From Listeria ivanovii subsp. londoniensis (lineage in GTDB: Bacteria; Bacillota; Bacilli; Lactobacillales; Listeriaceae), in the NCBI RefSeq assembly GCF_000763495.1, contig NZ_CP009576.1, forward strand, positions 1,932,001 to 1,996,000: a stretch of DNA of 64,000 nucleotides, in the 5' to 3' direction. Numbering within the stretch: the stretch's first letter is position 1; every line of letters starts with the position of its first letter. This document shows positions 1-64,000 of this stretch, in pieces. The position numbers were made by a program, and so were the translations under genes. Under the pieces are notes generated by a model. It made no database searches. It was not told the DNA's origin and saw only the letters and a program-made list of their open reading frames with translations.

Positions 1-24
1 ATTAATTCTCCTTACTTCATCCAT

Positions 25-699
25 TCATCTTCTTTTCTTTATTCTTTTCCTGACCGGCGGAATCATATAAGCAAGTAACACGCCGAATAATCCACTTAAT
101 GTATTTAATATGATATCATCTACATCTGTTGAACGATCTGGTGGTAAAGATATACTTTCAAATCCAGTAATCATCGTTGTTTGAACAAATTGAAGTAATT
201 CAATTCCACATGATGTAAGCAAGACAACAAGTAACGCCTTCCATCCAGAGTTAGTAATCTTGAAGTAAAGCAAAAAAAATGATAAGGGAGATAGTAGTAA
301 TATATTCCCGATAATCTGAATAATTGTCGGCATCGTTGGTAATGTTTGCGTAAAAGTATTCTCAATCGTAGTGAATGGAATCAAATTAATCATTTCTTTT
401 TGAATGTGAAAATCGCCTGTGTATGTACTATTAACAAAGTCACCAATTGCGATATAGGCAACGAGATGTAATAAAATAAAGATATATAGAATAAAAACAC
501 AAAACCAGATAAAATCTAACCAATTTTTCAATTTTGCCATTTTGGTTAAAATGATTGTTGCGATAAAAAGCAAGCAACTATTTGCTATTGTATTCATTAA
601 ATCTGCATTATTTCCAAATTGTAATGCAAGCGATACTCCATATAAAAGATAGAGTGCTGGCAATAACAATACAAAAAAACGGCATTTTTGGGCTTGCAT
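25..699 (-). CDS. VanZ-like family integral membrane protein
   Basis: The 224-residue protein is largely hydrophobic with about five membrane segments. It carries the VanZ-family signature blocks: NLIPF at residues 105-109, GNILLLSPLSFF from 131, ELLQ at 167-170 and RSTDVDDIILNTLSG at 189-203. VanZ proteins are membrane proteins of unclear biochemistry; the founding member gives low-level teicoplanin resistance, but most chromosomal members have no proven resistance role. The gene is monocistronic and diverges from the cation transporter. The ATG at 699 gives a normal N-terminal membrane segment. Family assignment is firm; function is unknown. Confidence 0.85.
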   Translation of the reverse strand: MQAQKCRFFVLLLPALYLLYGVSLALQFGNNADLMNTIANSCLLFIATIILTKMAKLKNWLDFIWFCVFILYIFILLHLVAYIAIGDFVNSTYTGDFHIQKEMINLIPFTTIENTFTQTLPTMPTIIQIIGNILLLSPLSFFLLYFKITNSGWKALLVVLLTSCGIELLQFVQTTMITGFESISLPPDRSTDVDDIILNTLSGLFGVLLAYMIPPVRKRIKKRR

Positions 700-845
700 G
701 TTTGTATTCCAACGCCTTCCGTTTCAAGATAAATTCAAACTCTTTAAATAACCTACTAGTAACAGTTTAGCAGATATAAAAATGAAAAGAAAGGTTGTTC
801 ATACTTACATTTTTGCAAGCTTCTGTAAGGTATTCGTGTTCTCAT

Positions 846-874
846 TTTACCTTTCCATGAAAAAGTGCTACAAT
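846..874 (+). promoter_or_regulatory. candidate vegetative promoter of the CDF transporter
   Basis: A TTTACC -35 element at 846-851 and a TACAAT -10 element at 869-874 are separated by 17 bases and lie just upstream of the GGAGGA ribosome-binding site at about 892. The -35 is imperfect, so this is moderate evidence. Confidence 0.4.
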
Positions 875-904
875 TTCTTAATGATATTCGTGGAGGAGAC
901 TAGA

Positions 905-1870
905 ATGAAGGAATTATTTGGATTACTAAAAGAAGGCAACAAATCAGCTTTAACAGCCGCTCTTGTCAATACGATTGTTTCGATTATTAAAGGAGTTACT
1001 TACTTTTTCACTGGAAATATTGCGATGTTTGCAGAGACATTACATAGTCTTGGTGATGCAGCAAATCAATTTTTTGTATTTATCGGTTCGGCTTTAAGCA
1101 AAAAAAGACCGACAAAACGTTTCCCACATGGTTTTGGTCGAATAGTTAATTTAGTATTGTTAGGGGCAGTTATCGTCGTTGGAATTATGGCTTTCGAGAC
1201 TATCCGAGAAGGTTTTTCGCATATAATCCACCCTACTAGTTCAACTGGTTTCCTTATTAACTTAATTGTTCTTTTGCTTTGTACGGCCCTTGAATTTTCC
1301 GTACTTGTAAAAGCAATGCGCGAAATTGCACATGACGTAGGTTTAGAGTCAAAAGGATTGGCGTTGTTTAAAGATAGTATTCTTAACTTAAGTAAAGCCA
1401 AAGCTGCGACAAAACTGGTATTCTTGGAAGATTCGGTTGCAACTGGTGGTGGACTATTAGCGATGATTGCTGTGATTATTTCGCACTATACACCTTATCA
1501 TCAAGCAGAAGGTATTGCCTCGATGTTAATTGGTGTAATGATGTTTATCGTGGTCGGAAAAGTCTTCTTGGACAATGCTGCTGGAGTTATTGGTGAGTCA
1601 GATAAAAGTATGCATCTAACAGTCGGTCAGCTAGTAATGAGCGACCCTGATGTTCGTGATATCCAAGTGTTAACCGTCTTAAAAGAAGGCGATGTATTTC
1701 ATGTCGATGTCGAAATTGAGCTGGATCCACTGCTTACACTTGCTGAAGTCGATGATATTAAAGATCGACTAGAAGAAAATATTAGCAAACTTCGCGGTGT
1801 AGCGGATGTCCTCATTTCGTTTGATGAAGATGATGCGATTCGGAACTGGGAATACGGTGATGGTCGTTAG
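905..1870 (+). CDS. cation diffusion facilitator (CDF) family transporter
   Basis: CDF proteins export divalent metals (Zn, Mn, Fe or Co) in exchange for protons across the cytoplasmic membrane. The 321-residue protein has about six membrane helices, a first metal-site motif HSLGD at residues 46-50 and a second acidic pair E174-D175 in the fifth helix, followed by a soluble C-terminal domain (about 220-321) of the kind that dimerises on metal binding. The frame is open upstream to 782, but the ATG at 905 has a TGGAGGAG ribosome-binding site and starts at the family's usual N-terminus, so I chose it. The substrate metal cannot be read from sequence. Confidence 0.85.
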   Translation: MKELFGLLKEGNKSALTAALVNTIVSIIKGVTYFFTGNIAMFAETLHSLGDAANQFFVFIGSALSKKRPTKRFPHGFGRIVNLVLLGAVIVVGIMAFETIREGFSHIIHPTSSTGFLINLIVLLLCTALEFSVLVKAMREIAHDVGLESKGLALFKDSILNLSKAKAATKLVFLEDSVATGGGLLAMIAVIISHYTPYHQAEGIASMLIGVMMFIVVGKVFLDNAAGVIGESDKSMHLTVGQLVMSDPDVRDIQVLTVLKEGDVFHVDVEIELDPLLTLAEVDDIKDRLEENISKLRGVADVLISFDEDDAIRNWEYGDGR

Positions 1871-1879
1871 TTAATAAAT

Positions 1880-1922
1880 AAGAGCCAAGTGTTGCCTTCA
1901 GGCGTTCACTTGGCTCTTTTAT
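1880..1922. terminator. bidirectional Rho-independent terminator
   Basis: A 12-bp perfect stem (AAGAGCCAAGTG at 1880-1891 with its complement at 1907-1918) is followed by T residues on the plus strand and preceded by A residues. It sits between the convergent CDF and acetyltransferase genes and can serve both. Confidence 0.85.
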
Positions 1923-2473
1923 TAATTAGTTACATCTTCTGGATTAATTATCGCGAGCACTTGATGGTCTTCCCATGTCCCATTTATCCGAACATTTTTG
2001 ACAGCCAAGCCTTCTAAATGAAATCCTGCATGTAAAAGCACCTGCTTAGAACGTTCATTTTTTGGCATTACCCCTGCTTCAATACGATGAAGGCCAAGAA
2101 TATCAAAGCCAAAATCAACCATTAACTTTACTGCTTCTGTCGCATAGCCATTTCCATTATGTTCCTTATCTAGAAAATAACCAATAAACGCAGATTGTAA
2201 AGATTCACGCAAAATACTAAACAAATTAATGGTCCCAATTAAGTCGTCAGTATCTTTTAGAAATATTCCATAATAATATTCGACGTCACTTGCAGCAAAA
2301 TCTTCTAATCGTAAAATAAGTGCCTGTTGCTCTTCCAGTGTATAAAAACACTCATCTCGTTCTGTAGAATAACCCGCAAAAAATGATTTGTTTTTCAAAT
2401 GAAATGCTAACTTTTGATTCACATCTGATAATTGAAATGGTTTCAGATAAATTCGTTCCCCTGTAATTTGCAT
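1922..2473 (-). CDS. GNAT N-acetyltransferase, RimJ/RimL type
   Basis: The 183-residue protein has the layout of the RimJ/RimL branch of GNAT enzymes, which transfer acetyl from acetyl-CoA to protein N-termini or small amines. The N-terminus (ERIYLKPFQLSD) and the motif around residues 105-150 (HNGNGYATEAVKLMVDFGF, then LHRIEAGVMPKNERSKQVL) match the acetyl-CoA-binding segment and the following helix. It is monocistronic and its promoter region faces the chemotaxis gene. The substrate is unknown. Confidence 0.85.
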   Translation of the reverse strand: MQITGERIYLKPFQLSDVNQKLAFHLKNKSFFAGYSTERDECFYTLEEQQALILRLEDFAASDVEYYYGIFLKDTDDLIGTINLFSILRESLQSAFIGYFLDKEHNGNGYATEAVKLMVDFGFDILGLHRIEAGVMPKNERSKQVLLHAGFHLEGLAVKNVRINGTWEDHQVLAIINPEDVTN

Positions 2474-2661
2474 CCTAATCCCTCCAGCATTTTTCTAAAT
2501 TATAAGATTGTTTTTAGGCGATTGCAAGCAAGACTCTTATTCATTTTTCGTCCATTACCCATTTTATTAAAAAATAAACCTTCTAATACGAATATAAGTG
2601 TGTTATTATGTTGTTGTTAGTTATTTTTATGTTATTTTTCTAAAAAATGGAGGTTTTTTAA

Positions 2662-3564
2662 ATGAATATCAACAATGAAACAGAAGACGCTACTCTCCTA
2701 CTTGATGGTTTGCTTCAAAACGTGGCAATAATTCGTTTTGATATAAATAAAAAAGTGATTTATGCAAATAACTTGTTTGCTGAAGCAATGGGTTATACAG
2801 CAGACGAAATGCTACAATTATCACATCCTGATTTATGTTTTCCAGAATTTGTTCAAAGTGCTAGTTACAAACAAATGTGGACGAACCTACTTGCTGGTGA
2901 AAAATTTCAAAATAAAATTGAACGTAAGAATGCGCGTGGAGAACGTGTTTGGTTTGAAGCTACTTATATTCCAATCATTCGTGATGAAACTGTTATAGGT
3001 GTAGCAAAAATTGCCACTGATATTACACGAAGAGAAGAAACAGTCCATGATTTTGCAGCAGGATTAAAAGTAATGGCAACAAATTTAAAAGAACATTCCA
3101 GTGTTGGAAAAACGCGTAGTGAATCCCTCCTCAAACTCGTGAAATCTATCACGAAAGAATCCAATGAAAATACCGATACTTTACATGATTTACAAACAGA
3201 AGCGCAAAATATTCACGGGATTATTCATACAATTAATGGTATTGCCTCGCAAACGAACTTGCTTGCTCTTAACGCGGCGATTGAAGCGGCGCGTGCTGGG
3301 GATGCTGGACGCGGATTTAGCGTGGTTGCCGAAGAAGTTCGCAAATTATCTAGCCGTGTGGAAGAAGCCATTAAAGAAGTGGAAAAAAGCGTAAATGGTA
3401 TAACCCAAGAAATCAATACCATTTCAAGTGGAACTGAACGTGTCGAAGCAAAAGTGGAGGAAAGCCAAGAAGTGCTTATTTTATCTTTAGAGGACTTCAG
3501 CCAAATCGAGTCTGCTTCCACTGCCTTGGATCAAAATGCAGGTGCTTTTACAAAAATGATTTAA
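2662..3564 (+). CDS. soluble PAS-domain methyl-accepting chemotaxis protein
   Basis: A chemoreceptor that feeds the CheA/CheW kinase complex. Residues about 10-125 form a PAS sensor domain ([13 protein letters not shown], then ITRREE at its end). Residues about 140-300 are the coiled-coil signalling hairpin, with the conserved tip [17 protein letters not shown] and [15 protein letters not shown] at 197-230. At 300 residues it is short, with no membrane segment, no HAMP domain and no long cytoplasmic arms, so it should be cytoplasmic and sense an internal cue such as redox state or a diffusible ligand. The ribosome-binding site AATGGAGG is strong. A small gene follows 27 bases downstream. Confidence 0.9.
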
Positions 3565-3591
3565 ATAATTTTTTAAAGGAGCGAAGAAATC

Positions 3592-3798
3592 TTGAAACTC
3601 ATTGGAAAACATCCTTCTGGTCGCGCCATTATTATTCGTTCTGACAACCAAGAATATTACTACGAAACTGCCAATAGTTTTGGAAGTACCACATCATTAA
3701 CAAAGGCAAAAACAGAAGCGAGAGCAGAAAGTTTTACATCTATTGAAATGGACAGAGGATTACATATTGGAAATTGGCATTGGAAAGAACTTGGTTAA
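3592..3798 (+). CDS. small hypothetical protein co-transcribed with the chemoreceptor
   Basis: A 68-residue soluble protein with no recognised domain. It starts with TTG at 3592, 10 bases after a good AAAGGAG ribosome-binding site, and follows the chemoreceptor by 27 bases with no terminator between, so the two are probably one transcript. The sequence is mixed polar with repeated YY and SFGST segments. I do not recognise a family; a role linked to chemotaxis is only suggested by position. Confidence 0.65.
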   Translation: MKLIGKHPSGRAIIIRSDNQEYYYETANSFGSTTSLTKAKTEARAESFTSIEMDRGLHIGNWHWKELG

Positions 3799-3801
3799 AT
3801 A

Positions 3802-3950
3802 AAACGAGGTAGGAACATAACTAAAATTTAGCAATAAAATGGAAAAATAGAAAAGCAGGAATCATTGTATAGAGCCATTTTTGAAAAATGGAATAGACAT
3901 GATTTCTGCTTATGTTTCTTTTTAGAGACCATTTTGTCCCTGCCTCGTTT
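3802..3950. repeat. 149-bp nested palindrome (three-tier hairpin)
   Basis: The outer arms AAACGAGGTAGGAAC (3802-3816) and GTCCCTGCCTCGTTT (3936-3950) pair with two G-T wobbles. A middle pair GCAGGAATCAT / ATGATTTCTGC and an inner pair CCATTTTT / AAAAATGG nest inside. The element ends the chemoreceptor operon and abuts the remnant gene on the other strand. It is too long and layered for a normal terminator and looks like a non-coding, MITE-like interspersed unit or a structured RNA. Confidence 0.7.
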
Positions 3951-3953
3951 GCT

Positions 3954-4217
3954 TTAGACATACAAACTAAATTCCCATTGCACTTTAAACGCAGTCGCTA
4001 AATCAACGGCAGTGACAAATTGGAAGTCACTCACATTGTAGTTTACGGTAAACACATTATCACGATGCCGAACCATGGAACTAACTTTATCACTAATCAC
4101 ATCTTCTACTTGTATTTAACTATAGCAAACCCAGTGAGTCGCTGTAATCGAATTTTTGGTTTCGATAGCCCGGTCAGCCTGAATCAATTATTCCCATTCT
4201 TGTTTTAAAGTTAAATC
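3954..4217 (-). pseudogene. decayed gene remnant with two in-frame stops
   Basis: Read leftward from 4217, one frame gives a continuous protein-like sequence (DLTLKQEWE, stop, LIQADRAIETKNSITATHW, then another stop, then DVISDKVSSMVRHRDNVF and VNYNVSDFQFVTAVD) that ends at a stop at 3954-3956. Two TAA codons interrupt it at 4188-4190 and 4116-4118, and no start is present. The right end overlaps the broken fosX in another frame, so the 5' part was probably lost in the same deletion. I do not recognise the protein family. Confidence 0.65.
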
Positions 4218-4534
4218 GAATGCCCTTCTCCAGCAACTCGAGTGCGGGCTGGTCTTATTTCTGCACCAACAGTCTCTATTCTTTGGAGATATTTTTCTAT
4301 TTCCTCAGCTTGAATTTCGAAAGCAATATGATTATAGGTTCGTTCTTGCAGCGAATCACCTTCCATAATACAGACCCATAAGCCTGCAATCAGGAAGAAT
4401 TTTTCTTTGGACAGAGAAAAAGTTACTTCTCCACTTGCATAAATTTCTTCCGCATCAAAAATATTCTTTAAAAAAGTGGTAGTTCTTTCTAAATCTTGCA
4501 CGACTAAAGTGATGTGACTTAATCCGGAGACCAA
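4211..4534 (-). pseudogene. fosX: 3'-truncated fosX (fosfomycin hydrolase) remnant
   Basis: FosX is a Mn-dependent fosfomycin epoxide hydrolase of the glyoxalase superfamily, about 133 residues long. This frame aligns from the N-terminus (SGLSHITLVV, with the first metal His) through KEKFFLIAGLW, the second metal His in TYNHIAF, and GEGHSI, then stops. The last ~25 residues, which in intact FosX contain the Glu metal ligand (FELHAG), are missing and replaced by the neighbouring remnant, so activity is unlikely. The start aligned with the family is the TTG at 4534 after an AGGTG site; an ATG at 4546 is also in frame. It follows the methyltransferase gene by a few bases. Confidence 0.8.
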
Positions 4535-4550
4535 AAAACACCTCATTCTT

Positions 4551-5930
4551 TTAGTTGGTTTTCAGTTCTAAAAGCACCACTGTTTCCACATGTGCTGTTT
4601 GCGGGAACATATCGACGGGTTGCATGTAACGTACACGATACTTTTTAGCAAGTAAAGCTAAGTCACGTGCGAGTGTTGACGGATTACAAGAAACATAGAC
4701 GAGTTGTTTTGCTTCTGCTTGTAGTAATGACCCAATCAAGCCTTGATCACAGCCACTTCTTGGTGGATCGACAATTACGGCGTCTGGTTTGAAGCCTTCT
4801 TTCATCCATTTTGGAAAAACCTCTTCTGCCTTTCCGACTTCATAGTAGACATTTTCTAGACCATTTTTTTCGGCGTTTCGTTTAGCGTCTTCAATTGATT
4901 CTGGAATAGTGTCCATGCCGCGAACTTCTTTTACTTTTGATGCAAATGCTTGACCAATCGTTCCGACACCACAATAAGCATCGACTAAAGTTTCACTGCC
5001 AGTAAGTACGAGTGCTTTTTCTACTTCTTGATAAAGTCGTTCGGTTTGGAACGGGTTTAATTGGAAAAAGGCACGGGCAGATAGGTCGAATTCCAGTTCC
5101 ATTAATTTTTCATGAATGCTTTCTTTTCCTGCTAACAGAAATGTTTCTTCGCCAAAAATGATAGAAGATTTAGCTTGGTTAACATTTTGCATAATCGAGG
5201 TAACTTCTGGTAAAGCTGCTTCGATTTCTGCAAGCATTTCACGTTTTTTTGGTAGTTTTTTACTATTTGTAATGAAAACAAGTTGGGTTTCGCCGGTTTT
5301 GACACCTGTTCGAACAACAAGCGTCCGGACAATTCCACTGCCTGCTTTTTCGTCGTAAATCGGAACGCCATATTTTTCGAGCAAATCACGAACAAAATTA
5401 GTAACTTTAATTGTCACAGGTTGCTGAACGATACAATCTTCAATTGGTACTAATTGGTGCGAATTCACTCCAAATAAACCTGTTTCTACTTGGCCACTAC
5501 CAACTAAACGTGTTTGAAACTGACTTTTATTACGGTAACGCCAAGGGTCTTCCATGCCGATAGTAGCACGGATGTTTAATTTTTGCGGATCAATTTTCGT
5601 ATGTTTTTCGATTGATTGAATTACTATATCTCGTTTTAATTCAAGTTGAGCACTATAGGCCACATGTTGGAGCTGGCATCCGCCACACGCCTCATATACT
5701 GGGCATGGTGCGGTAACTCGGTTAGGAGATTTTTTGCGAATTTTATTAATTTTTGCTTCGGTAAAACGGTCCCGAACTTTGACTGCTTCTACCACTACCT
5801 CTTCGCCGGTAATTGCACCAGGTACAAATACGACTGCTTTTTTAAAGTAGCCGATTCCTTCCCCGTTGATTCCCATACGTCTAATCGTTAGTGGGAATTT
5901 TTGTCCTTCTTCTACTGGATTTTGATTCAT
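4551..5930 (-). CDS. 23S rRNA (uracil-5-)-methyltransferase, RlmCD/RumA family
   Basis: SAM-dependent enzyme that makes 5-methyluridine in RNA. In 459 residues it has an N-terminal TRAM domain (about 1-65), a 4Fe-4S cysteine set C76, C82, C85 plus a Cys in the later PIEDC motif, the SAM site [13 protein letters not shown] near residue 320, and the catalytic regions [10 protein letters not shown] and [12 protein letters not shown] near 392-420. All key residues are present. The start ATG has a TGGAGG site. A paralogue lies at the right edge of the window (63082 onward), as in B. subtilis, which has two such proteins, YefA/RlmCD and YfjO; which target each copy modifies is not decided here. Upstream of the broken fosX in one transcript. 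Confidence 0.9.
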
Positions 5931-5994
5931 TATTTTCCTCCATCATTCCAAGTCTTCATTAATACTAACAAAAAAACAGCGAGTTGTCAGTAGT

Positions 5995-6375
5995 TTATGG
6001 CATGATTTCAAGACTTTCATCGACAATGATGCTATTTTCTACAGAACGAATCATCGAACAGTATTTGGGTGTTAGTTTTAATACTTTTTCTAATACTTGA
6101 GGATTTAAATCAGTACCAGTTATTTTAAAATGAAGATGGATAGCATGTATACGATTTTCTTCTTCTGGGATGCGTTCCATCGTTGCGTCTATCCATAAGT
6201 CTGTAAAACCAATCCGCTTTTTCCGTAAAATATTTCGAAAAACGATGGCGCTACAACCTGCTATTGACATTAACATTAGGTCGGCAGGTGAATAACCAGT
6301 CTTATTTTCATCAATTAAAAACTCCCCTGTGTCGAAGCCATTTTCAGTATAAACTAGCTTTAATGGTTTTGTCAT
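5995..6375 (-). CDS. OsmC/Ohr family peroxiredoxin-like protein
   Basis: OsmC-family proteins reduce organic hydroperoxides with two cysteines. The 126-residue protein has the expected pair: C41 in SIAGCSAIVF at the start of the central helix and C106 in PKYCSMIR. Length and spacing match the YhfA-like subgroup of small OsmC proteins rather than classical Ohr. Single gene, divergent from the deoxynucleoside kinase; start ATG at 6375 after a GAGGGA site. The peroxidase role is a family inference. Confidence 0.85.
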   Translation of the reverse strand: MTKPLKLVYTENGFDTGEFLIDENKTGYSPADLMLMSIAGCSAIVFRNILRKKRIGFTDLWIDATMERIPEEENRIHAIHLHFKITGTDLNPQVLEKVLKLTPKYCSMIRSVENSIIVDESLEIMP

Positions 6376-6478
6376 ACTAATCCCTCATTTCTTCTCTCTT
6401 ATCGTACAAAAAATATCCTTATTAAGCAAATTAGTAGTATAATGAATGAATAGTCGGCCCAAAAAGGAGGCTACTCTC

Positions 6479-7126
6479 ATGACGGAAGGAGTAGAAAAAA
6501 ACGTGATTGTTTTAGCAGGAATGATTGGTGCTGGTAAGAGTAGTTATACAGAACTAATCGCGCGTGAGCTTGGTACAAAGGCGTTTTATGAAAGCATCCA
6601 AGATAACCGGATTTTGGAGCTATTTTATGCTGATCCAAAAAGATGGGCCTTTGCCTTGCAAATTTATTTTTTAAATACGCGTTTTCGTAGTATAAAAGCT
6701 GCGTTAACTGATCAAAATAATGTGCTGGATCGAAGCATTTATGAAGATGCACTTTTCACACAAATAAATTATGAAGAAGGTAACATTTCTAAACCAGAAA
6801 TGGATACGTACCTTGATTTACTAGATAATATGATGGAAGAGCTTACTTTTATGCCAAAGAAAGCGCCTGACTTACTGATTTATTTGCGTGGGAATTTAGA
6901 TACCGTTTTAAAACGAATTTCATTGCGTGGACGTCCTTATGAACAGGTTCAAGAAAATCCAGGGTTACTTGATTATTATAAACAGCTTCATAGCCGCTAT
7001 GACAGTTGGTTCGAGTCTTATGATAAAAGTGATACGCTTGTCATTAATATTGACGAAATCGACATTAATGATTCGAAAGACGCCGAATATGTGATGCAGT
7101 TAATCCACCATAAATTAAAACGCTAA
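6479..7126 (+). CDS. deoxynucleoside kinase (dGK/dAK type)
   Basis: Cytoplasmic kinase that phosphorylates deoxyadenosine or deoxyguanosine for nucleotide salvage. The 215-residue protein has the P-loop GMIGAGKS at residues 14-21, the DRS motif at 84-86 (NVLDRSIYED), and a LID-like arginine-rich segment LKRISLRGRPYEQ near 145-157. The frame is open upstream to 6446, but the ATG at 6479 follows a near-perfect AAAAGGAGG site and gives the family's N-terminus. Purine specificity (dA or dG) cannot be told from sequence. Confidence 0.88.
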   Translation: MTEGVEKNVIVLAGMIGAGKSSYTELIARELGTKAFYESIQDNRILELFYADPKRWAFALQIYFLNTRFRSIKAALTDQNNVLDRSIYEDALFTQINYEEGNISKPEMDTYLDLLDNMMEELTFMPKKAPDLLIYLRGNLDTVLKRISLRGRPYEQVQENPGLLDYYKQLHSRYDSWFESYDKSDTLVINIDEIDINDSKDAEYVMQLIHHKLKR

Positions 7127-7160
7127 AACAGGCTTTTGCTGTTTTAGCGTTTTAATTTAT
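7121..7160 (+). terminator. Rho-independent terminator overlapping the kinase stop codon
   Basis: A perfect 11-bp stem CGCTAAAACAG (7121-7131) / CTGTTTTAGCG (7139-7149) is followed by TTTTAATTT. It begins inside the last codons of the deoxynucleoside kinase. Confidence 0.85.
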
Positions 7161-8021
7161 TTCTCCTAATTGCCTTTTCTTTTTCCTAATTGCGAGGGTT
7201 GCATTTAACTCCCCACCAACCATAAGAATAATTCCAGTTAAATAAAACCATAACATCAAAATGATAATGACCCCGATACTACCATAAGTTGCTGAATAAT
7301 TGGCGAAGTTATTAACATAATAAGCAAAGCCAACCGATGCGATAGTCCAACCAACCGTTGAAAATATAGCTCCTGGAAGCACACTAATTAACGTACTACG
7401 CCTATTTGGCGCGACCCAATATAAAAAGGTAAATACAACGAAAATAACAATTAAAGTAACGGTCCACCGAAGATTATTCCAAAAATCAAGAAAATCTTCC
7501 GAGAAATTTAAATGGTTAATTAGAAATAAGCCAATTTGTTGCCCAAATACGATTAATAGCAAGGTTGCTCCAACTGTCGCCAGCATTGCAAGTGTGAAAA
7601 GCATTGACAACAATCGCTGCATCACATAATTACGTTTATTTGTCACACCATATGCTTTATTGAGCGATTTCATTACGGCATTCATTCCATTAGAAGCTGA
7701 CCATAGAGTCGCAATAATCCCGATTGAAAGCAATCCCCCATTTTTCTGGGTTAGTAAGTTATTTAAATTTTCTTCTAAGAAATCTAAAATCTGCTCTGGT
7801 GCAAATTCTTTTAACATATTAAAAACAGAATCTTTGTCAATATGCATGTAAGCGAGCAAAGTAGCAGCAATTAACATCATTGGGAAAATCGAAAATAACA
7901 TATAGTATGCTAATTGTGCGGCGTTTCCAGATACATCATTTTGACCAACTCTTCCAGTTACTGTTTGCCCAACTTGAAAAATGCTACTTTGTTTTACATG
8001 CTTGACTGTTTTATTCCACAC
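7152..8021 (-). CDS. YihY/BrkB family inner membrane protein
   Basis: Polytopic protein (about six helices, 289 residues from the chosen start) of the YihY/UPF0761 family, once wrongly called ribonuclease BN; function is unknown. Diagnostic stretches are NAAQLAYYMLFSIFPMML near the first helix, the LWSASNGMNAVMKSLNKAYG loop, and GATYGSIG-like YSATYGSIGVIIILMLW near the C-terminus. An ATG at 8045 is in frame, but GAAAGGAG ends 8 bases before a GTG at 8021, so GTG is the better start. It lies back-to-back with a UPF0435 gene. Confidence 0.85.
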   Translation of the reverse strand: MWNKTVKHVKQSSIFQVGQTVTGRVGQNDVSGNAAQLAYYMLFSIFPMMLIAATLLAYMHIDKDSVFNMLKEFAPEQILDFLEENLNNLLTQKNGGLLSIGIIATLWSASNGMNAVMKSLNKAYGVTNKRNYVMQRLLSMLFTLAMLATVGATLLLIVFGQQIGLFLINHLNFSEDFLDFWNNLRWTVTLIVIFVVFTFLYWVAPNRRSTLISVLPGAIFSTVGWTIASVGFAYYVNNFANYSATYGSIGVIIILMLWFYLTGIILMVGGELNATLAIRKKKRQLGEIN

Positions 8022-8109
8022 GTATATTGCTCCTTTCCTAGTCATTCATCTGGAAGTTTTCCCGCTATTATGGTAAAATTTTGTCTATTAGTTTGAAAGG
8101 AGCAAACAG

Positions 8110-8331
8110 ATGAATCTTGAAACCCCTTCACAGGAAAACTTGAATTTTATGTTAACCGAAATCACGACTAAATTAAAAATGGTAAATGTTGGCGTTTTTG
8201 AAAATATCTCACTTGACTCTGTTGATTATAACGCACTTACTGAGATTTATCAGCTAATTAAACGTAAATCAAATTTTAGCCCGCGCGAAATGCAATTATT
8301 TGCCGAAGAGCTTCGCCGGATTAGAAAATAA
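8110..8331 (+). CDS. UPF0435/DUF1128 small conserved protein
   Basis: A 73-residue, soluble, mostly helical protein that matches the UPF0435 (DUF1128, B. subtilis YfkK) family in length and in its C-terminal block NFSPREMQLFAEELRRIRK. Function is unknown. The ATG at 8110 follows GAAAGGAG at good spacing, and a terminator follows the stop directly. Confidence 0.85.
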   Translation: MNLETPSQENLNFMLTEITTKLKMVNVGVFENISLDSVDYNALTEIYQLIKRKSNFSPREMQLFAEELRRIRK

Positions 8332-8343
8332 AAACAAATTGCA

Positions 8344-8372
8344 GCCACTTTATCAGTGGTTTTTTGTTTGAA
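8344..8372. terminator. short terminator between convergent genes
   Basis: CCACT (8345-8349) and AGTGG (8355-8359) form a short stem closed by TTATC and followed by TTTTTTG. Flanking AAACAAA and TTTGTTT extend the pairing, so it may act in both directions. Confidence 0.65.
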
Positions 8373-9159
8373 AATAATGGGTTCCAAAATCAATTAAACT
8401 ACGCATAGCATAAATTTTGGTTGGTGCACCTGCAACCGTTGTCGGATGAAAATCCATTTCTTTTTCATAGGCTCGACCTAGCGCGATAAAGGCTTCACTA
8501 TCATAGTCAATTTCTTGATACTTTTTCCAGATAATAGCACCATTCTTTAAAAAAGCGGCTTGATTTTCCACCAGCGGGAAAACATTCGATCGTTCTTCTG
8601 CCAAATGCAGTGATGTATTGTTATTGTTATCTACGCCAAACAGAATAATTTTTGCCGAAAGTTGATATAACTTTCCTAGAGGCGAATCATCTCCTAAGCT
8701 CTCTGCAAGTGGTTGGTTATGTACTATCCATCTTTTATCTTTACCCCAAGCACAAAAAGAATGGTATGGATGAAAACTTCGTGACACATCAGGCATCGAT
8801 CGAAAAGTTTCTGCAATAACTCCCATTCCTCTAGTTGGTGTTACGAATGGATCAAATGGTGGTGTTTCCGCTCGGATAATTTTCCACCAACTTTCTGGAA
8901 CTGGCGGATTTTCCCACTTAGCTGGATCAGTTAATTGCCCTGTTTGTGCTGGCATTACAATATTACCGTTTTCACCGACCGCTTCTTGAAGTGCCAAAAT
9001 AACCGCTACTGCCCCGCCACAAATCCAATGTGCCTTTGACATGGAAGCATGAAAAATAATCGTATCTCCTTTCGCTATTCCAACACGCTCGAGATCTGAT
9101 ACAATTTTTTTCGTTGTGTATGGTTTTTTTGTCCGCCAAATGGCCATTTTTTCTCCCAC
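8353..9159 (-). CDS. aminoglycoside N(3)-acetyltransferase family protein (YokD-like)
   Basis: AAC(3)-family fold that uses acetyl-CoA. The 268-residue protein has the conserved N-terminal block HASMSKAHWICGG with VILALQEAVGENGNIVMP, and a central HPYHSFCAWG segment. Chromosomal YokD-type members in Bacillales are not shown to give clinical aminoglycoside resistance, so the native substrate is open. Start is uncertain: GTG at 9159 has an AGGTGG site about 9 bases away, while an ATG four codons later (9147) has GGGAG at 5-6 bases. Confidence 0.75.
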   Translation of the reverse strand: MGEKMAIWRTKKPYTTKKIVSDLERVGIAKGDTIIFHASMSKAHWICGGAVAVILALQEAVGENGNIVMPAQTGQLTDPAKWENPPVPESWWKIIRAETPPFDPFVTPTRGMGVIAETFRSMPDVSRSFHPYHSFCAWGKDKRWIVHNQPLAESLGDDSPLGKLYQLSAKIILFGVDNNNNTSLHLAEERSNVFPLVENQAAFLKNGAIIWKKYQEIDYDSEAFIALGRAYEKEMDFHPTTVAGAPTKIYAMRSLIDFGTHYFQTKNH

Positions 9160-9276
9160 GAGCTTTCACCACCTAAAAAATAAAACCAGATACATAGAAA
9201 AAAACAATCTAAGTAACCTCGGTATAAGCGAATTTACTTGAATTTTGTTCTAAATGCATCTGGCCAACCATGTTAA

Positions 9277-10035
9277 TTAATCATTTTCACCTTGATATGT
9301 TAAAATTTCTGGGCCATCTTTTGTAATTGCAAGTGTATGTTCATACTGAGCCGAAAGCGAACCATCCACTGTTCTCGCAGTCCAGCCATTGTCGTCCATT
9401 TTCGCTTTCCATGCTCCCATGTTGACCATTGGTTCGATAGTAATAACCATACCTTCTTTTAAACGTGGCCCTTTTCCAGCAGCACCAAAATGAGGTACAT
9501 CTGGTTTTTCATGTAACGTTGGTCCAACCCCGTGACCAATAAATTCTCGAACAACCGCAAGATTTTCCGCTTCTACATACGTTTGAATCGCATGACCGAT
9601 ATCGCCAATTCTTGAGCCAACCTGGGCTTGTTCAATTCCTAAATAAAGTGCTTTATGCGTTACATCCATTAAATGCTTTACATCATCTGGAATTTCGCCA
9701 ACTGCATAAGTCCAAGCAGAATCAGCAAGGGCCCCGCGATAGTTAACAACCATATCTACCGTGACAATGTCGCCTTCATTTAGTTTTTGTTTGCGGGGGA
9801 AACCATGACAAATTTCGTCATTGATACTGGCACAAATCGCATACTCATATCCTTCAAAACCTTTTTGCTCAGGAGTTGCTCCATTTTTACGTAAATATTC
9901 TTCGGTAAAAACTTCTAAATCCCAAGTAGTGATACCAGGTTTAATGATTTTTTTAATTTCTTTATGTGTGTTTGCTAAAATTTTTCCTGCTTCTTTCATC
10001 TCATCAATTTCGCGTCTTGATTTAAGTGTAATCAT
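9277..10035 (-). CDS. map: methionine aminopeptidase, type I
   Basis: Removes the initiator methionine from nascent proteins. The 252-residue sequence has all five metal ligands: two Asp in TVDMVVNYRGALADSAW, His in GHGVGPTLHE, Glu in ITIEPMVN and Glu in QYEHTLAI. It lacks the N-terminal zinc-finger extension of type Ib-c enzymes. Start ATG follows a GGAGGGAA site. Monocistronic; divergent from the flavodoxin gene. Other Listeria have a second map in the ribosomal-protein operon; this is the stand-alone copy. Confidence 0.92.
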   Translation of the reverse strand: MITLKSRREIDEMKEAGKILANTHKEIKKIIKPGITTWDLEVFTEEYLRKNGATPEQKGFEGYEYAICASINDEICHGFPRKQKLNEGDIVTVDMVVNYRGALADSAWTYAVGEIPDDVKHLMDVTHKALYLGIEQAQVGSRIGDIGHAIQTYVEAENLAVVREFIGHGVGPTLHEKPDVPHFGAAGKGPRLKEGMVITIEPMVNMGAWKAKMDDNGWTARTVDGSLSAQYEHTLAITKDGPEILTYQGEND

Positions 10036-10117
10036 TTCGTTATTTCCCTCCTAAAATTTCCACTATCTCCTATTATATCCCGAAACCCCTTAGAAATAAA
10101 GTAATCTGGAAAAAAGG

Positions 10118-10145
10118 TTGCAGTTTTTCTGAAGACATTTATAAT
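10118..10145 (+). promoter_or_regulatory. promoter of the flavodoxin gene
   Basis: TTGCAG at 10118-10123 and a consensus TATAAT at 10140-10145 are separated by 16 bases. The transcript would have a leader of about 70 bases before the flavodoxin start. Confidence 0.6.
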
Positions 10146-10223
10146 AGAATGTATCAGTTAAAAAATGGTGGACTGGTTTGTGCCATTTTAAACAATAAAA
10201 TTTTCAGAAAATGGTGATGCAAA

Positions 10224-10670
10224 ATGACAAAAGTAATGATCGTTTATGCCAGCATGACTGGTAACACACAAGAAATTGCCGATATTCTAGGAGAAGAATT
10301 AGAAAAATATGATATTGAAGTGGAAATTGAAGAATGTATCTCGGTTGATCCAGAAGATTTACTGGAATATGATGGTGCATTAATCGGTGGCTATACTTAC
10401 GATGATGGGCAACTTCCAGATGAATTTGTTGATTTTTATGAAGATATGGCTGATGTTGATTTTAGCGGCAAAGTTTGTGCTTCATTTGGCTCAGGCGATA
10501 CTTTTTATGATGAATATTGTTTAACCGTTGATTTAGTTGAAACTCGTCTAAAAGAACAAGGTGCTATCGTTCCAGTTGCTGGTTTAAAAGTAGATCTTGA
10601 TCCTGACGAAGAAGATGTAGTTCGCGCCGAAAGCTATGCAAAAACATTTGTTGACGCATTAAAAGGATAA
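10224..10670 (+). CDS. flavodoxin
   Basis: Short-chain FMN electron carrier, 148 residues. The phosphate-binding loop YASMTGNTQEIAD is at residues 8-20, and the isoalloxazine loops GGYTYDDGQLP (about 56-66) and SFGSGDTFYDEYC (about 87-99) are intact. Strongly acidic overall, as expected for a carrier that docks with oxidoreductases. Own promoter and terminator. The redox partner is not in the window. Confidence 0.92.
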   Translation: MTKVMIVYASMTGNTQEIADILGEELEKYDIEVEIEECISVDPEDLLEYDGALIGGYTYDDGQLPDEFVDFYEDMADVDFSGKVCASFGSGDTFYDEYCLTVDLVETRLKEQGAIVPVAGLKVDLDPDEEDVVRAESYAKTFVDALKG

Positions 10671-10677
10671 ATTTCAG

Positions 10678-10708
10678 ACAGGCATTCCTCGGAGTGCTTG
10701 TTTTTATT
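10678..10708 (+). terminator. terminator after flavodoxin
   Basis: ACAGGCATTC pairs with GAGTGCTTGT across a CTCG loop (with G-U pairs) and is followed by TTTTATTAG, directly downstream of the flavodoxin stop. Confidence 0.75.
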
Positions 10709-10746
10709 AGTAAAAATTAAATTTAGCAAAAAGCACCGTACAATGG

Positions 10747-10775
10747 TTGCTTTACCACATTAATTGAGATACAAT
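10747..10775 (+). promoter_or_regulatory. promoter of the M29 aminopeptidase
   Basis: TTGCTT (10747-10752) and TACAAT (10770-10775) with a 17-base spacer lie 36 bases before the gene. Confidence 0.6.
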
Positions 10776-10810
10776 TCTCGTATTGAATAAAAAGATTGGA
10801 GTGATTAATT

Positions 10811-12043
10811 ATGACCGTATTTAGTGAAAAATTAGAAAAGTATGCAGAATTGATTGTAAAAGTTGGTGTAAATGTACAACCTGAACAGAAAGTGGTAATT
10901 ATGGCTCCAGTTGATGCTGCCCCACTTGTAAGACTTATTTCAAAGTATGCCTTTGAAGTTGGTGCAGAAGACGTTATTATGGATTGGCGCGATGAAGTAT
11001 TAGGCGCTTTACGTTATAAAAATGCTCCAATGCGTGTTTTTGAAAACGCGCCGCTTCACCGGGTTGCTGAAAAAACAGAACTTGCTAAAGAAGGCGCTTG
11101 TTTTATTTCGATTACTTCTGATGACCCTGATATCCTTAATGGGGTTGATAGCAACAAAATCTCCACATTCCAAAAAACAATGGGCGCGGCAATGAGTGAG
11201 TTTCGCGAGTTAATGCAAGCCAATGTAGTAAGCTGGACGGTTGTCGCAGCGGCTTCTGAGGGCTGGGCTGCAAAAGTTTTCCCAGATTTAACTCCAGAAG
11301 AGCAGATGGCAACACTTTGGGAAGCTATTTTTGAAACAACGAGAATCAATACCGATAATCCCGTAGAAACTTGGAAAAATCACGACAGAACACTGGCTGC
11401 TAAAGCGGACAGTTTAAATGAAAAACAATTTACTTCTTTACATTATACAGCTCCTGGAACCGATCTTACCATTGGTCTTCCGAAAAACCATCTTTGGGTT
11501 GGCGCTGGTAGTAAGAATAAAAAAGGACATGAATTCATGGCGAACATGCCGACAGAAGAAGTATTCTGTTGTGCAGACAAACTAAAAGTGGAAGGCTATG
11601 TTTCTAGCACCAAACCACTTAGTTATGCAGGAAATATTATTGATGACTTCAAAATCACTTTCGAAAAAGGTCGTATTGTGGGAGTAGAAGCTGCGTCTGG
11701 TGAAGAAATTTTAAAAGATTTAATTGCTACAGATGAAGGTTCCCATTATTTAGGAGAAGTAGCATTAGTACCAGACCCTTCCCCTATCTCCCAATCTGGC
11801 ATTTTGTTCTATAACACCCTGTTTGATGAAAATGCATCGAACCACTTAGCAATCGGCAGTGCGTATGCATTTAATGTAAAAGGTGGCGAAGAAATGTCTC
11901 GGGAAGAATTAGAAGCAGCTGGTGTTAATAATAGTTTAACCCATGTGGACTTCATGATTGGTTCTTCTAAAATGGACATCGATGGTGTAACCGAATCTGG
12001 TGAAGTTGTTCCTGTTTTCCGTAATGGTGACTGGGCGTTCTAA
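10811..12043 (+). CDS. M29 family metallo-aminopeptidase (AmpS/PepS type)
   Basis: Cytoplasmic broad-specificity aminopeptidase of the thermophilic-aminopeptidase (M29) family, 410 residues, the usual length. Metal-ligand regions of the family are visible: NMPTEEVFCCADKL (Glu ligand) near 248-261, EGSHYLGEVALVPDPSP (Glu and His region) near 311-328, LFDENASNHLAIGSAY near 338-353, and the C-terminal THVDFMIGS. It has its own promoter and terminator and a GGAGTG site before the ATG. Confidence 0.9.
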   Translation: MTVFSEKLEKYAELIVKVGVNVQPEQKVVIMAPVDAAPLVRLISKYAFEVGAEDVIMDWRDEVLGALRYKNAPMRVFENAPLHRVAEKTELAKEGACFISITSDDPDILNGVDSNKISTFQKTMGAAMSEFRELMQANVVSWTVVAAASEGWAAKVFPDLTPEEQMATLWEAIFETTRINTDNPVETWKNHDRTLAAKADSLNEKQFTSLHYTAPGTDLTIGLPKNHLWVGAGSKNKKGHEFMANMPTEEVFCCADKLKVEGYVSSTKPLSYAGNIIDDFKITFEKGRIVGVEAASGEEILKDLIATDEGSHYLGEVALVPDPSPISQSGILFYNTLFDENASNHLAIGSAYAFNVKGGEEMSREELEAAGVNNSLTHVDFMIGSSKMDIDGVTESGEVVPVFRNGDWAF

Positions 12044-12072
12044 TCCTTTTTTAAAACTTATACCTTTTGCGT

Positions 12073-12110
12073 AAAACCCTTGAGCATGATGCTTTCAAGG
12101 GTTTTCGTTT
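12073..12110 (+). terminator. terminator after the aminopeptidase
   Basis: A perfect 11-bp stem AAAACCCTTGA / TCAAGGGTTTT (12073-12083, 12095-12105) is followed by CGTTTG. Confidence 0.8.
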
Positions 12111-12145
12111 GTTAATTTTTATGATAGAAAGTGTGGTGCATATAG

Positions 12146-13402
12146 ATGAAGTTTAAAACATGGGACATCAATTTAAAAGTAAGGCTTTTTGGGGAAGCAC
12201 TACTCGATATTTCTTTTTGGATGGTCTTCCCCTTCTTAACAATTTACTTTTCGGAAAGCATTGGACGCGAACTCACCAGTGTTTTGCTCATTGTGTCGCA
12301 AATTTTGGCCGTTTTCACTGCACTTCTTGGTGGATACTTTGCGGATAACTTTGGTCGAAAGCGAATGATGAGTATTTCTGTTATTGGTGAAGGATTTGGC
12401 TTTCTTGTATTTGCGATTGGTGCACTTCATATAGTCGATTCACCTTACTTAAGTTTTGCTGGATTTACAATTGCGAGTGTTTTTATGGCGTTTTATCAAC
12501 CAGCTAGCCAAGCAATGATTGCTGATGTCGTTCCACCAGAACATCGGACACATATTTATTCTGTTTTTTACATGATGGTGAACATCGCTGTTGTTATAGG
12601 TCCTATTCTCGGCTCTGTTTTATTTTATAATTTTACGACAGAAACATTACTCGCTATTGTTTGCGCTGATTTATTGCTTCTATTTTTATTACAAAAATTC
12701 GGCCATGAAACCGCGCCATTGGTAATTAATCCTGTGCTTAAGAAAGATGCTATTCGAAAAAGCATTGGCACAGTATTAATCGAACAATTGAAAAACTATC
12801 AAGTTATTTTTAAAGATAAAATCTTCTTCTTGTACATTATTGCTGGAATTATAATTTCCCAGTCCTTTATGCAACTGGATTTACTCTTCCCGCTTTATAT
12901 TAAAGAAGTGATTGGTGCTTCTGACCTTTTCACATTCCATTTCACTGGTGAGCAACTGTTCGGTGTTATCGTCTCCATCAACGGTTTTTTCGTCGCTGCA
13001 CTGACGGTCGTTGTAACTCGTTGGATGAGTCATTTTAGAGAAAAATTTGTCTTTATGAATTCTTCGTTCCTTTACGCAATTGCGATTTTCCTGTTTGGAA
13101 TTTCAACTGGTCCATGGGGAGCTATTTGTGCGATTATTCTCTTTAGCTTTGCGGAATTGATGACAGTTGGTTTACAACAAAATTTTGTTTCACAACTAGC
13201 TCCAGAAGACAAACGAGCAATGTATTTCTCGGCGGCCGGATTACGCTATACGCTTGGTAAAGTGATTGCGCCACTTGCGATTACACTTGCGGCATTAATT
13301 GGTTACACCTCCACTTTTGTAATTATTGGTATTTTGGCTTTAATTAGTGGGTTTATTTATTTTTATATGTATGCAGAATTCGAAAAACAGCGCCAAGCTT
13401 AG
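12146..13402 (+). CDS. major facilitator superfamily (MFS) transporter
   Basis: A 418-residue protein with about 12 membrane helices. MFS motif A is clear after helix 2 (GGYFADNFGRKRMM, about 60-73), and the second half repeats the 6-helix layout. The sequence resembles drug-efflux-type MFS proteins of the YttB/YfmO kind, but the substrate is not predictable. The ribosome-binding site is weak (AAAGTGTGGTG). Single gene with its own terminator. Confidence 0.85.
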   Translation: MKFKTWDINLKVRLFGEALLDISFWMVFPFLTIYFSESIGRELTSVLLIVSQILAVFTALLGGYFADNFGRKRMMSISVIGEGFGFLVFAIGALHIVDSPYLSFAGFTIASVFMAFYQPASQAMIADVVPPEHRTHIYSVFYMMVNIAVVIGPILGSVLFYNFTTETLLAIVCADLLLLFLLQKFGHETAPLVINPVLKKDAIRKSIGTVLIEQLKNYQVIFKDKIFFLYIIAGIIISQSFMQLDLLFPLYIKEVIGASDLFTFHFTGEQLFGVIVSINGFFVAALTVVVTRWMSHFREKFVFMNSSFLYAIAIFLFGISTGPWGAICAIILFSFAELMTVGLQQNFVSQLAPEDKRAMYFSAAGLRYTLGKVIAPLAITLAALIGYTSTFVIIGILALISGFIYFYMYAEFEKQRQA

Positions 13403-13404
13403 CG

Positions 13405-13442
13405 AAAAAGCGATTATCTTTTATAGGTAATCGCTTTTTATT
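13405..13442 (+). terminator. terminator after the MFS gene
   Basis: AAAAGCGATTA (13406-13416) and TAATCGCTTTT (13428-13438) form a perfect 11-bp stem followed by T residues. Confidence 0.85.
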
Positions 13443-13525
13443 TGATTACTTTTTTTACGTTTTTTTTACGAAAGCTCCTGAAAACGTCTACTTTCCGGCG
13501 ATTAAATTACCTTTTTATGTCATAT

Positions 13526-13537
13526 TTGTTTAAACAA
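13526..13537. promoter_or_regulatory. 12-bp perfect palindrome upstream of the mreB paralogue
   Basis: TTGTTTAAACAA is self-complementary and lies about 85 bases before the gene, ahead of a TATACT hexamer at 13560-13565. It could be an operator, but AT-rich palindromes of this size also arise by chance. The rest of the 220-base gap holds only the preceding terminator. Confidence 0.3.
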
Positions 13538-13622
13538 GGCATATTAGAGGAAAAAAGACTATACTGGTACTTGTACACCTAGAATCTGCTTGTTATTTTT
13601 ATATAGAAAGTTAGGTGTAGGA

Positions 13623-14615
13623 ATGTTTGGAACAACAACTATTGGAATTGATTTAGGTACTGCGAATATTTTAGTTTACAGCAAGGACAAAGGTATTATT
13701 TTGAATGAACCATCTGTCGTTGCGCTTAATACGAATGATGGCACAGTGCTTGCGATTGGTCATGAAGCAAAAGAAATGATTGGGAAAACCCCCACTTCAA
13801 TTTCTGCTGTAAGACCGATGAAAGATGGAGTTATTGCTGATTTTGATTTAACTAGTGGGTTGCTGCGGGAAATTATGCGGAGAATTTCTACTAGTGGAAT
13901 TAAAAAACCAAATGTCGTTGTTTGTACTCCAACTGGCGCAACATCGGTAGAACGTCGGGCAATTTCAGACGCGGTTAGATCGACTGGCGCACGTTCAGTT
14001 GTTTTAATTGAAGAACCTGTTGCCGCAGCGATTGGAGCTGATTTACCGGTAGCAGAACCAGTGGCAAATGTGATTGTCGATATCGGCGGTGGCACAAGTG
14101 AAGTGGCGATTATTTCTTATGGTGGGGTTGTTTCTAGTACATCTATCCGTACTGGTGGTGACCATATGGACGAAGAAATTATCCAGTACATCCGTAAAAA
14201 CTACAATCTTTTAATTGGTCAATCAACTGCTGAACGAATTAAAATGGAACTTGGATATGCACCGGTTGAACATGTGACAAAGACAGCAGAAATTCGTGGA
14301 CGTGATTTACTTACTGGTTTACCACAAACGGTTCAAGTAAGTTCTACAGAAATCCAAAGTGCTCTTTCTGAGACATTGCAGCGTATCCTCGAAGCGATTC
14401 GTAACACGCTCGAAATGTGCCCTCCTGAATTAAGTGGTGATATTGTAGACCGTGGCATTATTTTAAGTGGTGGCGGCTCTCTTCTTCAAGGTTTCCGCGA
14501 CTGGCTTGTCGAAGAAATTGATGTCCCTGTACATATGGCTCCGAGTCCCCTTGAATCTGTTGCAATCGGAACCGGCAAATCACTTGTCTTCGCAGATAAA
14601 CTTTCGAAAAATTAA
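13623..14615 (+). CDS. MreB-family actin-like cell-shape protein
   Basis: Actin-like filament protein that guides lateral wall synthesis with MreC/MreD and the elongation machinery. In 330 residues it has the phosphate-1 loop GIDLGTAN near the N-terminus, [15 protein letters not shown], the [11 protein letters not shown] phosphate-2 motif near 150, and the adenosine motif [13 protein letters not shown] near 285. No mreC/mreD follow, so this is a stand-alone paralogue of the Mbl/MreBH kind rather than the mreBCD copy; which of these it is cannot be settled here. The frame opens at 13590, but ATG at 13623 after AGGTGTAGGA fits the family start. Confidence 0.9.
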
Positions 14616-14621
14616 AATAGT

Positions 14622-14672
14622 AAATAAGCAGTTGAGCCAGCATTTAGCGCCAGCCCAACTGCTTATTTATCT
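14622..14672 (+). terminator. terminator after the mreB paralogue
   Basis: Perfect 13-bp arms AAATAAGCAGTTG (14622-14634) and CAACTGCTTATTT (14656-14668) enclose a 21-base loop that can pair within itself. The T run is short. Confidence 0.7.
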
Positions 14673-14732
14673 TGCTCAAACCGCTTATTTCTGGTAAAAT
14701 TACAACTATCGCGTGTTATTAATTACATACAA

Positions 14733-14804
14733 GTCCCCTTAGTAAAACGGATATTACGAATCCCTCCTAAGGATTAAGTGCAGGTTCGATTCCTGCAGGG
14801 GACA
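14733..14804 (+). tRNA. tRNA-Arg (anticodon CCU)
   Basis: A full cloverleaf can be drawn: acceptor GTCCCCT / AGGGGAC, anticodon stem AATCC / GGATT with loop CTCCTAA (anticodon CCT), T stem GCAGG / CCTGC with loop TTCGATT, and discriminator A at 14804. It is 72 bases long and CCA is not encoded. It reads the rare Arg codon AGG. A terminator follows at once. No att-like duplication of its 3' end is seen nearby, so it is not an occupied integration site here. Confidence 0.93.
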
Positions 14805-14811
14805 TTTTATC

Positions 14812-14845
14812 CTGTATACCTTATTGGAAGGTATACAGTTTTTAT
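14812..14845 (+). terminator. terminator of the tRNA gene
   Basis: A perfect 11-bp stem CTGTATACCTT / AAGGTATACAG closed by ATTGG is followed by TTTTTAT. It lies between the tRNA and the convergent rhodanese-like gene. Confidence 0.9.
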
Positions 14846-15208
14846 TTATAATATTTCAATTGGTAAATTCATGCCTTTCCATCCTTCGAGAGCACCGGCT
14901 AATTCATAGGCTTCAAAATCAGCGGAAAGGAGAATAAGTAAAGCTTCTTTGCCTAGAGTTGTTCCACCAGTCCAATCATAAACAACATAAATTTTATTTT
15001 TGTCTAATTGATTTAAGTGATTGGCTAAATCTTTTGCTGGCATAGCGATGGCACCCTTGATTTGGTCTTTTTTGATGTGTGCTGGGGCATTACGAACATC
15101 TAGAACGACATAACGGGAATTTTCTTTTCCGAGGCTTTCTAAAACTGTAAAGTGGTTGATATATAAGCTCAAATAAGTTTCTAATAATTCGATTTTCTTT
15201 GTTTGCAT
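14846..15208 (-). CDS. rhodanese-fold protein lacking the catalytic cysteine
   Basis: A 120-residue single-domain rhodanese homologue. The fold is marked by VVLDVRNAPAHIKKDQIKGA (residues about 33-53), the Ala-Met-Pro turn, and the C-terminal AYELAGALEGWKGMNLPI. The loop that normally carries the active cysteine reads VVYDWTGGTTLGKEA, with Asp where Cys is expected, so sulfur transfer is unlikely. It follows the MarR regulator by 3 bases and is probably co-expressed, perhaps as a ligand-binding or scaffold protein. Confidence 0.75.
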   Translation of the reverse strand: MQTKKIELLETYLSLYINHFTVLESLGKENSRYVVLDVRNAPAHIKKDQIKGAIAMPAKDLANHLNQLDKNKIYVVYDWTGGTTLGKEALLILLSADFEAYELAGALEGWKGMNLPIEIL

Positions 15209-15211
15209 TCG

Positions 15212-15739
15212 TTATTGCTCCATTTCCTGGGTTGCATTTGCAGTACCCTGTTTTATTTTTTTAAGTAAATATGAAAATTGTTGCATTTCTTCCAGAGTTA
15301 GTTGATCAAACAATTGATGTACCGTTTGAAAGTTGATTGGTAAAAAGTCCTCTAATATGTTCATTCCTGCTTCTGTTAGTTGGACAGGGATAGCGCGCTT
15401 ATCCACCGTGGAAGTTTTTTTTGCAATCCAGCCCTTTAGTTCCATTGCCTTTAATAATTTACTAACCGTCGCACGAGTTGCCCCTAGTTTCTCCGCGATG
15501 ACAGAGGGCAATAGCTCCTGATTTTGTGCTCGCTTTAAGAACATTAGAATGATGAATCTCGATTCGCTTAAATTATTTTTATCAAGCACATCATCATAGA
15601 CTTTTTGCATATTCCGATAGGTCCATTGAAAATCCAGGAATAATTCGGTGATTATCGCATCTTCCTCAGAAACATCATTCATTAGTTGAATTCGTTGGTT
15701 ACTTGGTCGATCGACAAAAGAATAATTATCCATAAACAA
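15212..15739 (-). CDS. MarR family transcriptional regulator
   Basis: A 175-residue winged-helix regulator. The DNA-binding segment LLPSVIAEKLGATRATVSKLLKAMELKGWI (about 90-119) is followed by the wing TSTVDKRAIPVQLTEAG, typical of MarR proteins. It heads a two-gene operon with the rhodanese-like protein, and a promoter with a small inverted repeat lies upstream, so autorepression is likely. The inducer is unknown. Confidence 0.88.
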   Translation of the reverse strand: MFMDNYSFVDRPSNQRIQLMNDVSEEDAIITELFLDFQWTYRNMQKVYDDVLDKNNLSESRFIILMFLKRAQNQELLPSVIAEKLGATRATVSKLLKAMELKGWIAKKTSTVDKRAIPVQLTEAGMNILEDFLPINFQTVHQLFDQLTLEEMQQFSYLLKKIKQGTANATQEMEQ

Positions 15740-15754
15740 GCTCCTTTAATTTGA

Positions 15755-15805
15755 TTAGCTGGCTAACTATATTGATAGTATCTCATATCTTAATTTAGAA
15801 GTCAA
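15755..15805 (-). promoter_or_regulatory. promoter and candidate MarR operator
   Basis: Read leftward, TTGACT (15805-15800), a 17-base spacer and GATACT (15782-15777) form a promoter. Just downstream lies the inverted repeat TTAGC-CA-GCTAA (15755-15766), between the start point and the ribosome-binding site, where a repressor would block transcription. Confidence 0.55.
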
Positions 15806-15862
15806 TCAATAATTAACTATTTTATTAGTCCCTATATAAGGGGATATTCGCAAAAATAATAA

Positions 15863-15903
15863 GACCTCCAAGGTTAGAGTAGCAATCTAACTTTGGGAGG
15901 TCC
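15863..15903 (-). terminator. terminator after the SDR gene
   Basis: On the minus strand GACCTCCCAAAGTTAGA pairs with TCTAACCTTGGAGGTC, then TTATTATTTTT follows. The stem sequence resembles the terminator at 29695-29734. Confidence 0.8.
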
Positions 15904-15911
15904 GCTTCCGT

Positions 15912-16796
15912 TTATTTTTGGTAAAAAGCATTGATGTCTTGGATTAGGGGTGAATGAGTAGGATTCCATTGTAATAATTTTTTTGTGATTATACTAGTCA
16001 TTGGATTATCCGCAACTGCTGAAAGTGCAAACCAGCCTAAATAGTCTTCTGCTTCTTCACTCGTTACACTTTTTACCGGAATATCAAGATTTTTCGCGAT
16101 GGTTTCAGCAATTTCTTTCATAGAAATCCCTTCTTCTGCCACGCCATTTAGACGCGTCCCAGCTGGTGCGGATTCAAGCGCCAAGCAAAATAAATGAGCT
16201 GCATCCGCCCGGTGGGTTGCTGGCCATACATTATTTCCCTCGTTAATGTAAACGGATGTTCCTTTTTCTGCTGCAATTTGTGCCAATATCGATGCCAGAC
16301 CGTGCCTATCAAGATCATGAACACAAGGCGATAGACGCACAACAGCTGAGCGAACACCTTTGTTAGCTAAATCAATTACTTCATTTTCAGATTCTCCTCT
16401 TGGCATAGCTACAGGTGGTTGGTCCGCTTCTGTTCCTTGGCGTCCTAAACCGGAAATACCTAATGTTCCTCCTGTACTGATAAACGGTTTATCTGTATTT
16501 TCGAGAACAGAACCGATCGCTCTTACAGCTTGTAAATCCATTTCTACCGCTTGATCATACTGGCTAAAATCATTCGAAAACCCAATATGAATAACGCCAT
16601 CTGCTGCTATAGCTCCTTTTTTCAAGACTTCTAAATCGGTTAATTCTCCTCTTAACATTTCAGCCCCCATGTCATTTAAAAGTTTCGCTGATTCTTCAGA
16701 ACGAGCCAAACCAGTAACTTGATTTCCTTTTTCGATTAATTCTTTGACTACTAATGATCCGATAAAACCTGTCCCTCCTGTTATAAATACATGCAT
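15912..16796 (-). CDS. NAD(P)-dependent epimerase/SDR family oxidoreductase
   Basis: A 294-residue atypical extended SDR. The Rossmann motif TGGTGFIGSLVV is at residues 7-18 and the N-terminal half is a clear nucleotide-binding domain; GELTD and VIHIGF segments follow. A canonical YxxxK catalytic pair is not evident, as in many NmrA-like or atypical SDRs, so it may sense rather than reduce. It lies 18 bases after a MarR regulator, the common regulator-plus-detoxification-enzyme arrangement. Confidence 0.82.
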   Translation of the reverse strand: MHVFITGGTGFIGSLVVKELIEKGNQVTGLARSEESAKLLNDMGAEMLRGELTDLEVLKKGAIAADGVIHIGFSNDFSQYDQAVEMDLQAVRAIGSVLENTDKPFISTGGTLGISGLGRQGTEADQPPVAMPRGESENEVIDLANKGVRSAVVRLSPCVHDLDRHGLASILAQIAAEKGTSVYINEGNNVWPATHRADAAHLFCLALESAPAGTRLNGVAEEGISMKEIAETIAKNLDIPVKSVTSEEAEDYLGWFALSAVADNPMTSIITKKLLQWNPTHSPLIQDINAFYQK

Positions 16797-16814
16797 AATG
16801 TTCTCCTTTCGACG

Positions 16815-17288
16815 TTAAAATTTTTCCATTTGTCTTTGTATGATTTGTTTCTCTAAACCATTACTCAGTTTTCCGAGCAGATGGAATAGTTGCTCTTTTT
16901 CATCTTGCGTTAGCTCTGTTGCCCACGCTTCTAATTCAATAACTGCACTTTCTTTATATTCTTTTGCCTGTGTGTGTCCTTTTTCAGTAAGGTATAAATT
17001 AAACGTACGCTTATCGTTCAAATTTTTCCGCTTTTCTAAAAAGCCAGCTTGTTCTAATTTGCTAATAAGTTCCCCACTGGATGAAGAAGTAATTTCCAGC
17101 CGCTTCGTTATTTCTCTTTGTGTTAATCCATCTTCATCAAATAAATATTTTAAAATAATACCTTGGCGCGTGTTAATGCCAATCTCGTTTAATTCTTCCT
17201 TAGAAGAATTACTCGCTCGCATTAATTTTAAACATTGCTCATGACAGCGATGCACTAAAACATAGATTTTTTCTGCATATTTTTGCAC
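16815..17288 (-). CDS. MarR family transcriptional regulator
   Basis: A winged-helix regulator of about 157 residues. Helix-turn-helix DGLTQREITKRLEITSSSSGELISKL and wing RKNLNDKRTFNLYLTEKG are typical of MarR. The frame is open from an ATG at 17318, but GAGGTG followed 9 bases later by GTG at 17288 is the better initiation site. First gene of an operon with the SDR protein, whose expression it probably controls. Confidence 0.82.
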   Translation of the reverse strand: MQKYAEKIYVLVHRCHEQCLKLMRASNSSKEELNEIGINTRQGIILKYLFDEDGLTQREITKRLEITSSSSGELISKLEQAGFLEKRKNLNDKRTFNLYLTEKGHTQAKEYKESAVIELEAWATELTQDEKEQLFHLLGKLSNGLEKQIIQRQMEKF

Positions 17289-17434
17289 TACAAATCGCAC
17301 CTCGATTCTATTGGACAAACCATTTTTCGTTATATTTATTAAGAAGTCTTGATGTTATTTTAGTGCTAACGAACAAAAATGTCAAGGTTCCTTGATAATT
17401 TTCGTTTTTATCTCTTTTTTAATTAATACAACAA

Positions 17435-17468
17435 AAAAGACGTCTACATGTGATTGCAGACGTCTTTT
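17435..17468 (-). terminator. terminator of the PTS/GH170 operon
   Basis: AAAAGACGTCT and AGACGTCTTTTTT arms flank a GCAATCACATGT loop, read leftward directly after the GH170 gene. Confidence 0.8.
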
Positions 17469-17476
17469 AAATTATT

Positions 17477-18559
17477 TTATTTTTCAACCAATCTAAAGTG
17501 TTGCCACGGTAAGATAGTATCTAGTAAATAGCGTTCTTCTGGGACAATTCGAGCAACGATATTCGTGTTGCCGGAGTTTTCCATTTCTTGAAGCGCTACT
17601 TGCATTTCGCCTTTATAGCGTTCGTAACCGTTGTTGTCGATCGTTACGTCCCCTTTTGCGATTGTTTCTGTATCATGCGGCTGGAAATCATACTGTTTAA
17701 AATTCACGCGTGTCATTGTTGAACGAAGCACGTAGGCAGAAGCATCGCCACGATTGAAATGTTTTTGAGTTAAAACAATTTCTTTTTCTACATCAGTCGC
17801 ACCATCTAAAAATTCAACCGCTAATTGTAACTCATTACGGTTTAGTTCGCTTAGAGCGCGTAACTCATCTTCTGAAGCAAACATATTTCCAACAATAATA
17901 TCATCAATTAAGCCGGTGTTCCATAAGTCTTTCGCTTGTACGGTGATGTCCATGCCACGATGTTCTTCCATTGTTGGCAGCCCTCCATCTACAACAAACC
18001 ATGGGCCAAATTCGCCACTATTAGAAGATACGAAAGCCGCTGTACGTAGGTTTAAGTCTTTAAACTGTTTACTTGTACGTAAGAAATGTTCTCTGGAAAG
18101 ACCAGTATATTTTCTTGGGTAGAAGTTGTGACAGCCAATAATATTTCCTACATTTGCTTGATAAGATAAGATATTTTCAACATAACGAGTACCGTTACTA
18201 ATATTTAATTCGATTTTTAGGTCTGTATCATCAAAAGACATCGCTGCCTCTTCTGAACCAGAAAAACCTAAATCAAGGCGTAATCCTGCAAGCCCTAATT
18301 CTTTGAAACGATCTAATTCTTTATAAGTGATGTTTAAAGATTCAAAAACCGTTGGATCAACATCAGCAATAACATCAAAACCTAATTCTTTCGCGCGTTT
18401 GCAAATTGTTTCTAACTTAGCAAATTCTGCCTCGTCATTTGCAGAAATTAGACAAGTAAAGATTCTGCTAAAGCCATATTTTGCTGCTGTTTCAATGTAT
18501 TCTAACGATGCCTCTAATGATACATGTTGTGGAAATACGGAAATTCCTAATTTTCTCAT
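17477..18559 (-). CDS. DUF871/GH170 family protein (MupG-like 6-phospho-glycosidase)
   Basis: About 360 residues in two parts: an N-terminal TIM-barrel (RKLGISVFPQHVS, TCLISANDE, IADVDPTVF, GLRLDLGFSG, NFYPRKYTGLS) and a C-terminal beta domain (PHDTETIAKGDVTIDN, IVARIVPEERYLLD). The family contains S. aureus MupG, which cleaves the phosphorylated disaccharide MurNAc-6P-GlcNAc after PTS uptake. Co-transcription with PTS IIA and IIB subunits fits a hydrolase of a PTS-imported 6-phospho-sugar. An ATG at 18568 abuts the AAGGG site, so the second ATG at 18559 is the likely start. Substrate unproven. Confidence 0.8.
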   Translation of the reverse strand: MRKLGISVFPQHVSLEASLEYIETAAKYGFSRIFTCLISANDEAEFAKLETICKRAKELGFDVIADVDPTVFESLNITYKELDRFKELGLAGLRLDLGFSGSEEAAMSFDDTDLKIELNISNGTRYVENILSYQANVGNIIGCHNFYPRKYTGLSREHFLRTSKQFKDLNLRTAAFVSSNSGEFGPWFVVDGGLPTMEEHRGMDITVQAKDLWNTGLIDDIIVGNMFASEDELRALSELNRNELQLAVEFLDGATDVEKEIVLTQKHFNRGDASAYVLRSTMTRVNFKQYDFQPHDTETIAKGDVTIDNNGYERYKGEMQVALQEMENSGNTNIVARIVPEERYLLDTILPWQHFRLVEK

Positions 18560-18580
18560 TTGAATCATCCCTTCGAAAAC

Positions 18581-18883
18581 TTATTTAGAACGGTATAAAT
18601 CAACAATTTCTTTTGCTAAATCTTTAAAAGTAATTGCATTCATTAAGTGGTCTTGTGCATGAACTAGAAGTAAAGATACTTCAGCTTTTTCACCGCGAGC
18701 TTCTCCTTGAATCAAAGAAGTTTGTGAATGGTGTGCTTCTAGTAAAGCCGCTTCTGCATTTTTGATTTGCTCATCTGCTGCGTCAAAATCCCCTTTTTTT
18801 GCCGCTTCGATTGCTAGCATTGCGTCACTTTTAGCGTTTCCTCCGTGTACGATTAATTGCATAATTGTTTGTTCTAATTCCAT
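18581..18883 (-). CDS. PTS lactose/cellobiose-type EIIA component
   Basis: 100-residue helical phosphocarrier of the Lac family. LLLVHAQDHLMNAITF near residues 71-86 contains the phosphorylated histidine region (H75, with H79 close by). It receives phosphate from HPr and passes it to EIIB. Middle gene of a IIB-IIA-GH170 operon 12 bases before the hydrolase start region. No EIIC membrane subunit lies in or near the operon. Confidence 0.92.
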   Translation of the reverse strand: MELEQTIMQLIVHGGNAKSDAMLAIEAAKKGDFDAADEQIKNAEAALLEAHHSQTSLIQGEARGEKAEVSLLLVHAQDHLMNAITFKDLAKEIVDLYRSK

Positions 18884-18949
18884 TGTTTACACATCCTTTT
18901 TCATTTATCGAACTTGTAGTTTTTCCTATTCAGCATTTTCCTCTTGAGG

Positions 18950-19258
18950 TTATTGGTCGATCATTGCTAGTGCATCATTTAGCACTTTTTCCCCATCCAT
19001 CGTTCCGTAATCAATACCATTAATTATCGAAACTGGAATCCCTATGGGGTCCAGTACGCGTTTTAAGTTCTTCTCTAGAAAACGAACTTGCGGCGCTAAC
19101 AAAACGACATCTACATTGTTTCTATATTTATCAAAATCTGCTTCTGCTACTGCAATAACAGTGGCATTAACTTGCTGTTTTTCGATAGCTTCTGTCATTT
19201 TTTTCACGAGAAGACTTGTAGACATACCGGCCGAGCAAACTAACATGATGTTTTTCAT
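18950..19258 (-). CDS. PTS lactose/cellobiose-type EIIB component
   Basis: 102-residue cytoplasmic EIIB with the phosphocysteine loop MLVCSAGMSTSLLVKKM; the active Cys is residue 8. First gene of the operon, with an AGGAGG site and a sigma-54 promoter upstream. It needs a Lac-family EIIC encoded elsewhere. Confidence 0.92.
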   Translation of the reverse strand: MKNIMLVCSAGMSTSLLVKKMTEAIEKQQVNATVIAVAEADFDKYRNNVDVVLLAPQVRFLEKNLKRVLDPIGIPVSIINGIDYGTMDGEKVLNDALAMIDQ

Positions 19259-19299
19259 AATTTATCCTCCTAGTTTGAAAAGCTGCACGTTATTATAAT

Positions 19300-19317
19300 A
19301 TGCAAGATATGTGCCAA
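19300..19317 (-). promoter_or_regulatory. sigma-54 (-24/-12) promoter of the PTS operon
   Basis: Read leftward the site is TTGGCACATATCTTGCAT, an almost ideal match to the YTGGCAC-N5-TTGCW consensus, with GG and GC 10 bases apart. It lies about 40 bases before the EIIB start. The adjacent gene encodes a LevR-type sigma-54 activator with a GAYTGA loop, which explains the promoter. Confidence 0.88.
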
Positions 19318-19366
19318 CTTTTCTGGTTTTGGTTTGCTTCTATGCTACGTTCCACTTTACACAAGT

Positions 19367-19402
19367 AAAAAAGCCAAGTGTGTAAGACAATACACACTTG
19401 GC
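19367..19402 (-). terminator. terminator of the levR-type gene
   Basis: A perfect 12-bp stem GCCAAGTGTGTA / TACACACTTGGC (19373-19402) is followed on the minus strand by TTTTTT. It separates the activator gene from the PTS promoter. Confidence 0.88.
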
Positions 19403-19414
19403 AGGTCCATTTTT

Positions 19415-22093
19415 CTAGTTTACTTCCACCTGATTGGAGAGCATCATCTGTGTTAAATATGCGATTTCTGATTGTGGGATGACGATATCATATTCTATCT
19501 CAACGTTTTCCATCATTTGTTGTGTAATTTGCATTTCCACCATATGATTTTTTGCAAATTCGTTTAAATCTGGAAATTCTCGGTCGACAGCACCAAGCTT
19601 CACTCGTTCGATAAGGAAAGCAAGATGGAGAATCATACCGATGTCTACACCTGATTCTAAAATAACATTTAATTGTAATTGCAATTCGGAAATGACCTTT
19701 CTTAGAAAATAAACAAGTTGTTCTGCTGAGCTCACTGCTTGTAGATTTCCTTCCAAAGAAGCAATTAATTTCTCATATGGAACTTCATCATTTAAAATTC
19801 GAGAAATAATTCCGAGTCCGCCTTCTGACAAGACTTCCAGTGCACTAAAGAACGGGATATCTCGATATTCGAAAGCAACAGAACCCATGATAGCAAGGAT
19901 ATTATATTCTTCCATTAGCTGGTCAATCCGCTCACGAAAGGCTTCTTTATGCAAAAATTGTAGCACGATAATTTCGATTTTTGTTTCATCGATAATTGGT
20001 GTGACCACTTTGCGAAGCTGTTCCGCCACGCCTTCTCCTGTAAAACAAGTGAAAATAACGGCATTTTTGACAGGTTTAGCACGCAATACATGTGCTTTAT
20101 ATTTATTCTCAAATAATTGTTCGCAACTTTGGTAAATGTCTTCTAATCCCCGACCTAGTGAGGCCTTTCGCATCGCTTCCAAAACGACCGGTGTACTTAC
20201 CATGCTGACTGTTTTAGTTCTAATCCCTACTTCTTCCGTCAACATATTCCCAAAAGAAGTTAATGAACCCATATCTGAAAGTAGTAAAACACCTTTCACA
20301 GGGTTTAATTTGATTACCGTTTGTTTTAGTTTTTCATACATTGCCTTCACTTCGACCGTAAGCGGCATATCCAGTGCAATGCCACTATCAATACTTAATA
20401 ACTCTTGCACGGTTTCTACCATACTCGTCGCAGTGGAACGTCCATGCATCATGACAATGACTTCGACTTGAAGTTCTTGAGAGAGTGCAGTATCCACGAC
20501 TTCTTCTGTTAAAAACATTGTTAAAAAGCCAATTTCGTCAAATGGAATTTCGATTCGCAATTCTTGTTCAATTAGTGCCGATAAATCAATCGCTACTTGG
20601 AACTCTTTGGGATATTTTTTGCGAATATTATTTAAATCTGGATGAATAATATGTTTTTGCTCACGAACTCGTTCGATGGTACTTTGCAAATGTAACGAAA
20701 AAGCGAATTTCATTTTTTCATTATATTTGCGATTTAGTTTTTCTTCCGCCATCGCGTAAACTTTTTCCGTTAATTCCCAAACTGCTGGATCAATAATTTC
20801 TTTGGCGGTTTGGTGAGTTGGGAGTTGAACCATGTAGTCATGGAAATACTGGTCGACATCGACATAAAGCGCTTCTTCTAATTCGCTTTGATCTTTCCCT
20901 TCTTTCATTAGTTGATCGGCTTTTTCTTGAATGGCATGATAAACATCGTGTACATCTTCTACTTGCGCCGAGGCATCACTCGTATCGACAAATTTAAAAA
21001 TTGCTTTATTAACATCAATCAGTCGATTTAGTTTTTCTGGTTCATCTTTTAAGTGAAGTAACCCTTTTTGTACATGAATCGGCAAATCATCTTGTTCAAT
21101 CAAGATATAATTCGCTGTTTTTGTTTTATAATGCAAAAAAGCTTTAGCGCAAGCAAGTTTTAAATCACGTTGAAGTTGGCCTACATTGGCACTCGCATGA
21201 TAAAGTAAAAAGGCGATTAATGCTTTTCGGTGCACACGAATGGATTGGTGTAGGCGAATGGCTTCTTGATTTAAGAAAAACTCAATTAATTGGTAACGCT
21301 CTTCTAAATTCCTTTCGGCAAGTGCTGGTAGAGTAATCGTCATTGGAATACGTCTCGTAAACGTCTCTAATAAGAAATTATCTGGTGATTCTGTTGTCGC
21401 ACCAATAATTTGAACCTGAGCATGATGAACGTTAGCGCTTTCTCCAAGTGGCCGAAACTCACCTTTATCAATGAATGTAAAGAGCATTTCTTGACCTTCT
21501 GGAGGCAAGCGATGAATTTCATCGAGAAACAGAATGCCACCATCTGCTTTTTTTAGTAATCCTTCACGGGTTTCTTCTGCCCCTGTATAAGCTCCTTTAA
21601 TGACACCAAAAATATGTCCAAATAAAAGTTGCGGGTTTTGCGCATAGTCCGCGCAGTTAAATGAAATAAAAGGAGCGTCGGCTGGAATGGTTTCCGATTC
21701 TTTGGCAAATTCGTACATACATTCAGCAAAAAGAGATTTACCTGTCCCAGTCCGCCCTAAAATCAAGCTATGCAAGCCATTCGGTGGATATAGAATCGCT
21801 GCTTTTGCCTGTTGAATACTGACTTTCAAACTATCTTCTGAACCAATTAAGCGGCCAAAAGCGGATTCTGACTGTGCATTTACTGGTTGTACCGTTTTGG
21901 TAGTAGTCTTTAAAGTTTGATAAAAAACCGGTTTTCCCGAAAGTTTATCAATTCTTTTTTCTTTAAAAAGATCATTTAGATATCGACTAGCATTCGCTCG
22001 GTCCATTTGAAGCAATTCTGCGACATCAGCAGCAGATACTTTTTCTTCTTTTTCCTTTAGAAGTTGGAGGACTTCTTCTTTTCTACTAGCCAT
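19415..22093 (-). CDS. LevR/ManR-type sigma-54-dependent activator with PRD domains
   Basis: An 892-residue activator controlled by PTS phosphorylation. Domains in order: DeoR-like helix-turn-helix (about 1-60), AAA+ sigma-54 interaction domain with Walker A GRTGTGKS (113-120), GAYTGA loop (167-172) and Walker [11 protein letters not shown] (185-194), PRD1 (about 440-545), an EIIA-Man-like domain ([16 protein letters not shown] region, about 555-680), an EIIB-Gat-like region (about 690-780) and a C-terminal PRD2. It presumably drives the divergent-in-function sigma-54 promoter just downstream on the same strand. The Walker and GAYTGA motifs are intact. Confidence 0.92.
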
Positions 22094-22173
22094 CTACTCT
22101 ACTCCTTTTTAAATCTCTATGTTTCCATTATACCTTTTTAAATAGCATCCTCGCAACGATAAAAATTACCCAT

Positions 22174-22222
22174 AAAAAAAGCGCTTGTGTCTTCCTCTCG
22201 CTGAAGGGAGAAAGACACACGT
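22174..22222 (-). terminator. terminator after the RNA helicase
   Basis: On the minus strand GTGTCTTTCTCC and the later GAGGAAGACAC pair around a small loop, and the stem is extended by GCAC/GCGC ends before a TTTTTTT run. Confidence 0.75.
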
Positions 22223-22226
22223 GCAC

Positions 22227-23561
22227 TTATTTAAACTTTTTAAAATTTGTTGGTTTCTTTTTGGACTTATCCATGTTGTTATTTCGTTCAGATTTGAAAG
22301 ACTTTGTTGATTTTTCTTTGCGCACAGATTTTGTTTTATCAGCTGCTTTTCCTTTGAACGCGGGTTTGGTAGCACTGCTTGTTTTTTCTTTGCGTACTTG
22401 TTTAGGTGGTCGAGCTGTTTTTTTAGCAATTTTATTTTCTGGTACAGCTCCGTCGAGTAGTTTCCCTTGGTAAAATCTAACTTGTTTTCCTTTTAAGTTA
22501 TGGATAGTTAGATATTGTTTTAAGGTTCTAATTTCTCGTGGATTGGCAAAAGTAATGACCGTTCCAGCTTTCCCCATTCGACCAGTACGTCCTGATCGAT
22601 GCGTATATTCTTTTTCACTTGCAGCTAGATCATAATGAATAACGTATGGTAAATCTTCTATGTCTAATCCACGCGCAGCCACGTCAGTAACGATTAAGTA
22701 AGTTAAGGTTCCTTTTTTGAAATCATCGAGATATTTTTTGCGTTTTTCTTTGCGGATTTCTCCGTGAATTCCAGCAGCTTTCACTTTATCGAAATGAAGT
22801 TTTTCGAGTAAAATTTCCATTCGTGGTTTGTCTTTTACAAAAACAAGTGCACGCATGTCTTTAATATGAGAAATCCGGCGTAATAAAGTTGCCTTGTCGC
22901 GAGATTCCACATCCATATAAAGATGTTCCACATTCGTTAATTCTTCAGGTTTCGCTGTCACTTCTAATACGACTGGTTCTTGTTCTGTTTGACCGAAAAA
23001 TGTTTCGGGGTTTTCTAGTTTAGTAGCAGATACAAGTGTCAATTGACGATCGCGTACGGCACTTTCAACAATTTCGAGCGTGCTTTTAAAGTTTTCTTGG
23101 CGAAGTAACTGATCACATTCATCTAAAGTGATTGTTTTAATTTCGTGCATTTTAATTTTCTTTTGTTTGATTAACTCTAATGCACGTCCTGGGGAAGCAA
23201 CGATTATTTGTGGTTTTTTCTTTAGTTTTTCAATTTGGCGTTTTACATTCGCTCCACCGATTAGCGATATCACTGTCAAATCTTCACTTGGTAACCACGA
23301 GCGGATTACCTCCGTGATTTGCATTACAAGTTCATGAGATGGCGCTAAAATTAGCCATTGTATGTGCGGGGTTGCTTCCATTTTTTCCAAGGTTGGCAGC
23401 GCATATGCTACTGTTTTTCCTGTTCCAGTTGGCGACACCGCTAAAACATCTTCGCCGTCTTTGATTGGCTGATACATCGCACGCTGAATTTCTGTTGGCG
23501 TTTCGTAGCCATGTTCTTGCCATTTTTCCGCCCAAAAGCTTGGGATTTTTGATTCTGTCAT
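22227..23561 (-). CDS. DEAD-box family ATP-dependent RNA helicase (DECD variant)
   Basis: 444 residues. Motif I SPTGTGKT at 43-50, motif Ib SPGR, motif II DECD at 147-150 in place of DEAD, motif III SAT, and motif VI HRSGRTGRMGK are all present. After about residue 370 comes a lysine/serine-rich tail with repeated RKEK, SFKS and NFKKFK segments, probably for non-specific RNA binding. Such helicases act in ribosome assembly or mRNA turnover at low temperature. The Q-motif region (FWAEKWQEHGYETPTEIQ) is intact. Single gene with its own terminator. Confidence 0.9.
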   Translation of the reverse strand: MTESKIPSFWAEKWQEHGYETPTEIQRAMYQPIKDGEDVLAVSPTGTGKTVAYALPTLEKMEATPHIQWLILAPSHELVMQITEVIRSWLPSEDLTVISLIGGANVKRQIEKLKKKPQIIVASPGRALELIKQKKIKMHEIKTITLDECDQLLRQENFKSTLEIVESAVRDRQLTLVSATKLENPETFFGQTEQEPVVLEVTAKPEELTNVEHLYMDVESRDKATLLRRISHIKDMRALVFVKDKPRMEILLEKLHFDKVKAAGIHGEIRKEKRKKYLDDFKKGTLTYLIVTDVAARGLDIEDLPYVIHYDLAASEKEYTHRSGRTGRMGKAGTVITFANPREIRTLKQYLTIHNLKGKQVRFYQGKLLDGAVPENKIAKKTARPPKQVRKEKTSSATKPAFKGKAADKTKSVRKEKSTKSFKSERNNNMDKSKKKPTNFKKFK

Positions 23562-23603
23562 GATCGGACTCCTTTATTCGTTCTTCCTTGTATCATACCA
23601 TGC

Positions 23604-24383
23604 TTACTGCAAGTCTGCACTTTTATTTAGGATTTTTGTGGCGATAAATAGCAGAAAAACACCAAAAAGTAGGTTAAAAATAAAGACTAGGATGGAAAAC
23701 TGAAATTCTAGTCCAATAGAATAATTAAACTGTATTTCTGGACCTAGATCTGGCAACCAGCTACTTCCGATATGCGTTTGTGCTCCATTAATCAGCAGAA
23801 AATAAATAATCGCGGCTATAAATCCAAAGCGGTAACCATTTATCGGAATCATACTAAGCGCCGTCGCTACAATAACGATGCAAACAAATGACATTGTAAC
23901 AAGCCAACTCCCGATAAAAGTTTCGCCAATTATTTTGAGAACGATTAGAAAGCTAAGTTCGGCGTTACCAATTGCCGCTAAAAGTAACGTGAAGAAAAGG
24001 AATCCAGCGGTTAAGATAGTCACTTCCACTAAAGCAACAATTAATTTGTTCACTAGTATTTTCCATATAGGTGTTTCGGTTTGAAAAAATAAATAACGTT
24101 TTTCATCATATACGCCTATACTGGGTGCTGCCACAAAAATAAGCACCCAAATAATTAGCCAACTACCCCCAATAATACTAAAAAGTGATGAAAGAAACTC
24201 ATCCCCAGAAGTAAATGTTGCTACGGAACTACCTGATTCTATTACTAACTGGACACTGTAACCTTTTACTAATTTATAAATCACCCCTGCTAATAAGCAA
24301 ATTAACCAACCAGAAAAAGTTGCCAAAAACCAATAACGACGTGCGTTCCATTCTAATTTCCAGTGTGCTTTAAGCATGTCCAA
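23604..24383 (-). CDS. ABC transporter membrane subunit (YtrC/ABC-2-like)
   Basis: A 259-residue protein with about six hydrophobic helices and no other domain. It overlaps the ATPase gene by 14 bases, so the two are translationally coupled. In the related ytr-type operons such exporters respond to cell-wall antibiotics; here the substrate is inferred only by that analogy. Confidence 0.8.
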   Translation of the reverse strand: MDMLKAHWKLEWNARRYWFLATFSGWLICLLAGVIYKLVKGYSVQLVIESGSSVATFTSGDEFLSSLFSIIGGSWLIIWVLIFVAAPSIGVYDEKRYLFFQTETPIWKILVNKLIVALVEVTILTAGFLFFTLLLAAIGNAELSFLIVLKIIGETFIGSWLVTMSFVCIVIVATALSMIPINGYRFGFIAAIIYFLLINGAQTHIGSSWLPDLGPEIQFNYSIGLEFQFSILVFIFNLLFGVFLLFIATKILNKSADLQ

Positions 24384-25050
24384 ATACCTCCCGATAATAA
24401 GTCACGACCGATTTATGTTCCACATCTCGAAGTAATTCGGTGTCTTTACGGTCGATAATTTCGCCGCGATTCATTAAGATAATTTCGTCAAACATCATTT
24501 CCATATCTTGAATTAGATGTGTTGTAATCACAAGGGTTGCTTCTTCTTTTAAAAACCGAGCGATACTTTTAACGATATCATCACGCGAAATCAAATCAAT
24601 CTCGGAAAAAGGCTCATCTAACAAATAAAGGCTAGCATCTCGACATAAAATAAGGGTTAGCATTACTTTTGCTGCATTTCCTTTTGAAAGATATTTGGTA
24701 TTTTCTTTAACATTAACACCGAGAGAATGAATCATTTCAGTTGCTTTTTCTGAACTGAAATCCGGAAAAAAGCCATGATAAATTTGAAAATAATCGCGAA
24801 TCACCATGTTTGGTAAAAAATCTTCACTCGGTAAATAAGCAATTCGAGTATCTCCTGCCATGGTAATACTTCCGGAAGTTGACTTTAATAATCCGGAAAT
24901 CGCATTTAACAAGGTAGTTTTTCCAGCCCCATTTGGTCCAAGTAGCCCGATTATTTTTCCTTGCTCCAGCGTTAAGTTAATGTCATTTAATGGTTTGTGT
25001 CTACGATATTTTTTGGTTAGACCCGTTATTGTGATTATGTTATCCGTCAT
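24370..25050 (-). CDS. ABC transporter ATP-binding subunit
   Basis: 226 residues with Walker A LLGPNGAGKTTLL (about 34-46), a signature segment LSKGNAAKVMLTLIL (degenerate LSGGQ, here LSKGN) and Walker B LYLLDEPFSEID. The signature replacement GG to KG is tolerated in ABC-2 type ATPases. Second gene of the GntR-ATPase-permease operon; it overlaps the gntR gene by 11 bases. Confidence 0.88.
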   Translation of the reverse strand: MTDNIITITGLTKKYRRHKPLNDINLTLEQGKIIGLLGPNGAGKTTLLNAISGLLKSTSGSITMAGDTRIAYLPSEDFLPNMVIRDYFQIYHGFFPDFSSEKATEMIHSLGVNVKENTKYLSKGNAAKVMLTLILCRDASLYLLDEPFSEIDLISRDDIVKSIARFLKEEATLVITTHLIQDMEMMFDEIILMNRGEIIDRKDTELLRDVEHKSVVTYYREVFGHA

Positions 25051-25426
25051 GTTCAGTACTCCTTTTTGTTAGTAGTTCTATTGCTGCTTGGCTGTTTAAA
25101 CCAATGCTTTCTGCTTCTTCCAAAAAACGTGTAGCGATTTCCTCGGCCAGCTCACTTTTTAGTTGTTCGAAAACGGCTTTTTCTGAAGTTACAAACGATC
25201 CCATTCCCCGCTTGGCATAAATGTAACCGGCACGTTCTAGCTCTTGATACGCTCGACTAACTGTATTTGGATTAACAGCAAGTGATGCTCCCATTTCACG
25301 GACAGACGGTAATTTATCATCTGATTTCCATTCTCTTGTAACCATCTTTTTCTTCATCCAATCGCAAATCTGACTGTAAATGGGTTTATCTGTATGGAAT
25401 GTTGGTTTCATTATTACCTCCTCCAT
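25040..25426 (-). CDS. GntR family regulator, YtrA subfamily
   Basis: 128 residues: an N-terminal winged helix (KPIYSQICDWMKKKMV, VREMGASLAVNPNTVSRAY, YAKRGMGSFV) followed by a short helical C-terminus, the layout of YtrA-type GntR proteins that lack a large effector domain. Such repressors sit at the head of ABC exporter operons, as here, and bind their own promoter; a matching operator is present upstream. Start ATG with a GGAGG site. Confidence 0.9.
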   Translation of the reverse strand: MEEVIMKPTFHTDKPIYSQICDWMKKKMVTREWKSDDKLPSVREMGASLAVNPNTVSRAYQELERAGYIYAKRGMGSFVTSEKAVFEQLKSELAEEIATRFLEEAESIGLNSQAAIELLTKRSTEHDG

Positions 25427-25434
25427 CTGAAACT

Positions 25435-25478
25435 AGTGTATTAAGTGAATAGTACACTTGAATTAAACTTATTGTCAA
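25435..25478 (-). promoter_or_regulatory. gntR operon promoter with overlapping operator
   Basis: Read leftward, TTGACA (25478-25473) and TACTAT (25454-25449) form a promoter with an 18-base spacer. The inverted repeat AGTGTACTA-N6-TAATACACT (25435-25458, 8 of 9 positions symmetric) covers the -10. This is what a YtrA-type autorepressor site should look like. Confidence 0.7.
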
Positions 25479-25486
25479 GCACAAAA

Positions 25487-25526
25487 AAGCCAGGAATAAG
25501 TATTAAAACACTTTTCCTGGCTTTCC
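25487..25526 (-). terminator. terminator at the left end of the LXG island
   Basis: On the minus strand AAAGCCAGGAAAAGTG pairs with the later ATTCCTGGCTTTTTT. It lies beyond the left direct repeat and may be the original terminator of the oxidoreductase operon. Confidence 0.75.
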
Positions 25527-25550
25527 TTAAAATTATTTTTCTATATTAAA
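25520..25550. repeat. left 31-bp direct repeat flanking the LXG island
   Basis: This 31-base stretch (GCTTTCCTTAAAATTATTTT and the next 11 bases) matches 29748-29778 at 29 of 31 positions, in the same orientation. Read leftward it encodes FNIEK-stop, against FNVEK-stop at the end of the oxidoreductase gene in the right copy, so it is a second copy of that gene's 3' end. Confidence 0.85.
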
Positions 25551-25592
25551 GCTTGATGTTACAAAAAATAGTGTTAGCCATATTAATAATAT

Positions 25593-26045
25593 TTAACTTT
25601 TATAATAACCAACATATAGATTAACATATTTGCTCCCGTTTTTTGGGAATACATGGTAAAAAGGTGTTGCTATATTCAAATTATTTACTTCTAAGGTAGC
25701 TAATAATTCTGCATAAGACTGCTCCGTAACGTTATCAAAATCGCCCACAATGATTGTTTTTAGCAATGGAGTGATTTCAAAATAAGAAGCAAATTGATAA
25801 TCTTCTACTTCAAAGATGTTTTCAATGATTGGAAAAAACATTTCGATATCTATCATTTCATCTGTTGGAACATTATTAAGGCTATAAAAAAAGGGACCTT
25901 TCAAATTATAACCTTCATCAATAATGCCAGAAACAAAATTTTTATAGTTCTCTTCCATTTCAGAATAATAAAATTTAGCTCTTTTACTTACAACATTCTG
26001 AAAGCTAATTTTGTCTGCTGTAAAGACTTTTGGCAACAATTTCAT
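25593..26045 (-). CDS. DUF5085-like protein, second copy in the LXG operon
   Basis: A 150-residue soluble protein. The layout (NVVSKRAKFYYSEM, PFFYSLNNVPTDEMIDIEMFF, SYFEITPLLKTIIVGDF, TPFYHVFPKNGSKYVNLYVG) looks like DUF5085 proteins that accompany LXG toxin operons in Listeria, and the alternating pattern recalls a GyrI-like ligand-binding fold. It overlaps the upstream gene by 4 bases (ATGA). It might be an accessory, a second immunity protein or a chaperone; nothing in the sequence decides. AT-rich codon use. Confidence 0.55.
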   Translation of the reverse strand: MKLLPKVFTADKISFQNVVSKRAKFYYSEMEENYKNFVSGIIDEGYNLKGPFFYSLNNVPTDEMIDIEMFFPIIENIFEVEDYQFASYFEITPLLKTIIVGDFDNVTEQSYAELLATLEVNNLNIATPFYHVFPKNGSKYVNLYVGYYKS

Positions 26046-26491
26046 AGTTTGTCTACCTCACAATATAAATCAATAACAATATCGCCTTCTAAATCCAGAA
26101 GAATGTGATAAATTGTTAATAAAATACCTTTTTCGTTATCAATCTTTTCCTTAATTTCATTATAAGGTATAGCTTCTTCTTGGTCATAATGACGATAATA
26201 ATAATTTGTAGTAAAGTCTAGTCTTTCTTTATAAAAAAACTGTGACTTATTTTCTCCAACAATGTTTATTTTATTGCCAACAGTGGATAAAATAGTCACA
26301 TCATTTGATTCATCAAATGGATTGTATTCAAAGATAGTGGGTGAATCTGCAAAATATCCATTCTGAATTAATACTTTCTTAAACTCAGCGCCAATTTCAG
26401 CAACTTGGTCAAATATCTCTTTATTAGAATCAAGTGTCGCACTAAATCCAATAACATTATTTAGGCTAAATTGTCTTGTTTTTATTTTCAT
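26042..26491 (-). CDS. DUF5085-like protein, first copy in the LXG operon
   Basis: A 149-residue soluble protein of the same general layout as its downstream neighbour (MKIKTRQFSLNNVIGFSAT, FIEYNP-like IFEYNPFDESND, a central YYRHYDQEEAIPYNEI, and a C-terminal ILLDLEGDIVIDLYCE), though identity between the two is low. It overlaps the membrane-protein gene by 4 bases and the following gene by 4 bases, so expression is coupled. Not recognised with certainty; role unknown. Confidence 0.5.
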   Translation of the reverse strand: MKIKTRQFSLNNVIGFSATLDSNKEIFDQVAEIGAEFKKVLIQNGYFADSPTIFEYNPFDESNDVTILSTVGNKINIVGENKSQFFYKERLDFTTNYYYRHYDQEEAIPYNEIKEKIDNEKGILLTIYHILLDLEGDIVIDLYCEVDKL

Positions 26492-27471
26492 TTTTTTCTC
26501 CCAACATGCTTATTTTTTATTTTTTTTATAATCCATTGTATCAAAATTATCATAAATCCAATTAAGATGACAATTACAATAAATCCAAATATATTTTTTA
26601 TTGTTTTAGATAATGCAAATTTCTCATCAATTTTCACCATACCAACTATTATAGCTATTCCTATTAACACATATATATACTTTTTCCTGAGTATTGATTT
26701 CAATCTCCCATTGAAAGAAAAGGGCTTCTGTTCTTTATACTCTTCCCAATAATCTCTATTTACAGATTTCAAATATGTTAGGTAGCCAATTTCTATCAGC
26801 AATCTTGTGAAGGCTAACACAAAAACCAAGGCAAGTAAAAGTCCTAAAATAAATAAAAAATTTGTAAAAAATACGCCTGTAATACTAACTACTCCAAAAA
26901 TAATCCAAGCAGAATTAAAATTAAATACCTTAGAAAAAGCTAGATAATTAGCAACTTTTCTTTGTTCCGAAAAGCCTTTCCTTATATTTTTTCTAATCCA
27001 AAAAACATTATAACAAATAGTCAGTAGAGCTACTGTTCCAATTAAAACTAGAAATATCATTGAATAGGTTGCATTAAAATCAGCTATGTTTGACTTATAC
27101 CCAGTTGATTTACTATTACTAATCATGAATGAAAGAGCTACTAAAATAACTAATTCAATTAATAAAGTAAAAAATAATAATATAGAATTAAATACCTGAT
27201 GTTTATAAACTATTTTTTTGGGAACAAGAAAAAAATAGATATTCAATACAATCGCATAAACCACATAAAATTTTAGCATCCCATATAAAATTGTGCTTGC
27301 TATATTATTGTACCAAGAGTGAATTTCTATTCCTGGGATCAATCCAATAATTGATAGGACTAACAAAGCAATTAATTGGATTCGTAGTGCCCCCACTGAA
27401 CCTCTAGTTTTTGCCAAAGAAATAAAGTATTTTTTATTTAATGATTCTGAACTGTTTATATTTTCTACCAT
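26488..27471 (-). CDS. polytopic membrane protein, candidate immunity factor for the LXG toxin
   Basis: About 327 residues with roughly eight hydrophobic helices (for example IQLIALLVLSIIGLI, SILLFFTLLIELVILVALSF, SMIFLVLIGTVALLTICY, FGFIVIVILIGFMIILI) and a basic C-terminal tail KKIKNKHVGRKK. It follows the toxin directly: the GGGTGA that ends the toxin gene serves as its ribosome-binding site, and ATG at 27471 is the best start (an in-frame ATG at 27510 would overlap the toxin). Known membrane-depolarising LXG toxins such as TspA and TelE are paired with integral-membrane immunity proteins (TsaI, TipE), so immunity is the leading inference. No family name recognised. Confidence 0.65.
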   Translation of the reverse strand: MVENINSSESLNKKYFISLAKTRGSVGALRIQLIALLVLSIIGLIPGIEIHSWYNNIASTILYGMLKFYVVYAIVLNIYFFLVPKKIVYKHQVFNSILLFFTLLIELVILVALSFMISNSKSTGYKSNIADFNATYSMIFLVLIGTVALLTICYNVFWIRKNIRKGFSEQRKVANYLAFSKVFNFNSAWIIFGVVSITGVFFTNFLFILGLLLALVFVLAFTRLLIEIGYLTYLKSVNRDYWEEYKEQKPFSFNGRLKSILRKKYIYVLIGIAIIVGMVKIDEKFALSKTIKNIFGFIVIVILIGFMIILIQWIIKKIKNKHVGRKK

Positions 27472-27476
27472 AGATA

Positions 27477-28961
27477 TCACCCATTCCCAAATAAGAATCC
27501 TCCAACCCAATCACCTACTGCTTTTGTGACAGTCTTAACACCATCTTTAACATGATCTACAGCACTTTTTTTAGGAGGTCCTCCAAATTCCCAATTTATA
27601 GCTACATTAATTCCAACACCCACTGCTGCACCAACAACCGTCCCTAATGGGGGAAGGAATACTGACCCAACCATTGCACCAACCGCAGTAGCACCTGCAG
27701 CTGAACCAATGTCAATTGCAGTATCTGTTACAAAATCGACTGTCTCTCCTGCATCAAGTCCATCAGATAAGTCTATATTTGCTGCAAAATTATTTCCAAT
27801 TGTTAAACCTGTCCCAAGGATACCCAGTCCTTTTCCAAATTTACCAACTTTTGAAGCATCTCCCCACCCTTTAAAATCATTAATAGGATTTAATGCTTCT
27901 TTAAAATTTGAAAGTCCTGCTAACTTTAACTCTCCAAAGTCAATACTCCCATTTGGAAGCATAGAGTAATGATAATTTCCCAGATCAATACCAGATTTGT
28001 TTTGGAAATTTTCACCTAGATTATAAACATGACCTCCATTTGCTGTTGGTTTAAATAAAAATCTATTTCCTAATTTTAATCGACCTAATGAATCTTGAGT
28101 GATAGCAACACCATTTAGAAAAGCACGACCATTTACAAAACTTATAGTTGAAATAGTTCCATCTTTAATATAATCTAAAAAGTCTGGGCCAAATTTATTA
28201 AGGTTTTCGATTAGCCAGTTTTCTGTCTCTTCTGGTGTCATATTTTCCGGTGCATGTGTAGCAATATAGTCTGGTGAATTTTTAAATGCTGTTACATCTT
28301 TTTTGCCTGTAAACCAGCTTTTGTCTGTACCAGTGGGCAAGGTGTATGAGCCATCAGAATTTATAATCGTATTATCTAACACTAATACACCTTGCATAGC
28401 TATATTTAAATCGTTAAGACTATCACTAAACAATCCATTTGTTTGTGAAGAAAAAGTATGTAACTTATCTAATTTTAATTGTAATTGCTCAATATCATCC
28501 TGAATGCTATCTGACATTTGATCTAGTTTTTTCTGAAAATCAAGTAAAGAATCTAGTATTGCTGTAGCTGGATTATTTCTTGAAGCAGCTTTTGCAAGAG
28601 ATGAAGCAAAGTCAACAGAAGCTTTCATCATTTTTTTTATCGCAATTTGCTGATTTAAATTTTCTTCATTTAAATACCCTTCATTTGAAATGTTTTGATC
28701 AGCTGTTTCATATTTTTGTATCTCTAGTTCAATTGCATCACAAGCAGTAGTTACTCGTGTAATAGTTGGGATAATCAGATCGCTAAATATACCTTTTCCC
28801 GCAGTATAAGCTGCACCCGCCAATGAATTTCCATCTACTGCTGCAATGACCTCTTGGCTTCCAAGTTTTAGTTGGTTGATTGCTTCTTTTCCATTTGTTA
28901 AATTACTTGTTAAAGATTGAACTAATTCGGCAGACTCACTACTTGAATAAACTAATCCCAA
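27477..28961 (-). CDS. LXG-domain type VII secreted toxin with glycine-zipper C-terminus
   Basis: 494 residues. Residues about 1-200 are an LXG domain, the helical N-terminus that targets polymorphic toxins to the type VIIb secretion system. A linker follows, then a region with WFTGKKDV and GNRFLFKPTANGGHVYN, and a hydrophobic, glycine-rich C-terminal segment (416-459) with repeated small-xxx-small spacing: GSAAGATAVGAMVG and GTVVGAAVGVG. No nuclease, NADase or lipase motif is seen, so membrane insertion, as for TelE or TspA, is the best guess. Start is TTG at 28961 after GGAGTGAT, overlapping the previous gene by 10 bases. Confidence 0.8.
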   Translation of the reverse strand: MGLVYSSSESAELVQSLTSNLTNGKEAINQLKLGSQEVIAAVDGNSLAGAAYTAGKGIFSDLIIPTITRVTTACDAIELEIQKYETADQNISNEGYLNEENLNQQIAIKKMMKASVDFASSLAKAASRNNPATAILDSLLDFQKKLDQMSDSIQDDIEQLQLKLDKLHTFSSQTNGLFSDSLNDLNIAMQGVLVLDNTIINSDGSYTLPTGTDKSWFTGKKDVTAFKNSPDYIATHAPENMTPEETENWLIENLNKFGPDFLDYIKDGTISTISFVNGRAFLNGVAITQDSLGRLKLGNRFLFKPTANGGHVYNLGENFQNKSGIDLGNYHYSMLPNGSIDFGELKLAGLSNFKEALNPINDFKGWGDASKVGKFGKGLGILGTGLTIGNNFAANIDLSDGLDAGETVDFVTDTAIDIGSAAGATAVGAMVGSVFLPPLGTVVGAAVGVGINVAINWEFGGPPKKSAVDHVKDGVKTVTKAVGDWVGGFLFGNG

Positions 28962-29314
28962 GGAATATCACTCCGCTTCTTATAAAGGATTTCACGTTCT
29001 TCGTCCATTTTTTTCGTTTCATTTTTGTAGGCTGATACAATCTGGTCGTTGGATTCACGTAGTAATTGACGAAATGATTGCTCTTGCTCTTCATTATGAC
29101 GTTTTAACTTATTTGTTTCGAAGCTATCAAATCTTGCATTTTCATTATTTAAATTGTTTAGTTCCTGAAAACCTCTACGAAAGTCTACTTCCAAATTATA
29201 AATAGATTCTTCAAGTTTTCTTTTTCCGTTGCTGAGCTCATCCATTTGCTGTTCATTTTCTAAAATTAGCTGATTATATTTCGCACGTTCATAATCATTT
29301 GACTTTTTATTCAA
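28952..29314 (-). CDS. small helical LXG partner (DUF3958-like)
   Basis: About 120 residues, almost wholly charged coiled-coil (EQQMDELSNGKRKLEESI, NEEQEQSFRQLLRESND, KKMDEEREILYKKR). Proteins of this type (DUF3958 or DUF5082 class) pair with a WXG100-like partner and the LXG domain to form the pre-secretion complex. An in-frame GTG at 29323 is part of the GAGGTG ribosome-binding site, so the TTG at 29314 six bases later is the likely start. It overlaps the toxin gene by 10 bases. Confidence 0.7.
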   Translation of the reverse strand: MNKKSNDYERAKYNQLILENEQQMDELSNGKRKLEESIYNLEVDFRRGFQELNNLNNENARFDSFETNKLKRHNEEQEQSFRQLLRESNDQIVSAYKNETKKMDEEREILYKKRSDIPWD

Positions 29315-29326
29315 ACAATTCACCTC

Positions 29327-29578
29327 TTAAAATGTAATTTGACTATCTTGAAGGGCAATAAGTTCTGCAATTTTGGGGAATTTTTCGCTTTGAGTCGTCA
29401 CACAGTCAATTAGTTGCGCTAAATCTGTCAACAACTGGTTATTAACTTCCATTCCTGTCTTCATACTGGTTATTGTACTTTGCTCTAAAGAGACTTGTTG
29501 TCCTTTATTTATAGTCACTGATTTTACTCCCGCAACGGCAGATGTTGCTGAGCTAGTACTTGAAGCGATGTTACTCAT
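29327..29578 (-). CDS. WXG100-like LXG partner (DUF3130 / SACOL2603-type effector family)
   Basis: 83 residues, serine/alanine-rich start (SNIASSTSSATSAVAG) followed by one long helix and QLIDCVTTQSEKFPKIAELIALQDSQ, the form of DUF3130 proteins found as first gene of LXG operons. These bind the LXG domain and contribute to recognition by the type VII ATPase EssC. The ATG follows a GGGAGGAG site. First gene of the six-gene cassette. Confidence 0.75.
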   Translation of the reverse strand: MSNIASSTSSATSAVAGVKSVTINKGQQVSLEQSTITSMKTGMEVNNQLLTDLAQLIDCVTTQSEKFPKIAELIALQDSQITF

Positions 29579-29600
29579 GAAATGTCTCCTCCCGTCATTT

Positions 29601-29616
29601 ATACTAAAATTAGTAT
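29601..29616. promoter_or_regulatory. inverted repeat in the promoter region of the LXG operon
   Basis: ATACTAA-AA-TTAGTAT is a perfect 7-bp dyad 22 bases upstream of the first gene. It contains a TATACT-like -10 on the minus strand, so a repressor bound here would cover the promoter. No regulator gene is in the cassette. Confidence 0.5.
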
Positions 29617-29694
29617 ATCAAAAAATTGGTACATACTTCCACTAATATTAAAATAGTTGACTACTAAATAATCAGGGTAATTATGTTTCGCCAC

Positions 29695-29734
29695 AAAAAA
29701 TACCGACCTCCAAAAGTTAGATTTTTGGGGTCGG
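29695..29734 (-). terminator. terminator after the oxidoreductase gene
   Basis: On the minus strand CCGACCCCAAAA and TTTTGGAGGTCGG pair, followed by TATTTTTTG. It lies inside the right direct repeat boundary, so in the island model it came with the insert. Confidence 0.8.
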
Positions 29735-29747
29735 TTCATAGTATTAC

Positions 29748-29778
29748 GCTTTCCTTTAAATTATTTTTCTACATTAAA
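29748..29778. repeat. right 31-bp direct repeat (end of the oxidoreductase gene)
   Basis: GCTTTCCTTTAAATTATTTT and the next 11 bases match 25520-25550 at 29 of 31 positions. The repeat covers the stop codon and last five sense codons of the oxidoreductase gene. Confidence 0.85.
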
Positions 29779-30744
29779 CCAAATATCATTTTGATGGCGG
29801 AGTTCGTTTGAGACACGTAGTACTTTTAAGCTTAAGTCAGCTAAGTATTCATAGGTATCACGGTCACTTTGTTCGATAATTCTTGCAAACTCTGCAGCTT
29901 CAAATTGCATATCATTAGGAACAGTTGGTCCTGCTAGTTCGGTCACTTCTTTTGTGGCATTATCATAAAAAGTAATATTTTCAATACCCGTAAGCGGATC
30001 AATAATCAAGGTTCCTTTTTGACCATAAATTTCGCTTGGTAAGAAGGACTGTGAATTTTTCCCTTGAATAATCGTGATGTTAAATGTAGGATATTCCAAA
30101 ATAATTGGTCCTAATCCATCCACCCCAGTTGGTAGTTTTGTGGCAAAATAAGTTGCTTTCACTGGTTCTCCGAATAGAGTAATTGCTGAATAAAGCGGAT
30201 ATACGCCTAAATCAACAATCGAGCCACCTGAAAATTTCAATGAGAAGATATTTGGTTCTTCTCCATTTAAAACTTGGTCATATCGGGATGAATATTTCAT
30301 ATAAGATAGTGTTGCCCCATGGATTGTGCCAATTTTTGTTAAATTTTCTTGCACTTTTTTGAAATTAGGTTCTTGAATATGGCGAGCCGCTTCAAATAAG
30401 AAAACATTATTTTCACGAGCAATTTGGTGCGCATATTCAAGTTCTGCCACGGTAGAAAAAATTGGTTTTTCAACGATGACATGTTTTTTATTTTTGAGTA
30501 GGCTTACCGCATGCTCAAAGTGAAGGGCATTCGGGGAAGCAATATAAACAGCGTCTAGTACGTCTGCTTTCCCCATTTCTTCTATGTCTGTAAAATAAGT
30601 TAGTTCGCCATATTTTTCTCCAAATGCGCGGGCTTTTTCTTCTGTTCGTGAATAAACAGCCGTAAGTGTCCACTCTCCTGAATTTAAAGCGCCTTCAATA
30701 AAGGCATCTGTAATCCAATTTGTCCCCATAATTCCAAGTTTCAT
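29761..30744 (-). CDS. Gfo/Idh/MocA family NAD(P)-dependent oxidoreductase
   Basis: 327 residues. The N-terminal Rossmann fold starts MKLGIMGTNWITDAFI, and the catalytic-lysine motif EKP is at residues 92-94 (HVIVEKPIFST). The C-terminal domain (about 125-325) is the beta-sheet substrate domain. Members oxidise or reduce sugars and inositols. As last gene of the GH3-GH94-LacI operon it probably acts on a glucose-derived product, but this is context only. Its last codons form the right repeat of the LXG island. AAAGGAG site before the ATG. Confidence 0.87.
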   Translation of the reverse strand: MKLGIMGTNWITDAFIEGALNSGEWTLTAVYSRTEEKARAFGEKYGELTYFTDIEEMGKADVLDAVYIASPNALHFEHAVSLLKNKKHVIVEKPIFSTVAELEYAHQIARENNVFLFEAARHIQEPNFKKVQENLTKIGTIHGATLSYMKYSSRYDQVLNGEEPNIFSLKFSGGSIVDLGVYPLYSAITLFGEPVKATYFATKLPTGVDGLGPIILEYPTFNITIIQGKNSQSFLPSEIYGQKGTLIIDPLTGIENITFYDNATKEVTELAGPTVPNDMQFEAAEFARIIEQSDRDTYEYLADLSLKVLRVSNELRHQNDIWFNVEK

Positions 30745-30804
30745 TAGCCAACAACTCCTTTTTATTTTATTTTAAGTATACCTTAAAATAAGTAAAAAAG
30801 CGTA

Positions 30805-31770
30805 CTAATTGTTTGAAACAGAGGGACCACTAATTCTAGTAGTATAGATTATTTCGTTTTCTGCTTTGCCACCTTCTAGAAGCTCGACTAATTTATCGGC
30901 TGCGACAGCTCCCCATTTATATTTGGAATATTCTATCGTTGCAAGGCGCGGCACTAAATATTCGCTAATATCAGTATTATCAAAACCAATAATCCGGACA
31001 TCTTTGCCAATTTCTAATTCGGTTTTCGCAAAATAACGATACATTCCAATTGCCATATTATCATTTAGCGCAAAGACCGATACTGGTGCTTTCCAGTTTT
31101 TCGCGATAATAGCCGCAGCATTTTCACCGCTTGCTTCCGAAAAGTCTCCTTCAATGATATGCGCTGTCTTATCCCCAGAACGAGCTAGTTCTTGCTTGGC
31201 TGTTTCTAGTCTAACTCTGGCATCATAGGAATCTTCTGGACCTGTAACTACATAAAAATCACCTGTAAAATTAGTAGATAAATAATCAACGGCAAGCGTA
31301 GCACCACCCTTATTATCCAGCAGAACTTGGCAGACATTTTCATGCGATAATTCACGGTCAAGCACGACGATTTTATGACCACGACCGGCATAATTGATAA
31401 TCTCCTCTGATGGGAAATTGGCATCTAAAATAATCGCACCGTCAATCATTTTCTCCGGTAAAAATCGGTGTGTCTTCGTGCCACTGCATGCAATGAGTTC
31501 ATATCCATGTTTATAAAGCGTTTGCGTTAAACCTTCGAGTAATGTCCCGTAAAATATCCCGCCATAATTCGTTAAGTAAACTCCGATTATTTTCGTTTCT
31601 CTTGTTTTTAACGTTCGCGCTGCCATATTGGGAATATAATTCAATTCATTTGCGATGGTCATAATTCGTTTTCGCGTTTTTTCGGTCACTTTTGGGCTGC
31701 CATTAAGTGCATAGGATACTGTTGATATGGAAACCCCTGCCTTTTTCGCGATATCTTTAATTCCTACCAC
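30805..31770 (-). CDS. LacI family transcriptional regulator of the 1,2-beta-glucan genes
   Basis: 321 residues: LacI helix-turn-helix IKDIAKKAGVSISTVSYALNG with hinge YIPNMAARTLKTRE, then a periplasmic-binding-like sensor domain with IIGFDNTDISEYLVPRLATI. The GTG start at 31770 follows AAAAGGA at 10 bases. It sits inside the operon it probably represses. The two TCGAAACGTTTCTAT sites in the divergent promoter region are of LacI type (central CG) and are its likely operators. A sophoro-oligosaccharide is the plausible inducer. Confidence 0.88.
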   Translation of the reverse strand: MVGIKDIAKKAGVSISTVSYALNGSPKVTEKTRKRIMTIANELNYIPNMAARTLKTRETKIIGVYLTNYGGIFYGTLLEGLTQTLYKHGYELIACSGTKTHRFLPEKMIDGAIILDANFPSEEIINYAGRGHKIVVLDRELSHENVCQVLLDNKGGATLAVDYLSTNFTGDFYVVTGPEDSYDARVRLETAKQELARSGDKTAHIIEGDFSEASGENAAAIIAKNWKAPVSVFALNDNMAIGMYRYFAKTELEIGKDVRIIGFDNTDISEYLVPRLATIEYSKYKWGAVAADKLVELLEGGKAENEIIYTTRISGPSVSNN

Positions 31771-31817
31771 GTGAATCGCATCCTTTTCTCTTTTCTTTTA
31801 TTATACACAAAACAACC

Positions 31818-34800
31818 TTAGAGACGGTTATTTTTTTGAAATTTAATTGTAATTTGTGAACATTTTGACGTTAAGTTCTTTTTAGGTAAAATGATTGCTC
31901 CAGTTCGGTATGGATTCGCTTCATTTTCTAACGGTTGTTTTTCGCCGTCTACTAAAATCCCTGCATCGTCTGAAAGTTCAAATGTAATATCTAGTGGATA
32001 ATTATCCAGCTCTATGTGACACTCCAAACCATCTAATTCCGCTGGTAAAATTGGGTCAAACATAAACGCGTCTTCGGTTTGACGAATACCGAGCACCGAA
32101 CTAATTAATTGGTGCAAATAGATTCCGGGGCCACTTGAATAAATACGCCAACCACCTTTTACAGGGATCCTACCTTCTTTTACGCGTGAAAACTCATTTT
32201 GTGCCTGATAGCGATCTAAAAAAGCTGCATCAGAACTACTAAAATAAGTGTTACTTTGGCGCAGCATTGCATTTGGCACGACTTCTTTAATATTGATTGG
32301 GTTAATAACTTCCAACATGTGCCATGCGTTGGTATCACCTATTTTTGCTAATGATTCAATATAACGAATATGCGCATGAACATATTGTAAACCGACTTCT
32401 CTGCCAAAATTTGCCGCTTGTTCGGCGCGTTTAAAATGGGTGCTTACACCACCAGCATAATGCGCTGGTTCACTCATTAATCTGACACCATCAGGATGGA
32501 GTAAATGGGTGTCGATAATATCAAAATTTCGCTGTGCTTGCTCTTTACTAACTAGTTCAGCAATGACACTTCTAGTTAGTGGAATTAAGCGATATTTAAT
32601 ATTCGTATCTTTGTCTTCTGGATGAATCATCCATACCGGTGCTTTTCCTTCTTCTAAATAAAGAAAACCAGGAATGACATCTGTTTTACCAATCATATAT
32701 TGTTCGAAATCCGTTTGTACTCTAGTCGCTAGTGTGGCAAATTTGTCTCCTGTTGGTAAATATTCTGCTAGACGTTTGAACGCTTGATAAGTTAACGCCA
32801 CAGTCCAACTGGAAACCATATTTTTCTTAAGCTGTGCATTGGCTGGTTGAAGCGTGTCATCCCAGTCACCATCCCCATAATTTGACAGTGCTGTTCCTTT
32901 CATAAAGCGTGATTCGATTGTCTTCACGGTTAATTCAATATGCTCCATCAGCGTGCTTGTCTCATTAGTGAAGTTTTTCGATGTCCGGTCCACGAAAGGG
33001 ATTTTCTCTTCTAAAATTCCGGTATCACCAGTCATTTCCAAATAATCACCAATAATCTTCAGTGGCCAAACTATCACATCGCCGTGGCTTTCTTCTTGTT
33101 GAATCGAAGTGTATTTATCGAACATAAACCACTGTGGCCAGTCTCCAGTATCCCTATATTGATGCGAATAAATCGTTAAAATCAGCTTACGTAAAACAGC
33201 TTTATTCCCCGTCGCAAGGAAAAATTCGAATGGGCCTTGGCTGACATCTCGAGTGCCCCAAGCAGCGCCACTATATTGTTCCAAACCATGTGGAGAGGCA
33301 TAATGGACTAACATTTGGTGCGCATACCAATATACGGTTAAATTTAATTTTTCTGCTGCCATGCTCGGATGATTCAAATGAAACTGTGCTGTTAATTCAT
33401 CATAATTGGCACGAATCTCTTTCATTGCCACTTCTAAATCCGGCTGAATTTCAGCAAATTCTTCTGTGAATTTAGTTTGAACATGGAAAATTGCATGATT
33501 TGCTGCTTCAAACACAAAGACATCTAGTCCCGCTGTCCCAACAAATTCTTCAGCAAAATAACTTTCATCTGTTACCGTTTCGTAGCTTCCATCGACACGG
33601 AAACGAAGCGCAGGATAAGTGGCTAAAATCGGTGAATCATCGGCTGGATAATAAGTAACAACATTATTCTCGATAGCCTTTTTCACAGTTGTGTCATATT
33701 CATTCGTTCCCATAGTGACTTGGTTCGTTAAAACAAGTTTATATGCTCGTCCCTGTTCTGATTTTACAGTAACATAGGCTTCCTTACTTGCTGTTGTCAA
33801 AGTGGTTTGAACGGTAATAAGATCATCCGCTAATTGATAATACCACGTGGAGTAGTTCGTCCCAGTCTCCCAAACAGAAGGTACCCCTAGTAATCTAAGT
33901 TTTGAGTCTTGCTCTAAATAAATTCGTACTCCACTAGTTTGAAGAATGTTAAGCGGGTTTCGCGCATGACTATTCCATTTATTCATATTCGTATTTCCAG
34001 CAACGAGTTGGGATAAAAATGCACCATACATATAAGTAGTCGCCGAAAGTGTCGTTTCTGGATTTAACAGATTCACTTTATCAAGCAAAATACTACCATG
34101 TGGGCGTTCAAGTTGCGCCTCTTTTTCGCGAGTTACTACATGTGCATAGTTAGGAGTGAAAAAGGATAAAATAGCATCATCTTGCTTTTCTTCTTGAATA
34201 CGGTCTGGAAATTTCGCTTGTAACCAATCTTCTGAAACTGGTTCTCCAGTAATTGGCTTTTCGATATTTTTTTTGCGGGTTATTTTATTGACTGTTCTAT
34301 AGTCCGTTTCTGCTTGTGATGCTTGTAACTTCATTATGTTTTCGTGTTTGGCGCCAGAAGCTACTGGTTGATTTTCTGTTACATAGCCATAGAAAGTTGT
34401 TGCTCCATTACTTTGAAATTTCTCTGTTTGTAAAGTGATTTGGGCAAATTCATACTGATAGACCCGATTTGGCAGGTCTGCTTCTGTTAAAGCTGCTAAT
34501 TGATTTGTTAACTTATAATTTGTTCCATATATATCAAATCCGTCTGTTGCATAGCCAATAATTTTAGTGGAAGCGCCCATTTGGATGGCCGGAAATTGAT
34601 CGTTTTGTGGTTGGTTTTGGCGAGCTTGGATAGTGAATCCGGCCTCATCTTCTGTTACATGGTAATCTATATACTGCGACATATAAGCCTCATTTGTTCG
34701 GACAGCCGCTTGTTCTGCAAGACCTAAATCTTGTAAATAAATTAAATCAAATTCAGCTTCTCCCTCCACTTGTACATCATAAAACCAACCTTGTGGATGA

Positions 34801-35078
34801 AACTGCATTTGCACGTTAAAGCTAAAAGGACCCACTTCACCTCGATAACTTACACCAGTTTCACTAAAAGTAACATCTGCTCCTTCTGATAATAAAGGAT
34901 AGGCTACTATGTTATTTTTTTGGTGTTCGCGCACATAAATTTGCGACAATCTATTTTCTAACGGATTTTGGATGACTTGATTTAACATGATATCATTTAA
35001 TTTCATCCACGCTAACTGCCCTTGTTGATGAAAAGCAGCAGTAAAATTCACTTGCTTTATTTCGATTAATTTTGTCAC
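31818..35078 (-). CDS. GH94 1,2-beta-oligoglucan phosphorylase
   Basis: 1086 residues, matching the L. innocua enzyme Lin1839 (LiSOGP) in order, size and context; that enzyme phosphorolyses beta-1,2-linked gluco-oligosaccharides to glucose 1-phosphate and a shorter chain. The GH94 (alpha/alpha)6 domain occupies about 590-960, with SNYGDGDWDDTLQP near 725 carrying the likely general-acid aspartate, and the flanking motif QYSGAAWGTRDVSQGPFEF. No signal peptide, so cytoplasmic. GTG start overlaps the GH3 stop by one base (TAGTG). Confidence 0.9.
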   Translation of the reverse strand: MTKLIEIKQVNFTAAFHQQGQLAWMKLNDIMLNQVIQNPLENRLSQIYVREHQKNNIVAYPLLSEGADVTFSETGVSYRGEVGPFSFNVQMQFHPQGWFYDVQVEGEAEFDLIYLQDLGLAEQAAVRTNEAYMSQYIDYHVTEDEAGFTIQARQNQPQNDQFPAIQMGASTKIIGYATDGFDIYGTNYKLTNQLAALTEADLPNRVYQYEFAQITLQTEKFQSNGATTFYGYVTENQPVASGAKHENIMKLQASQAETDYRTVNKITRKKNIEKPITGEPVSEDWLQAKFPDRIQEEKQDDAILSFFTPNYAHVVTREKEAQLERPHGSILLDKVNLLNPETTLSATTYMYGAFLSQLVAGNTNMNKWNSHARNPLNILQTSGVRIYLEQDSKLRLLGVPSVWETGTNYSTWYYQLADDLITVQTTLTTASKEAYVTVKSEQGRAYKLVLTNQVTMGTNEYDTTVKKAIENNVVTYYPADDSPILATYPALRFRVDGSYETVTDESYFAEEFVGTAGLDVFVFEAANHAIFHVQTKFTEEFAEIQPDLEVAMKEIRANYDELTAQFHLNHPSMAAEKLNLTVYWYAHQMLVHYASPHGLEQYSGAAWGTRDVSQGPFEFFLATGNKAVLRKLILTIYSHQYRDTGDWPQWFMFDKYTSIQQEESHGDVIVWPLKIIGDYLEMTGDTGILEEKIPFVDRTSKNFTNETSTLMEHIELTVKTIESRFMKGTALSNYGDGDWDDTLQPANAQLKKNMVSSWTVALTYQAFKRLAEYLPTGDKFATLATRVQTDFEQYMIGKTDVIPGFLYLEEGKAPVWMIHPEDKDTNIKYRLIPLTRSVIAELVSKEQAQRNFDIIDTHLLHPDGVRLMSEPAHYAGGVSTHFKRAEQAANFGREVGLQYVHAHIRYIESLAKIGDTNAWHMLEVINPINIKEVVPNAMLRQSNTYFSSSDAAFLDRYQAQNEFSRVKEGRIPVKGGWRIYSSGPGIYLHQLISSVLGIRQTEDAFMFDPILPAELDGLECHIELDNYPLDITFELSDDAGILVDGEKQPLENEANPYRTGAIILPKKNLTSKCSQITIKFQKNNRL

Positions 35079-37246
35079 TAGACTTCCCCCACTTCCACTT
35101 CAAAAGTATCGACATTTTCACTACTTGTTCCAACAAAAATTCGGTGTAATCCTGGTTCTTGCACTTTTTCTAATCGATGGTTGTAGAATGAAAATGCCTC
35201 CGTTGTTAATTCAAAAGTAATTGTTTTTTCCTCACCTGGTTGAAGCGCTACTTTTTCAAATGCTTTTAGTTCTTTGACAGGACGTGAAATGGTGGCTGTT
35301 ACATCTTGTACGTAAATTTGAATCACTTCTTTTCCTGCAATTTGGCTTTTATTTTTCAATGTCACTTTCACTTCTAATGACTCACCTAGCTGGATTTGTT
35401 TTGGCAACTCGGCTGTCTTCCATTCGAATTCACTATAGCTTTTGCCGTAACCGAATGAATAATAAGGTTCATTTGGAATATCAAGATAATGAGAAACATA
35501 ACGTTCGCCTTTGTTTGCTTCTGTTTGCGGTCGGCCGGTTCGTAAATGATTGTAGTAAACAGGAATTTGCCCCGTAGTTTGTGGGAATGACATTGATAAT
35601 TTACCAGAAGGATTGCTTTTGCCGACTAATAAATCCGCTGTTACCCGACCTGCTTCTGTTCCTGGAAACCATAGTTCTAACAGCGCGTCACTTACTTCTG
35701 CTAATTCTTTTACTTCTAGCGGTCTGCCATTAAAAAGCGCGACTACAACTGGTTTCCCAAAAGATTTTACATAGTTCGCTAAGTCATATTGTGCTTCTGG
35801 TAAACGGATTGTAGCAAGGCTTCCCGCTTCACCGCCCCATTCATTCTTTTCACCTAACGCAAGCACCACCACTTCTGATGACTGGATTGCTTTTTCAATT
35901 TCAGCTTTATTTTCTGCTGTAAGTGTGGTGTAGTCAGTGCTTACAGTTGTTAATTCAGAAAAAACTTCCACCAAGCCTGTTTCAACGTTAACGCCGTCTT
36001 TTTCGTCCCCGTAAACATTCCATCCGCCAAGAATATCGTTGGAAGTGGCAAGCGGACCAATTAGCGCAATTTTAGTCGTCTCAGCGAGCGGCAATATTTG
36101 CTGTTTATTTTCTAGTAAAACAGCAGATTCCAAGCCTGCTTCCCGTGATTTCCGGCGATTTCCAGGAGTTAAAATATCCATTTGACGCGATTTTTCTTTC
36201 AAACCACGATACGGATCCTCAAAAAGTCCTAAGTCATTTTTTAATTGTAAAATACGTAAAACTGCTTCATCTACTAAACTTTCGGATAATTTATTAGCTT
36301 CAATCAACCCTTTTAATTCATGTATATAGCAAGTGGTCATCATTTCCATATCAACACCAGCTTCCATTGAAAACTGGGCGGCTTCTGCTGGATTTCTTGC
36401 AGTTCCGTGGTTAATTACTTCAGCAACCGCTCCCCAATCAGAAATTAATACTCCGTCAAAATTCATTGCTTGTCGTAAAACGTCTCGATTTAACCATTTG
36501 TTCATAGTTGCCGGAACTCCATCTACCACATTAAAAGCAGTCATGACAAGTTTTGCTCCCGCATGAATCGCTGCCTCATATGCTGGTAAATAATTTTGAT
36601 ATAGCTCGCGCGTAGACATATTCACCGTATTATATTCAAGTCCAGCCTCCGCCGCTCCGTATGCCGCAAAATGTTTTACACAAGCAGCAAGATTCGCTTT
36701 ATTTTCATGAAGTTTGCTAGCATCACCCTGATACCCTGCAACCATCGCTTTCCCCAACTCGCTGTTTAAAAATGGATCTTCCCCAGTGGATTCCATCACA
36801 CGTCCCCACCTAGGGTCACGTACTAAATCAAGCATCGGTGAAAAAGTGACATGATGTCCGTCTGCAGTAGCCTCAAGTGCTGCAACTTCCGCCATCGTCC
36901 GCACGGTTTCTCGGTCAAACGAACAACCAAGCGCAAGCGGAATTGGAAAAACGGTTTTATAGCCATGAATGACATCCGCCATAAAAATCAGTGGAATTCC
37001 TAGTCGGTTTGTTTTTAAATAAGCTTCTTGAATTCCGAGCATATCTTCTGCTGAACTCGATCCAAGAACGGAACCTGCATTTTCAGTATGAGCATCCGTT
37101 AATTTCATTTCTTGAAGCACCGGCCCTGTCAATTCGGCGTTTTCCTTTGCTCCTTTAAAAAGAAAGGGAGATAATTGTAGACATTGAGCAATTTTTTCAT
37201 CTAACGTCATTTCCGCCAATAAAGCGGTTAAATTCTCTTGTTTCAT
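35078..37246 (-). CDS. GH3 family beta-glucosidase
   Basis: 722 residues, no signal peptide. The N-terminal barrel has the nucleophile motif VLISDWGAV (Asp) at about 260-270, KHFAAYG, and DMVRDPRWGR-like LDLVRDPRWGRVMES. The middle alpha/beta domain (about 370-580) and a C-terminal fibronectin-III-like domain follow. The orthologue in L. innocua (Lin1840) prefers sophorose and similar beta-1,2 glucosides, so it likely finishes the short products of the phosphorylase. First gene of the leftward operon, with AGGAGG before the ATG. Confidence 0.9.
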   Translation of the reverse strand: MKQENLTALLAEMTLDEKIAQCLQLSPFLFKGAKENAELTGPVLQEMKLTDAHTENAGSVLGSSSAEDMLGIQEAYLKTNRLGIPLIFMADVIHGYKTVFPIPLALGCSFDRETVRTMAEVAALEATADGHHVTFSPMLDLVRDPRWGRVMESTGEDPFLNSELGKAMVAGYQGDASKLHENKANLAACVKHFAAYGAAEAGLEYNTVNMSTRELYQNYLPAYEAAIHAGAKLVMTAFNVVDGVPATMNKWLNRDVLRQAMNFDGVLISDWGAVAEVINHGTARNPAEAAQFSMEAGVDMEMMTTCYIHELKGLIEANKLSESLVDEAVLRILQLKNDLGLFEDPYRGLKEKSRQMDILTPGNRRKSREAGLESAVLLENKQQILPLAETTKIALIGPLATSNDILGGWNVYGDEKDGVNVETGLVEVFSELTTVSTDYTTLTAENKAEIEKAIQSSEVVVLALGEKNEWGGEAGSLATIRLPEAQYDLANYVKSFGKPVVVALFNGRPLEVKELAEVSDALLELWFPGTEAGRVTADLLVGKSNPSGKLSMSFPQTTGQIPVYYNHLRTGRPQTEANKGERYVSHYLDIPNEPYYSFGYGKSYSEFEWKTAELPKQIQLGESLEVKVTLKNKSQIAGKEVIQIYVQDVTATISRPVKELKAFEKVALQPGEEKTITFELTTEAFSFYNHRLEKVQEPGLHRIFVGTSSENVDTFEVEVGEV

Positions 37247-37268
37247 AAGAACCTCCTGAACACATTTT

Positions 37269-37326
37269 TCGAAACGTTTCTATTCAAATATAACAACAGT
37301 ATAAGCGCTTTCTTTTCTTTAGTCAA
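37269..37326 (-). promoter_or_regulatory. promoter and LacI-type operator of the GH3-GH94 operon
   Basis: Read leftward, TTGACT (37326-37321), a 17-base spacer and TATACT (37303-37298) form a strong promoter. The operator TCGAAACGTTTCTAT on the plus strand (37269-37283) lies just downstream of the start point. The spacer carries AAGCGCTT, a partial cre. Confidence 0.8.
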
Positions 37327-37483
37327 CAGAAAAAGAACTTCACATAAATAATAATCGACTTTCATCAGTTTCTTCTATACTATTCCGTTTTCTCAAAAAT
37401 CGCATACAGAAAATAAACTTCCTTTAAAACCATTGATACATATAGCTTCATGCAACAAATTTAAAAAAAATTTAGCAATTCGC

Positions 37484-37534
37484 TTGAAAACGATTACATT
37501 ATATACTATAATAATCTTGTCGAAACGTTTCTAT
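37484..37534 (+). promoter_or_regulatory. promoter, cre and LacI-type operator of the sugar ABC operon
   Basis: TTGAAA (37484-37489) and TATAAT (37507-37512) with a 17-base spacer form a promoter. TTGAAAACGATTACATT (37484-37500) matches the cre consensus at every position and covers the -35, so CcpA should repress. A second copy of TCGAAACGTTTCTAT (37520-37534) lies at the start point. The remaining leader to the gene start (about 140 bases) shows nothing obvious. Confidence 0.85.
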
Positions 37535-37676
37535 AAAATATTCAGTATGTGAATTAATTTTCACAATTTGTTTTTCCCAGTACGTAGCAAGCATTGTTCC
37601 GTACAACTTGTTTTATTTCAGATACTTCAGTCATAAAGAGTTGTTTTGAAAAAAACCAAAAAATGGAGGAAAAATC

Positions 37677-38918
37677 ATGAAAAAAAAGATGTTTGCACTA
37701 TTAGCTTTGTTGTTATCACTTAGTTTAGTTCTTATGGCGTGTGGGTCAAAAGATGATGCAAATTCAAGCGATTCTAAAGTATTAAATGTTTGGGCAATGG
37801 GAGACGAAGCAAAATCTTTAAAAGAACTAGCACTGAAATTTACGAAAGAAACGGGCATCGAAGTAAAAGTTCAAGTTATTCCTTGGGCAAACGCACATGA
37901 CAAACTACTTACTGCCGTCGCTTCCAAATCTGGTCCCGATGTTGTCCAAATGGGTACAACTTGGATGCCTGAATTTGTCGAAGCTGGAGCATTACTGGAT
38001 ATTACAAAAGATGTAGAAAAAAGTAAAAATATGAATTCCGATTTATTTTTCCCTGGTTCAGTGAAAACAACACAATTTGACGGGAAAACTTATGGTGTTC
38101 CGTGGTATGCAGAAACTCGTGTACTCTTCTATCGTACAGATTTACTGAAAAAAGTTGGTTACGATGAAGCACCAAAAACTTGGGATGAATTATCAGACGC
38201 TGCTTTAAAACTTTCCAAACGTGGCAAAGATATGTATGGTTTCGCAGTTGATCCAAATGAACAAACGACTGGTTTCATTTTCGGTCGTCAAAATGGTTCT
38301 CCTTTGTTTGATAAAAATGACCAACCTGTTTTCAATAAAGCGCCTTTTGTTGGTGCTGTTTCTTACCTAGACAGCTTCATTAAAAACGGTTCAGCTCCTG
38401 ATACCGATCTTGGTTTAGACGCTTCTCAAAGCTTTGGTGGAGACGGTATCGTTCCAATGTTTATGAGTGGTCCTTGGATGGTTAACACTTTAAAAGATAC
38501 TGCACCAGACATTGATGGGAAATGGGCAACTGCAGTTTTACCTAAAAAAGAAAACAACATGTCTAGTTTAGGTGGAGCTAACCTTTCCGTTTTCAAATAT
38601 AGTGATAAAAAAGACGATGCGCTGAAATTCATGGATTACATGAGCCAACCTGACGTGCAACTTTCTTGGTTAAAAGATACGAACTCGATGCCTGCTCGTA
38701 TGGATGCATGGGAAGACGATATGCTCAAAAACGACCCTTACTATAAAGTATTCGGCGAACAAATGCAAACTGCTGAACCAATGCCACTAATTCCTCAGTT
38801 TGAAGAAATTGCTCAACTATATGGTAAATCTTGGGAACAAATTTATCGTGGTGGTGCAGATGTACAAACACAAATGGATACCTTTAACGATCAAGTAGAA
38901 ACGCTTCTTAAAAAATAA
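37677..38918 (+). CDS. sugar ABC transporter solute-binding lipoprotein (sophoro-oligosaccharide)
   Basis: 413 residues: a type II signal peptide with lipobox LMAC (about residues 19-22), then a family-1 binding protein fold (VLNVWAMGDEAKSLKEL, DVVQMGTTWMPEF, YGVPWYAETRVLFYR). The equivalent L. innocua protein (Lin1841) binds beta-1,2-gluco-oligosaccharides, which fits the operon. Strong TGGAGGAAAA site. Expression is controlled by the cre/operator promoter upstream. Confidence 0.9.
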   Translation: MKKKMFALLALLLSLSLVLMACGSKDDANSSDSKVLNVWAMGDEAKSLKELALKFTKETGIEVKVQVIPWANAHDKLLTAVASKSGPDVVQMGTTWMPEFVEAGALLDITKDVEKSKNMNSDLFFPGSVKTTQFDGKTYGVPWYAETRVLFYRTDLLKKVGYDEAPKTWDELSDAALKLSKRGKDMYGFAVDPNEQTTGFIFGRQNGSPLFDKNDQPVFNKAPFVGAVSYLDSFIKNGSAPDTDLGLDASQSFGGDGIVPMFMSGPWMVNTLKDTAPDIDGKWATAVLPKKENNMSSLGGANLSVFKYSDKKDDALKFMDYMSQPDVQLSWLKDTNSMPARMDAWEDDMLKNDPYYKVFGEQMQTAEPMPLIPQFEEIAQLYGKSWEQIYRGGADVQTQMDTFNDQVETLLKK

Positions 38919-38924
38919 CGAATA

Positions 38925-38963
38925 AAAAGGGCAAATATAGGTAGCACAGCTATTTGCCCTTTT
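38925..38963 (+). promoter_or_regulatory. intergenic hairpin between binding protein and permease genes
   Basis: AAAAGGGCAAATA (38925-38937) and TATTTGCCCTTTT (38951-38963) form a perfect 13-bp stem without a long T run. Such hairpins stabilise the binding-protein mRNA or attenuate read-through, keeping binding protein in excess of permease. Confidence 0.7.
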
Positions 38964-38980
38964 AGAATGGAACTGATGTT

Positions 38981-39874
38981 ATGAAACAATTTTTAAATAA
39001 AAACACACCCTATTTGTTTATTTCGCCAGCACTATTTTTACTTCTTCTGTTTTCGCTCCTACCAATTATGCTTGCTTTCGTTATTAGTTTTACTGATATT
39101 GATTTAGTTGGGCTCGCGGACTATTCAAAGATTAACTTTATTGGTTTTGATAATTACGTCAATATTATGCAAGACCCGGTATTTTTAAAATCCATTTTTA
39201 ATACACTCTTCTACGTTATTATCGGGGTTCCGCTTGTTATTATTTGTTCGCTTGGTATTGCTCTTATGATTAACTTTTCGCAAGCAAAGATTTTCCAATT
39301 TTTCCGGTTAATCTTCTACACTCCTTCGATTACAAACGTTGTCGCTGTTGCGGTTGTTTGGAGTTACTTATATAATCCACGGTTCGGTTTACTTAACTAC
39401 TTACTTTCTTTCCTAGATTTAGGACCTGTTCCGTGGCTTCAAGACCCTACTATCGCAAAACTTTCCTTGATTGTGCTGGCTGTATGGCGGGCAATCGGTG
39501 TGAATATGATTATTTTCTTAGCAGCACTTCAAGGCATTCCAAAAGAATACTACGAAGCGGCCTCCCTTGACGGAGCAAATAGTCGCCAGCAGTTATTTAA
39601 AATTACCGTTCCAATGCTTCGTTTTGCGATATTCTTCGTAACGGTTACAACGATGATTGGTTGGCTGCAATTCTTCGAGGAACCATTTGTTATGACAGAA
39701 GGTGGACCGCTGGATAGCACGAATTCCGTCGCCCTCTTCATCTATCAAAACGGTTTCCAACTTAGTAAATTTGGTTATGCCGCTGCTGGATCGTTTATAT
39801 TGTTTATCGCGATTATTATTATCACGCTTATTCAATTTCGAATCCAGCGTAAAAATAATGGTGGGGATATTTAA
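38981..39874 (+). CDS. sugar ABC transporter permease (MalF-like)
   Basis: 297 residues, six membrane helices, with the EAA loop YYEAASLDGANSRQQLFKITVP that docks with the ATPase. First of two permeases in the oligosaccharide importer. No ATPase gene follows, so a shared MsmK-type ATPase encoded elsewhere must energise it. Ribosome-binding site is weak (GGAACTG), which fits the lower expression expected after the hairpin. Confidence 0.9.
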   Translation: MKQFLNKNTPYLFISPALFLLLLFSLLPIMLAFVISFTDIDLVGLADYSKINFIGFDNYVNIMQDPVFLKSIFNTLFYVIIGVPLVIICSLGIALMINFSQAKIFQFFRLIFYTPSITNVVAVAVVWSYLYNPRFGLLNYLLSFLDLGPVPWLQDPTIAKLSLIVLAVWRAIGVNMIIFLAALQGIPKEYYEAASLDGANSRQQLFKITVPMLRFAIFFVTVTTMIGWLQFFEEPFVMTEGGPLDSTNSVALFIYQNGFQLSKFGYAAAGSFILFIAIIIITLIQFRIQRKNNGGDI

Positions 39875-39891
39875 GAGAGGAGTTTTTATAC

Positions 39892-40722
39892 ATGAATCAA
39901 TATACGCAAAAATCGCGTGGAGCTAAAATTGCTGTCATTACTATTTTGACGGTTGGCGGATTCTTTATGATTTTACCGTTCATTTGGATGGTTCTCTCCT
40001 CTTTAAAAACGGATGCAGAAATTTTAAAAATCCCGCCTACGATTTGGCCTGAAACTTTTACGCTAGATAATTTCACGAAACTATTTACAGAGATGGACTT
40101 TGCTGTCTATTTAAAAAACACTTTAATCATTGTTTTCTTTTCCTTCTTCGGATTATTTTTAAATGCAATGGCAGGTTATGGTTTTGCGAAATTTAAATTT
40201 AAAGGAAAAAATAAATTATTTTATCTTGTACTTGCAACAATGATGATTCCTGGACAAGTGACAATGATTCCAGTTTATTTACTACTAAATGCAGCTGGAC
40301 TTACTAACACAATGACCGGGATTGTACTTCCAGGGCTGGTTGGTGCTTTTGGTATTTTCTTATTCCGGCAATTTATGTCAACTATCTCAGATGATTTACT
40401 TGAGGCAGCACGACTAGATGGTGCGAGCGAGTTTTATATTTTCTGGCGGATTATCATTCCTATTTCACGCCCTGTTCTCGCGGTACAAGGAATTCTTACC
40501 TTTATTGCTGGTTGGAACTCGTTCTTATGGCCATTAATTATTGCTAATGACGAGAAGTTCTACACATTATCAGTTGGCTTACAACTTTTAAAAGGACAAT
40601 ATGGCAGCAATTACGCACTTCAAATGGCTGGGGCAACATTCATGGTTATTCCAATTATCTTGATTTTTATGATTTTCCAAAAGTACATTTTAAAAGGATT
40701 CAATGTTTCTGGAATGAAATAA
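39892..40722 (+). CDS. sugar ABC transporter permease (MalG-like)
   Basis: 276 residues with six helices, EAA loop LEAARLDGASEFYIFWRIIIP, and the MalG-type N-terminus ILPFIWMVLSSLKTDAEI. Partner of the preceding permease, 17 bases apart, with a GAGAGGAG site. Ends the importer operon before a strong terminator. Confidence 0.9.
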   Translation: MNQYTQKSRGAKIAVITILTVGGFFMILPFIWMVLSSLKTDAEILKIPPTIWPETFTLDNFTKLFTEMDFAVYLKNTLIIVFFSFFGLFLNAMAGYGFAKFKFKGKNKLFYLVLATMMIPGQVTMIPVYLLLNAAGLTNTMTGIVLPGLVGAFGIFLFRQFMSTISDDLLEAARLDGASEFYIFWRIIIPISRPVLAVQGILTFIAGWNSFLWPLIIANDEKFYTLSVGLQLLKGQYGSNYALQMAGATFMVIPIILIFMIFQKYILKGFNVSGMK

Positions 40723-40727
40723 TTGGC

Positions 40728-40770
40728 AAACAAAAAGCTTATTCGGACAGTCGAATAAGCTTTTTGTTTT
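40728..40770. terminator. bidirectional terminator between the sugar ABC operon and gltD
   Basis: A perfect 18-bp stem (AAACAAAAAGCTTATTCG and its complement, 40728-40745 and 40752-40769) with A and T runs on both sides. Confidence 0.92.
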
Positions 40771-40771
40771 A

Positions 40772-42241
40772 TTATGGTAAAAAAGTTTCTCCCATCAAGT
40801 AAAAATCCACTTCTCTAGCAGCTTCACGACCTTCTGCGATAGCTGTTACAACTAGACTTTGGCCATGACGAGCATCTCCACAAGCGAATACGCCTTCTTC
40901 ATTAGTACGATAAAATCCTTTCGCTGCATCAATGGTGTGTCGTTCCGTTTTATTAACACCAAAATTAGTGAAAATATCTTCTGTTGTTCCAGCAAAACCG
41001 ATGGCAATTAAGACCATATCTACTTCGAAAAATTTCTCGCTACCCTCGACCGGTGTGTATTTTCTTGTGGCCGTGTCTTCTACTACTTCTACTGTATGAA
41101 GACCAAGGAGGTTGCCTGCTTCATCTTTTTCAAATGCAGTTGTATTAATGAGATATTCACGTGGGTCTTTTCCGTAAACTGCTACTGCTTCTTCGTGCGC
41201 ATAGTCCATTTTGAAAACGCGCGGATACTGAGGCCACGGATTTTCACCTTTTCTTAATTCTGGCAATTTATCTTGAATCCCAAATTGATAAATACTTTTC
41301 GCACCTTGTCTGAGGGCTGTTGCCACACAATCCGCACCTGTATCTCCACCGCCAATAATAACAACATTTTTTCCTTTTGCTGAAAGGGTTTGGACACCGC
41401 CGTTATCTAAATTGTCACGCGTACTTTGCGTTAAATATGGAACGGCGAAATGAATCCCTTTTGCATCGCGTCCAGCAAGTGGAATATCGCGTGCGTTACC
41501 AGCTCCAGTTGCAAGAACGACAGAATCATACTCGCTACGTAATTCAGCGAAACTAATATCACTACCTGCTGCTACGCCAGTAATAAATTCAATCCCTTCT
41601 TCTACCATCAAATTCACTCTGCGGGTTACTTGTTCTTTTTCTAGTTTCATTGTCGGGATTCCGTACATAAGCAAGCCACCAACACGATCACTTTTTTCAA
41701 ATACGGTAACACTATGTCCTGCTTGATTCAGTTGATCTGCACACGCTAAACCTGCTGGGCCAGAACCGATAACTGCAATTCGTTTACCAGTTCGATGTTT
41801 CGGAGGGGAAGGTTTAATCCAGCCTTCTTCAAAACCGCGGTCAATAATCGCTTTTTCAATGGATTTAATTCCTACTGCTGGTTCAGAAATTGCGACCGTA
41901 CAACCACCTTCACATGGTGCGGGACAAATCCGCCCTGTAAATTCCGGAAAATTATTGGTTTTTAAAAGTAGTTGTAATGCTTCATACCAATCACCTCGGT
42001 AAACTGCATCGTTCCACTCAGGAATTAAATTATGCAGCGGACAACCCGATACGCCATTTTTTATTTCCATTCCAACGCTACAAAAAGGGACACCACAATC
42101 CATACATCTGGCTGCTTGTATCGTTAAATCCGCTGCTGGCATTGGTAGACTATATTCATTCCAATCACGCGTCCGACTTTTCGGATCACGTCCTGGCGAA
42201 GGAATCCGATCATATTCCATAAATCCAGTTGCTTTTCCCAT
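40772..42241 (-). CDS. gltD: glutamate synthase small subunit
   Basis: 489-residue FAD/NADPH subunit that passes electrons to GltB. N-terminal iron-sulfur cysteines are in CMDCGVPFCS and CPAPCEGGC (about 40-110); the FAD site GSGPAGLACADQLNQAG is near 150-166 and the NADPH site IGGGDTGADCVATALRQG near 290-307. The C-terminus has FACGDARHGQSLVVTAIAEG. 14 bases after gltB. Controlled with gltB by GltC. Confidence 0.95.
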   Translation of the reverse strand: MGKATGFMEYDRIPSPGRDPKSRTRDWNEYSLPMPAADLTIQAARCMDCGVPFCSVGMEIKNGVSGCPLHNLIPEWNDAVYRGDWYEALQLLLKTNNFPEFTGRICPAPCEGGCTVAISEPAVGIKSIEKAIIDRGFEEGWIKPSPPKHRTGKRIAVIGSGPAGLACADQLNQAGHSVTVFEKSDRVGGLLMYGIPTMKLEKEQVTRRVNLMVEEGIEFITGVAAGSDISFAELRSEYDSVVLATGAGNARDIPLAGRDAKGIHFAVPYLTQSTRDNLDNGGVQTLSAKGKNVVIIGGGDTGADCVATALRQGAKSIYQFGIQDKLPELRKGENPWPQYPRVFKMDYAHEEAVAVYGKDPREYLINTTAFEKDEAGNLLGLHTVEVVEDTATRKYTPVEGSEKFFEVDMVLIAIGFAGTTEDIFTNFGVNKTERHTIDAAKGFYRTNEEGVFACGDARHGQSLVVTAIAEGREAAREVDFYLMGETFLP

Positions 42242-42255
42242 GTTTCCACTCCTCC

Positions 42256-45200
42256 CTATTTCGCCACAGCGGCAATTATTTTTCCATCTTTATGCTCATA
42301 AAAGGCTTGTAATTCGGCTTCGTCATGCGTTTGGCCAGCTTGTTCAAGCGTTTCAATTCGAGTAAGCATCATTTCATATTCATTTGGAATAACGAAAAGA
42401 AAGTTAGCTTTTTCTATTTCCCAGTTAGTGAGAATTGTTTTGGCAAATTCACTTCCGGTTAAGTTGGCATGTTGTTCAATTAATTGTTTCAGTTTTGCTA
42501 ATTCTGTGACGGAAGAAATCGCTCGACTCGTCACTAGCTCATGATTAATTTTCGCTTGTGTGTTTGGTTTATTAGTCGTGTAAAGATAAGCAATTCCACC
42601 AGACATTCCAGCTGCAAAGTTCTCACCAATTTCGCCAAGGATGACTGCTGTGCCGCCTGTCATATACTCACAACCATTATCGCCAATGCCTTCCACAACT
42701 GCGGTCGCCCCACTATTTCTTACTGCAAATCGCGCACCTGCACGACCATGCATATAGGCTTCTCCACCGGTCGCTCCGTAAAGTGTTACATTGCCGACTA
42801 TCGCTGAATCATGTGGATTAATAGGCGTTTTCTCCTCTGGGCTTACGATTAATTTACCCCCTGATAGTCCTTTACCAAAGTAATCATTGGCATCCCCGTG
42901 AATTCTGAGTGTCATCCCAAGTGGCGTATAAGCGCCAAAACTTTGGCCAGCTGAACCAGTAAAATCAAGCGATATGGTATCTTCTGGAAGGCCCGCCGCT
43001 CCGTACTTCTTACTAATAAACGAACCAGCAATCGTTCCAATAGCGCGGTCAACGTTGCGAACATCGAAGGATCCAGTTACTTTTTCCGCGTTATCTAAAG
43101 CCGGCTTAATTAATGGAACAATTTCACGCATATCTAGTGTTTGCTCGATTTTATGGTCTTGCTGTTTCGTACAGTACTGAACTTGGTTTTTATAAAAATC
43201 GTCACTATAAAGCATCTTCGAAAAATCAATATACTTCGCTTTCCAGTGTGATTCTTTTTTCTCGTGGGTTGTTAAAAATTCTTTATGACCGATGACTTCT
43301 TTCAAACTTCTAAAGCCGAGTTCAGCCATCATTTCGCGCATTTCTGCCACAATGAAATGGAAGAAATTCACTACATAATCCGCTGAACCACTAAATTTTT
43401 TGCGAAGTTCCGGATTTTGAGTCGCGACACCAACCGGACATGTATCTAAGTGGCACACACGCATCATCACACAGCCGAGCGTTACAAGAGGAGCTGTCGC
43501 AAAACCAAACTCTTCTGCGCCGAGCATAGCTGCAACTAATACATCTTTACCAGTCATTAGTTTTCCGTCTGTCTCCACAACCACTTTGTTACGCAAGCCA
43601 TTCAGAAGAAGTGTTTGGTGCGTTTCAGCTAGTCCAATTTCCCATGGGACACCCGCATGACGAATACTCGTTCTCGCCGCCGCGCCAGTTCCACCTTCAT
43701 AACCACTAACTAAGATAACATCTGCATTTCCTTTCGCCACTCCAGCTGCAATCGTGCCAATCCCTGTTTTTGAAACAAGTTTGACATTGATGCGCGCATT
43801 TTGATTGGCATTTTTTAAGTCAAAAATCAGTTGTGACAAGTCTTCAATCGAATAAATATCATGATGTGGAGGTGGAGAAATAAGTCCAACTCCAGTTGTC
43901 GAGCCACGTGTTTTCGAAATCCACGGATACACTTTATTTCCTGGTAAATGACCACCTTCACCGGGTTTTGCACCTTGTGCCATTTTAATTTGCAACTCTT
44001 CGGCATTCACCAAGTAATGACTTGTCACACCAAAACGACCGGATGCAATTTGCTTAATCGCGCTTCTACGCCAGTCGCCATTTGCATCTGGTTTAAAACG
44101 ATTTGGGTTCTCTCCGCCTTCTCCACTATTACTTTTCCCGCCAATCCGGTTCATCGCGATAGCAAGCGCCTCATGAGCTTCTTGACTAATCGACCCATAA
44201 GACATTGCACCTGACTTGAAACGTTTGAAAATCGCCTCTGCCGGCTCCACCTCGTCTAGTGGAATCGGCTTACGATCACTAGTAAAAGTTAATAGTCCTC
44301 TTAAAAAGGCATTACTTTGGTTTTGCATTAAATCAGAATAAAGATTATACGTTTCTCGGTCATTTTCTCTTGTTGCTTGTTGTAATGAATGGATTGCCAG
44401 TGGATTATACACATGGTATTCGCCGTTTGAACGCCATTGGTATTCGCCACCTGTATTTAATGTAAAACTTTGGTAGCCAATATCATGATATGCTTCCCGG
44501 TGACGCAACCAAGCTTCTTGGGCGATAACGTCCAGCGGAATTCCACCAATTTGGGAAGCCGTTCCTGGGAAGTAATTAGCAATAACGTCATCCCCAATTC
44601 CAATCGCTTCAAAAATTTGCGCACCTCGATAACTTTGGACAGTCGAGATACCCATTTTGGACATGATTTTCAAAATTCCATCCGTGATTGCTTCGATATA
44701 ACGGCTTTCCGCTTCATCAAGGGAAAATCCTTTCATTCGCCCTTCTTGAATCAAACCGTCAAATGTATCAATCGCCAGACTCGGGAAAACAGCATCTGCG
44801 CCGTACCCAATTAAAAGCGCACATTGGTGAACATCTCTTGCTTCTGCTGTTTTTACTACTAGGCTTACTTTTGTTCTCGTTCCAGCTTTAACAAGATGAT
44901 GATGTAAACCACTTATAGCAAGTAATGATGGAATACCAATCAAGTCCTTATTTATGTCATCATCCGTTAGTACAATTAGTTCTGCACCAGTCGCAATTTT
45001 TTTATCCGCTTCTGCAAATAGTTCTGTCAGCCTAACATCTAACGCATCTCGCTCCTCTGCTTTAAATAACATCGACAAAGTGGCAGTTCGTTTGGCAAAT
45101 TTTGTTTGAACTAGCAAAGCGGCAAATTCTCTCCGCGATAAAATGGGTGTTCTCAAGCGAATCCGATTAGCATTTTTCGCAGTGGGATTTAAAATATTTC

Positions 45201-46848
45201 CTTCATCGCCAAGCAGTGTCATGGCAGAAGTTACTGTTTCTTCGCGAATTCCATCTATTGGCGGATTGGTTACTTGAGCAAAAAGTTGTTTAAAGTAATT
45301 GAATAGTACTTGTGGGCGCTGACTTAAAACAGCTAGTGGCGCATCATAACCCATTGCCCCCATTGGATCTTTTTTCTCGGTTACCATCGGAATCAATATT
45401 TTGTTCAGCTCGTCTTGCGTATAGCCAAATGCCCGTTGTTTTTTAAAGCGTACTGATTTATCCATTGATTCGTAGTGTAAATCAGCAGTTACTAAATCAG
45501 CTATCTCCGTCATTTCAGCATTTAACCATTCACGATACGGTTTTTCGGTTGTTAAATTATCTTTTAGTTCTTTATCTGTGACAATTCGCCCTTCTTCTAA
45601 ATCAATCAGCAGCATTGTACCAGCGCCAACAGTTTCTTTTCGGATAATCTCACTTGAATCAACTGGCACTACTCCTGTTTCAGATGAGTAAATAATCGTA
45701 TGGTCTTTTGTTTCGTAGTAACGCGCTGGACGTAATCCATTTCTATCCAAAATCGTTCCAATAACACGACCGTTCGTAAAGGAAATAGAAGTTGGTCCGT
45801 CCCAAGGTTCCATAAGCGTACTATGATACTCGTAAAAAGCTCGTTTTGGATCAGTCATATGAGGATTCTTATCCCACGGTTCGGGAATAAGCATCATTGC
45901 TGCATGAGGCAACGAACGACCGGATTGCACTAAAAACTCCAACGCATTATCAAGTGTCGCTGAATCACTACCACTTTCATCAATAATTGGTAATAATTTA
46001 GTTAGATTATCGCCAAAAACATCTGATTCCGCTCGTTTTTCTCTTGCTTTCATCCAATTGACATTGCCACGTTGCGTATTGATTTCTCCATTATGAATTA
46101 AATAACGATACGGATGCGCACGTTCCCAACTTGGGAAAGTATTCGTTGAAAAACGTGAATGCACTAAGGCAAAAGCTGATACATAAGCCGGATTAGCTAA
46201 ATCTAAATAATATTGATTAATTTGTTCTGGAAGTAGCATTCCTTTGAAAATAATCGTTCTAGTAGATAAACTTGGTACGTAAAAAGTTTCGGTAATTTTT
46301 TCTGAAGTGCTTGCGAATTTTTCAATTTGTTTTCTAATCAAATAAAGTGCCCGTTCAAATTCAGCTTCATTCAACGCTTCGTTTTTTTGGACAAATAATT
46401 GGTAAATGGCTGGTTCTGTTTTTCTAGCACCAGCTCCCACTTTTGTAACATCTGTCGGAAGTTTGCGCCAGCCGAGAAAAGTTTGCTCCTCAGCTTTAAT
46501 TAGTTTTTCTGTTTCTTCCATTAGGTATTCTCGTTCGGTTTTATTTTGTGGAAAATTAAACATTCCTACTGCATAATGATATTTTTCAGGTAAATTCATT
46601 CCTAGTTTAGCACATTCACCTCGGAAGAAAGAGTCAGAAATTTCAAGTAAAATACCAGCCCCGTCGCCCGTATCTCCACCAACTTCTCCCCCGCGATGTT
46701 TCAATTGGCATAGCATATGGATACCTTGCTCCACAATTTTATGAGAAGAAATCTTTTTAATATTAGCCACAAACCCAATTCCACAAGCGTCATGCTCATT
46801 TTCCGGATTATACAGACCGTGCTTTTTTGGTAAATTAGTTTGTTTCAT
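42256..46848 (-). CDS. gltB: glutamate synthase large subunit
   Basis: 1530 residues. Transfers the glutamine amide to 2-oxoglutarate. A short propeptide precedes Cys22 (NEHDACGIGF), which becomes the N-terminal nucleophile of the class II amidotransferase domain. The FMN barrel contains SGEGGENPNRF, KPGEGGHLPG and SGYEGGTGA, the 3Fe-4S cysteines are in CVMMRVCHLDTCPVG, and the C-terminal GXGXG beta-helix domain ends the protein. Full length and intact. Divergent from its activator gene. Confidence 0.96.
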   Translation of the reverse strand: MKQTNLPKKHGLYNPENEHDACGIGFVANIKKISSHKIVEQGIHMLCQLKHRGGEVGGDTGDGAGILLEISDSFFRGECAKLGMNLPEKYHYAVGMFNFPQNKTEREYLMEETEKLIKAEEQTFLGWRKLPTDVTKVGAGARKTEPAIYQLFVQKNEALNEAEFERALYLIRKQIEKFASTSEKITETFYVPSLSTRTIIFKGMLLPEQINQYYLDLANPAYVSAFALVHSRFSTNTFPSWERAHPYRYLIHNGEINTQRGNVNWMKAREKRAESDVFGDNLTKLLPIIDESGSDSATLDNALEFLVQSGRSLPHAAMMLIPEPWDKNPHMTDPKRAFYEYHSTLMEPWDGPTSISFTNGRVIGTILDRNGLRPARYYETKDHTIIYSSETGVVPVDSSEIIRKETVGAGTMLLIDLEEGRIVTDKELKDNLTTEKPYREWLNAEMTEIADLVTADLHYESMDKSVRFKKQRAFGYTQDELNKILIPMVTEKKDPMGAMGYDAPLAVLSQRPQVLFNYFKQLFAQVTNPPIDGIREETVTSAMTLLGDEGNILNPTAKNANRIRLRTPILSRREFAALLVQTKFAKRTATLSMLFKAEERDALDVRLTELFAEADKKIATGAELIVLTDDDINKDLIGIPSLLAISGLHHHLVKAGTRTKVSLVVKTAEARDVHQCALLIGYGADAVFPSLAIDTFDGLIQEGRMKGFSLDEAESRYIEAITDGILKIMSKMGISTVQSYRGAQIFEAIGIGDDVIANYFPGTASQIGGIPLDVIAQEAWLRHREAYHDIGYQSFTLNTGGEYQWRSNGEYHVYNPLAIHSLQQATRENDRETYNLYSDLMQNQSNAFLRGLLTFTSDRKPIPLDEVEPAEAIFKRFKSGAMSYGSISQEAHEALAIAMNRIGGKSNSGEGGENPNRFKPDANGDWRRSAIKQIASGRFGVTSHYLVNAEELQIKMAQGAKPGEGGHLPGNKVYPWISKTRGSTTGVGLISPPPHHDIYSIEDLSQLIFDLKNANQNARINVKLVSKTGIGTIAAGVAKGNADVILVSGYEGGTGAAARTSIRHAGVPWEIGLAETHQTLLLNGLRNKVVVETDGKLMTGKDVLVAAMLGAEEFGFATAPLVTLGCVMMRVCHLDTCPVGVATQNPELRKKFSGSADYVVNFFHFIVAEMREMMAELGFRSLKEVIGHKEFLTTHEKKESHWKAKYIDFSKMLYSDDFYKNQVQYCTKQQDHKIEQTLDMREIVPLIKPALDNAEKVTGSFDVRNVDRAIGTIAGSFISKKYGAAGLPEDTISLDFTGSAGQSFGAYTPLGMTLRIHGDANDYFGKGLSGGKLIVSPEEKTPINPHDSAIVGNVTLYGATGGEAYMHGRAGARFAVRNSGATAVVEGIGDNGCEYMTGGTAVILGEIGENFAAGMSGGIAYLYTTNKPNTQAKINHELVTSRAISSVTELAKLKQLIEQHANLTGSEFAKTILTNWEIEKANFLFVIPNEYEMMLTRIETLEQAGQTHDEAELQAFYEHKDGKIIAAVAK

Positions 46849-46994
46849 CCTAGTTCCTCCTCTTCAAAAACTGAATCCCCCAACAGTATCTCGCAGGAAT
46901 TGTACAAATTAACTGACAATTAACTTGCGATTCAGCTTACCTTACATTTCTTGTAGTATCTATTTTATTCCTTTTCATTTATCGAAACAATATA

Positions 46995-47025
46995 TATAAT
47001 AGAATAAAACAATCTCATTTCGAGA
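46995..47025 (+). promoter_or_regulatory. gltC -10 element and candidate GltC box
   Basis: A TATAAT at 46995-47000 is followed by the dyad TCTCATTTCGAGA (47013-47025), a T-N11-A LysR box right at the gltC start point. In B. subtilis GltC binds such boxes in the shared gltA-gltC region. A matching half site, AGTATCTCG, lies at about 46886 on the gltB side. Confidence 0.6.
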
Positions 47026-47042
47026 ACAATCGGAGGTAAAGA

Positions 47043-47930
47043 ATGGAACTTAGACAGTTAAAGTATTTTATGGAAGTAGCCCGCGTCGAGCATATGACCA
47101 AAGCTAGCGAGAATTTACACGTAGCCCAATCTGCCGTTAGTAGACAGATAACTAAATTAGAAGAAGAGCTGGGTGTACCACTATTTGACCGAATTGGCCG
47201 AAATATGCAGCTAACAAGTGTTGGTCAAGATTTCTTAAACCAAGCTACCATTGCTTTAAACGAGTTACAAAAAGCCGAAGCTCTCGTAACTGAATACACC
47301 GATCCTGCTAAAGGGACTGTCCGCGTTGGTTTACCAAACTCGCTTTCCACTAAAGTATTGCCATCCGTCATTTCTACCTTTCGAGAAAAATATCCACAGA
47401 TTACTTACCAATTTATGGAAGGAACCAATGAAGAACTCACTGAAATGCTTATTAGCGGTGTACTAGACATGACTTTTTTATCTCCAGTTCCAGAATCAGA
47501 TGACCAAATGGAAGCTGTTCGTTTCTTTGACGAAAAGCTCAAATTAATCGTTCCCACAACCCATCCCCTTGCTGAAAATTTTAATGTATCGCTCAAAGAA
47601 CTTGCAAAGGAAAAATTCGTACTCTATCCTGAAGACTTTGATTTATATAAAATTGTTACAAACACAGCCATCAAAAAAGGATTTGAACCAGAAATTGCTT
47701 TTCAAAGTCGCGATTTTTATACAATCCAAGGGTTAGTAGGTGCTGGTCTTGGCATTAGCATTCTACCGGAGATGATTTTGGATGGTGCGATTTTTAAAGA
47801 AACGAAGAGTATTGCTTTACGAGATAAGGAGCTGCGGCGTTCAGTTGGAATTATTACCACAAAAAAACGGAACCTATCCCCTTCTGAGAATTTGTTCCGT
47901 TCCTTTATTATTTCGTTCTTTTCTAATTAG
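47043..47930 (+). CDS. gltC: LysR-family activator of glutamate synthase
   Basis: 295 residues: winged helix (MELRQLKYFMEVARVEHMTKASENLHVAQSAVSRQI at 1-36 in two blocks) and a LysR effector domain (RVGLPNSLSTKVLP, ISGVLDMTFL, GLVGAGLGISILPEM). B. subtilis GltC activates gltAB with 2-oxoglutarate and is inhibited by glutamate. Divergent from gltB; autoregulation is expected from the box at its own start point. The stop codon overlaps that of the convergent acetyltransferase gene. Confidence 0.92.
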   Translation: MELRQLKYFMEVARVEHMTKASENLHVAQSAVSRQITKLEEELGVPLFDRIGRNMQLTSVGQDFLNQATIALNELQKAEALVTEYTDPAKGTVRVGLPNSLSTKVLPSVISTFREKYPQITYQFMEGTNEELTEMLISGVLDMTFLSPVPESDDQMEAVRFFDEKLKLIVPTTHPLAENFNVSLKELAKEKFVLYPEDFDLYKIVTNTAIKKGFEPEIAFQSRDFYTIQGLVGAGLGISILPEMILDGAIFKETKSIALRDKELRRSVGIITTKKRNLSPSENLFRSFIISFFSN

Positions 47931-48445
47931 TCGTTACCTGCAAATGCTTCTGGATATTGAATCGTACCTTGCAGATTTTCTAAGCTACCATCATATAATT
48001 CTAATAACATATAATATTCTGCAGGTACATCAAAAGGCGCAGGAATACCAAATGTTTCTGAAGTTCTAAAGCCAAAACGCGGATAATAAGCAGCATGTCC
48101 GAGCACAGCAACGGCTGGATAAGCTTTTTCGCGTGATAAACGAATACCTTCTTCCATTAGTCTGGAGCCAATTCGACTTCCTTGAAACTCAGGAAGAACA
48201 GCGAGTGGCGCTAATCCTAAAATAAACCTACTTTTATTTTCTGTTTGAAGGGAAATTTCACTAAACATTACATAGCCAACAATGTTTCCGCCTTCTACTT
48301 CTGCAACAAGAGATAGGCCTGGTTGATAATACTCCGAATCACGGATTTTCTGAATTAAGTCTGCTTCGACCGATCCTTTAAAAGCTTGTTCATTCAGATG
48401 ACGAATTGCTCGGTAGTCTTTGGGTTGTTCCGTTCGAATAATCAT
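47927..48445 (-). CDS. GNAT N-acetyltransferase
   Basis: 172 residues, YhbS-like (COG3153). The acetyl-CoA motif LAVLPEFQGSRIGSRLMEEG (about 82-101) is intact, followed by YPRFGFRTSETFGI. Second gene of a pair with the dehydrogenase, with 2 bases between. Its substrate is unknown. It converges on gltC and there is no terminator between them, so antisense transcripts are possible. Confidence 0.88.
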   Translation of the reverse strand: MIIRTEQPKDYRAIRHLNEQAFKGSVEADLIQKIRDSEYYQPGLSLVAEVEGGNIVGYVMFSEISLQTENKSRFILGLAPLAVLPEFQGSRIGSRLMEEGIRLSREKAYPAVAVLGHAAYYPRFGFRTSETFGIPAPFDVPAEYYMLLELYDGSLENLQGTIQYPEAFAGND

Positions 48446-48447
48446 TT

Positions 48448-49554
48448 TTACTTATCCATTCGCTTCATCGCCATACTATCTTCTAACTGTTTCATCGCAT
48501 TCAAAACAACAGCTGGTGTCATTTCACCTGGCATCATATGAATTGTTTCATGGTCTTCTGTGGCACGCTGAGCAACAGCAATTAGTGTTTCCTCAGCAAG
48601 TGTCGCAAGTCCCATGTCATACAAACTAGTAGGCAAGCCGAGTTTGGAATAAAACGGTAATAATCGTTCAATTTCGTCCCATCTATTTTCGATAACCAGT
48701 TGGACTAAAATACCATAGGCGACCTTATTTCCATGAAGCAAATGGTGGGTTTCTGGAACCATAGTTAGTGCATCATGAATCGAGTGCGCACCTGCACAGC
48801 GACCGTAGTCATCACCAAAACCACCAACCATTCCACCAACTAAAATATTCGTTTCTATAATTTTGACAAAGGCTTCATTAAGTTCTTGTTTATCCATTGC
48901 TAAAAGCGCTTCTTCACTGAAATTCAGTAAATTATCATGACACATTTTAGCAGCAATATGGGCAATTTCTATTTCCACCGATTTCACCTTAAGAGACTGA
49001 ATAATAACATCTGCTTCATACCATTTTGCCAGCGTGTCGCCAATACCCGCAACGAGTAATTCTTTTGGCGAATCAAGAATCATTTCTGGATCAATTAGTA
49101 GTAACGCATTGCTACTAGCAAAAACGTCATAACGAATCATCGCTCCTTCAACGTCATACATAACGCTAAGTGGAGTATAAGCTGCACATGTAGAAGCAAG
49201 TGTCGGTAAAATAATGACTGGTAAGCGTAAAACTGCGGCTGCCGCTTTCGATACATCAGCCACCTTCCCGCCACCAACCGCAATGATAGCATCCATCTTA
49301 TTAGATTTCATTATCGCTACCAGACGATCACGTTCCTCATATGTAGAAGCGCCGTTATATGTTTCAAAAGTGGATGTAACAGCTGATAGTGTTGGAAATT
49401 TTTGCTTTGCAACTTTCCAAGATGCGTTACCACGAACAATTAATACATTTTTTAATCCACGACGTTCTAAGTGGACAGGCAGTGTATCCCATGCACCTAC
49501 TTGGCATAAATATTCTTGCGGAGCCCCGCGAACAATCAATTCTTTATTCAACAA
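48448..49554 (-). CDS. glycerol dehydrogenase / iron-type polyol dehydrogenase
   Basis: 368 residues of the GldA-like iron-type alcohol dehydrogenase family. NAD site AVGGGKVADVSKAAA (about 95-109), then LPTLASTCAAYTPLSV, and metal ligands in GDTLAKWYEAD (Asp), GAHSIHDALT (His) and HHLLHGNKVAYG (His). Start is TTG at 49554 after GAAGGGATG; no nearby ATG is in frame. Oxidises glycerol or a related diol, or reduces the ketone; substrate not certain. Followed by the acetyltransferase. Confidence 0.85.
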   Translation of the reverse strand: MLNKELIVRGAPQEYLCQVGAWDTLPVHLERRGLKNVLIVRGNASWKVAKQKFPTLSAVTSTFETYNGASTYEERDRLVAIMKSNKMDAIIAVGGGKVADVSKAAAAVLRLPVIILPTLASTCAAYTPLSVMYDVEGAMIRYDVFASSNALLLIDPEMILDSPKELLVAGIGDTLAKWYEADVIIQSLKVKSVEIEIAHIAAKMCHDNLLNFSEEALLAMDKQELNEAFVKIIETNILVGGMVGGFGDDYGRCAGAHSIHDALTMVPETHHLLHGNKVAYGILVQLVIENRWDEIERLLPFYSKLGLPTSLYDMGLATLAEETLIAVAQRATEDHETIHMMPGEMTPAVVLNAMKQLEDSMAMKRMDK

Positions 49555-49645
49555 ACTTCATCCCTTCTGTCTGGCACGGTCGGATATTCGGCTGCGACAT
49601 TTATAACTCAAATTGTATAGGAACTTAAAGCGACTGTCAATCTAG

Positions 49646-50461
49646 CTATTGTTTCACGATTTCATCATCACCAAACCACTTTTTACTAATTTCTTGCATT
49701 TTCCCTTCCTTATACAATGTTTGGAAAGCATCATTTACTTTAGTTTGTAGTTTCTTATCACTTTTACGCATTCCGACAGCGAAATCTGTTGCATCAAAAC
49801 CACCTGTTACGATGTTATAATCATCTTTATTTTTTTGTTTATCAATATAATAACGCGCATAAACTTCATCAATTATTAAACCATCAATTCGTTTGTTGTT
49901 CAAATCAATAAATGCGACATCAAAAGTATCATATAATTCTGGCTCATTGTTTGTAATAATATCTGTTAAAACTTCTGGTTTCTTCGCCATGTCATCAATG
50001 GAACTTGCTCCGTTTTGAGCGCCTAGTGTTTTATCTTTCATATCACTAAATTTGTTTATATTACTTGATTTGAGGGTTACTAGCACTTGTTCGTTTTTCA
50101 TGTAGGGATTACTAAAAGCGACTTTTTTCTTTCTAGCATCCGTTACTGTATATCCATTCCAAATCAAATCAATCGAGCCATTTTTCAATTCTGATTCTTT
50201 CATTGTCCAATCAATCGGTGTGAACTTGACTTTAATCCCATATTCCGCAAAAACTGCTTTAGCCAAATCAATATCAAAACCGACTAAATTATCCTCTTTA
50301 TCACGAAAGCCCATGGGTACAAAACTATCATCTAAACCAATCACGACTTCTTTATCTTTTTTGATTCGATTCCACTGATCTTCCTTTGATTCACTACTCC
50401 CGCAAGCTACAAGAGTGAACGAAATAATTGCAATGACAGCTATTAATAATCCTTTTTTCAT
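49646..50461 (-). CDS. amino-acid ABC transporter solute-binding lipoprotein
   Basis: 271 residues. Lipobox LVAC near residue 20, then a family-3 binding fold (VVIGLDDSFVPMGFRDKED, VGFDIDLAKAVFAEYG, LIWNGYTVTDARKKKVAFS), typical of polar amino-acid receptors. Last gene of a permease-ATPase-receptor operon under a T-box that most likely reads histidine. No terminator is visible after it before the dehydrogenase. Confidence 0.9.
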   Translation of the reverse strand: MKKGLLIAVIAIISFTLVACGSSESKEDQWNRIKKDKEVVIGLDDSFVPMGFRDKEDNLVGFDIDLAKAVFAEYGIKVKFTPIDWTMKESELKNGSIDLIWNGYTVTDARKKKVAFSNPYMKNEQVLVTLKSSNINKFSDMKDKTLGAQNGASSIDDMAKKPEVLTDIITNNEPELYDTFDVAFIDLNNKRIDGLIIDEVYARYYIDKQKNKDDYNIVTGGFDATDFAVGMRKSDKKLQTKVNDAFQTLYKEGKMQEISKKWFGDDEIVKQ

Positions 50462-51118
50462 TTATATTGCCTCCTTTTTTAGTGGTTCCACTTCTAGCAT
50501 TTGATCGGCTACTTTTTCAGCAAAAGTATGGTCATGCGTAACGATAATTTGCGTAATACCAACTTTTTTTAAACTTAAAATTAGTGATGCGACATGATCA
50601 CGCAAATCGGGATCTAAAGCAGAAGTGGGTTCATCAAAGAGCAATACCTTGGGATTCATTGCCAGCGCCCTAGCAATGGCAACTCGTTGTTTTTGTCCGC
50701 CAGATAATTGATACGGCATACTATCTGCTTTATCAGCTAAATCAAGTAGACCAAGTAACCGTTCTGCTTCTTTTTTTGCCATCTCTTTTTTCGTTTTCCG
50801 AGCAAGTGTTGGAGCTAAAATCAAATTATCCATCACACTTAAATGAGGAAACAAATGAAATTCTTGGAAAACAACACCAATTGTATTTTCAACATCTTTT
50901 CTAGACATTGGATCAATTTTTTCCCCGTCAATCAAAATCTCGCCCGAATCCATTTTTTCAAGCCCGCTAATACAGCGCAGTAAAGTTGTTTTTCCGCCTC
51001 CAGAAGGACCTACAATGGAAAGAATCTCCCCATCTTTAAGTGAAAGGTTTACATTATCTAAAATTATTTTTTGATCAAATTTCTTTGTTAAGTTTTTAAT
51101 TTCCAACATTTTTTTCAC
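50462..51118 (-). CDS. amino-acid ABC transporter ATP-binding subunit (GlnQ/HisP-like)
   Basis: 218 residues. Walker A GPSGGGKTTLL (about 36-46), Q-loop VFQEFHLFPHLSV, signature LSGGQKQRVAIARALA and Walker B LLFDEPTSALDPD are all intact. Stands between the permease and receptor genes with spacing of 0-1 bases, so the three are one unit. About 20 residues shorter than GlnQ at the C-terminus. Confidence 0.93.
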   Translation of the reverse strand: MKKMLEIKNLTKKFDQKIILDNVNLSLKDGEILSIVGPSGGGKTTLLRCISGLEKMDSGEILIDGEKIDPMSRKDVENTIGVVFQEFHLFPHLSVMDNLILAPTLARKTKKEMAKKEAERLLGLLDLADKADSMPYQLSGGQKQRVAIARALAMNPKVLLFDEPTSALDPDLRDHVASLILSLKKVGITQIIVTHDHTFAEKVADQMLEVEPLKKEAI

Positions 51119-51119
51119 C

Positions 51120-51761
51120 TCATTTATAATAACTAAAACGTTTTTCCAGTTGTTTGAATAGTACCGTTAAAATAGCGGTTAATGCTAAGTAAATAGCTGC
51201 AACTAATACGAGTGGAATTAAGGTAACATCTCTACTCATCGCAATTTTTCCTGCTCGAAGTAAATCGCCAATTCCAAGAATATAAACTAAAGAAGAATCT
51301 TTTACTAGATTAATGACCTCATTCCCAATTGCTGGAAGTACCCGCTTAACTACTTGCGGTAAAACGATTTTCCTGAGAGTTTGCGCATAGGTTAGACCGA
51401 GAACTTTGGCGCTTTCATATTGACCACTTTCGATGGATAAAAATCCGCCACGAAAGATTTCTGCAAAGTACGCAGCATAATTTAAGATAAAGGCCAGAAA
51501 GACAGCATCCATCCGATCGAAAACAATGCCAATAATTGGTAAACCATAATAAATAAATATTAATTGTAAAAGTAGTGGCGTTCCCCTCATAATCCAAATG
51601 TAAATATTTAAAATAAACTTCAGTGGTGCGATTTTACTGACATTCCCAACTGCCACCACCGCACCTAAGGGAATCGAACAAACAAGGGTTACTGCAAAAA
51701 CTAATAAGGTTGTTTTCACTCCATCAAGTAATGCTGGTAATATTTCCATAATATAGTCCAT
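51120..51761 (-). CDS. amino-acid ABC transporter permease
   Basis: 213 residues, five membrane helices, His/Glu/Gln-family permease. EAA-like loop ESAKVLGLTYAQTLRKIVLPQ is near 140-160; GTPLLLQLIFIYYGLP and AYFAEIFRGGFLSI are typical. First gene after the T-box leader with an AAAGGAG site. Confidence 0.93.
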   Translation of the reverse strand: MDYIMEILPALLDGVKTTLLVFAVTLVCSIPLGAVVAVGNVSKIAPLKFILNIYIWIMRGTPLLLQLIFIYYGLPIIGIVFDRMDAVFLAFILNYAAYFAEIFRGGFLSIESGQYESAKVLGLTYAQTLRKIVLPQVVKRVLPAIGNEVINLVKDSSLVYILGIGDLLRAGKIAMSRDVTLIPLVLVAAIYLALTAILTVLFKQLEKRFSYYK

Positions 51762-51786
51762 TTAAATTCGCTCCTTTTTACATAAA

Positions 51787-52062
51787 AAATCTCGTCCTCC
51801 TGGCATCAAACTGCCAAGAGGACGAGAATAATATTCACGTGGTTCCACCTCAATTTACTAATACTTCACAGTACTAGCCTCCGTTAGTGCTAGACTAACA
51901 AGCTATAACGGGCTTTCCCGAATTCACCTACTTATGACTTTTCAGCAAATCAGCTCCTAGATGTGTTCGATAACGCTATCTTTATCCTTTCGCACCAACC
52001 AAGGACTCTCTTTCAAAAGAATCACGCTCTACTTGTTCTATTCTACGCTTTCACTTCTTCTT
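51787..52062 (-). promoter_or_regulatory. T-box riboswitch leader, probable histidine specifier
   Basis: A promoter (TTGACT at 52097-52092, TAGAGT at 52074-52069, 17-base spacer) drives a 275-base leader. It has the stem I AG bulge (AGAGAG), the GGTTGGTGCGAAAGG terminal-loop motif, a specifier region GAACACATCTAGGAGC (CAC at 51965-51963 by the usual GAA-NNN-A register), the T-box GAGGTGGAACCACG (51851-51838) and a 15-bp terminator stem (51791-51826) with a T run. Uncharged tRNA should allow transcription of the transporter. The variable T-box base is A, which does not pair with the C73 of tRNA-His, so His is tentative. Confidence 0.88.
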
Positions 52063-52112
52063 GCTAATACTCTACCACGATAAAGCGGTGGAGTCAACTA
52101 TTTTTTCACATG

Positions 52113-52155
52113 AAAAAGCAGCAAACAAAGAACACTCTTTTTGTTTACTGCTTTT
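52113..52155 (-). terminator. terminator of the vir operon
   Basis: On the minus strand AAAAGCAGTAAACAAA and TTTGTTTGCTGCTTTT pair, with T residues after. It ends the virS gene and lies just beyond the T-box promoter. Confidence 0.85.
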
Positions 52156-52157
52156 GA

Positions 52158-53198
52158 CTAGTCTTTTGCAATTAATAAATAATCATCTTTTTGCTCAAAG
52201 CACAATTTCACTTCTGTTCCTTGTTCGCTTTTTGACTCAATACAAATTTCGTGACCTAATTTTTTAGCCATTTGTTTTGCAAGATAAAGTCCCATGCCAG
52301 TAGCTTTCTTTTCTTGTCGGCCGATGTTACCTGTAAAGCCTTGCTCAAAAACTCGTGGCAAATCTTCCTCTTTAATTCCGCGACCATTGTCTTTGATATG
52401 AAGTACTTTTTTGCCGGTTGTTTCAGTATCACACCAAATTTTTATTTCGCCACTTTCTTCAGTGTATTTCAAGGCATTAGATATAACTTGATCGAGTATA
52501 AAACCCAGCCACTTACTATCCGTTCGTACATCGATATCGACATCTTGCAAATCAAGTTTCATCTTCTTCCCGATAAACAGCTTTGAATGCCGTTTTACAG
52601 ATTCTCGAACCACCGCACCAAGGTTTTGTTCTTGAATGAAATAGTCTTTGGAAAAAGTATCTAACCGAGAAAAATAGAGTGCTTGCATAACCAGTTTGTC
52701 AATCGTTGTTAGTTCTTCATCAATTTGCTGAAAAATAGTTTTAGTATCATTTAAATCAGGGTTATTGATTAACATTTTGCTTGCGACAACTGGTGTTTTC
52801 ACTTCATGCACCCAATATAAAATAAAGTCATGATATTCTTGCTGCTTATCTTGCAATTTGCTTATAGTCCGCAGCTCTTCCCGATGTTTTTTCGCCATCA
52901 ATTGATTAAAAAAGGCTTGCTCTCGGGTTCTTGGTTTTGGTAAAAGTTCAATAATATTTTCTTCCATTTCTCCACTTACAAGCTCTTCCATTTCACGCCA
53001 GTAACTGTATTTAAAGAAATAGCCTAACACAAGGTAAGCAAGTAAGAAAACAAAAACAAAGATATATAAATAAATGAAATTACCTAGTGTTAGTTTGCTG
53101 TTAGGATCAATGGAAATAAGTACTCCGACAAAAAACATAATACTACAAAAAAACAATAAGAAAAATCGTTTATCCTTAATATAATTCCACCAATTCAT
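52158..53198 (-). CDS. virS: VirS sensor histidine kinase
   Basis: 346 residues. Two membrane helices (about 12-30 and 41-63) with almost no external loop, the intramembrane-sensing BceS type, then a DHp domain with H131 in HEVKTPVVAS, N-box VISNALKYTEESG and G-boxes DNGRGIKEEDLPRVF and GMGLYLAKQMA. Works with VirR and senses through the VirAB transporter in L. monocytogenes; the regulon includes dltABCD and mprF. Separated from virR by three genes, as in that species. Confidence 0.9.
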   Translation of the reverse strand: MNWWNYIKDKRFFLLFFCSIMFFVGVLISIDPNSKLTLGNFIYLYIFVFVFLLAYLVLGYFFKYSYWREMEELVSGEMEENIIELLPKPRTREQAFFNQLMAKKHREELRTISKLQDKQQEYHDFILYWVHEVKTPVVASKMLINNPDLNDTKTIFQQIDEELTTIDKLVMQALYFSRLDTFSKDYFIQEQNLGAVVRESVKRHSKLFIGKKMKLDLQDVDIDVRTDSKWLGFILDQVISNALKYTEESGEIKIWCDTETTGKKVLHIKDNGRGIKEEDLPRVFEQGFTGNIGRQEKKATGMGLYLAKQMAKKLGHEICIESKSEQGTEVKLCFEQKDDYLLIAKD

Positions 53199-53217
53199 GC
53201 TGATCGCCTCGCTTTCG

Positions 53218-54957
53218 TTAGTTTACTTCATTCGGGATAATTTGGAAGGCTGCAAAGTCGAATAAACCTTGATCTGTTAATTTTAATTCAGGAATAACTG
53301 GTAATGTTAAAAATGATAAAGTTAAAAATGGATCGAATCCCGTCGCTTGGCTGATTTGTTGAAATGCTTTTAAGAGTCCTGCCAAATCCGCTTCCACTTC
53401 TTCAAAAGAACGCTCACTTAACAGCCCGGCAATTGGTAAGGCTAAATCGTGTAGTACTTTTCCAGAAGCATCTACTACTGCTATACCACCACCACAACTT
53501 GTTACCTGGTTAATGGCAGCTTCCATCGCTTCATCGGTTACTCCAACTGCAACAATATTATGCGAATCATGTGCGACAGTAGTGGCAATCGCACCTTCTG
53601 TTAATCCGAACCCTTGCACAATACCTACACCAACGTGACCTGTGTCATGATGTCGTTCCACTACAGCCATTTTAAGTAAGTCTTTACTAATCGATGGCAC
53701 AAATAATCCATCTTGAATGCTAACTTCTTCTACTAGTTTTTCGGTAAACAAGCTATTTGGTTGCATACCAATGACATAACAATTCGCTTTTTCGAGTGGA
53801 AGTTCTAACTCTTTTTGTGTTAAGTGATGGTTGATTTTTGGAGATACAAATTGTGTGGTTTTTTGTTGCTGAAAGGCCGTTTCATTTCTAACACCATTTT
53901 CAACTACTACGCTACCATTTTTTAATACTTTGGATATTTCCACCGTTTGTAAATCTTTTAGAAAAACAATGTCTGCTTGATATCCAGCTGCAACTGCCCC
54001 TAAGTATGGTAGATTATGACAATTTGCCGCATTGATTGTCGCCATTTGAATCGCTGTGATTGGCTCTATTCCATTTTCAATTGCTAGACGGATATTATAA
54101 TTAATTGAGCCTTCTGTAATTAAATCATTAATTAGTTTATCATCGGTACAAAAACAGAAACGATGGCTATTTTTTGATGTCACTGCCGGAATTGTCGCAA
54201 GTAAGTCGCGACCCACTGTCCCTTCGCGGAGCATCACAAACATGCCAGCGCGCAACCGATCAATCGCTTCTGTTGCACTGGTACTCTCGTGATCTGTCCG
54301 AATACCAGCAGCTAAATAGTTGTTCAAATCAGCGCTAGTTAATCCTGCCCCATGTCCATCAATCCGACCTCCCTCTTTTTTAGCATCGATAATCTTCGTT
54401 AAAATATCTGCACTTCCTTTTGCTACAGATGGAAAATCCATCACTTCAGCAAGACCAATTACTTTTTCATGGGAATAAAGCGGGTGAAGTTTTTCTGCAT
54501 GGAGTGTTACACCATTATGCTCACCTTCTGTTGCCGGTACAGAGGATGGAAGCATCACAAACATATCTAGTGGTACATCTTCCGCATTCTCTAGCATAAA
54601 TTCAATCCCTCTTTCACCAGCCACATTCGCAATTTCATGTGGGTCAGTAACAATGGTTGTAACGCCATTTGGTAAAAGCACACGGGCAAACTCAGCTGGC
54701 GTCACCATCGCACTTTCTACATGGACATGCGCATCAATGAAACCAGGAGCGATAAACTCTCCTGCTGCATCGATTACTCTGTCAGCTTTAGGAAAATGAC
54801 CAATTCCTGCAATATAACCGTTTTTAATAGCAATGTCTCCTTCGATAATTTCTCCAGAAAAAACATTGATAATTCGTCCATTTACAATGACCAAATCTGC
54901 ATTCGCGCGTCCATCACTTACTGCTATACGCTCTTGCAGTTGTTTTAAATTCTCCAC
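53218..54957 (-). CDS. ade: adenine deaminase
   Basis: 579-residue amidohydrolase that converts adenine to hypoxanthine. Metal ligands: PGFIDAHVHVES (HxH, near 70-81), then VTDPHEIANVAG, GRIDGHGAGLTSADLN and CTDDKLINDL. The C-terminal domain has HHDTGHVGVGIVQGFGLTEGA, typical of Ade. GTG start with a GGAGG site 9 bases away. Lies inside the vir operon with no obvious link to envelope stress. Confidence 0.92.
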   Translation of the reverse strand: MENLKQLQERIAVSDGRANADLVIVNGRIINVFSGEIIEGDIAIKNGYIAGIGHFPKADRVIDAAGEFIAPGFIDAHVHVESAMVTPAEFARVLLPNGVTTIVTDPHEIANVAGERGIEFMLENAEDVPLDMFVMLPSSVPATEGEHNGVTLHAEKLHPLYSHEKVIGLAEVMDFPSVAKGSADILTKIIDAKKEGGRIDGHGAGLTSADLNNYLAAGIRTDHESTSATEAIDRLRAGMFVMLREGTVGRDLLATIPAVTSKNSHRFCFCTDDKLINDLITEGSINYNIRLAIENGIEPITAIQMATINAANCHNLPYLGAVAAGYQADIVFLKDLQTVEISKVLKNGSVVVENGVRNETAFQQQKTTQFVSPKINHHLTQKELELPLEKANCYVIGMQPNSLFTEKLVEEVSIQDGLFVPSISKDLLKMAVVERHHDTGHVGVGIVQGFGLTEGAIATTVAHDSHNIVAVGVTDEAMEAAINQVTSCGGGIAVVDASGKVLHDLALPIAGLLSERSFEEVEADLAGLLKAFQQISQATGFDPFLTLSFLTLPVIPELKLTDQGLFDFAAFQIIPNEVN

Positions 54958-54976
54958 GCAATTTCGCCTCCGTTAA

Positions 54977-55435
54977 TTATGCTTCAAAAAAGCCTTCGTC
55001 AAGTAAGTACCCTTCTGCTCCTTCCATTGTTGGAAAAACAGCTTCCAAATTTCCACCTGTATAAACAACCCACATTTCATTTTCATAAACGAGTGATAGT
55101 CTGTCGCCATTTTTATCTTGATATATTTTGGTAAGCCCTTCTTTATAACCAGCTTCATCTTTATCCATATATTCTTTTGCTTCCTCTAATAACACGCGAA
55201 TTTCATTTTCCGAGTAATCTTTTACGTTCACATAGCCTTGCTTATCCAGCGGCTCTACTTCTAAGAACGGTGCATAAATAAAAGCATTACCATTTGGATG
55301 TAAATGTTTGACGATAATTTTTTTATCACGCTTGCTTTCTGGATAATGTACGTTCATACGATCCATTGAAATCTCATGCAGTTCAAAATCACCCATTGAT
55401 TCTATTAACGCTTTTTTTTCTTCAAAATTTAACAT
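54977..55435 (-). CDS. conserved hypothetical protein in the vir operon
   Basis: A 152-residue acidic soluble protein with no signal peptide or membrane helix. Features visible: KRDKKIIVKHLHPNGNAFIYAP, a charged helix ENEIRVLLEEAKEYMDKDEAG, and a C-terminal MWVVYTGGNLEAVFPTMEG, resembling a small alpha/beta domain. I do not recognise a family. It is within the seven-gene vir operon, between ade and the epimerase. Confidence 0.8.
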   Translation of the reverse strand: MLNFEEKKALIESMGDFELHEISMDRMNVHYPESKRDKKIIVKHLHPNGNAFIYAPFLEVEPLDKQGYVNVKDYSENEIRVLLEEAKEYMDKDEAGYKEGLTKIYQDKNGDRLSLVYENEMWVVYTGGNLEAVFPTMEGAEGYLLDEGFFEA

Positions 55436-55455
55436 AATGTTTGTTTGCCTCCAAA

Positions 55456-56331
55456 TTAATTTTCTTTTAAAATTGCTGTCACGAGTTCAGGTAACCACAC
55501 TTGTAAATCGTCGAATCTAAAACCCGCCTCCGTTGCTTTTGTGTTATTAAGATAATAGGTTTTTTCAATTCCAAATGGGGAATCATCTTCATCATCGGTC
55601 ACTTCTTCCACAAGCGCTTTCTGTCCTGTTTTTCCTTCCAACATTTTGATAAAACCATTTAATGAGTATGTACCATTTGAAGAAGCATTAATTGGTCCAG
55701 AAATTTCTGAAGAAACACCCACCCATTCTAAGAAACGCGCAGCCTCATCTGAGTATATAAAACCAATTTCGGCCTGACCATTACTTATACCAATATCTTG
55801 CTGATTCTTGATATGTTCCAAATGAAAATGTAGTCGTTTCGTGTAATCATCCATTCCAAGTACAATCGGAAAACGAACCGCTACGACCGGGAAAGATGCT
55901 TTTTGAAAAAACACAGCTTCCGCCAAACGTTTTCCTTCTCCGTAATCAAAATCTTCTTTATCACCAATAACAATTTCATAATGATTTGGATTGAAGTCTT
56001 CTTCTACTAAGGCACGTCCTTTTTGACTATATACCGATAAAGAAGAGGTAAATATGTATCGTTTTACTTTCCCTTTAAAAGCATCCACGGCATAAAGTGC
56101 TTCCCGAGGTGAGAAACAAATATTATCGTAAATAATATCCCAATTTTCCTTCGCTAATTGAAACAAATCATCCCTAGATTCGCGATTTAGCACAACATGT
56201 TTCACTGTATCACCAAAATCGTCTTTCGTCTTCCCTCTTGTACCTATCGTAACATCATGTCCTTCCGCAACTAGGCGCTCTACTAATTTCTTTCCAAAAA
56301 AACGTGTACCACCGAATACGAGTATTTTCAT
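55456..56331 (-). CDS. NAD-dependent epimerase/SDR family protein
   Basis: 291 residues. Rossmann motif FGGTRFFGKKLVERL (about 5-19), an SDR core with FTSSLSVYSQKGRA and a downstream FPIVLGMDDYTKRL, and a C-terminal substrate region. The extended-SDR Tyr is present but the YxxxK pattern is unclear, as in the CSP41/NmrA-like branch. Follows virR after a hairpin (56352-56395). Substrate unknown. Confidence 0.82.
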   Translation of the reverse strand: MKILVFGGTRFFGKKLVERLVAEGHDVTIGTRGKTKDDFGDTVKHVVLNRESRDDLFQLAKENWDIIYDNICFSPREALYAVDAFKGKVKRYIFTSSLSVYSQKGRALVEEDFNPNHYEIVIGDKEDFDYGEGKRLAEAVFFQKASFPVVAVRFPIVLGMDDYTKRLHFHLEHIKNQQDIGISNGQAEIGFIYSDEAARFLEWVGVSSEISGPINASSNGTYSLNGFIKMLEGKTGQKALVEEVTDDEDDSPFGIEKTYYLNNTKATEAGFRFDDLQVWLPELVTAILKEN

Positions 56332-56351
56332 TTTAACTCCTCCTTATTTAC

Positions 56352-56395
56352 GAAAAACAGGAAGGACGCCATTCATTTAGCGCTATCTTCCTGTT
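56352..56395 (-). terminator. partial terminator or attenuator between virR and the next gene
   Basis: On the minus strand AACAGGAAG pairs with CTTCCTGTT, with a weaker inner AGCGC/GGCGT pairing and a TTTTTCG run. Because virS, which needs read-through, is far downstream, it probably trims expression rather than stopping it. Confidence 0.65.
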
Positions 56396-56400
56396 AGTGA

Positions 56401-57078
56401 TCACTCAATCATATAGCCTTGCCCTTTTTTCGTTTTAATAAATTCTTCTAGTCCGATTTCCGCTAGTTTTTTACGAATTCGAACGACATTAACTGTAAGC
56501 GTATTATCATCAACAAAACTTTCGTCTTCCCATAGTGCACGCATAATCTCATCTCGGCTTACAATACTACCTTTTTGCTTCATGAGCTCATATAAAATCA
56601 GAAATTCATTTTTAGTTAATTCAATTTTATCTTCTAAATGCGTTAGAGTGTTTGTGTCAATATGCAGAAAGACATTGTTATGTTCCATTACGTTCGCTTC
56701 TTCTAAATCTGCATAGGAGTATGTCCGTCTGAGTAGTGCATTAATCCGAGCCATTAAAACATCTAAATCAACTGGTTTCTCAATGTAATAATCTGCTCCC
56801 ATATTCATTCCCATAATTTGATCCATTCGTGAATTACGGGAAGATAAAAAGATAATCGGTACATTAGAAACTTCCCGGATTTGATTACACCAATAAAATC
56901 CGTCAAAGAAAGGCAAATTCACATCCAAAATAACCAATTGGGGTTCAAAAGCTAAAAATTCTTGCAAAATATTATTAAAATCATTTACTACGCCTATTTC
57001 AAATCCCCATTTGTTTAAATGTTTACGAATTGTGTCGCGAATTACCTCATCATCTTCCACTATATATACCTTTACCAT
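56401..57078 (-). CDS. virR: VirR response regulator
   Basis: 225 residues: receiver domain with acidic pocket E8/D9/D10 and phospho-acceptor D52 (LVILDVNLPF), and an OmpR-type winged helix (VSRDEIMRALWEDESFVDDNTLTVNVVRIRKKL). In L. monocytogenes VirR activates dltABCD, mprF and its own ABC genes and is needed for virulence and peptide resistance. Located between virB and the epimerase gene. Confidence 0.94.
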   Translation of the reverse strand: MVKVYIVEDDEVIRDTIRKHLNKWGFEIGVVNDFNNILQEFLAFEPQLVILDVNLPFFDGFYWCNQIREVSNVPIIFLSSRNSRMDQIMGMNMGADYYIEKPVDLDVLMARINALLRRTYSYADLEEANVMEHNNVFLHIDTNTLTHLEDKIELTKNEFLILYELMKQKGSIVSRDEIMRALWEDESFVDDNTLTVNVVRIRKKLAEIGLEEFIKTKKGQGYMIE

Positions 57079-57139
57079 CTCTTGTACCTCCTCGGCAGAA
57101 CTCTCTTTTCATTTTAGCTGAAAACACTTCAAAAGCCAA

Positions 57140-59122
57140 TTACTTTTTATCTGCAGTTACAATTTTGGTAAATGAATTGACACATAACATATAATAAGCA
57201 CCAAAACATAGCATATAAATACCAGTTCCAATCAAAACGGGGTACTTAATATTATCAATTAAATTAATTGATATTCCCCAAAGTGCGACCATCGAATGCG
57301 CAATTCCAAAAAATAATGGAATAACAAAAATTGGCCAAATTTGTTTAGAAATAATCTTTCTTATCTCATTTTCCGTAACGCCTAGTTTGAACAAAATATC
57401 GAACTTACTTTTCTCTGTCACAGCATCCGTTACTAATTTAAAGTAGATGATACTTCCTGTTGCTAAGAAAAAAACGATTCCGATAAAGACGCCGATAAAC
57501 AACAAGGATCCCACAAGAATGGAAATCATATGGTACGTTGTGTAGTAAGAAGAAACATCTTCAGAAAAAAGTGAAGGCTTACCGTCGACAATTGTTTGGA
57601 CTTTTTTGTCTAACTCCTCACTGTGACTTGGGTTCGTTATATTAAACATGCCTACTAATTCAGGGTTAGAAAATTTTTTTATATCATTATAGTACTCATC
57701 TGATACCACCAATGTCTCATAAGAAATACCGGTATTAAAAATCGAAAACTCACGAAAATCAATCACTTTAATCGGGCTGATTTTTATCGCATTTGGCTTA
57801 TCAGTTTTTACAGTCATTTCTCTAGATAACCATTTATCTTGAATTTCTTTTCGAGCAAAATAAGCGTTTTTGCCAAGTAAGATTGCCTCGCCATACTGTA
57901 ATTCTCTCGGTTGAACAAAGTTTCTTTGCTGTTTTGCAGCTATACGGTTGTATTCAGATTCCGAAACAACTGGATGAATCATTTCTCTGGGTTCTCCGTT
58001 TTTATTATAAATGTCTCCATATTCCAGCGTTGCACGGACCATTTCTGTTTTCAACAAACTCTTTAATTGATGATTTTTATCTGTATTGATGGTTTGAATA
58101 ATTTCTTTTTCATTTTTTGCAGTCATACTGCGCACTTGATAGCTAGAGGGATTTTCCTCATTAATATTCCCCAATGCTCTCACATAAAAACTACTCATCG
58201 AACCAATTATCGTGAGAGTAGTGGCACTAAGAACGGCAATCATTGCAATAGTACTAGCATTCTTTTTCAAGCGAAAACGAAGCGATGTAATGCCAATCAT
58301 ATTCGAGCCATTATAAAAGAAATGCTTATTTTGATAGAGTTTTTGAATTACATAAGGCGTTCCAAATCGAACCGTTAACCAAGTTCCTAAAATAACAGCA
58401 CCCAAAATCAATAATATTAAATCAAAAAAATCATACTTCAACCAAATAGATGATTCTTCCACATCGCTAGTAGCTAAATAGTATCCAAAGCCAATTAACG
58501 CTATTCCAACTACCATGAGCAATAATGAGCCTTTTGCCACTTTTTCTTCTTTATCATCATTTTTAAATAATTGACTTAAATTATAGCGTAAGACGATAAA
58601 ACTAGCATAAACAGATGTAAATAACATAATTGCCAAAAATACCATGATTGTATCAGTAATAGCCGGAAACGTAATCATAAATTCCGCATCTATTGCCAGT
58701 CCAACAATCCAAAATAATACCATTGCAAACATTTTTGAGAAAAAGATTCCAAGTAAAATGCCGAAAAAAGTGGCCAACATATACATCATTGCATTTTCAT
58801 AAAATAACACTAAAGCAATTTGGGATTTACGTAACCCTAACAGAGAATATAAACCAATTTCGCGTTTCCGCCTTTTAAGAAAAAAACTATTCGAATAAAA
58901 AATAAAAAAGAAAATAAACAGAATAAGAATAAGACTTGCTGTTGAAAACATTGCTGGTCCAAATAACTCCCATCGTGTAAAAACCTTATCAATCAACGGG
59001 TTATAGGACAAAGACACAAACGTGAAGAAGACTAGTACACAAACAATTAACGACACAAAATACACAATAAATTGCGTAAAATTCTTCCTCATATTGGTTA
59101 ATGCTACCTTAAATAACATCAT
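57140..59122 (-). CDS. virB: VirB: BceB-type ABC permease
   Basis: About 660 residues with ten membrane helices in the FtsX/BceB layout: one N-terminal helix, groups of helices at about 60-310, a large external domain (about 330-530) with the sensing loop, and three C-terminal helices. With VirA it senses cationic peptides such as nisin and signals to VirS. The start could be the ATG at 59137, but the poly-G ribosome-binding site suits the ATG at 59122 or 59119. It overlaps virA by several codons. Confidence 0.9.
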   Translation of the reverse strand: MMLFKVALTNMRKNFTQFIVYFVSLIVCVLVFFTFVSLSYNPLIDKVFTRWELFGPAMFSTASLILILFIFFFIFYSNSFFLKRRKREIGLYSLLGLRKSQIALVLFYENAMMYMLATFFGILLGIFFSKMFAMVLFWIVGLAIDAEFMITFPAITDTIMVFLAIMLFTSVYASFIVLRYNLSQLFKNDDKEEKVAKGSLLLMVVGIALIGFGYYLATSDVEESSIWLKYDFFDLILLILGAVILGTWLTVRFGTPYVIQKLYQNKHFFYNGSNMIGITSLRFRLKKNASTIAMIAVLSATTLTIIGSMSSFYVRALGNINEENPSSYQVRSMTAKNEKEIIQTINTDKNHQLKSLLKTEMVRATLEYGDIYNKNGEPREMIHPVVSESEYNRIAAKQQRNFVQPRELQYGEAILLGKNAYFARKEIQDKWLSREMTVKTDKPNAIKISPIKVIDFREFSIFNTGISYETLVVSDEYYNDIKKFSNPELVGMFNITNPSHSEELDKKVQTIVDGKPSLFSEDVSSYYTTYHMISILVGSLLFIGVFIGIVFFLATGSIIYFKLVTDAVTEKSKFDILFKLGVTENEIRKIISKQIWPIFVIPLFFGIAHSMVALWGISINLIDNIKYPVLIGTGIYMLCFGAYYMLCVNSFTKIVTADKK

Positions 59123-59876
59123 TTTCATCCCCCCCAAGAAGTGCTAAAACATCTAACACTTTTTGGAAAAATTGCTTTCTCGAATTAGATCCGCGATAAA
59201 TTTCCGTAAAAATCTCTCCATCTTTAATAAACATAATTCGTTCACAATAACTGGCAGCAAATGCATCATGTGTAACCATCATGATAGTCGAATCGCGTAC
59301 CTCTTTTGCATGAGACAATCCTTCTAGTAGATTAGTTGCCGATTTGGAATCAAGTGCTCCAGTTGGCTCATCAGCAAAAATAAGTGTTGGTTCGGTTATC
59401 ATTGCTCTGCAAACTGCTGTTCGTTGCTTTTGTCCACCAGAAATATCATTAGGATACTTATTTCGTTGCTCATAAATTCCAAACTGGCGAGCAACCAGTT
59501 CAAATCGTTCATCTATTTCTTTTTGTTTCACATGGGATAAAGCAAGCGGTAAAACGATATTATCTTTTACCGTCATTGTATCTAATAAATTATAATCTTG
59601 GAAAATAAATCCTAACTGATCTCTTCTAAAAACAGCCAGTTCTTTTGCTTTCATTTTTGAAAGTTTTTTTCCGCCGATTTCAATTTCACCAGAAGTAGGT
59701 TTATCTATGGAGGATAAAACATTAAGTAAAGTTGATTTCCCTGCACCGGATGGCCCCATTACCCCGACAAAGGACCCTTTTTGTATTTCAAAACTGATAC
59801 TTCCTAGCGCAGAAAACAAATTTCCTTTTGAACCATATACTTTTCTAACTTTGTGCGCTTTTAGTACTGTCTCCAT
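59109..59876 (-). CDS. virA: VirA: BceA-type ABC ATPase
   Basis: 255 residues. Walker [16 protein letters not shown] (about 38-52), Q-loop [15 protein letters not shown], signature [16 protein letters not shown], Walker [16 protein letters not shown]. BceA-like family. First gene of the vir operon, ATG with a GGAGG site. Upstream 60 kb-side region (59877-60024) shows no clear VirR box that I can name. Confidence 0.93.
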
Positions 59877-60024
59877 TCATTTCCTCCAGTTTCAATATTA
59901 TTTGACCATTTTACCTTAAATTACAAGAAGATACTATGGGCTATAGTTGTATTTATTAAAAAATTTAGTGACAATTGGAAAAACGATTAATCTACAAGAC
60001 TAACCGCTACAAAAATTTTTCTTT

Positions 60025-60924
60025 CTACTTTCCATCATTTCGTATAAATGGTTCATTTACTTTTTGGTTAACTAAAGTTTTATAGGCCTCAGGTTTTCGG
60101 TAAGCATTTCCCCAAACTTCTGCCTTTCGGAATTCCCTTATCGCATCTAAATCAAATTCAGCGATATAAATTTCTTCTGAAACGTCATCCGCTTGAAGGA
60201 GCAAGTTATCCAGATAATTACCATAATCATCAAAAACTATTGGAGAAAAAGCACATGACTGCCCCCAATTGTGTCCAGGATAATTAGCCATGGCAAGTCC
60301 CACCATATTTTCAAAAGCTCTTGTGCTAAGTTGATTGATGCGAGCTGGGTTCATATCACATGCGTTAGGAACAAGAATAATCTCGGCACCATTCAACATA
60401 AGCTCCCTCGCACTTTCAGGAAATTCGCGATCAAAACAAATCATTACACCTAGTTTAATTCCGTCAAATTCACAGATTTTAAATTCCGTTCCATGCTGTA
60501 ATAAACATTCTAATGAAAAATCACATGTATGCACTTTAGCATAGTCTAAAATAATCTCACCATTTCGGTCAATCATTATCGCAGTATTTTGTCGTTTTTC
60601 AGCTGTTTTTGATAAATAAGTGGCACAAATACCAACCTGATACTCTTTTGCATGCTTTTTAAGCGCCATTACATACTCGCTGTTAGGTTCTACACCATTA
60701 TCTAACCAATTAGTGCGTTCGTCTGTAAATTCGGGATGGAGTGGCTTATCAAACGCCTCATCAAAAGGAGCTGCATAACCATTCGACCACATTTCTGGAA
60801 AAAGGACTAAATCTGCGCCTTGATTCGCCGCTTCCTTTATATGTTGTAAAGCTAATTTTAAGTTGACTGCTTTTTGATTAGGTACCGCTTTTTTCTGTAC
60901 TAAGGCAATTTTTAACATAGGCAA
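60025..60924 (-). CDS. carbon-nitrogen hydrolase (nitrilase superfamily)
   Basis: 299 residues with the complete catalytic triad: Glu44 (LFPEMWSNG), Lys129 (YAKVHTCDF) and Cys162 (GVMICFDREFPES). The family hydrolyses amides, nitriles or carbamoyl groups; the closest type is an amidase-like omega or N-carbamoylputrescine-like member, but the substrate is unknown. Two starts are possible, a TTG at 60924 (5 bases from GGAGG) and an ATG at 60918. Confidence 0.85.
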   Translation of the reverse strand: MPMLKIALVQKKAVPNQKAVNLKLALQHIKEAANQGADLVLFPEMWSNGYAAPFDEAFDKPLHPEFTDERTNWLDNGVEPNSEYVMALKKHAKEYQVGICATYLSKTAEKRQNTAIMIDRNGEIILDYAKVHTCDFSLECLLQHGTEFKICEFDGIKLGVMICFDREFPESARELMLNGAEIILVPNACDMNPARINQLSTRAFENMVGLAMANYPGHNWGQSCAFSPIVFDDYGNYLDNLLLQADDVSEEIYIAEFDLDAIREFRKAEVWGNAYRKPEAYKTLVNQKVNEPFIRNDGK

Positions 60925-60941
60925 ACTTCCCTCCTATTGTT

Positions 60942-61451
60942 CTAAAATTTTTTCTTATCGGTGAAAGTCTCAGCTCCAACTGTTTCATCATTGGCATATC
61001 TATCGCGCAACGAAAGGATTAATGCTTCTAATTCTTCTAAACTAATAGAAACATCAGCCGCAACAATATCCCATGCCATTTCAGTACGACCATTAATAGA
61101 GGTCATTATTTTCAAACGATCTTGCGAGAATAATTTTATCGTTGGTTTCTTTAATTCCGTTTCTTTCACTTCATTCCATGATTTGAAATCACCACGGTAA
61201 GCAATTCCACGTTCTGTCAGTTCCACAGTTGGCGCCGTATTGAATAACCTAAATAACGGTCGCAAAATGCAAAGGCCAATAAATATTAGTAAAATAATTT
61301 CCTCTATTTCATTGATGCCTTTTATATGACTAAAAATGAGATATAATAATATTCCCACTGCTATCCACAATAAACAACTTGAAAAAATCAAGCGGTGATT
61401 AACGCCAAAATCAATTTTCTCTGTTTTTTTCTCTTCATCTACCTCTATCAT
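60942..61451 (-). CDS. small membrane protein with a cytoplasmic PH-like domain
   Basis: 169 residues: two adjacent helices (LIFSSCLLWIAVGILLYLIF and the IILLIFIGLCILRPLF stretch) then a soluble beta-rich domain (APTVELTERGIAYRGDFKSW, LFSQDRLKIMTSING) resembling the bacterial PH-domain proteins of the YdbT/DUF2244 sort. ATG at 61451 follows GGAGGAA; an ATG seven codons earlier lacks a site. Function unknown. 17 bases before the nitrilase gene, so one operon. Confidence 0.7.
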   Translation of the reverse strand: MIEVDEEKKTEKIDFGVNHRLIFSSCLLWIAVGILLYLIFSHIKGINEIEEIILLIFIGLCILRPLFRLFNTAPTVELTERGIAYRGDFKSWNEVKETELKKPTIKLFSQDRLKIMTSINGRTEMAWDIVAADVSISLEELEALILSLRDRYANDETVGAETFTDKKKF

Positions 61452-61576
61452 TTTCTTCCTCCACTTCCACATTTCTTGCTATTTCTATTGTACTAGAAAC
61501 AATCTACAATGGAAAGGCTCTCATTCTAGAATTGACGTTCTTTTCGATTAATTGTATGCTAAATGAAGAATTTCAG

Positions 61577-61604
61577 TTGACGTTTTTTTCATATATGATA
61601 TAAT
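61577..61604 (+). promoter_or_regulatory. aroK promoter
   Basis: TTGACG (61577-61582) and a consensus TATAAT (61599-61604), spacer 16. The start point is expected at about 61611, only a base or so before the first in-frame ATG. Confidence 0.75.
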
Positions 61605-61611
61605 TTCTTTA

Positions 61612-62160
61612 ATGCTTTTAAGTAGTAAAATGTGCGAACTGAAAAAGGAGGAGAACATCATCGATCAAGTTATCTTAATTGGCTTCATGGGGGCTGGAAA
61701 AACAACTGTTGGTAATATACTCGCAAAACTAGCTGATTTACCTTATATCGATATTGACGAGGTTATTACTCACGAACAAGGAATGAGTGTATCTGATATT
61801 TTTGCCAAATATGGTGAAAAAGAATTTCGTCGTTTAGAACACGAAAAATTAAAAGAACTAGCTAATACGAAAGCCGTGATTGCAACAGGCGGTGGTATCG
61901 TTCTAAATCCTGAAAATAGAAAAGTACTGAAAAATACATACCCTGTTATTTATTTAGAGACAAATCCAGAAGTATTTATGAACCGGCTTAAGGGCGATAC
62001 AACGCGCCCACTTGTTCAACAAAAAACGCCTGAAGAAATTCGCGCAATTTTTGAACCGCGAATGAAGCATTACGAAACTTCTGCAGATTTTATTGTTAAT
62101 ACCGACAATCGCAACCAGCAGGAAGTAGCAAGAGCGATTCTTGCTATGCTAGATAAATAA
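61612..62160 (+). CDS. aroK: shikimate kinase
   Basis: Fifth step of chorismate synthesis. P-loop ILIGFMGAGKTTVG at about residues 21-34 from the first ATG, shikimate-binding DIDE motif, GGG at about 93-95 and RxxxRxxxY-like PLVQQKT plus the C-terminal adenine loop. Without the N-terminal extension the enzyme is 166 residues, the usual size. The start is unclear: the promoter puts the transcript start at about 61611, and the only good ribosome-binding site (AAAAAGGAGG, 61642-61651) lies downstream of both ATGs (61612, 61630), 8 bases before an ATC at 61660. Confidence 0.88.
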   Translation: MLLSSKMCELKKEENIIDQVILIGFMGAGKTTVGNILAKLADLPYIDIDEVITHEQGMSVSDIFAKYGEKEFRRLEHEKLKELANTKAVIATGGGIVLNPENRKVLKNTYPVIYLETNPEVFMNRLKGDTTRPLVQQKTPEEIRAIFEPRMKHYETSADFIVNTDNRNQQEVARAILAMLDK

Positions 62161-62188
62161 AAACAGCGCCTTTTCGCGCTGTTTTTAT
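62161..62188. terminator. terminator between aroK and the convergent gene
   Basis: ACAGCGC and GCGCTGT stem with CTTTTC loop, followed by TTTTTATTATT and preceded by A residues, so both directions are possible. Confidence 0.85.
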
Positions 62189-62742
62189 TATTCAGTGCAA
62201 TGTCTACACCACATATTTGGCATAACGGAAGTATAGTCTTTGGTAAATGTTAGTAAGTCATAAAAAATACTATCCGCATAGCTTGTATCCATATTTTCTA
62301 TTTTGTTTAATTCGATTTCGCGATGAAGTGACTCAAGCGCTGCATCCCGAAGTACTGGTAATACGTAGCCTGTGATTTTAATTTGTGCTAAAGCAGCGGA
62401 GACAGTAATTTGATCTGAAAGCCTCACTATTTCACCGTATTCTGCTAGTAGTTGTTGTAAACGATCTACCCCGTCGTCCTTAGCCGGCACATAAGTAGAG
62501 CCCTTCACTGTTTCCATCATATACTTCGGAAATGCAGCTAAATTAAGACCTTGATCACTCTTATCGCTAAAATATTCCTCCAAGCGCCTCAATACTTCTA
62601 AACCATCCGCAGCTCCAAAAGGACCAAATCGATCTGTCTTATCTAAATAAAAATCCGCTTTGAAATGATCTCTAAAATGTGGATGCGTTGTCTCGATTGC
62701 CAGAAGTTTTTCTGGTTGATCAATGTACATTGTTATTGCCAT
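62188..62742 (-). CDS. conserved hypothetical protein
   Basis: About 184 residues, soluble and mostly helical after a short N-terminal beta segment (MAITMYIDQPEKLLAIETTH). Features: LEVLRRLEEYFSDKSDQG, DGVDRLQQLLAEYGEIV and a C-terminal YADSIFYDLLTFTKDYTSV ending in WCRHCTE with two cysteines. No family recognised. A GGAGG site 10 bases before ATG at 62742 makes this the better start over 62763. Confidence 0.7.
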   Translation of the reverse strand: MAITMYIDQPEKLLAIETTHPHFRDHFKADFYLDKTDRFGPFGAADGLEVLRRLEEYFSDKSDQGLNLAAFPKYMMETVKGSTYVPAKDDGVDRLQQLLAEYGEIVRLSDQITVSAALAQIKITGYVLPVLRDAALESLHREIELNKIENMDTSYADSIFYDLLTFTKDYTSVMPNMWCRHCTE

Positions 62743-62821
62743 TTTATCCATTCCTCCATTCATGTGAAATATCCTACATTCATCTTACCAAATTCTGCTG
62801 GCTTTTAAAAGGAGGATAAAT

Positions 62822-62875
62822 ATGACAAATAATCGACAATTTCAGTGGATATTTAGGGTTGTTTTTGTATTTTAA
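62822..62875 (+). CDS. possible 17-residue small ORF or gene-start remnant
   Basis: ATG at 62822 follows a perfect AAAAGGAGG six bases upstream and encodes MTNNRQFQWIFRVVFVF before a TAA. The hydrophobic end looks like the start of a membrane protein. No promoter is clear. Either a small peptide gene or the surviving start of a deleted gene. The rest of the 318-base gap (62876-63040) shows nothing else. Confidence 0.4.
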   Translation: MTNNRQFQWIFRVVFVF

Positions 62876-63045
62876 TTAACCTAAAAAAACAAAAAAGTAT
62901 ATAATCCATCTTTTTTTGATTTAAAAGTTAAAATCTACTCTTTTGACCAATTTTTCATTTCGTGGTTAAATAAGGACTGGGCTTGATTTAGCAATAATCA
63001 CGTCTGTTAATTATTAGTCAATCACACACACTCGAGAAAACAAAA

Positions 63046-63080
63046 ACCGCCATTTATCCCATTTTGGCGGTTTTTGTATA
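63046..63080. terminator. terminator at the right edge
   Basis: AAAACCGCCA and TTGGCGGTTTTTG form a stem around TTTATCCCATT with A and T runs on both sides, just after the stop of the methyltransferase gene. Confidence 0.85.
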
Positions 63081-63081
63081 T

Positions 63082-64000
63082 TTATTTTACGTTTAATACT
63101 GTTACAGCTTCGATATGTGTTGTCATTGGGAACATGTCTACCGGCTGAACTTGTTTTGCTTCATAGCCACCTTCTGTCAAAATTTGCATATCGCGAGCTA
63201 ACGTCCCCGGGTTACACGAGACATAAACCACTTTCTTCGGCTTCATTGCTAGAATAGTTTGTAAGAGTTTTTCATCACAGCCTTTTCGAGGTGGATCTAC
63301 AACGAGAACATCTGCTATGATTCCAGCTTTATACCACGCTGGAATGACTTCTTCAGCTTTTCCAGTTTCAAAAGTAGTATTATTCAACTCATTCAATGCT
63401 GCGTTCGCTCTTGCATCTTGAATCGCTTGATCAACAATTTCAACCCCATAAACATGTTTTGCTTTTTTCGCGAGGCAAAGAGAGATAGAACCAATACCAC
63501 AATACGCATCAATCACCGTTTCTTCACCAGTCAATTCTGCTGCTTCTAAAGCCTGTTGGTATAAAACTTCTGTTTGTAGTGGATTCACTTGATAAAAAGA
63601 GCGGGCAGAAATGGCAAATCGTATGCCGTGTATGGAGTCTTCAATGATGTCTTTTCCCCAAAGCGTTTTCGTACGATTGCCAAAAATCACGTTGGTTTTC
63701 TGCGGATTAATATTTTGGACAATGGATGTCAGCGCTAATTGTTCTGTTAAATCACGAATAATATCCTCTTTAAAAGGGATTTTATCTTTATTTGTCACGA
63801 GTACTAGCATTAATTGGCCAGTTGTATGAGCAACTCGTGTCATAATATGCCGAATGTCCCCTTTTCCTGTTTTTTCGTTATATGGTTCCGTACCATATTT
63901 AGCGAGAATCTCTCGAGCCTTCTGCACAGCATAATCGCCTTGTTCATTATGAATTAAACATGTGGTCATATCAATAATTTCATGGCTTCTTTTTTGATAA
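63082..64000 (-). CDS. 23S rRNA (uracil-5-)-methyltransferase paralogue, 5' end beyond the window
   Basis: The C-terminal two thirds of an RlmCD/RumA-family enzyme, about half identical to the copy at 4551-5930 over the catalytic half. SAM motif DAYCGIGSISLCLA, DPPRKGCDEK and the catalytic YVSCNPGTLARD are intact. An in-frame ATG at 63969 is internal: the frame stays open to base 64000 (residues YQKRSHEIID before it), and the TRAM and iron-sulfur region must lie outside. Hence a window-edge truncation, not a broken gene. Confidence 0.88.
   Translation of the reverse strand, partial: YQKRSHEIIDMTTCLIHNEQGDYAVQKAREILAKYGTEPYNEKTGKGDIRHIMTRVAHTTGQLMLVLVTNKDKIPFKEDIIRDLTEQLALTSIVQNINPQKTNVIFGNRTKTLWGKDIIEDSIHGIRFAISARSFYQVNPLQTEVLYQQALEAAELTGEETVIDAYCGIGSISLCLAKKAKHVYGVEIVDQAIQDARANAALNELNNTTFETGKAEEVIPAWYKAGIIADVLVVDPPRKGCDEKLLQTILAMKPKKVVYVSCNPGTLARDMQILTEGGYEAKQVQPVDMFPMTTHIEAVTVLNVK

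Follow-up and report, generated by a model that had tools for sequence, protein, structure and literature searches.

An integrase-less LXG toxin island between att-like repeats at the 3′ end of a Listeria oxidoreductase gene

LXG toxins differ sharply among strains, and a study of Listeria monocytogenes gives, in the part available to us, the places of their cassettes and not their route of arrival (PMC10327511). An LXG island of Listeria ivanovii subsp. londoniensis raises the question of whether such a cassette has a defined, att-like boundary and what could have produced it. The island lies in a 64,000-nt stretch of contig NZ_CP009576.1 (assembly GCF_000763495.1, positions 1,932,001–1,996,000), hereafter the window, in whose coordinates all features are given; the genes, repeats and hairpins described here are on its minus strand.

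Duplicated gene end and empty sites

The island is flanked by two direct repeats spaced 4228 bp apart, 25520–25550 and 29748–29778, with 29 of 31 positions matching. When the two 2-kb flanks were shuffled 200 times with dinucleotides preserved, the best 31-mer pair reached 21–24 matches, and these values, together with the empty sites described below, rule out a chance repeat. A genome-wide search with 25400–25560 as query (E ≤ 0.001) returned the query itself, its right-hand counterpart and a match in inverse orientation inside its own terminator, and nothing else. The right, attR-like repeat (29748..29780) is the true 3′ end of the target gene gfo, with its last codons and stop (FNVEK-stop). 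This gene (29761..30744), which we take to be lmo1726, encodes an intact Gfo/Idh/MocA oxidoreductase of 327 aa (PF01408). The left, attL-like repeat (25520..25552) is a detached gfo 3′ end that reads FNIEK-stop with no gene attached, together with a portion of the 3′ arm of the terminator that gfo originally had. Both readings of the repeat ends agree with the original prediction. In Listeria immobilis (G011), the repeat measures 33 bp with a single mismatch, GCTTTCC[A/T]TTAAATTATTTTTCTACATTAAACC, at a spacing of likewise 4228 bp; the left copy in the window has thus drifted slightly more.

An orthologous gfo locus is present in 22 of the 25 Listeria genomes compared, one per species. Two repeat copies occur in just two of these 22, the window and L. 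immobilis, which are also the only carriers of the island. The site is uninterrupted in all 20 island-free gfo-bearing genomes, 13 judged by sequence and seven by gene adjacency; the 13 close empty sites that could be aligned all carry a single repeat copy, and the left copy in the window carries on their ancestral terminator–gfo junction. None of these 20 species representatives retains both repeats at an empty site, and none has the island-side copy (13 by sequence and seven by gene adjacency in either case). These comparisons show that the repeat arose as a duplication of the target together with the island, as had been proposed: an insertion at the 3′ end of gfo that kept the gene whole and placed a copy at the far end, the second copy being confined to island carriers. 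In the 22nd gfo locus (G007), gfo is read in two frames and a DEAD-box gene lies 113 bp away.

The two carriers also record a recent transfer. A tract of ~98% identity to L. immobilis (25300..30480) passes both repeats and reaches ~220 bp and ~700 bp beyond them, against a flank baseline of ~82%. Since the identity stays at 98% past the repeats, the recent transfer of the island between L. ivanovii and L. immobilis took place by homologous recombination in flanking DNA. The suggestion that shared ends recombined to spread the island is therefore upheld for this transfer, but in a modified form: the flanking gfo and GntR-promoter DNA was used, and not the 31-bp ends alone.

Cargo and hairpins

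The island comprises six ORFs, encoding proteins of 83 aa, 123 aa, 494 aa (LXG), 327–340 aa (hydrophobic), 149 aa and 150 aa (DUF5085). Upstream of the LXG gene, the 83-aa product (29327..29578) is a putative WXG-like partner with a weak match to TIGR04197 (E 0.014; 15.9 bits against a cut-off of 26), and is matched at 52–86% in 15 of 17 related loci. A second putative small partner of 123 aa (28952..29323) shows 34–69% identity in 14 of the 17. The predicted T7SSb effector of 494 aa (27477..28961; alignment A1) scores 25.0 bits against the PF04740 cut-off of 26.5; we assign it to the LXG family because it shares 47–77% identity over the matched part with LXG proteins in all 17 related loci compared, and one of these proteins, in L219, exceeds the cut-off (29.0 bits). 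Its C-terminus is rich in glycine, and by eye its motif is of the glycine-zipper type. Downstream lie a hydrophobic protein, membrane-like by eye (26488..27510; 340 aa from a TTG start in the ORF call, 327 aa in the stretch searched; 32–34% in L265 and L220), and a 149-aa protein without a Pfam family (26042..26491; 81% in L265, 50% in L220, no match in the other 15 of the 17 loci). The third gene downstream of the LXG gene (25593..26045) encodes a DUF5085 protein of 150 aa (PF16895, E 5.3e-23), a TipE-like predicted immunity protein. The cargo thereby matches, by sequence, a published type, the operon of a TelE-like LXG toxin in which the third gene further down is a TipE-like DUF5085 gene; the toxin, partner and immunity roles are predictions from homology and gene order. 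T7SSb machinery is encoded in the genome (EssC, TIGR03928, 1939 bits), with essC at 0.11 Mb, far from the cassette at 1.96 Mb. None of the six ORFs matches an integrase or a transfer gene in Pfam or NCBIfam, short edge frames having been read by eye, so that the description of a six-gene island devoid of an integrase stands.

Two hairpins border the repeats. The original terminator-like hairpin of gfo (25475..25530; RNA fold −23.7 kcal/mol, z −5.3), which empty sites show at the corresponding position between GntR and gfo, is now found at the end of the LXG operon. At the other side, a left-end remnant of an IS3-family element (29679..29738, outer end set by eye; fold −21.2 kcal/mol, z −4.6) stops 9 bp short of the right repeat. 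Two plasmid stretches match it at 88–90% over ~50 bp, and the end of an IS3-type element in L265, where transposase domains were found, matches it at 78% over 51 bp. This IS3-derived hairpin may now terminate gfo. A simple promoter/terminator scan was uninformative, flagging neither hairpin.

Related cassettes at other gene ends

Seven more sites have a related LXG cassette enclosed by duplicated gene-end regions: tRNA-Lys (occupied in two Listeria genomes), sufB, a SufT-like gene, a PTS-IIB-like gene, mnmG, downstream of rpsD, and the 5′ end of an ABC gene, the names of the five from sufB to rpsD being given by eye from sequence. The repeats range from 33 to 195 bp, and the one in L265 duplicates a gene 5′ end; such variable lengths and the 5′-end duplication fit poorly with a single integrase type. 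Among the matches listed, 80 other Listeria LXG loci were scanned, and strong simple repeats of the gfo kind (E ≤ 1e-6) were found in two (L125 and L169), both at tRNA-Lys. Weaker matches (E up to 1e-3) occur in L094, L100, L118, L126 and L168, and control stretches gave a repeat in 1/22 cases at 1e-3 and 0/22 at 1e-6. The strong, mostly long repeats of L097, L098, L099 and L166 were set aside, judged as a group, as probable paralogous sequence. Most scanned LXG loci are thus without gfo-type repeats. A scan of 57 loci found a repeat pair spanning the LXG gene in 12 and exclusively non-spanning pairs in 10 others, an enrichment that is weak by count alone; among the 12 apart from L223, the pairs of L222, L270 and L275 were judged to link toxin or immunity modules with one another.

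Remnants of recombinases accompany two of these repeats, just outside the left copy in L212 (PF00589, 4.7e-8) and beside the repeat in L265 (PF07508, 2.6e-5). L212 also has a second pair of 27 bp with a different left partner. A 67-aa ORF in L219 looked like an integrase fragment and was rejected, having no such Pfam or NCBIfam match. Searches for empty sites of L265 and L221 gave no match at E 1e-60 and 1e-10 in 2 and 5 other same-genus genomes.

Within one Enterococcus group, 7 of 22 genomes carry a detached copy of the sufB 3′ end. In L306, the interval holds LXG and immunity-type ORFs (the immunity label again by eye), and an integrase is absent among the ORFs read; tyrosine integrases adjoin sufB in two other detached-copy genomes, whole in L304 and in part in L297, although the copy in G306 is weak (72%, E 1.5e-4). 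sufB is also a prophage site with attL TACCCTACGGACCCTTCCA (PMC9641780), the complement of which agrees with the sufB repeat at 16 of 19 bases. By analogy, the att-like reading of the gfo repeats gains support, because related LXG cassettes sit between duplicated ends of other genes and because integrases share the sufB slot, a published prophage att site. At gfo itself, gene adjacency and ORF reading yielded no integrase or recombinase in the 22 Listeria loci. An integrase near LXG genes as a general feature was dismissed for lack of enrichment (integrase-like genes in 7/139 stretches, some loci counted twice, vs 2/29 controls). Viral contigs gave 0 matches to the gfo-end pattern and, with the LXG alignment as query, no confirmed relative, and Listeria phage records contain just short segments from around gfo and from the IS-like hairpin. 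Three Enterococcus plasmid records, one typed as conjugative, carry related LXG genes; the island is absent from all three.

Origin of the island and known systems

We consider it probable that the locus is an integrase-less, att-bounded genomic island, a remnant of CIME type with a site-specific origin between the gfo stop codon and the gfo terminator, TelE/TipE-type cargo and later flank recombination. An element would have inserted site-specifically at this point and duplicated ~33 bp of the gfo 3′ end; the duplication itself is observed, and we infer an integrase as its agent. The remnant would be a T7SSb cassette of TelE/TipE type, with an LXG toxin, two small partners and a DUF5085 protein of putative immunity function. 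gfo would have kept its full coding end, possibly with an IS3-derived terminator, and the LXG operon would end at the old one of gfo. The exchange of the island with L. immobilis through flanking homologous recombination, which the identity profile documents, would have come later.

A lesser but real possibility is that no integrase took part, and that LXG DNA carrying a short piece of the gfo end entered by a single, Campbell-type crossover or by repair of a staggered break, with a target duplication of variable length. The missing integrase, the spread of repeat lengths with the 5′-end case of L265, and the demonstrated movement of the island by flank recombination would suit such an event; against it, a 33-bp stretch offers RecA little length for recombination, integration at sufB and at tRNA-Lys has been published, and most of the duplications lie at gene 3′ ends or terminators, which is typical of tyrosine integrases according to the part of PMC5704250 available to us. 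The FNIEK-stop reading by itself would allow the left copy to be what is left of a former second gfo gene, or a repeat that arose by chance. Either is hardly credible given that the shuffles stay at or below 24/31, that the left copy extends the ancestral terminator–gfo junction seen in 13 empty sites, and that none of the 20 other loci has a second gfo end beside gfo. Delivery of the cassette by the IS3-family element is very improbable as well: the relic does adjoin the right repeat, and an IS3-type element flanks the related cassette in L265, but there it lies at the opposite cassette end. We ruled this route out because no IS end is seen at the left repeat and because IS3-family elements duplicate only a few bp of their target, far less than the repeat found here.

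Beyond the gfo island, it is conceivable, if rather doubtful, that LXG cassettes of Lactobacillales are integrase-less, att-bounded units that recurrently fill prophage and ICE sites, among them sufB, tRNA-Lys, mnmG and gfo, with the integrases of those elements moving them in trans. If this were true, toxin repertoires would spread as passengers at the sites that other elements target. For the gfo island and its counterparts, the defined boundary, the empty sites and the inclusion of a published prophage site together suggest a testable route, namely att-bounded cassettes combined with flank recombination.

Three known systems invite comparison. In L. monocytogenes, the accessible part of the hotspot study describes LXG hotspots, of which variable region 2 begins at tRNA-Lys, where prophage insertion is possible too; as at gfo, where the partner and immunity roles are predicted, an LXG gene occupies a defined chromosomal place along with small partners and immunity genes (PMC10327511). 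The main text contains neither "direct repeat" nor "integrase" and, in that same part, names no lmo17.. gene. In Streptococcus gallolyticus, tipE is the third gene downstream of telE, and the cargo at gfo resembles this arrangement, as far as the available part of that work describes it, in the glycine-zipper C-terminus of the LXG toxin, the multi-pass protein that follows and the DUF5085 protein third downstream (PMC10434224). TelE is encoded close to the T7SSb machinery, unlike the gfo cassette, which is remote from essC. Finally, a cis-mobilizable element (CIME) is, in the available part of its description, a decayed ICE or IME that retains attL and attR (PMC5704250). The gfo island differs in having no known parent element or active integrase, its mobilisation being suggested by analogy with sufB only. 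It shares with CIMEs, as portrayed in that part, the direct repeats at a gene 3′ end, the intact target and the absence of integrase and transfer genes, and, as with CIMEs, several kinds of element share the same sites (sufB and tRNA-Lys).

Direct repeats at gfo and their empty sites

The window comes from a 3.05-Mb Listeria genome in one contig and carries a six-gene LXG operon (25593-29578, minus strand) between a Gfo/Idh oxidoreductase gene (gfo; 29761-30744, minus strand) and a GntR-ABC operon. The original prediction of 31-bp direct repeats at its edges was borne out: the copies at 25520-25550 and 29748-29778 lie in the same orientation, 4228 bp apart, and agree at 29 of 31 positions, compared with a best 31-mer match of 24 in 200 trials with shuffled flanks. 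In L. immobilis FSL L7-1519, the repeat measures 33 bp with one mismatch.

The orthologous gfo locus is found in 22 of 25 Listeria species genomes, the other three having gfo paralogues alone (~31-32% identity), and only the window's genome and L. immobilis carry the island. GntR directly adjoins gfo in eight genomes, while in five close and six distant species the ABC operon is absent and a DEAD-box gene adjoins gfo; the DEAD-box gene is also the neighbour in G007, a genome in which gfo lies in two reading frames. The ABC-GntR operon beside the island (window 23604-25426 and its orthologues) occurs in 10 of 15 close Listeria species and is missing from the other 5; the permease it encodes has diverged unusually far, sharing 55-77% protein identity with that of the window.

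Island-free relatives had been expected to hold a single repeat, and this is what the locus displays: a degenerate gfo-end pattern, too strict for distant Listeria species, occurs there once in 13 close species and twice only in the two island carriers, its other matches being one unrelated conserved sequence. Aligned to these 13 empty sites, the left-repeat flank and gfo form one unbroken junction, a terminator arm followed by the gfo end. Because this junction is continuous at all 13 sites, the left copy marks the former junction, and gfo itself supplies the right one.

The window and L. immobilis are 98.2% identical within the island. This level extends past both repeats: the 93 bp beyond the left copy are 97.8% identical and the 700 bp of gfo adjoining the right copy 97.9%, against a mean of 82% in 17 neighbouring 500-bp windows. 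In the wider profile, isolated windows elsewhere (10001, 40001) also reach 95-99%, and no second multi-kb tract of such identity was found. The flanks of G013 and G020, two further Listeria genomes, are mostly closer to the window than those of L. immobilis, yet both lack the island. The last transfer between the two lineages was therefore by homologous recombination in the flanks and not by fresh insertion at the repeat.

Elsewhere in the window (14733-17320), a tRNA-Arg(CCT) gene (14733-14804) precedes a stretch with genes named by eye as rhodanese-like, two MarR-like regulators and NAD-dependent epimerase-like. Its ~15.0-17.0 kb portion has no match in the compared stretches of four related genomes, and no direct repeat was found at the ends of the stretch.

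Cargo and probable transcription ends

A DUF5085 protein is encoded three genes downstream of the LXG gene, an order that matches telE-tipE of Streptococcus gallolyticus, where the DUF5085 immunity gene tipE is the third downstream of telE and a six-pass protein adjoining telE gave no protection (PMC10434224). The C-terminus of the window's LXG protein is glycine-rich in zipper fashion, as judged by eye, and the genome encodes EssC of T7SSb; the operon probably confers both toxicity and immunity. The same cassette recurs at a different target and in another family (L265), with identities of 77% for LXG, 81% for the DUF5085 protein and only 34% for the membrane-like protein.

The duplication left the gfo coding end and stop intact. 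The old terminator-like hairpin of gfo (-23.7 kcal/mol) now stands at the end of the LXG operon, and a second hairpin (-21.2 kcal/mol) adjoins gfo. In sequence the latter looks like an IS3-family left end: it is 88-90% identical to two plasmid stretches over ~50 bp, and 78% identical to an IS3-type element's end in L265. Both hairpins presumably terminate transcription; a simple terminator scan of the locus flagged neither.

Repeats around other LXG cassettes

Among the matches listed, we scanned 80 further Listeria LXG loci for repeats. In the one comparable arrangement found, an LXG cassette in each of two genomes is flanked on either side by a repeat of the tRNA-Lys 3' end (53 and 48 bp); one genome (L125) has the whole tRNA, and in the other (L169) its 3' end alone falls inside the stretch. 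No integrase was found among the ORFs read in these cassettes. Judged by its neighbours, the region seems to correspond to the published variable region 2, which can also receive a prophage (PMC10327511).

Another LXG cassette of the window's genome (L161, 2901001-2921000) has as its surroundings genes that by eye are cadmium-resistance-like or belong to Tn3-type and Tn554-like transposons; a PF00589 recombinase was confirmed there. On an Enterococcus sp. PLM3 plasmid typed as conjugative (AP025691.1, 30413-43060), an FtsK-domain gene lies near a member of the window's LXG subfamily.

Among 57 loci of that subfamily, window and L. immobilis included, there are seven separate sites where gene-end-region repeats enclose the LXG gene: gfo (window and L. 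immobilis), sufB (100 bp), a SufT-like gene (154 bp), a PTS-IIB-like gene (195 bp), mnmG (39 bp), downstream of rpsD (161 bp, 79%) and the 5' end of an ABC gene (172 bp). Recombinase remnants adjoin the repeat at two of the seven, namely a tyrosine-integrase end immediately beyond the left copy (L212) and a serine-recombinase piece (L265).

Several results count against an origin of the gfo island through an integrase: none was found in the Listeria gfo loci examined, LXG loci show no enrichment of integrases nearby, spanning repeats are only weakly over-represented by count among the 57 subfamily loci, and one of the duplications involves a gene 5' end. Such an origin is therefore something we infer, as somewhat the better bet.

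The sufB site and comparison with known elements

The strongest analogy for the gfo island is the sufB site of one Enterococcus genus-level group. The gene occurs in all 22 genomes, and seven of these carry, detached from it, an additional copy of the 3' end and terminator only (90% down to 72% identity), six at a distance of 5-12 kb and one on another contig. The interval between copies carries LXG and immunity-type ORFs in G154 and an LXG gene in G147. Detached copies also lie downstream of sufB in G290, G251, G306, G338 and G378, whose intervening cargo was read in part. Among 20 loci inspected over ~1.5 kb downstream of sufB, four have a tyrosine integrase ~100 bp after the gene, whole in L295, L298 and L304 and in part in L297; L297 and L304 belong to genomes with a detached copy. 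Prophages of Latilactobacillus use sufB as an integration site (PMC9641780), and the complement of their attL matches the Enterococcus repeat at 16 of 19 positions.

Among the open-licence papers listed in literature searches, none describes att-bounded LXG islands. Cis-mobilizable elements (CIMEs), decayed ICEs or IMEs that keep attL and attR, are a known kind (PMC5704250), and the gfo LXG island is best read as an island of that kind with unusual cargo.
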